Part shown: positions 1 to 20,176 of the stretch, piece after piece
Layout of the letters: each line of letters starts with the position of its first letter
Numbering within the stretch: position 1 is the stretch's first letter
From: a virus
Virus record (IMG/VR): IMGVR_UViG_3300035698_008681
Coordinates: 1-20,176 of that record
Reading direction: 5' to 3' (one strand)
Length of the DNA: 20,176 nt
Notes under the pieces: model-generated
The model's database searches: none
What the model was told of the DNA's origin: nothing
The model's input: the letters and a program-made list of their open reading frames with translations, nothing else
Made by a program: the position numbers and the translations under genes

Positions 1-336
1 TAAGGAACCTACTGGGATGGAGATAGTCCCCGTGGTGCCCGAACGTGTGAACGTGACGTTACCGCCCGCGAACAAAGCAGGTCGACGGAAGATGACCGCA
101 GGTAGTATCTCGCGAGCGCGTGCGTCCAAGTCAGAGCCCGTGGCCTTGCCCAGGTCGAACAAGCTACGAAGGCGTGCCATCTGAACGTACTGCTCTGCAG
201 CCTCGTTAGCAGCAGAAGCCAGTACGTGGAAAACCGCACTGTTGCGGGTCAACCCAACAAGACGCGAGCGAGATACTACACGCGCAACGGACTCGCGTAG
301 GATCTGAACTCGGTTTCTAGGAGAAAAGATAGGCAC
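1..336 (-). CDS. Baseplate wedge protein, J/gp6-like (5' part, continues off the left edge)
   Basis: The 112 visible codons run open from a GTG at 336 to base 1. Residues 65-76 read ATGSDLDARARE, followed by an arginine/proline turn (FRRPALFAGG, 83-92), a V-x-F strand and IPVG at 107-110. This order (G-x-DLD, R-P-A, A-x-G, IP-x-G) is the N-terminal signature of the baseplate J / T4 gp6 / Mu gp47 family, which forms the wedge ring of contractile tails. The GTG shares its G with the TAG of the LysM-gp25 gene (TAGTG), the same junction as at 2630, so translation is probably coupled. Position directly after a gp25-like gene matches the usual order in P2- and Mu-like phages. A different frame at 9-239 is an out-of-frame shadow. 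The C-terminal part is outside the window. Confidence 0.85.
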   Translation of the reverse strand, partial: MPIFSPRNRVQILRESVARVVSRSRLVGLTRNSAVFHVLASAANEAAEQYVQMARLRSLFDLGKATGSDLDARAREILPAVIFRRPALFAGGNVTFTRSGTTGTISIPVGSL

Positions 337-2183
337 TAGCTATTACCTTCCGAAGCGGAACCAAACGGCAGTACCAGCGTCGCGCCACTACGTTGCCCGC
401 TCACAATGGGTGTGATTTCTTGAGTTAGCAATCCAGTCGAGCCATCGTAAACCACGTTGCTGGATTCAATGCCGCTCACCCGTGAGTCCGCCAAGAGCGC
501 TTCACGTAGGATGATGGAGGCCATAAGCACGTGCTGTGTGGTCCCCTTGGTCCCTACGTTCCGGCGAATACCGATGTCCGGGAGAAACGTAGTCTCCCCT
601 CGCTCTATGTTGACGGTGATCTCTGTGCCTTGCACGATGTTCGGTACGCCACCTACTAACTCAGCGTCCAGGCTGTCTCCTGTTTCGGAAACTGCGATGT
701 CGAACTGGCCTGTCTCGGCGAGTAGCTTTCGGTCAAGTGCTAAGTCGATGCCGTACAGTGCTTCCTCAGGACTTAGGAAGTCGACGAGGCCCTTGCCCGT
801 CGAGCTGTTCACGGCGGTCGTGGAAGGCACAAGGATGGTGTCTCCTGGTGCGAGGATGCCTGGCCCGCCGCCTGACGCGATGTACGGCGCCCTAAGGTCG
901 TTTAGCACCACGATAGCCTCGGGGGTCGTGTTCGCCTTCGTGGCAATGCTCTCAATCGAGTCCGTAGCGCGCACAAGCACCTCGGACAGACCAGACTCCC
1001 TAGGGATGACCAGACCGCTTAGGCGTCCACTGGAGCCTCCCACAGTACGTGTACGCGTGCCTATGGTTGTGCCACCAGAACCGTTAGCACCTGGTGCGCT
1101 TGCTCCTCCCCCACTGGAGACGTCTGCGCGCGAAGCCGCAGACTCACCTTCGAAAAAAGCCTCGATCTTTGCGAACGTGTTCTCGAACTTCTCCCCATAC
1201 ATAGCAATATGGTCTAGCGAGGACTCAAGACGCCGGATACTGCGAGCATTCTCGTGGAGTACCCCAAAGGTCGCATTGTCCAGGGAGTCGATGAGGCGGT
1301 CTCCTGCGGTCGCTAACGAGTCGGTGGTTGTCGCGACAATCTTTAGCGGTAGGTTGATAAGGTCTGTTGCCCCTGAGATGAGTCCTCCTACGGCATTTAG
1401 TATTTGGCCTGCGCTTAGCAAGACTGTCTGGATATTCGCCACCTTCCGCCGAATAGCAGAAAGGTTCGCTGTAATCTCTGCAAAGGCTGCACGGCCATCG
1501 TTGAATGCTTCGTTGATGTCTCTGAGCGCATCTGTGAAGTTCCACTCGCTCTCGTCGACAACGGGTACCAGGCCGCTAACGATGCCGTCACCAATAGTGG
1601 TTAGCTGAATGCGGTACTCGAAGTGCACGCGGTTCTTGGAAGCGTCCCTTGGTGAGGTAAATACCCTAGGTACCACTACGAAGTGGTCGTCCTCCCCCAG
1701 GACGTGGAAAATCATAATGTGGTGTGCGGATGTTTCTGGATCCTTTTTCAGGATGGAGTACGCACGGAAGAAGTTTCGGAAGGCATTGAAGTGGGCCGTG
1801 CCGCTGATTGCCTGGCCGTTGCCCTGTACACCTTGGAATCCTGCGGCTCTCTTCTCTGAGAGACCGAATGTGCCTTCAATGGTGATGTCCCTGGTGATGA
1901 TTCCGTTCTCTTCTGCGGAGACGGTGTTCGCTGCGGTAGGGGTGAGCGTTTGTTGGAACGGCTCTGACAGGTCGTATTTAGTAGGGTTTAGCGGGAGAAC
2001 GAACACACCGTTTTCGATGTTCTGGTTGTTACGCAGGTCGTAGATTTCGAAAACGAAGCCCTGGCGAAAGCTGTTCCGTAGATCGCTAATAGCTGCAGAG
2101 GCGCCGCCAGGCGTAGTTACTACGAACTGGTTTGTAGCTATCAGAGCCTCTGCGGATGACAGTGAGCTTGCGAACGTGTCCAT
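336..2183 (-). CDS. Baseplate protein with N-terminal beta domain, LysM-like domain and C-terminal gp25-like domain
   Basis: This 615-residue protein looks like a multi-domain baseplate component. Residues about 41-200 are beta-rich and include VLPLNPTKYDLSEP and a G-x-I-x-R-DI-x-IEGTFG pattern, as in hub-associated tail proteins. Residues 215-345 are helical. A glycine/serine-rich linker covers 355-390. A LysM-like domain lies at about 402-453 (DSIESIATKANTTPEAI, then LAPGDTILVP). Residues about 477-607 resemble the GPW/gp25 wedge or sheath-initiator family: VPNIVQGTEI, ERGETTFLPDIGI, and a helix ending in EALLADSRV. In T4 the LysM-containing gp53 and gp25 are separate baseplate proteins; here equivalents appear fused. 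The ATG at 2183 is the only sensible start because a TAG lies six codons upstream in frame; no good Shine-Dalgarno is visible. The gp25 and LysM assignments are from motif recognition; the N-terminal role is inferred. Confidence 0.82.
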   Translation of the reverse strand: MDTFASSLSSAEALIATNQFVVTTPGGASAAISDLRNSFRQGFVFEIYDLRNNQNIENGVFVLPLNPTKYDLSEPFQQTLTPTAANTVSAEENGIITRDITIEGTFGLSEKRAAGFQGVQGNGQAISGTAHFNAFRNFFRAYSILKKDPETSAHHIMIFHVLGEDDHFVVVPRVFTSPRDASKNRVHFEYRIQLTTIGDGIVSGLVPVVDESEWNFTDALRDINEAFNDGRAAFAEITANLSAIRRKVANIQTVLLSAGQILNAVGGLISGATDLINLPLKIVATTTDSLATAGDRLIDSLDNATFGVLHENARSIRRLESSLDHIAMYGEKFENTFAKIEAFFEGESAASRADVSSGGGASAPGANGSGGTTIGTRTRTVGGSSGRLSGLVIPRESGLSEVLVRATDSIESIATKANTTPEAIVVLNDLRAPYIASGGGPGILAPGDTILVPSTTAVNSSTGKGLVDFLSPEEALYGIDLALDRKLLAETGQFDIAVSETGDSLDAELVGGVPNIVQGTEITVNIERGETTFLPDIGIRRNVGTKGTTQHVLMASIILREALLADSRVSGIESSNVVYDGSTGLLTQEITPIVSGQRSGATLVLPFGSASEGNS

Positions 2184-2210
2184 GACGTGGAGTTTACGCT
2201 AGGTCTGGGA

Positions 2211-2630
2211 TTAGCTCCACGGGGCCCCTAACGAAGTTGTGCCTGTTCGGTAATGAGCGTCAATCGCTGTAGCCCAGGCGGCCCCTGCTGCTGTGTGCGT
2301 GGGGTAGATGACCGCGGCTAGCGCTGTGAGTATCGGCGGGGCAGGCGGGGGCACCCCTGGCGGGAGCATTCCACCTGCTAAGGCTGCAGAGTGTGCTGCT
2401 ACTGCCAGCGAGAGCACGGCTGCTGCTGTTCCTGGTACGGACATACCTAGACAGGCTGTTTCGAACGCGGTTTTAGCAAGTGCGCTCGTTGTCGTCGGGG
2501 GGACAACTGCCTGAGAGTAGTTTGTTAGCACCTGGCCCCAGTTACTAACAGCATCGGCTTCGGTATCCCCTGGGTCTTCGAACAGCGCCTCCAAAGCACC
2601 TGCTAGGTCTGTAGGTAACTGAAGCGGCAC
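2211..2630 (-). CDS. Small alanine-rich virion or baseplate-associated protein of unknown function
   Basis: This 139-residue protein is not one I can name. It opens with an acidic helix (residues 6-25), continues with an alanine-rich middle containing hydrophobic stretches around 55-90, has a proline cluster PPGVPPPAPP near 90-100, and ends in an alanine-rich helix. It starts with GTG at 2630, sharing one base with the TAG of the spike gene (TAGTG); the AAGG about 11 bases upstream may help, but coupling is likely. Its place between the spike and the gp25-like gene suggests a baseplate or tail-assembly role. That is inference from context only. There is no signal peptide, and the hydrophobic stretches are too alanine-rich and irregular for me to call membrane helices. 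Confidence 0.7.
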   Translation of the reverse strand: MPLQLPTDLAGALEALFEDPGDTEADAVSNWGQVLTNYSQAVVPPTTTSALAKTAFETACLGMSVPGTAAAVLSLAVAAHSAALAGGMLPPGVPPPAPPILTALAAVIYPTHTAAGAAWATAIDAHYRTGTTSLGAPWS

Positions 2631-3601
2631 TAGAACAAGACCTTAGCAACTCGCGATAGCAGCGTGGTGCCCATATCGATAACGGTAGCTGCAGTCATAG
2701 GCGGACCTGAAGGGCCCGTACCAGTAGCGTGCGTGTGTGCTCGGTACTCGTTTAGGAATGAGTTGAAGAACGAGCGAAAGCCGTCACCTAGGATCACAGC
2801 TTCGGTTGCTCCGGCACCTAAGTCGATTCGTAGCTGGGTACCGTCCCTGAACACTTCTAAGACGTCCTCGTCGTTGCCCATGGAGATAGTAAGTCGCTGC
2901 GTGCCCTTCACTCGGAAGCGTACGTCACCGCTTGGCGCTGTGGGTGCTTCCGTGGCTGGGTCGGAGTAGGCACCTACGGTATCGATTAGTAAGTCACCCT
3001 GTTCGTTCACTCGGACTTCGGTCCCGTAGTGATGGCTGTAGCTCTCGTTGAGCTTCGGGTTACCGCGTGTAGCAACTTCGCCTTCCCGCCAGCCTGGCCC
3101 TGAGGTGAGTACACGGTTGCTGCGCTCGTGCGTGATGGCTCCTCGGATGATGGGGGAGTCCACGTTCTTCTCGATGAAGTCGATGAGCACCATGTCACCG
3201 TCGGTGTCGCCTAGCTGGGTCGCTGGGCTGGTAAAGGTACCTCGTGCGGAGACAGTCCGCTGCAGGTTCAAGGGGATACCGCTGTTTGTGATGTCCCTTG
3301 TGGAAGGCCTAGGAAACCATAGGTTTGCTGCGTTGTTCACGCCGTGCTGTTGCTGGATAACAGGCACGCTCTTGATGGAAAACTGGTTGTTTACCAGAAC
3401 AACGTCACATTCTACGGATACGCCGCGAATGTTTGCAGGATCATCCACAGTACGGGTATTGACTACCAAAGCTCGGTAGGGCGCTCGGTATGGGTCTAAC
3501 ACCATAGTGCGCGCCTTGGTGCGGTCCCGCACATCGATTCCAGACTGGACAATGGGCCCACCCCGAATGCGTTGCGGTTGGTATCTGTGATCGTCAGCCA
3601 T
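2630..3601 (-). CDS. Baseplate hub spike protein, gpV/gp5/VgrG-like
   Basis: At 323 residues this is a likely central spike that sits under the hub and pierces the host envelope. Residues 115-165 match the OB-fold region of gp5/gpV/VgrG proteins: GDTDGDMVLIDFIEKN, then SPIIRGAITHE, equivalent to the G-D-x-V-x-V-x-F ... P-x-I-x-G-x-V pattern. Residues 189-208 (SHHYGTEVRVNEQGDLLID) resemble the strand repeats that follow in VgrG-type spikes. Near the C-terminus an HTH segment (H289, H291) followed by a GTGPSGPP stretch matches a motif common in phage baseplate spikes. No lysozyme domain is present, unlike T4 gp5. The ATG overlaps the hub stop by one base (TAATG). The hub gene directly upstream supports the call. 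Confidence 0.85.
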   Translation of the reverse strand: MADDHRYQPQRIRGGPIVQSGIDVRDRTKARTMVLDPYRAPYRALVVNTRTVDDPANIRGVSVECDVVLVNNQFSIKSVPVIQQQHGVNNAANLWFPRPSTRDITNSGIPLNLQRTVSARGTFTSPATQLGDTDGDMVLIDFIEKNVDSPIIRGAITHERSNRVLTSGPGWREGEVATRGNPKLNESYSHHYGTEVRVNEQGDLLIDTVGAYSDPATEAPTAPSGDVRFRVKGTQRLTISMGNDEDVLEVFRDGTQLRIDLGAGATEAVILGDGFRSFFNSFLNEYRAHTHATGTGPSGPPMTAATVIDMGTTLLSRVAKVLF

Positions 3602-5535
3602 TAGAAGCCCTCATCTTCGCCAAGTCCCGCGAGTGGGTCAAAGTTCTCTGACAGATCCAACCCTTCAATGGGTTCGCCTCTCTCAAGGCTGCGTTGACTT
3701 AGTATGACAGTGCCTGGCTCTGCTGTAACAACGGTGGGCGCAGAGTCTGAGAACGACTCAATGATCGGGAGCATTCCTGCATCGGGAGCGCTCCGCTCGG
3801 TGGGGTCGCTGTAGAGAGAGCTATCCAGGTCTGAACCAAGGGACCTTTGCGCGGTCTCGCCGCCCGACGCGGTGAAGCCGTCGCCTTCCCCAATGAAGCC
3901 CTCTCCGCGTCTTCCCTCAAGGAGAAGCAGCGCCCTTGGTGTCTCTGGTACGATAAACGAGCACCCTTCTGCAAACAGGTCCTCGATTTCGTTAGGGGAG
4001 GCATCTTCCGGAATGAAACACATTTCCCTGGCTGTCAGTGCCGCGGGGCTCTCGTACGTAGCATACAAGTCTTCTAGCAGGTGCTCATCTTCGTACTCTC
4101 CGCGAGTTACGGTAAGCGTGGTCGTGCCTGCGTTAGGGTAGCTCCAGCCAGTGTCTACGCCCTCACAGTAGTACGTGATGTTGCCCTCAGCTCGCTTCTC
4201 TTGAATGCGCTCCCCAATGCGAATCTCAGGCATGGCTCGCGAAGTTACTAACTGGCCTGACAGCTCGCGAGGGGCAATGCTAAACCAGTCATGCACTTTC
4301 TTGAGCCAGTTCGATGCTAGACGTAGGAAGTCGAACTCGGAATCCGTGGTGCTCTCTGGGTTAGCAAGTACGTTCCTCGCTTCGCGGAAGGGTAGGTACT
4401 TCGATGTCAGATCATGACGGCGTAGTCCGTGCCGCTGGATGCTCTGTTCGTTGAAGATGGGCATGTCTCCAGGGCGCCCTGGTACTACGCCTGGCAGACC
4501 TGCTTGGAGTAGCGCAGATACATTGAATGCGTCATTTCCTACTCCCTTGAGGGTCAACGTCCAGTAGTTGAATCGGTTGGCTGATCCGCCCTTAGCAACT
4601 TTGTGATCTTTGATGTCGCTGGGCTCTAGTACACGAGTACGTAGCCTGTCCCACGAAGAACGATCTGTGACTCCTGTGGCGGAATCGAACGTAGGAAAGG
4701 GGCGCTCTCTAAAGTAGACCACGGGCTTTAGCTTATCAAAGCCCCTGAAACGGCCGTCGGGACCTAGATCTACAAACAGCTCGTTGAGCCCGCCGTTCGC
4801 GTACTCCTGCATGATGTCCCAGAGCTTACCAGTCTGGTCCAGCGTGAATAAAGTAGGCGCTGCTGTGAACCCGTTTGTTGCGGTGTTCATCTCCTGGATC
4901 TGACGAAGACTCAAGATGTTACTAAAGAAACCACCACCTAAACCAGGCGGAAGCGCCCACTGCTGTTCAGCTCGCTCCTGGTTAGCTACCCAGGTGTGGA
5001 TAAGCAGGCGGATGAACTTCTCAGGCGTGCCCTCATAGGACTGCAAAGCCGTTTCATTCAAGTTAGCGAGGCTGAGTACAGCCCTTTGCGGACTTCCGTG
5101 GATGTTGACGAACAGCTCTGTGGTCTCGAAAACCTTGCCAAAATCTCGACCTGTGATCGTGTACGTCTCGTCCTGCGCGCCCTGTCCCGTGCGCATGTCC
5201 GACTCTTGAGCCGAGTCGATATTGCCTAGCATTAGGTCGAAGCGCTGGCCGTCCACTTCCATGACAATCTTGACCCACACACCTTCGGGGTCTTTCCACA
5301 GTCGCCGCAGCGCTGAGACTGGACCGAACGACGAGGGCTTCTTGATTGTGATTGTGAACGTACCGCTGGCAGCGCCTAACTTCTTCGAAGTGCTAACCCC
5401 GATAACGTCTCCTAGCTCCGGATGAGAAGAGATCGGCTCCTCACTACTGAATCCGTTGTCGGCGAACGTGTAAAACGCGACAAGACACCTGGTATGGGTG
5501 CCTTGGTTGTAGGTTGTTCGTTCTTGCCTAGGCAT
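3601..5535 (-). CDS. Baseplate hub protein, gpD/gp27-like
   Basis: This 644-residue protein resembles the tail hub that links the tube to the spike. Residues 40-135 carry the first hub beta-barrel signature: a GDVIGVSTSKKLGAASGTF strand pair, VWVKIVMEVDGQ, then LMLGNIDSAQE and ITGRDFGKVFE, matching the G-x-I-x-S ... GRDF pattern of gpD/XkdQ-like proteins. A helical and beta region follows (150-500). The last 130 residues are acidic, serine- and glycine-rich with EEDEGF-type endings and look disordered. At 644 residues it is longer than typical gpD proteins (about 350-400), so extra domains are likely in the middle or C-terminus. The position between tape measure and spike fits. Start ATG 5535 lies just after the tape measure stop, with only a weak Shine-Dalgarno. 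Confidence 0.85.
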   Translation of the reverse strand: MPRQERTTYNQGTHTRCLVAFYTFADNGFSSEEPISSHPELGDVIGVSTSKKLGAASGTFTITIKKPSSFGPVSALRRLWKDPEGVWVKIVMEVDGQRFDLMLGNIDSAQESDMRTGQGAQDETYTITGRDFGKVFETTELFVNIHGSPQRAVLSLANLNETALQSYEGTPEKFIRLLIHTWVANQERAEQQWALPPGLGGGFFSNILSLRQIQEMNTATNGFTAAPTLFTLDQTGKLWDIMQEYANGGLNELFVDLGPDGRFRGFDKLKPVVYFRERPFPTFDSATGVTDRSSWDRLRTRVLEPSDIKDHKVAKGGSANRFNYWTLTLKGVGNDAFNVSALLQAGLPGVVPGRPGDMPIFNEQSIQRHGLRRHDLTSKYLPFREARNVLANPESTTDSEFDFLRLASNWLKKVHDWFSIAPRELSGQLVTSRAMPEIRIGERIQEKRAEGNITYYCEGVDTGWSYPNAGTTTLTVTRGEYEDEHLLEDLYATYESPAALTAREMCFIPEDASPNEIEDLFAEGCSFIVPETPRALLLLEGRRGEGFIGEGDGFTASGGETAQRSLGSDLDSSLYSDPTERSAPDAGMLPIIESFSDSAPTVVTAEPGTVILSQRSLERGEPIEGLDLSENFDPLAGLGEDEGF

Positions 5536-5541
5536 AGCCTG

Positions 5542-7449
5542 TTATCCCATAGCTAGAACGCCCTCACCACTGGCGGACTCGTTCTCCATGCCATCTGCTG
5601 CATGGAAGAGCATACGGCCCGCTCCGCGAAGCGTTTCGGACACCGAAGAAACTGGGCCAGGAGCACCAACACTAACGGGCGCGCCCTTACCTCCTGTCAG
5701 CTTGGGGTGTGTAGGCGCGTCTGACCTGAAAAGGTCACCCGTTAGAGTATGCAAGGCGTCGGTGGCTGTCTCCGTAGCAGTATCTAGCATTACGTCTGCG
5801 GACTCTCCTGTTATGTTTGTAATGACCCGACGAAAAGCTTCTCCAGCATCACCAGTGACCATAGCGATGAGTGCCTCTATGCCTCCCTCTTGGAACACCG
5901 CGACAGCGCTAGTCAGGTAGTTGATAACATCAGTGATGCCCTCGGCTACCGTGGTCAGGATAGGCCGCAGCATTGCCAGCTCAGCATTACGAACTTTGAT
6001 AGCTGTGGCTGACACAGAGGCACCTAGGTTTGCCTGCGCATTTTGGTAGCCTGCCTCTCCTGCAGCGACACCGTACGCGCCAGAAAGCGCACTCCTGCGC
6101 TCTAGGAAAGCATCACCCTCTTCAGTACCAGTACCCTCACCAAAGTTTCCTGAAAACCTAGCCAGGTCCCGCGCTTGAGGTACAGATATCTGCCCGCCCA
6201 TGAAGGTAGGCATGACCGTCTCCATAAGGTGCATACGCCCTTCTTCCGTGCCTGACATGCCGTTTAGCATACCTGCCATGTCGCTCGTAAACGAGTCAGG
6301 GTTGCTCTCTATGTACTCCCGGGCTTCGTAGTAGGACCGGGTAGTACCAAAGCCTGCAGCACGAAGCGCAATAGCAGAGATACCATCGTCCGTAGGGCGC
6401 CAGGTACGCGTAGCCTCAGCGGTGGACTGAGTCACACGAGAAGCGCGCTCCCCTGAGAACGACTGCCCCATACCTGCGAAGCCTCGCTGTAGGCTCAGAA
6501 TGGAAGCTAGATTGACGTTTGCTCCAGCAAGTCGGCTGGTCTCTAGTGTGCTTGTAGCGGTTTCAATGAACTCGCTGAGCCTAGATTCACGTATACCACT
6601 GGCCATCCCTGCAGCAATCGCAGCGCGCATGGCCATACTGCCCTGCATACCTATGTCACTAGAGCCCGCTCTTCCTGCGTTCTGGGCGCGCAAGATGCTA
6701 ACAGCGCCTCCGCGGATACCTCCTAGGTTCTGTGCATCTAGTGCTGTATTAGCTATGTCTGCTGTTAGCGAATCGCCACTCAGAGCCGCGTTTTGGGCGA
6801 ACTGTCCCGCTTGGGCGTGAGCTGCGCCCCTATTCAGCCCGAAGCTGGTATATGCCTTCTCCGCTGCAATAGACCGACTACCTAAGGCGCCTGTGCTTTG
6901 CGCCATCGCGGTCTGTTGCGCTGCGTAGATACCGTGATAGCGCTGCATGCTATTCAGCACACCAGACATTAGTCCGCCTACAAAAGGGATACCTGCTACG
7001 GCCTGCGAAAAGAACCCGTCACCCGACGCAGCTGCTCTACCTAGTCCACCCAGGTAGGTTCCTACGCCCGTAGCAGCTGCTCTGTTACCAAAAGAAGGAC
7101 CGCCGCCTGAGCCGCCTGAGCCGCCTGAGCCACCCCTACCTTGCTGCGCTTGCTGCAGTTGCCGCATTTGCCCAGAAAGGCCTGTGATTGCCCGAACAAG
7201 TGTAGGGTTCTGAGAACCTCCTCCTCCACCGCCACTAGCACCACCCGCACCACCCAGGCTGCTTGTGGCTTTACCGAAGCTTTCGACTGCTTTTACAAGA
7301 CCATCGACGTTCTGAGCCATGCGGCTAAGAGAACGCTCGAAGTTCTCCAGCATATCGTCGTCAAACACACGCTTGAGGGTGTTCCCTAAGCCTTTGACCT
7401 TCCGATCATCGACTGCAACCTCAATCGTGGTTTGATGACGTGTTTGCAT
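5542..7449 (-). CDS. Tail tape measure protein
   Basis: The 635-residue product follows the two chaperone frames and precedes the hub, the standard place for the tape measure, which sets tail length inside the tube. The N-terminus (residues 1-62) is a short beta segment plus amphipathic helices. Two flexible glycine/serine linkers follow (about 65-79 and 104-118), separated by a glutamine-rich helix (LSGQMRQLQQAQQ). Then come a hydrophobic stretch around 147-166 and a long alanine/serine-rich helical body, with a second hydrophobic region around 480-520 (MLRPILTTVAEGITDVINYL). At roughly 0.15 nm per residue the length would predict a tail of about 95 nm, fairly short for a myovirus. No lytic transglycosylase or peptidase motif is visible. 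An AAGGTAGA Shine-Dalgarno-like sequence precedes ATG 7449. Confidence 0.87.
   Translation of the reverse strand: MQTRHQTTIEVAVDDRKVKGLGNTLKRVFDDDMLENFERSLSRMAQNVDGLVKAVESFGKATSSLGGAGGASGGGGGGSQNPTLVRAITGLSGQMRQLQQAQQGRGGSGGSGGSGGGPSFGNRAAATGVGTYLGGLGRAAASGDGFFSQAVAGIPFVGGLMSGVLNSMQRYHGIYAAQQTAMAQSTGALGSRSIAAEKAYTSFGLNRGAAHAQAGQFAQNAALSGDSLTADIANTALDAQNLGGIRGGAVSILRAQNAGRAGSSDIGMQGSMAMRAAIAAGMASGIRESRLSEFIETATSTLETSRLAGANVNLASILSLQRGFAGMGQSFSGERASRVTQSTAEATRTWRPTDDGISAIALRAAGFGTTRSYYEAREYIESNPDSFTSDMAGMLNGMSGTEEGRMHLMETVMPTFMGGQISVPQARDLARFSGNFGEGTGTEEGDAFLERRSALSGAYGVAAGEAGYQNAQANLGASVSATAIKVRNAELAMLRPILTTVAEGITDVINYLTSAVAVFQEGGIEALIAMVTGDAGEAFRRVITNITGESADVMLDTATETATDALHTLTGDLFRSDAPTHPKLTGGKGAPVSVGAPGPVSSVSETLRGAGRMLFHAADGMENESASGEGVLAMG
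7102..7128 (-). repeat. Three perfect tandem 9-bp copies encoding (Ser-Gly-Gly)3
   Basis: The 9-base unit gccgcctga occurs three times head to tail on the plus strand. Read on the coding strand it gives TCA-GGC-GGC, forming most of the second glycine/serine linker of the tape measure. Perfect in-frame copies are prone to slippage, so linker length could vary among relatives. Confidence 0.9.
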
Positions 7450-7453
7450 GTTT

Positions 7454-7819
7454 CTACCTTGTTGATTCTTTGTCTTCGGCAGTCTCTTCGAGTTCTAAGG
7501 CGTCAAACTCCGGAATACCTGTCAAATGCGGTCTGTCTGCAATCGCGGCGCCTTCTTCTCCGCTGACTACTTCTTGGCGGTCCTCTACGTAGTGCTCATG
7601 TAGATTCACGCCTTTGCGCTTGGCTTCGATAGCTGTAGCGGCGTTGATAGCCTCAACAGCTTCACGCACCGTCGCCCGTAAGAGTCTCTCGTCGTTTGGC
7701 GGGAGGCTGAACTTCTGACCCCAGAGGTGCCTCAGCATCTCCAGGTCGTACTCCTTGTGCTCCAGCTTCCTCGCGTACTCCGCTACGCTCGTCCTCTCCT
7801 CCGTGAAATCGTGCTTCAT
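7454..7819 (-). CDS. Tail assembly chaperone, downstream (T-like) frame
   Basis: This 121-residue frame overlaps the 3' end of the upstream chaperone by 158 bases in another reading frame and ends 4 bases before the tape measure start. It is largely helical and charged, with LRHLWGQKFSLPPNDERLL (residues 29-47), a tryptophan plus proline arrangement typical of chaperone T segments. Two expression routes are possible. One is independent initiation at ATG 7819, preceded by GGGAGGT (7829-7835) nine bases away. The other is ribosomal frameshifting from the upstream frame, giving a G-T fusion. The frame opens only after a TGA at 7856-7858, so any shift must occur downstream of that. The relationship is +1 (equivalently -2), not the -1 of lambda. 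The chaperones would coat the tape measure during tail assembly. Confidence 0.8.
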   Translation of the reverse strand: MKHDFTEERTSVAEYARKLEHKEYDLEMLRHLWGQKFSLPPNDERLLRATVREAVEAINAATAIEAKRKGVNLHEHYVEDRQEVVSGEEGAAIADRPHLTGIPEFDALELEETAEDKESTR

Positions 7820-8198
7820 AATCGAAGCACCTCCCGTAAAGGTCCATGTAGGGTTTCATGTCGTACCCGTTGATAGGGTCCCACCAGTCGGGCTTACGAG
7901 CCTGATCATTAAATTCAATAGCCACCGTGAGGTACGCGATGACTTCAACAGCTAGCGCAGCGTTGGGGTCTGCGGCTGCTCCTTGTGGTAGGTAAACAGA
8001 CTTGAGTGCGCCCATGCGAATCTGTGCACCGATGGTAGGTACGTTGAACAGGAAACGACCTTTATACCGCTTTTTGTGTTTACCAACGACGTCGATTTCG
8101 AACCAAGTAGCAGCCGTTAGCTTCTCAGCAACAGCCTTCTTTTCTTGTGGTTCTTCGAGTGCACGAAGTGCCTCTTCTGGGTCTACTAGCTTCTTCAT
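7662..8198 (-). CDS. Tail assembly chaperone, upstream (G-like) frame
   Basis: The 178-residue product sits between tube and tape measure, where tail assembly chaperones are found. Residues 30-125 look like a folded domain: WFEIDVVGKHKKRYKGRF, a LPQGAAADPNAALAVEVIAYLTVAIE helix split across 70-95, and KPDWWDP at 102-108, typical of chaperone G proteins. After about residue 130 the sequence becomes glycine/arginine/glutamate-rich and looks like an out-of-frame reading, which fits a protein whose coding information passes to the overlapping frame. The start ATG 8198 is preceded by AAGGAG (8205-8210) with six bases of spacing; five of those six bases lie in the arm of a perfect 12-bp hairpin, so translation may be structurally controlled. 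Confidence 0.83.
   Translation of the reverse strand: MKKLVDPEEALRALEEPQEKKAVAEKLTAATWFEIDVVGKHKKRYKGRFLFNVPTIGAQIRMGALKSVYLPQGAAADPNAALAVEVIAYLTVAIEFNDQARKPDWWDPINGYDMKPYMDLYGRCFDYEARFHGGEDERSGVREEAGAQGVRPGDAEAPLGSEVQPPAKRRETLTGDGA
7805..7811 (-). other. Candidate +1 ribosomal slip site (CGA UUU C)
   Basis: In the upstream chaperone frame the codons CGA-UUU-CAC occur here. A peptidyl-tRNA-Phe (anticodon GAA) can re-pair from UUU to UUC by moving +1, which places the ribosome in the downstream frame at ACG. The fused product would join the arginine-phenylalanine pair to TEERTSV. This is a mechanistic inference; other positions in the overlap could also serve, and frameshifting may not occur at all if the internal start is used. 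Confidence 0.3.
7829..7835 (-). promoter_or_regulatory. Internal Shine-Dalgarno for the downstream chaperone frame
   Basis: GGGAGGT on the coding strand lies within the upstream chaperone gene, nine bases before ATG 7819. It is one of the better ribosome-binding sites in the window and supports independent initiation of the T-like frame. It could also act as a frameshift stimulator. Confidence 0.5.
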
Positions 8199-8205
8199 AA
8201 AGTAC

Positions 8206-8237
8206 TCCTTAGGGCCCTGAGTCTTGGGCCCTAAGGA
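8206..8237 (-). promoter_or_regulatory. Perfect 12-bp hairpin between tube and chaperone genes, overlapping the ribosome-binding site
   Basis: On the plus strand the arms are TCCTTAGGGCCC (8206-8217) and GGGCCCTAAGGA (8226-8237), with an 8-base loop (8218-8225). On the transcript the stem starts five bases after the tube stop codon, and its 3' arm contains UAAGGA, most of the chaperone Shine-Dalgarno. The hairpin is not followed by a U tract on either strand, so it is a poor intrinsic terminator. Likely roles are protecting the 3' end of the tube message, an RNase processing site, or masking the chaperone ribosome-binding site to keep chaperone output far below tube output. Confidence 0.8.
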
Positions 8238-8242
8238 ACATA

Positions 8243-8677
8243 CTACTGGATCTCGGATTCGTCGCGGATACGGATAGCGACAAACTCAACGTCGGTCATG
8301 ATAACGCTTCGGTTACCGATATTGATGCTGTACCGAGTGGCTTTCACCCGCTCGATGTTAGCAAGTACCAGCCCTGTCGAAGGCATCTCAATGGTGGCCG
8401 TAGCCTCCCCGCGCGTGATGATTTCCTCAAGCGTGGGGAAGATAACGATACCTTCATGCTTTTTGATGCTGTTCGTTTGGAGACGAACCTTCTGCGCACT
8501 GAAAGTAACGCGGTACGCCGTGGGGACGTGCTCCGCGACATCGAACTGGCCAAGCGGTTCAATGGGTTCGTGTGCAATCTCTTCCGAGTAGTTGGCCCCT
8601 GTGGCGTAACCCACAGGAACGCCATCGAAGTAGAACCTAACTACGGCGCCTGATAGCGCCAATCCTCGTGATGCCAT
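8243..8677 (-). CDS. Tail tube protein
   Basis: This 144-residue protein directly follows the sheath gene and precedes the chaperones, the conserved place of the tail tube (inner tube) subunit in contractile phages. It is predicted to be almost all beta, with an alternating pattern: VVRFYFDGVPVGYATG (13-28), an EEIAHEP-PLGQ loop near 32-43, YRVTFSAQKVRLQ (54-66), and a closing pair RYSINIGNRSVIMTDVEF. Length and pattern match tube proteins of the Mu/P2/PBSX type (about 110-160 residues). A clear AGGAG (8684-8688) sits six bases before ATG 8677, consistent with very high expression. Confidence 0.9.
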   Translation of the reverse strand: MASRGLALSGAVVRFYFDGVPVGYATGANYSEEIAHEPIEPLGQFDVAEHVPTAYRVTFSAQKVRLQTNSIKKHEGIVIFPTLEEIITRGEATATIEMPSTGLVLANIERVKATRYSINIGNRSVIMTDVEFVAIRIRDESEIQ

Positions 8678-8689
8678 GACAGGCTCCTA

Positions 8690-10963
8690 TTAGGCAGCCG
8701 CGCGAAGCGGTACCAAGTGAACGGTTGCAAGAATGAAGTTGATTGGCGTGACAGGCGCGATTTCAACGCTTAGCAAGAAGACGTCACCTACCTGTTCTAC
8801 GGTGAGAGTTTCGAGCTTGTAGGCCGCGATGATCCCGTCCTTGACCTGCCGCTCCAGTGCATCGGCAGCGAGGCCCTTGATGACGCCAACACTGGCAATC
8901 AGGCCACGGTCGCCAATCTTTTGGTCAACAGACTCTCGAAGGTTGAATGTCGAAGCGTTCGCCGACTCGTTGGCGCTCATTTCAACGAAGACGAGGTTGT
9001 TGGACTGCAGGTGAGTCGTCACCGAGCGAACCCAGCGAATGCCCTTGCCGTCCTTCTTTTCGCTAATCATCGCGCCGCCATCGATTAGCAAGTCACCGTT
9101 GTTCTCTCGGCTCCAAGAAGCGTCGTTACGGACATCGACTGCGTTGATGATTTTACGGGTGAGTGGCTCTCCAATAGGCGAGCCAGCCTGCATACCTGCC
9201 GCGATACAAGCCAGGAAGTGCGGGGCGAACCAAGTGAACTCGCCCGTGACACTGTGCAAGCGCTTCACTTCTTCGCTGATAGCGCTGAGGTGTCGCGTAT
9301 TGAGTGCTTGGGTCTGGGCCAGGAAGTTCGTAAGAGTCTCACCGCGACCAGCAGCAGTACCAATACCAACATATCCATTCGCCTCGCTAGCACCTGCACC
9401 CGCGCGCCAGATCAAGTGCTCCAGCAAGAGCGAGTGAACCGCAGGGTCTTGGGAAAGAACAACAATCGTGTTTGCCCGTCGCTTGCGCAGCAAGTTGAAA
9501 GCAGCCTGCCACTCGGCAATCGTAGTCACGCCTTCGATACCACCAGCTAGGTAAATCGAAGCGATAGAGTTAGCAGGTACAGCACCAGCGCCTACAGCCC
9601 GCTCCGCTGTTACCAGCTGCGAGTTTTGGTTGAGAGCGTTGATGAACGTGTTTAGGTCTGCTGTGAAAGCAGCAGTCGCCAGAAGCGAAACCGCAGGACT
9701 GTAGTCCAAAGCAGTAACAAGCAACGTGGTTGCGTCGGTTGCTAGAGGGAACGCAGTCATGCCCACAAGAGCATTCAAGCGATCAGTGAGTCTCCGGACA
9801 GTCCGGAAGGTAGAGGCTGGTGCGCTGACTGCGTTGATGGCCACCGTAACAGTGCGTGCGACTGCGAAGTCTCCAAGTGCCAGAACCCGAAGTTCGCCCG
9901 AGAAGGTGGTCGCGCCTACAACAGGCGTAGTGCCCGCGGTCATGTCGAACACTTCGCCCTGGTTTGCGCTTGCTGCGCTGAGTCCGAAGAGCCCAACGTC
10001 GCCCGCTGTGTTGGTATCGATAGAGACCGTAGCTACCCCTCCCGCAGGTGAGTTAGTAAGTAGCACCACGCCGCGTGCTAGCACTGCAGCGGCCAGCGAA
10101 GCGATAGCGTTAGCGCCCGTGTCCTCAAGGGCCACAGTACCTGCAGCCGCAGCGCTAAGCGTAACGCCTAGGACCTTCGTCCAGTCTGTGCGCGCCGTGA
10201 GTACAGCCGTCGTGCCGTTCAGTGCGACAGTCTCTTGAACTGCCACGCCGCCAGCGATGCCGTAGACCGTCGCAGACTGCGTAGTATCCGCCGCGTTGTC
10301 GGACTCAAGCGAAACAGCGCTAGGGAACCCCGCAGGGGCCGTGGCTGTCATCTCAGCGCCCAGACCTGTCTCGGCCTTGGTTGCTGCAGCTACGAAGCCT
10401 GAAGCAGAGACAGCACCCGTGATAGTATCAAAGCCGTCAGCGCCTGGTGTGTAGAGCAGCGTAAACGCCGGCTCGCCTCCAACGTCATCGAAAGTCTCGA
10501 CCGTATCTTCAAAGGTGACGACAATTTGCTTACCTTCCGTAGTACCTGCGGCAACGTCGATAGAGATTTGTACCGTGCGCTGGCCGTAGTCGCGCGCAAA
10601 GATCACAGCAGAGTCGTTAGACCCCGCATCGACAAGCGTAACTGTCGACTGCGTAGCAGGGTTTACCTTGATGGGGATGATCTTCTGAGCACCACCAGGG
10701 ATGGCTTCATCCTGCGAGGGGTTGAACGCCATAAGCGCTCCTTCGCGTAGGTCTCCAGAAACATATTGATTCTGAACGGACTGCGGGTTAGACAGGTCGT
10801 TCTCGACGCTGACCGTAAGTGGTTGTCCACCTTCGGCAGTGCCTAGCAACGCTACGATACCAACGGCACTAGGGCCTGCGGCGTCGAGCGCTGTAGCGTC
10901 GATTTTAGTTGCGGTTTGGGGGACAACGATACGCCGTCCATTGAAGAAAACACTGGTAGCCAT
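8690..10963 (-). CDS. Tail sheath protein with an inserted Ig-like decoration
   Basis: This is the contractile sheath subunit, which surrounds the tube and shortens on infection. The C-terminal half is diagnostic: ASIYLAGGIEG, WQAAFNLLRKRRANTIVVL, a later FLACIAAGMQAGSPIGEPL, NNGDLLIDGGAMI, and the terminal tube-contacting strand region ending in INFILATVHLV. At 757 residues it is longer than T4 gp18 (659) and much longer than P2 FI (about 396). The excess appears as a beta-rich, alanine/threonine-rich segment at about 215-372, including TVYGIAGGVAVQETVALNG and GVTLSAAAAGTVALED, a pattern seen in Ig-like inserts of phage virion proteins. The Shine-Dalgarno AAGGAGG (10971-10977) is the strongest here and overlaps the stop codon of the preceding gene. 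Confidence 0.92.
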   Translation of the reverse strand: MATSVFFNGRRIVVPQTATKIDATALDAAGPSAVGIVALLGTAEGGQPLTVSVENDLSNPQSVQNQYVSGDLREGALMAFNPSQDEAIPGGAQKIIPIKVNPATQSTVTLVDAGSNDSAVIFARDYGQRTVQISIDVAAGTTEGKQIVVTFEDTVETFDDVGGEPAFTLLYTPGADGFDTITGAVSASGFVAAATKAETGLGAEMTATAPAGFPSAVSLESDNAADTTQSATVYGIAGGVAVQETVALNGTTAVLTARTDWTKVLGVTLSAAAAGTVALEDTGANAIASLAAAVLARGVVLLTNSPAGGVATVSIDTNTAGDVGLFGLSAASANQGEVFDMTAGTTPVVGATTFSGELRVLALGDFAVARTVTVAINAVSAPASTFRTVRRLTDRLNALVGMTAFPLATDATTLLVTALDYSPAVSLLATAAFTADLNTFINALNQNSQLVTAERAVGAGAVPANSIASIYLAGGIEGVTTIAEWQAAFNLLRKRRANTIVVLSQDPAVHSLLLEHLIWRAGAGASEANGYVGIGTAAGRGETLTNFLAQTQALNTRHLSAISEEVKRLHSVTGEFTWFAPHFLACIAAGMQAGSPIGEPLTRKIINAVDVRNDASWSRENNGDLLIDGGAMISEKKDGKGIRWVRSVTTHLQSNNLVFVEMSANESANASTFNLRESVDQKIGDRGLIASVGVIKGLAADALERQVKDGIIAAYKLETLTVEQVGDVFLLSVEIAPVTPINFILATVHLVPLRAAA

Positions 10964-10975
10964 GGGTAGTCCTCC

Positions 10976-11269
10976 TTATCCTCTAGGGGTTGCTTTGAAA
11001 GCTTCAAAAGCCGCATCCCATTGGGCGCGGGTTAGTTGTTTGTACTCAAGCAAAATGCCTTCTGAGAACAGAAAGGCCTTCACCAGGGGGCTGTCGAGTT
11101 GCGTACGGAAGGCTTGCTGAATCGTAAGAACAGGCTCCCGATCAGGTAGCGCTGTGACAGGCTTTCGGCCTGCTTTCGTTGATACGCGCCTAGGTAGCTC
11201 GACTTCCGCGGTAGCCACTTCGCCGACTGGAACCCGAAGCGGCTCCTTCTCAGTTTTTCGCCTGCTCAT
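10976..11269 (-). CDS. Small protein of unknown function between tail terminator and sheath
   Basis: The 97-residue product has a basic, proline-containing N-terminal third that looks disordered and a helical C-terminal half (about 45-95, including IQQAFRTQLDSPLVKAFLF and LTRAQWDAAFEAF). I do not recognise a family. The start ATG 11269 follows the previous stop by one base and has a GGGAGAG Shine-Dalgarno. Its TAA is part of the sheath ribosome-binding site (TAAGGAGG), so the two are translated in tandem. A role in sheath or tail assembly is suggested by position only. Confidence 0.75.
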   Translation of the reverse strand: MSRRKTEKEPLRVPVGEVATAEVELPRRVSTKAGRKPVTALPDREPVLTIQQAFRTQLDSPLVKAFLFSEGILLEYKQLTRAQWDAAFEAFKATPRG

Positions 11270-11270
11270 T

Positions 11271-12071
11271 TCACTCTCCCTGAATAAAAGTCTTTACCTG
11301 GCCCTGGAGGCCGTCTACATTCACGTCATCGCGGTAGATACCGCCTACTCGAAGCTTAGAACCGTCCTTATGCTGCATAAGCTTGGGGATGGACTGAACC
11401 ACTTGGAAACTCACTGTTAGAACTCGGGCAAACACGTTGTCCGGAAGATACATCTCTTCAGGGTTTAGCTCGCCCCCTGAGAAGGTCATTCCTACGAGCC
11501 CAGCGCATTTTAGCGCCTCACGGCCCCCAAAAAGGATGAACTTAGCAAGATGATAGAGGTAGAGCGTTTGGTCTGGATTCTGGGCAGCTACGTAGATAGT
11601 TACGTTCTGATCGAAGAAGCCGCCAACGTACTCCTGCGCCTCGCCTCCTGGTGCGTTTTCCCCTGGCAAAGTCTGGCCAAGGTAGTCTCCCATGAGGTTG
11701 GTGTCCGACTCAGCGTCGCTCGACAGAACGACCGAAAAGACAGGCCAAGATCCTGTCGTACGTGGGTACCCCAAAATGACCCTTGGTGGGTTCGTTTGGA
11801 AGTTACTAACGTATGAGTCTCTTTCTTCGCTTTCTGCCTCAAACGACGGATCGAAAAAGTGACTGAAGAACCTAGTAAGTTCAGATTCGTCCGCAGCAAG
11901 GCGGTCAACCTCGTCCTTCAGAGCCGTCTTTATCATGCGCTCAGGAAGGACAATCGCCGTGCGTTGCTCTGCGCTGGGAGGACCGTCAAAGAACGGCTCA
12001 GTAAAGCGGGAGTCTCCCTTCGCAGTGGAAGCACTACCGAGATTGCGAAGGATTCTGTCTTTACGGCTCAT
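11271..12071 (-). CDS. Probable tail terminator or tail completion protein
   Basis: The 266-residue protein lies between an HK97-gp10-like gene and the tail sheath, where the protein capping the top of the tail is normally encoded. The N-terminal 90 residues are polar and helical. The rest is mixed alpha/beta: PPRVILGYPRTTGSWPVFSV, then QNVTIYVAAQNPDQTLYLYHLAKFILF at 155-181, and a last strand pair FARVLTVSFQVVQSIPKLM. The middle helix between strands, with a Y-x-x-x-K/L-x-x-I pattern, resembles tail terminator and neck folds, but I cannot name a family. Its ATG overlaps the upstream TGA (ATGA), indicating coupled translation. Confidence 0.6.
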   Translation of the reverse strand: MSRKDRILRNLGSASTAKGDSRFTEPFFDGPPSAEQRTAIVLPERMIKTALKDEVDRLAADESELTRFFSHFFDPSFEAESEERDSYVSNFQTNPPRVILGYPRTTGSWPVFSVVLSSDAESDTNLMGDYLGQTLPGENAPGGEAQEYVGGFFDQNVTIYVAAQNPDQTLYLYHLAKFILFGGREALKCAGLVGMTFSGGELNPEEMYLPDNVFARVLTVSFQVVQSIPKLMQHKDGSKLRVGGIYRDDVNVDGLQGQVKTFIQGE

Positions 12072-12865
12072 AACTTGCCCTTGGTTGACTGGAGTACAAG
12101 CGCGCCCGCAATCTTACCGAGGTACCTGTGAACGTCCTTCGCAAGATGACGCGCCTTGATACCCGGATGAATCCAGTGTTTCCCAGGATCGTTAGTATGT
12201 TGACTGATCGTCCTGAAGGTCGTGTATCCCGTGGTCTGAATACCCTTTTTGGTAGCCTTACCCTTGCGTTGCATACCTGTGTAGATGCTTGTGGAGTGCC
12301 ACGGCTGCTCTTTGCGGTTCAGGATGTCACGAGCTTGCTTGCCCATCTTCATACCTGGGTGCAGGCGCTCGCCGTGCACGCGCGTAGCGCCGCCCTGGTT
12401 GCTTACGGGAGCGCCAGGCCTCGACAGCGACGGCGCCAGCTTCTTAGCAACTGCGTGGATCGCCGTAGGCATGGGGATACCCACGTTGCGGCCTCCAGTA
12501 CCAGGGGTGCCGTGCCGAAACGGAATCGACATGTACTTACCGTTCTTACCTGTCTTGGCCTTAGGGCTCGTCAGGAGCCACTCGCGCATGTCTCCGCCCT
12601 TGAAGCCCTGCTCCACCATGTTGGGGAGCTTACCGTTCAGGCTGAGGATTGCTTTGTCACCTTTGTCCTCGCGCTGCAGTCCGTTCACGTAGTCACGAGA
12701 AGTGGACCGCAGCTTGTTCTTAGCGAGCTTCTGCCACTTCGCCATAGCAGCTGTCGCTAGCCCATTCACAATGCGCGTACGGTCCGCCGAGTGAGGCAGC
12801 GCTGCTAGTATGGTCGCCTTAGCCCCGTCGAGGCTTACGGAAACAAGTGGGGGCTTCTTAGCCAA
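12068..12865 (-). CDS. HK97-gp10-like head-tail connector / tail completion protein
   Basis: This 265-residue lysine/arginine-rich protein ends with HWIHPGIKARHLAKD (about 230-244), the W-x-x-PG-x-x-A-R motif near the C-terminus of HK97 gp10-family proteins, which join heads and tails. An upstream segment (PNMVEQGFKGGDM, 81-93) also matches the V-E-x-G pattern of that family. The reading frame begins with TTG at 12865, which overlaps the previous stop by eight bases and is preceded by GAAGGT; no in-frame ATG follows until residue 41, so TTG is the best start. At 265 residues it is about twice the typical length, with an extra basic central region (100-220). Confidence 0.7.
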   Translation of the reverse strand: MAKKPPLVSVSLDGAKATILAALPHSADRTRIVNGLATAAMAKWQKLAKNKLRSTSRDYVNGLQREDKGDKAILSLNGKLPNMVEQGFKGGDMREWLLTSPKAKTGKNGKYMSIPFRHGTPGTGGRNVGIPMPTAIHAVAKKLAPSLSRPGAPVSNQGGATRVHGERLHPGMKMGKQARDILNRKEQPWHSTSIYTGMQRKGKATKKGIQTTGYTTFRTISQHTNDPGKHWIHPGIKARHLAKDVHRYLGKIAGALVLQSTKGKL

Positions 12866-13763
12866 GTGGTAGACCTTCGGGCCCGAAACCCGAGGGTACC
12901 GAGACGATGGGGTCCATTGAAGGCACCCCGTTAGAGTTAGTTAGGAAGTCTAGTTTTGCCATGGCTTGTACAGGGTGCGCAATCACGCGGTCTGTACCTC
13001 CGCCTTTTCGCCCTGAAACGTCGTCTCGGGTGACGTGCATCCAAGACATGATCATGTAGATAGGGTGGTAGTCATAGTGGACGCTGACCACGGCTTTATC
13101 AGGTACTACGCGGTTTCCATGAGGGAGCCACTTGATCCAGCCTTCCTTGGTCACCTGGAAGTGAATGTCCTTCTCCAGGAAAGCCATTGTCCCGTCCGAG
13201 TTACGATAAACCAGAGCGGCTATGTCTAATATCCGGAAGCGCGCGCTGTCCACTCCGTCGGGGAGTACTTGTCTACGTCCCCTGCGGTTGCCCTTTATTA
13301 GCAACTCGTTCATGGGGATCATGGCGTCGCGCATTTCCAAGCTATCGCGGTAACCTAGTCGGTACTGCGGCTCCAGCGTGACGTTGACGCTGCCCTCTTG
13401 GTACAGACCGAACTTCTCGTAGATGCTGGTCTTCTTATCGAACTGCATCATGAGCGCCTGGATCTGCTGAGGCTGAACGTAGATGTAGCCGTCGCCTCCG
13501 CAGGCGTCACAGTCCAATACGGCTTGCTCTGTCTCTGGATTGAAGCAAGGGCATAACAAAGCTTTCCGCCAAACGACGTACTTGCCGTGTTGGCGAATGA
13601 CGCGAACGAACTCGCCTTCACTCCAGTCCGCCCGAATCTTGCTCTTACCAAGCTCGTCCCCCTTAGAGGTTTGGACTGCGCCTGTGGTGTACGGGATTTC
13701 GACGGACCTGCCTGAATCTAGGCGTGGCGCTGCGGGTGCAATCTTCTTAGAACTCAAGGCCAT
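12858..13763 (-). CDS. Neck/head-closure structural protein with a zinc-binding cysteine cluster
   Basis: This 301-residue product lies in the connector region. Residues about 70-93 hold LCPCFNPETEQAVLDCDACGG, with a C-x-C ... C-x-x-C spacing and a following GDGYIY, a compact zinc-ribbon motif found in some phage neck proteins. The C-terminal half is beta-rich (VVSVHYDYHPIYMIMSW). I chose ATG 13763 rather than a GTG 21 bases upstream, because ATG has GGGAAGAAG just before it. The start lies inside the last codons of the HNH endonuclease gene (overlap of 17 bases), so the ribosome-binding site is embedded in that gene. A specific stopper or adaptor name cannot be given. Confidence 0.7.
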   Translation of the reverse strand: MALSSKKIAPAAPRLDSGRSVEIPYTTGAVQTSKGDELGKSKIRADWSEGEFVRVIRQHGKYVVWRKALLCPCFNPETEQAVLDCDACGGDGYIYVQPQQIQALMMQFDKKTSIYEKFGLYQEGSVNVTLEPQYRLGYRDSLEMRDAMIPMNELLIKGNRRGRRQVLPDGVDSARFRILDIAALVYRNSDGTMAFLEKDIHFQVTKEGWIKWLPHGNRVVPDKAVVSVHYDYHPIYMIMSWMHVTRDDVSGRKGGGTDRVIAHPVQAMAKLDFLTNSNGVPSMDPIVSVPSGFGPEGLPLG

Positions 13764-14286
13764 CTTCTTCCCAAGTAACAGCACGCACTATCTGCGAGAC
13801 TGCAGGTTGCGATATGCCAAACTTAGCAGCGAGCTGCACTTGCGTCGCCCCTTCGAGGTATTCTGCGCGAAGTTGCCGTACTTTCACCCAAGTCATGATG
13901 GAGTGTGGTCGCATTTCGCCTCGGGTGTGTCTTCGTTTAGCAACACAATCTCTTGCGTTGTCAGCTTGTGTACTTAGCTGTAAATGATCTGGGTTTACGC
14001 AGGCGCGCACATCACACTTGTGCATAACCACCATGCCTTTAGGAACAGGGCCTTTGTGAAGCATGTAGCTAGCTACATGTGCTCCGACCTTCGTGGTGAT
14101 AGGCTCGCCTGGCTTGGTCCTTAGCCCTATATTACCATAGCCAGTGCCTGCTGTGCTTCCTGTCCATAACTGGCAGCCGTTCCCATTAGATGCAGCTACT
14201 TTTGGGTAGAATCGTTGTGCTAGTGTTAGTGCTCGCCTGGTCAGGTTGTACTTAGCTCGTGCTGCTGCCGTTCTATCTCTTGCCAT
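13747..14286 (-). CDS. HNH homing-type endonuclease with C-terminal helix-turn-helix
   Basis: The 179-residue protein has the free-standing phage HNH layout. C38-x-LWTG and GYGNI (38-53) are followed by AHVASYMLHKGPVP (69-82) and MHKCDVRACVNPDHLQLST (88-106), giving the HNH catalytic core (H89 region, N98, H101) with cysteines 91 and 96 that may bind zinc. Residues 135-170 (RAEYLEGATQVQLAAKFGIS, then QPAVSQIV) form a helix-turn-helix for DNA recognition. Such enzymes cut a site in related genomes lacking the gene and spread by repair. It separates two connector genes and overlaps the next by 17 bases. No Shine-Dalgarno precedes ATG 14286, so expression is probably low. Confidence 0.9.
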   Translation of the reverse strand: MARDRTAAARAKYNLTRRALTLAQRFYPKVAASNGNGCQLWTGSTAGTGYGNIGLRTKPGEPITTKVGAHVASYMLHKGPVPKGMVVMHKCDVRACVNPDHLQLSTQADNARDCVAKRRHTRGEMRPHSIMTWVKVRQLRAEYLEGATQVQLAAKFGISQPAVSQIVRAVTWEEDGLEF

Positions 14287-14305
14287 GTAGTATTACAACA
14301 TGAGT

Positions 14306-15412
14306 TTACGCGACAGTAAAACTGATCCCGTGGTAGTAGCGCCTCAGGTTTGGAATCTGCTTCTTCAGCTGCTCCAGGTATTGCTTGATACGCGCGCCGT
14401 AGCCCGCGTTAGTCGCGCTGGACGTGGTTCCGATGGTCTGGCTCAGACCGTCCATGGAAAGGCTTAGGTTGGCGATACCAGCGCCAGCAATCAGGTCTCC
14501 AAACACGTTGAAGGGGCCAAGGCTGGCAGCCATACCGATCAAGTCGATGATGTTGCGCGGAATCTGCCCCTCTGCGAAGCCCGCCACGTACTGAATCTGA
14601 AACAGGTGCGGTAGGTAATCCTGGCCGCCGTAGATCATAGGTAGGAAGTGTCCCCCCACTCCGATAGCGAACTGGCTTAGGGTACCTGTCGTAGGCACAA
14701 TCTGAATCTGAGCGGACTCTGCATTGATGCGGAGCCACTCCTGCGGGTACGTGATAACCGTCTGTCCTGCGGGGTATTGTACTTTGAACTCCTCCACAGA
14801 GATCAAAGGCAAGTTGTCCAGCTTGATGAAGTTGAACGCTTCCCAGTCATTGCGGTAGTAGTCCTGTAGGTCGCAAAAGGTCGTAGGTAGTAGGGGTATG
14901 TCTAGCTCATGCTCCAACCACTGGATTGCTGCCAGGATGTAGTGTTGAAACACAGCATCCGACATGGGCTGGCCTGACTCGTCCGTTAGGTCCAGACCAA
15001 ACAGGTACCTGCTCTTGAGCTGCGCCACGGTTAGCAAGTTCCGGAGCGCTAGGCCTTCGCCGGAAATAACAGCACTTGCGTCGGTCTTCCCACCCGTAAC
15101 TGAGTTTAGGTACCTGGTACGGTAGAAGTAGCTAGGGGAGCCCGTGCCGTCGACTGCGCGATAGTCTGTCTGGCCTTCGTTGAGTACTAGCCTGGTGTCT
15201 GGTGCCGTTATCTCCTGCCAAGTGATCTGAGAGTCGCTGCTGCGCTCTAGTACCAAGCGGTCAAACCCACAGTCGCGCGCCTCCTCGATAGATGCGTCGC
15301 TGATATCGATAGTAATGCAGGTGCCCCGTTTCCCTGCTGAGATAGCAGGGCCCGAGGCATTGACTGCGGGGTCCAACAAGAAGTGTCGGTCGTTTTGGGC
15401 AAAAGAAGGCAT
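14306..15412 (-). CDS. Head-tail adaptor (gp6-like) with N-terminal Fn3-like domain
   Basis: The 368-residue protein has two parts. Residues about 30-118 look like a fibronectin-III/Ig-like domain (FDRLVLERSSDSQITWQEI, then YFYRTRYLNSVTGGKTDAS). Residues about 125-180 (LLTVAQLKSRYLFGLDL, then DAVFQHYILAAIQWLEHELD) match the helical start of gp6-like head-tail connectors that dock under the portal. The remainder includes a beta region with PGG-like loops and a C-terminal segment, LSMDGLSQTIGTTSSATNAG followed by ARIKQYLEQLKKQI, common at the end of such adaptors. The start ATG 15412 has AGGGAAA upstream. The extra N-terminal domain may decorate the neck. Confidence 0.7.
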   Translation of the reverse strand: MPSFAQNDRHFLLDPAVNASGPAISAGKRGTCITIDISDASIEEARDCGFDRLVLERSSDSQITWQEITAPDTRLVLNEGQTDYRAVDGTGSPSYFYRTRYLNSVTGGKTDASAVISGEGLALRNLLTVAQLKSRYLFGLDLTDESGQPMSDAVFQHYILAAIQWLEHELDIPLLPTTFCDLQDYYRNDWEAFNFIKLDNLPLISVEEFKVQYPAGQTVITYPQEWLRINAESAQIQIVPTTGTLSQFAIGVGGHFLPMIYGGQDYLPHLFQIQYVAGFAEGQIPRNIIDLIGMAASLGPFNVFGDLIAGAGIANLSLSMDGLSQTIGTTSSATNAGYGARIKQYLEQLKKQIPNLRRYYHGISFTVA

Positions 15413-15419
15413 GGTTTCC

Positions 15420-15803
15420 CTAGAAAAGCGCTTTCAGCAATGCTACTGCGGCAGCCAAAATGGCGCCACCTGCTCCCACGATTGCCACCTTCACTTGCGC
15501 AGCGCTGGCCTGTCGCTCCTTGATGAGGATGAACTCCTGACGCAGTGCGTCTAGCTCGCGCTGGGAAGCCTTTGTTGAAATCTGCTGAGTAGCGTCTGCA
15601 CGAGATACTAAAGCGAGTTTCTCTAGCTCAGACCCTTGGATCAGCTGCTTAGTCTCAAGCAAAGAAATGTGACGTCGTTGCTCTTCTACTAAGTCGCGCA
15701 ACCGTCCACGCTCCTTTGCCGCAGTCTCGTACAAGAGCGCGGTGGAGGCAGATATGCCAGCAAGCCTTTCATCCAGCCTTGCGATTTGAGCGTCGTCATT
15801 CAT
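15420..15803 (-). CDS. Coiled-coil protein with C-terminal membrane segment (XhlA/holin-like architecture)
   Basis: This 127-residue protein is predicted to be a long coiled coil over residues 5-100 (heptad-like leucines, many E/K/R/Q), followed by one hydrophobic segment at 104-126 (VKVAIVGAGGAILAAAVALL) ending in KALF. That layout, with soluble helix first and a membrane anchor last, is the one seen in XhlA-type lysis accessory proteins and some holins, but also in phage scaffolds and unrelated tail-anchored proteins, and no sequence motif decides. Its ATG overlaps the end of the second response regulator by eight bases, so the two are co-translated. A role in lysis or membrane signalling is inference. 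Confidence 0.7.
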   Translation of the reverse strand: MNDDAQIARLDERLAGISASTALLYETAAKERGRLRDLVEEQRRHISLLETKQLIQGSELEKLALVSRADATQQISTKASQRELDALRQEFILIKERQASAAQVKVAIVGAGGAILAAAVALLKALF

Positions 15804-16722
15804 CTGCTAGATCTGCGAGAGTCAGTGGCGGTAGTGTGTTGGCTTCCCCAAGGACTTTACGCTCTGGTTCCGATAGTTGCGCGGGAGGCTTACTGGGATA
15901 GCTCTGCATTGATAACAAGTACGCCTTAGCATCTGCAGGAGTCTTGATATCTGACGCGGTTTTCCCAGATTCACGGATCCGTTTGAACGCCTGACCGCTG
16001 ATTGAACGGTCTTGGCGCTCCGATTCTGACGCTTGCGGCGGTATCGTCATGCGGTCGTCAGGACTCTCAATATTTAGGATATTGCGAATCTCCTTGAGTG
16101 ACGCCATGACATGCCCCCATCCCAGTAGCTTGTTCACCTCGTAGGACGCCGCTGGGGCAGTAGCTGCTAGGTAGTTCCGGACTTGGTGAATACCGCCCTC
16201 AATGCGGTCCAGGTGTCCGCTGACTGCTACGCCTAGTGTCGCTGTGCTGCTGGAGTCTGAAAACTGGCTTAGAGACTCCCAGGCTAGCTTTCGGTTCGTT
16301 ACGTCCCTGTGATGTCGTTCAATAGCCTGGCGCAGGACGGATTCCAGCCTGTGTGCCTCAGGCGGCTTCTCTACGTAGGCTGCTGCGCCGTACTCTACTG
16401 CCTGCACTGCCGTTTCGATGTCCCCCATTGAGGACAGAATGATGATGGGCATGTCTGGGCTCTCACGCACTACCTGGACCACAGTGTCTAGCCCGTTAGC
16501 AGGCCCATCGAACTGCAGGATCAGGTCAAGCAGCACTGCATCGTACCGCTTGTAGCGAAGCGCGGTTAGCCCATTGCTGAGGTGCGACACCCTAGCAGGT
16601 GCAAACTTGACGGTTTTAGCCCTGTTTAGGGACCGTTCGATTAGACGCCAGTCGTCGTCATCGTCCTCAATGACTAATATTGAGTAGATACGATCTTCGG
16701 GTCTTTCATGTTGAGAGTTCAT
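15796..16722 (-). CDS. Response regulator with CheY-like receiver and unrecognised C-terminal region
   Basis: Residues 13-135 form a receiver: SILVIEDDDDD (acidic pocket D21/D22), phosphoacceptor D66 in VLLDL, ILSS with S97, and the EKPP motif with K119. All conserved positions for phosphorylation are present. Residues about 145-308 match no output domain I know: a helical stretch (170-220, LDRIEGGIHQVRNYLAATAP), a polar linker, and a charged C-terminus with AKAYLLSMQSYPSKPP and a final LTLADLADE. No helix-turn-helix, GGDEF or HD motif is visible. The gene overlaps the preceding regulator by 17 bases and has GGAAGTGGA before ATG 16722. It would receive phosphate from the adjacent kinase, directly or through the first regulator. 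Confidence 0.87.
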   Translation of the reverse strand: MNSQHERPEDRIYSILVIEDDDDDWRLIERSLNRAKTVKFAPARVSHLSNGLTALRYKRYDAVLLDLILQFDGPANGLDTVVQVVRESPDMPIIILSSMGDIETAVQAVEYGAAAYVEKPPEAHRLESVLRQAIERHHRDVTNRKLAWESLSQFSDSSSTATLGVAVSGHLDRIEGGIHQVRNYLAATAPAASYEVNKLLGWGHVMASLKEIRNILNIESPDDRMTIPPQASESERQDRSISGQAFKRIRESGKTASDIKTPADAKAYLLSMQSYPSKPPAQLSEPERKVLGEANTLPPLTLADLADE

Positions 16723-17116
16723 TCCACTTCCACCAGGCTACTAAGTTGTGGGCAAGTTCCCTGAAATCCCTAGGAGCTACTGGTTTTGCCAGGTAACCCG
16801 CTACTTGCAGATCCCACCCTCTGAAAATGTCGTCTTTTGACCTAGAAGAGGACAGCGCCACGATAGGTACGTGTCTGATGGCTGGGTCGGCCTTGGCTGC
16901 CTCCAGCACGTCGTGGCCGCTAATACCAGGCAGGTTTAGGTCAAGCAGTACTATGACTGGCTTCTGATTTGAGACGCTCCTCAGGTATGCAAGCGCCTCC
17001 TCACCTGTGACTACACGGGTAAGTTCCACGTCCGTCTGCTTACGAAAAGCGCGATTGGTGAGCGATGCGTCATCATCGTCATCTTCAACCAGGAGCACTC
17101 GTAAGTTGGGTCGCAT
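16706..17116 (-). CDS. Single-domain response regulator (CheY/Rcp1-like)
   Basis: The protein is a bare receiver of 136 residues. VLLVEDDDDDASLTNRAF (7-24) supplies the acidic pocket, D59 in LLDLNLPG is the phosphoacceptor, S89 or S90 in ALSSS is the switch hydroxyl, and K111 in LAKP completes the site. LLVEDDDDD and LLDLNLPG are typical of the Rcp1-type regulators that pair with phytochrome-like kinases. I chose ATG 17116 rather than a start 32 codons upstream, because the receiver fold begins there. The start lies inside the 3' end of the kinase gene (32-base overlap). With no output domain it must act by protein contact or as a phosphate relay or sink. Confidence 0.9.
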   Translation of the reverse strand: MRPNLRVLLVEDDDDDASLTNRAFRKQTDVELTRVVTGEEALAYLRSVSNQKPVIVLLDLNLPGISGHDVLEAAKADPAIRHVPIVALSSSRSKDDIFRGWDLQVAGYLAKPVAPRDFRELAHNLVAWWKWNELST

Positions 17117-18269
17117 TTTCGGAGGGGGCTGATTTTGGTAAATCGAACTGAACAATGGTCCCGCCTCCGGGCGCGTGGAATGCGAGAATCTTACCGCCGT
17201 GTGCCTCCACAATACGCTGACATACGGCTAAGCCCAACCCCATGCCAGGCACTTTCAGCGATTGGTCCCCAACTCGCCTAAACAGGTCGAATGCATTCTC
17301 GTGCATACCTTCAGGGATGCCCCTACCGTTGTCTTGCACTTGTACAACTGTACGGTAGGTGCCCTCTGTCACGCGTAAGGTCAGCAGAGGGCGCCTACTA
17401 GGGTGCGCAAACTTGATACTGTTCGCTATCAAGTTGCCTAGCAGCTGGTAGACCATGATAGGAGATCCCCAAGTCGCAGCATCAAGTGGGTCCTCTATCC
17501 GGAAGGTGGCAGCTTGTATCTGCTCGTCTGTCAGGTTGTCCTGGATAGCGTTGCTCCAGGCATGTTTCAGATCGAGCTTTTCTAGCGTACCCACTTCCCC
17601 CGAACGTGCGAACGTTAGGATCCCGTCTAACAGACCTTCAATACGTTCGCTGGCGGATCTGAGTGACTTTAGGTAACCCAGCATCTCTGGTGTGCATTTC
17701 AGACCTAGGTCTTCTGCGTCTTCAAGAAAGGCCTGGGCAAAACCTACCATGTGCCTTGTTGGCTTTCGTAGGTCGTGACTTAGTATGTAGGTCGTGCGTT
17801 CCAGCTCGCGATTACGCTGTACCAGACTAGACTCCGCCTGTCCCAGCGCGTACTGCGTCTCCATGAGACCAGTCACGTCTGTGTGTGCCCCTAGCATACG
17901 CGTAGGGACACCTTCACCATTACGTATGATGAGCCCACGGCAGCGGACCCAAACCCAATGCCCTTGCTTGTGCTTGTATCGCGCAACTTGATCGTAGTTG
18001 AAGTCTGGGTCCTCCTTGTGCTTCTCGAAGCTCTGAACAGCCAGGGGCAGATCCTCTGGGTGAATATTAGCCTGCCACCAATCCGCAGTATTCTCTAGCT
18101 CGCCGTACTCATAGCCAAACGTTGTGCAGAACTTAGGGCTCATCCACCCTGAGTTGCCTTCTTCCAGGTCCCAGTACCAGAGGCCATCTAGTGATCCTTG
18201 ATCAATCCAATCAAAGATAGCGCTATCTGTGTGTACCAGGTTTAGTAACTCCGCATGTAGGTAGTGCAT
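17085..18269 (-). CDS. Soluble PAS-domain sensor histidine kinase
   Basis: This 394-residue kinase has one PAS domain, a dimerisation domain and an ATPase domain, with no membrane segment. Residues 25-133 match a PAS_3 fold with PAC motif (DGLWYWDLEEG, WQANIHPEDLP, HKQGHWVWVRCRGLI, MLGAHTDVTG). A coiled helix (140-160) leads to the H-box SHDLRKPTRH, with the phosphoacceptor H165. The catalytic core has the N-box GNLIANSIKFA (N279, N283), the G1 box QDNGRGIPE (D313), the F-box FDLFRR and the G2 box PGMGLGLAVC. All residues needed for autophosphorylation are intact, so it is probably active. The PAS domain could bind a small ligand, haem or flavin; I cannot tell which. Its gene follows a zinc-ribbon gene by two bases. 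Confidence 0.95.
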   Translation of the reverse strand: MHYLHAELLNLVHTDSAIFDWIDQGSLDGLWYWDLEEGNSGWMSPKFCTTFGYEYGELENTADWWQANIHPEDLPLAVQSFEKHKEDPDFNYDQVARYKHKQGHWVWVRCRGLIIRNGEGVPTRMLGAHTDVTGLMETQYALGQAESSLVQRNRELERTTYILSHDLRKPTRHMVGFAQAFLEDAEDLGLKCTPEMLGYLKSLRSASERIEGLLDGILTFARSGEVGTLEKLDLKHAWSNAIQDNLTDEQIQAATFRIEDPLDAATWGSPIMVYQLLGNLIANSIKFAHPSRRPLLTLRVTEGTYRTVVQVQDNGRGIPEGMHENAFDLFRRVGDQSLKVPGMGLGLAVCQRIVEAHGGKILAFHAPGGGTIVQFDLPKSAPSENATQLTSAPG

Positions 18270-18271
18270 CG

Positions 18272-18457
18272 CTATTCTACGCTTATGTCAGGCTTAGTAT
18301 CTGCCCGCTCAGCAGTACACTTAGTACAGTAGATAAACTCGCCTTCGCGGCTCCAACCCTCGCGAAGGCGCACCGTCTCAAAGGGCCTTGGATTGTGACC
18401 CTGTGCGGTTAGGCCGCAGCTATCACAAGAAGGATCAAACAAATAGCGCACTGTCAC
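18272..18457 (-). CDS. Small zinc-ribbon-like protein B
   Basis: The 61-residue product has two CxxC knuckles: C11-DS-C14 near the start and C44-TK-C47 near the end, with REGWSREGEF between them, a typical tiny zinc ribbon. It starts with GTG at 18457 inside a GTGA overlap with the upstream stop codon, which supports coupled translation. It probably binds one zinc ion and could contact nucleic acid or protein. Function is unknown. It resembles its upstream neighbour in layout, suggesting an old duplication. Confidence 0.72.
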   Translation of the reverse strand: MTVRYLFDPSCDSCGLTAQGHNPRPFETVRLREGWSREGEFIYCTKCTAERADTKPDISVE

Positions 18458-18651
18458 AGTACTGGCTTAGGAAGATCTTTGACAGGCATGTCTTGGCAGT
18501 CTTGGCAGGGCACTGCACACAGGTCTTTACCCTCGAAAACCCAGGTGTCAGGTAGCGTATCAGTAGGCGCCGCACCGGTAAAATCAGTTTGCATTACGCC
18601 TGGTTCCTCTGCGCCGCAGCAGTCGCAAAGTACGTTTATCCTTAGTTGCAT
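18454..18651 (-). CDS. Small zinc-ribbon-like protein A
   Basis: The 65-residue product has an N-terminal cluster C9-D-CC12 and a C-terminal C45-AVP-C49-QD-C52, with DTWVFEGKDL between, so a zinc-binding knuckle pair is likely. The start ATG 18651 has a weak AAGAG-type Shine-Dalgarno. It overlaps the next small zinc-ribbon gene by four bases. Function is unknown. Confidence 0.72.
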   Translation of the reverse strand: MQLRINVLCDCCGAEEPGVMQTDFTGAAPTDTLPDTWVFEGKDLCAVPCQDCQDMPVKDLPKPVL

Positions 18652-18666
18652 AGTGACTCTTTCGGC

Positions 18667-18960
18667 TCAGACGACAGGCATCTCGTACGTGAGAAACCAG
18701 CCATAGTAGAAATATCTGTTCGCAGTGATTGTTCCTGTGGGTTTGATGGAGAACAATAGCTCGCCGTCCTCGTCCCACACGTAATCTCCTAGGTCGTAAA
18801 CACGCTCAAAACGGTCTTGCGCGTTCAGGGGCAGTACGGCCATACCAGGCTCTTCACGCCAGAGAACATTGATGATGTCAGTTACTGTGTCCTCGCCATC
18901 GTTGTCAAAGCCCGTAGCCCACCTCGTGACAGGGTTAGGGACACGGTGGGACATGCCCAT
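18667..18960 (-). CDS. Small protein of unknown function downstream of the fibre gene
   Basis: The frame can start at TTG 18999, GTG 18975, ATG 18960 or ATG 18954. I favour ATG 18960 (97 residues) because GGGGTGA lies upstream and it avoids a long overlap with the fibre gene, but the choice is uncertain. The protein is acidic in its first half (FDNDGEDTVTD) and ends with aromatic beta strands (LFSIKPTGTIT, then RYFYYGWFLTYEMPVV). No family is recognised. Adjacency to a fibre-type gene suggests a fibre-associated or chaperone role, which is inference only. Confidence 0.55.
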   Translation of the reverse strand: MGMSHRVPNPVTRWATGFDNDGEDTVTDIINVLWREEPGMAVLPLNAQDRFERVYDLGDYVWDEDGELLFSIKPTGTITANRYFYYGWFLTYEMPVV

Positions 18961-18977
18961 ATTTAGCTCGGTCACCC

Positions 18978-20176
18978 CTACGCTGCCGTGCCTGGGCAAA
19001 CTACGTCGATGGCTTGCTGAATGGTAGCCGCGACGCTGTTGCCCAGAAGTTCGTAGCCAATGTCGTTGAGGTGCACTTGGTCGTCGTATAGTGATGCGTT
19101 CCAGGCGACGGTGTTGTACGCGTCGTACACTAGAATGTCCCTGGCCTCCGCGAGGGCTATGATCTTAGGAACGTAGTCCGCGAGATTGAGCCTAGCCTGA
19201 TCGTATACCACGCTTGCGGTAGGGCTAATAGGAGGCGGGGTGACCACTACAATCTCAACGGCCTCTTCCTCGGCCAGAATCAGAGTAAGTAGCGCATCGA
19301 ACGCAGCAGGCGTCGCGGTACCATCGTAGGTAGCACCTAGGTTATCCTCGCAGTCGTTGGTACCGATCATGAGTACGAGCACATCGGGTCTGTATGGCGT
19401 GCCTACCCCCAATCGGCTAGGCAGCCCTGCTGTCACGTCTGCGATATCAGCGTCACTAAGTCCGTAGTGCTGTATGGGTGGGGTTCCTTCGCTACCTACG
19501 AAATGGTGGATACCGTCATTTGCGTTGAGGTACTGCTGTACCGCTAACAGGTATGAAGTGCTGTCATCAGAGCTACCAATGCCCTCCGTGAGGCTGTCGC
19601 CCACACCCATGATACGCGCGTGCCGTGGGAACGTGCCTGGATTCTCGTTTTCGAGGTTACCCATGGTTGCGCGCAACTCTGCCCTCGACATAGCGCGGTC
19701 CATGGTGAGCAGTGCTGCAATGTCGATTTTCGCGAAGAGTGCTCCGCCGTCGAACTGCGCGAACATACTCATCGCGTTTTCATTTCGAAGCTCAGTACCC
19801 GCGTAAGTCGTCTCGTCTAGCAGTTCCCTGCCTCTGTAGAGAGTTACGGCGCCTGCGGGGTCGTCACAGTGGAAGATGAGCGCTTGCGGGCCCTTTTCGT
19901 AACCCTGTACTGCGAGGTTACGGTGTGCGTTCTCGAACAAGCCGTAGTTACCAACAATGCCGTTAGGTCGAATCTGCAGTGCGAAACGAGCAGCGTTCCG
20001 GCCTTCGAAAAAGAACTTGTTGAATCCTGCGAGGGGGATGTCATCGGTCATTTCGCAAATCACAACAAACGTGTGGCTCGTAGCCGCTCCGTGACTGAGG
20101 TTTGCTACGACCAGTGCGTCATTCACTCCATCGGCGGAGTACGCAGGCATGCCGTAAGGGCCATTTGCTATATAGA
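18978..20176 (-). CDS. Fibre-type SGNH (GDSL) hydrolase with ConA/lectin-like N-terminal part (5' end probably off the right edge)
   Basis: Numbering from the ATG at 20150 (390 residues), residues 1-165 look like a concanavalin-A/LamG jelly roll (SADGVNDALVV, FALQIRPNG, KIDIAALLTMDRAMS). Residues 178-390 form an SGNH hydrolase: block I GVGDSLTEG with nucleophile S186, block III GTND with N265, and block V D357-QV-H360; G230 may be the block II glycine. Such domains deacetylate or de-esterify surface glycans, so the protein probably recognises and trims host polysaccharide. The frame stays open upstream to base 20176, reading YIANGPYG before the ATG. ANG-x-PA ... DG-x-x-D-x-L is a continuous ConA-like motif, and no Shine-Dalgarno precedes ATG 20150, so the gene probably starts beyond the window. 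Confidence 0.85.
   Translation of the reverse strand, partial: YIANGPYGMPAYSADGVNDALVVANLSHGAATSHTFVVICEMTDDIPLAGFNKFFFEGRNAARFALQIRPNGIVGNYGLFENAHRNLAVQGYEKGPQALIFHCDDPAGAVTLYRGRELLDETTYAGTELRNENAMSMFAQFDGGALFAKIDIAALLTMDRAMSRAELRATMGNLENENPGTFPRHARIMGVGDSLTEGIGSSDDSTSYLLAVQQYLNANDGIHHFVGSEGTPPIQHYGLSDADIADVTAGLPSRLGVGTPYRPDVLVLMIGTNDCEDNLGATYDGTATPAAFDALLTLILAEEEAVEIVVVTPPPISPTASVVYDQARLNLADYVPKIIALAEARDILVYDAYNTVAWNASLYDDQVHLNDIGYELLGNSVAATIQQAIDVVCPGTAA

Follow-up and report, generated by a model that had tools for sequence, protein, structure and literature searches.

A four-gene cassette among SPO1-like virion genes

The window, meaning the whole 20,176-base stretch analyzed here, is a linear fragment that makes up its entire IMG/VR record. 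It carries SPO1-like virion genes and, on the same strand, a cassette encoding a histidine kinase (HK), two receivers (RR1 and RR2), and a small putative membrane protein. The upstream border of the cassette is a GDSL/SGNH hydrolase with an additional N-terminal half, possibly a head or tail fibre (18978..20150, minus strand), while the 3' border is a head-tail adaptor of the SPO1 gp6.3 / phrog_772 family (14306..15412, minus strand; E 1.3e-61). A tail sheath gene in the flank matched phrog_279 (E 1.3e-47). The sheath and adaptor identify the flanks as phage, in agreement with the initial annotation, which had placed a complete two-component system inside a phage virion cluster.

The adaptor is up to 38% identical to those of Spounavirinae, and the gene order is syntenic with that of SPO1, LysYB2, Dolphis, and PHB04. 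Adaptor and sheath homology together with this order indicate that the window phage is an SPO1-like (Herelleviridae-related) myovirus. In SPO1, Lysinibacillus phage LysYB2, Pseudomonas phage Dolphis, and Bordetella phage PHB04, a distance of 0.5-1.5 kb separates the major capsid gene from the head-tail adaptor that follows it. The cassette occupies this capsid-adaptor interval; in the window itself, the capsid gene falls outside the fragment. No endolysin or other lysis gene was recognized within the 20 kb fragment.

The kinase and its PAS domain

The kinase gene (17085..18269, minus strand) encodes a 394-aa PAS-HisKA-HATPase_c protein with Pfam matches to PAS_3 (E 6.7e-21), HisKA (4.2e-6), and HATPase_c (7.7e-24), as well as PAS_9. 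Its H, N, G1, and G2 boxes are intact; the phospho-accepting H165 is located in the motif SHDLRKP (at about 17775-17777), and the N-box reads NLIANSIK, the G1 box DNGRGI, and the G2 box GMGLGL. With the acidic pair, phospho-Asp, and Lys present in the receivers, all residues of a HisKA-type two-component system are in place, and the intact PAS kinase and paired receivers of the initial annotation (H165, D59/K111, D66/K119) were all recovered. Because no transmembrane segment was seen in the kinase, it is probably a cytosolic sensor. The protein matches PHROG 857 (E 2.2e-32), and PADLOC returned no defence match for the kinase or RR2 and weak matches only for RR1.

The PAS sensor domain (17850..18269, minus strand) was compared with that of L011, the closest relative found in IMG/VR. 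The two kinases are 41% identical overall, yet the PAS domains share 61% identity and the kinase cores only about 28%. A sensor domain better kept than the core is the reverse of expectation; it may reflect either strong constraint on the sensed cue or an exchange of kinase cores. The window PAS is also 51% identical to that of a PAS-GGDEF protein from an Actinomycetes MAG, and the same subfamily occurs on the kinase of a 618 kb viral contig (L104). Few bacteria carry it: at E below 1e-42 it was found in 2/198 Bacteroidota, 1/299 Pseudomonadota, and 1/198 genomes from the phylum of the Actinomycetes MAG. In a kinase tree built from a similarity-picked sample, in which the window kinase forms a long branch, the phage kinases group with a few bacterial ones.

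The receivers RR1 and RR2

RR1 (16706..17116 from ATG, minus strand; 136 aa) is a stand-alone Rcp1-like receiver with a Response_reg domain, the catalytic residues D12, D13, and K111, and D59 as the phospho-acceptor. Its best PDB match is 6xvu (E 4.9e-20), and it aligns nearly full length with the Rcp1/RcpA phytochrome regulators (6xvu, 1k68, 1i3c; E about 1e-20 to 1e-16). Unlike the partners of Rcp1, the window kinase has a PAS domain and no phytochrome photosensory module (GAF-PHY absent).

RR2 (15796..16722, minus strand; 308 aa) combines a Response_reg receiver, with D20, D21, D66, and K119 preserved, and a C-terminal helical domain, RR2-C (15799..16302, minus strand). It matches PHROG 731 (E 4.4e-18). 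The frames overlap by exactly 32 bases (kinase and RR1) and 17 bases (RR1 and RR2), as the initial annotation stated. Neither RR1 nor RR2 gave a Pfam helix-turn-helix match; in the structure searches, it was the receiver that prevailed (model range 10-147).

Helices are predicted in RR2-C at residues 123-156, 160-188, 190-202, and 205-216, followed by a low-confidence tail. An AlphaFold2 model built from 16 sequences has a well-predicted receiver; its RR2-C is helical and of moderate confidence, with pLDDT at about 65-84 over most helices and about 50 in the tail, whereas a two-sequence model reached a pLDDT of only 41. Structure searches with the RR2 model returned receivers only, which gives no ground for calling the RR2-C fold new. 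The domain is common to RR2 and six other phage proteins, and an HMM built from any six of the seven picked up the one left out (E 1.5e-33 to 1.5e-14), which supports a true homologous family at the sequence level. The RR2-C profile matched none of the bacterial control receivers and none of 596 bacterial genomes (349 Pseudomonadota and 247 Bacteroidota); the positive control for the genome search was the phage records, which are the profile's own members, so that leaving out one member at a time carries more weight as a control.

Two known architectures were considered for RR2 and rejected. As an Hpt/DHp phosphotransfer domain, RR2-C would be expected to retain histidines, and a comparison of the window with L011 shows no such conservation. 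LvrB of Leptospira (8vc9) has a receiver followed by long helices, and phmmer aligned it to RR2 residues 14-250 (3.3e-7), mostly over the receiver. In contrast to this hybrid regulator, RR2 has no kinase ATPase domain and no conserved RR2-C histidine, Response_reg is its sole Pfam match, and neither DHp nor ATPase domains were found after the receiver.

The fourth cassette gene

Directly downstream of RR2, and overlapping it by 8 bases, is a fourth gene (15420..15803, minus strand) that was overlooked in the initial annotation; the three genes described there are all real, although their fused forms and wide recurrence also escaped notice. In its 127-aa product, the N-terminal part is helical, coiled-coil, and a single hydrophobic helix lies toward the C-terminus at residues 104-122 (about 15438-15494), called, like all membrane helices in the window and the phage loci below, by hydropathy only. 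We consider it a putative membrane effector or anchor. The protein has no family match, and searches against curated holins, XhlA-like proteins, and spanins gave weak, uninformative matches only. Its counterpart in L103 weakly matched phrog_1193 hemolysin (0.009) and phrog_785 holin (0.05).

The cassette in related phages

Alignment queries retrieved 80 relatives of the window phage from IMG/VR, whereas single-protein queries retrieved none. The capsid-adaptor gap of close relatives is variable (1.2-6.3 kb) and holds fibres, patatin-like phospholipases, and other genes. L011, the top-scoring relative (adaptor identity 63%), carries the triplet HK-RR1-RR2 at the same place and in the same order, and is alone in this among close relatives; no kinase was found in the gap of the others. 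The search of related phages that the initial annotation suggested thus gave the triplet in L011 and in no other close relative. Two more distant relatives, L055 and L056, have a lone receiver ahead of the adaptor; in L055 it lies within the capsid-adaptor gap, and the L056 locus does not include the capsid gene.

Since close relatives other than L011 lack a kinase at this site, the cassette is accessory, yet its presence is no assembly accident. RR1, RR2, and the fourth gene product are 38%, 32%, and 29% identical between the window and L011. Order and place have thus been retained at only 29-41% identity with the catalytic residues intact, in keeping with the earlier suggestion that selection maintains the system. 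Decay of the H-box or the receiver aspartates had been named as contrary evidence; the opposite was seen. All 18 phage kinases compared retain their catalytic residues, although the G2 box of one failed to match the search pattern, and so do all phage receivers compared. From this conservation, we infer that phage two-component signalling is under selection.

The overlapping frames had also been read as evidence of co-selection and against capture, an argument that does not stand, as bacterial operons overlap too. On Persicobacter plasmid pPP7 and a Roseibium plasmid, a PAS_3-HisKA-HATPase kinase is likewise followed by an overlapping small receiver (8 bases in Persicobacter, 11 in Roseibium), with additional lone receivers following in Roseibium. 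These plasmid operons showed no RR2-C and no membrane partner, and their kinases are only 30-36% identical to that of the window. Such operons, and the scarcity of the triplet among close relatives, would suit a bacterial PAS kinase operon captured by chance and carried without function, the small membrane gene belonging to the phage backbone. In fact, a small membrane or coiled-coil gene also precedes the adaptor in relatives free of two-component genes, mostly with an N-terminal helix and hence the opposite topology, so the adjacency of the fourth gene in the window's clade may be partly phage backbone. We nevertheless regard functionless capture as highly improbable. RR2-C was not found in the 596 bacterial genomes; the L011 triplet occupies the same place at 32-41% identity with intact catalytic residues; and an unrelated Microcoleus phage has the four genes in the same order at a locus away from its virion genes. 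For this last reason, a generic backbone gene was not accepted as the sole explanation of 15420-15803.

Receivers joined to membrane helices in other phages

One viral scan for the kinase type gave 41 matches, corresponding to 37 distinct loci, and a second scan targeted RR2 relatives; most tblastn "phage" matches, from unannotated "Listeria phage LM"-like records, resembled host contamination and were excluded. Full two-component systems had been described as rare in phages; they are indeed uncommon, but the 37 kinase loci of a single scan show that the window is not unique.

Three arrangements were seen. The split form, HK-RR1-RR2-membrane protein, occurs in the window, L011, L103, L144, L145, L146, and Microcoleus phage My-WqHQDG, where it sits at the non-virion locus; L136 has the same form with a short-ORF stretch between RR1 and RR2. 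A single-helix membrane protein lies directly downstream of RR2 in 7/7 phages with RR2-C, and My-WqHQDG has one in this position as well. In the fused form, found at 12 further phage loci (L104, L106, L109, L110, L112, L117, L118, L120, L124, L129, L131, and L155), a membrane helix follows the receiver domain within the same protein. Finally, a receiver and a membrane protein occur without an adjacent kinase in L149, L151, and L156-L160, the pair in L158 coming directly after tail genes.

Counting receivers that are fused to a helix or directly followed by a single-helix protein, 28/47 phage loci with a non-hybrid receiver are membrane-linked, compared with an expectation of about 21% based on the remaining genes of these loci (p 1.5e-8, a value that, like those below, overstates the evidence as the loci share ancestry). 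The kinase-selected loci alone gave 14/31 (p 0.003), and collapsing receivers at 50% identity left about 18/32 (p 1.7e-5). Single-linkage at 35-40% identity produced few clusters and a weaker enrichment (p 0.20 and 0.001). Per gene, 28/79 phage receivers are membrane-linked compared with 3/63 bacterial ones (Fisher p 8.5e-6). What emerges is a receiver-membrane module that recurs among phages, in some cases with a dedicated kinase and in others with none; we found no published description of it in the open PMC subset. Recurrent fusion to, or pairing with, a membrane helix points to an output at the membrane. Taken together, the fourth gene, the fused forms, and their wide recurrence make a membrane output of some kind probable.

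The same distribution bears on whether the receivers serve instead to rewire the host. RR1 and RR2 could act as phosphate sinks or decoys on host two-component, motility, or chemotaxis circuits, with the tether only placing RR2 near host membrane kinases or chemoreceptor arrays. RR1 is a lone Rcp1/CheY-type receiver with no output domain, an earlier paper classed phage receivers as auxiliary genes for signalling (PMC7289586), and the related PAS of the GGDEF protein from one bacterial MAG shows that the domain is used in second-messenger control. However, a sink could do without a dedicated kinase, whereas the kinase is intact in 18/18 cassettes, and several receiver-membrane pairs without a kinase are found among tail or lysis genes. 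Drawing phosphate away from host pathways is possible but leaves the membrane partner unexplained, and we consider such rewiring a doubtful, if serious, alternative to an output at the phage's own membrane protein.

Receivers beside lysis genes in cultured phages

In the Alteromonas myovirus V22, a related receiver, gp30, is followed by a spanin of Rz-like type (phrog_4297, E 7e-6) and then by a holin-like gene with two helices. In the Alteromonas schitovirus A5, a spanin-like gene, a holin-like gene, and an annotated endolysin come after the CheY-like gp11. Both receivers thus sit beside membrane genes in a late cluster. Neither has RR2-C or an accompanying kinase, and the two are mutually related and may represent one case and not two. 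In print, they were presented as auxiliary genes for signalling within a host-recognition module, with the function of their neighbours unassigned (PMC7289586, PMC10579305). It is this synteny in two cultured phages that suggests a role in lysis, and among the functions proposed initially, it favours the tuning of late events.

The membrane linkage would also fit outputs other than lysis, such as superinfection exclusion or control of envelope stress or membrane potential during infection. The patatin-like phospholipases and fibres in the variable gap of relatives would make this an envelope-related accessory site. The lysis-gene synteny of V22 and A5 and the late virion position of the cassette argue against a non-lysis output, which we judge unlikely.

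A functional analogue of the 127-aa protein may be gp63 of phage N4, a pinholin with a long cytoplasmic helix, one membrane helix, and a proposed cytoplasmic regulatory region (PMC12642591). The likeness is one of analogy and not homology, and the "Receiver domain" of gp63 is that paper's own term, not a CheY-type receiver (PMC12642591).

A proposed phosphorelay with membrane output

As a whole, a four-gene phage phosphorelay with membrane output is the best explanation of the cassette, offered at slightly less than even odds. The PAS kinase, probably cytosolic, would sense an intracellular cue in late infection and, as its intact catalytic residues suggest, pass phosphate to RR1 and/or RR2. 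RR2 would then engage the coiled-coil, C-tail-anchored 127-aa protein via its C-terminal helical domain, a contact suggested by their adjacency in relatives and by the fused receiver-membrane proteins of other phages. The resulting receiver-membrane unit would work at the inner membrane.

Lysis timing is set by holins and antiholins, and in T4 also by a periplasmic signal. The likeliest job of the receiver-membrane unit would be to delay lysis or set it off, much as holins and antiholins do but under the control of phosphorylation, an assignment that leads the candidates while staying tentative. More speculatively, many tailed phages, with genomes up to hundreds of kilobases, could use CheY-type receivers that are anchored in the membrane or paired with a membrane protein, in some cases together with a PAS kinase of the phage's own, as an unrecognized class of phosphorylation-controlled switch that senses conditions inside the host and times lysis accordingly. 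The presence in dozens of phages of a receiver joined to or beside a small membrane protein suggests an unrecognized membrane switch, possibly one for lysis timing.

If this is true, a phage-owned kinase and a membrane-linked receiver would set a late membrane event by sensing the state of the cell. It would also provide a function for PHROG 857 and 731, both annotated "unknown function" with no cassette or membrane output described, and for receivers so far classed as auxiliary. Because V22 and A5, both cultured Alteromonas phages, carry a receiver beside lysis genes, the idea is testable now.

Kinase Sensor and Core

Comparison of the window kinase (17085-18269, minus strand) with its counterpart in L011 (7064-8200), the closest IMG/VR relative found, revealed 61% identity between the PAS domains versus approximately 28% between the kinase cores, and in the kinase tree the window kinase sits on a long branch. 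Either the sensor is strongly constrained or kinase cores have been swapped.

A kinase of the same PAS subfamily is present in the contig IMGVR_UViG_3300022719_000283 (L097; 618,736 bp), where it is accompanied by a receiver-membrane fusion, an Rcp1-like receiver and, nearby, a TnpB-like ORF. In an Actinomycetes MAG protein (L092, 5968-6939), the PAS of the window kinase recurs (51% identity), fused to GGDEF; thus, this sensor is coupled to other outputs too.

Receivers in Other Phages

In two phage contigs (133 and 153 kb), a GGDEF-like domain comes after a receiver (L138, 5149-6027; L139, 5093-6025), possibly making a phage diguanylate cyclase response regulator, and in both a kinase and a small receiver are adjacent. 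The cultured Alteromonas phages V22 (MN877442; L231, 5750-7039) and A5 (OP481051; L232, 4001-5745), which are distantly related, each have a CheY-like receiver heading lysis-type genes: spanin-like and holin-like genes follow it in V22, and spanin-like, holin-like, and endolysin genes in A5.

The Capsid-Adaptor Region

Patatin-like phospholipases (L015, 6842-7816, Pfam E 6e-32; L030, 6955-7842, Pfam E 6e-24) occupy the same capsid-adaptor gap in related phages as the window cassette, and this gap looks like an accessory-gene hotspot. The head-tail adaptor of L033 (10022-11527) is approximately 130-140 aa longer than those of the window and other relatives, as are those of relatives L031 and L032; this extra length suggests a domain insertion.

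In the window, the adaptor is separated from the next virion gene by an HNH endonuclease (13747-14286) whose C-terminal part has an HTH/sigma70_r4-like match; L011 has no counterpart at that place. Directly upstream of the kinase are two tiny CxxC (cysteine-pair) proteins with overlapping frames (18272-18457 and 18454-18651) and no Pfam match. A GDSL/SGNH hydrolase with an additional N-terminal half (18978-20150) displayed weak tail-fibre and head-decoration PHROG matches.
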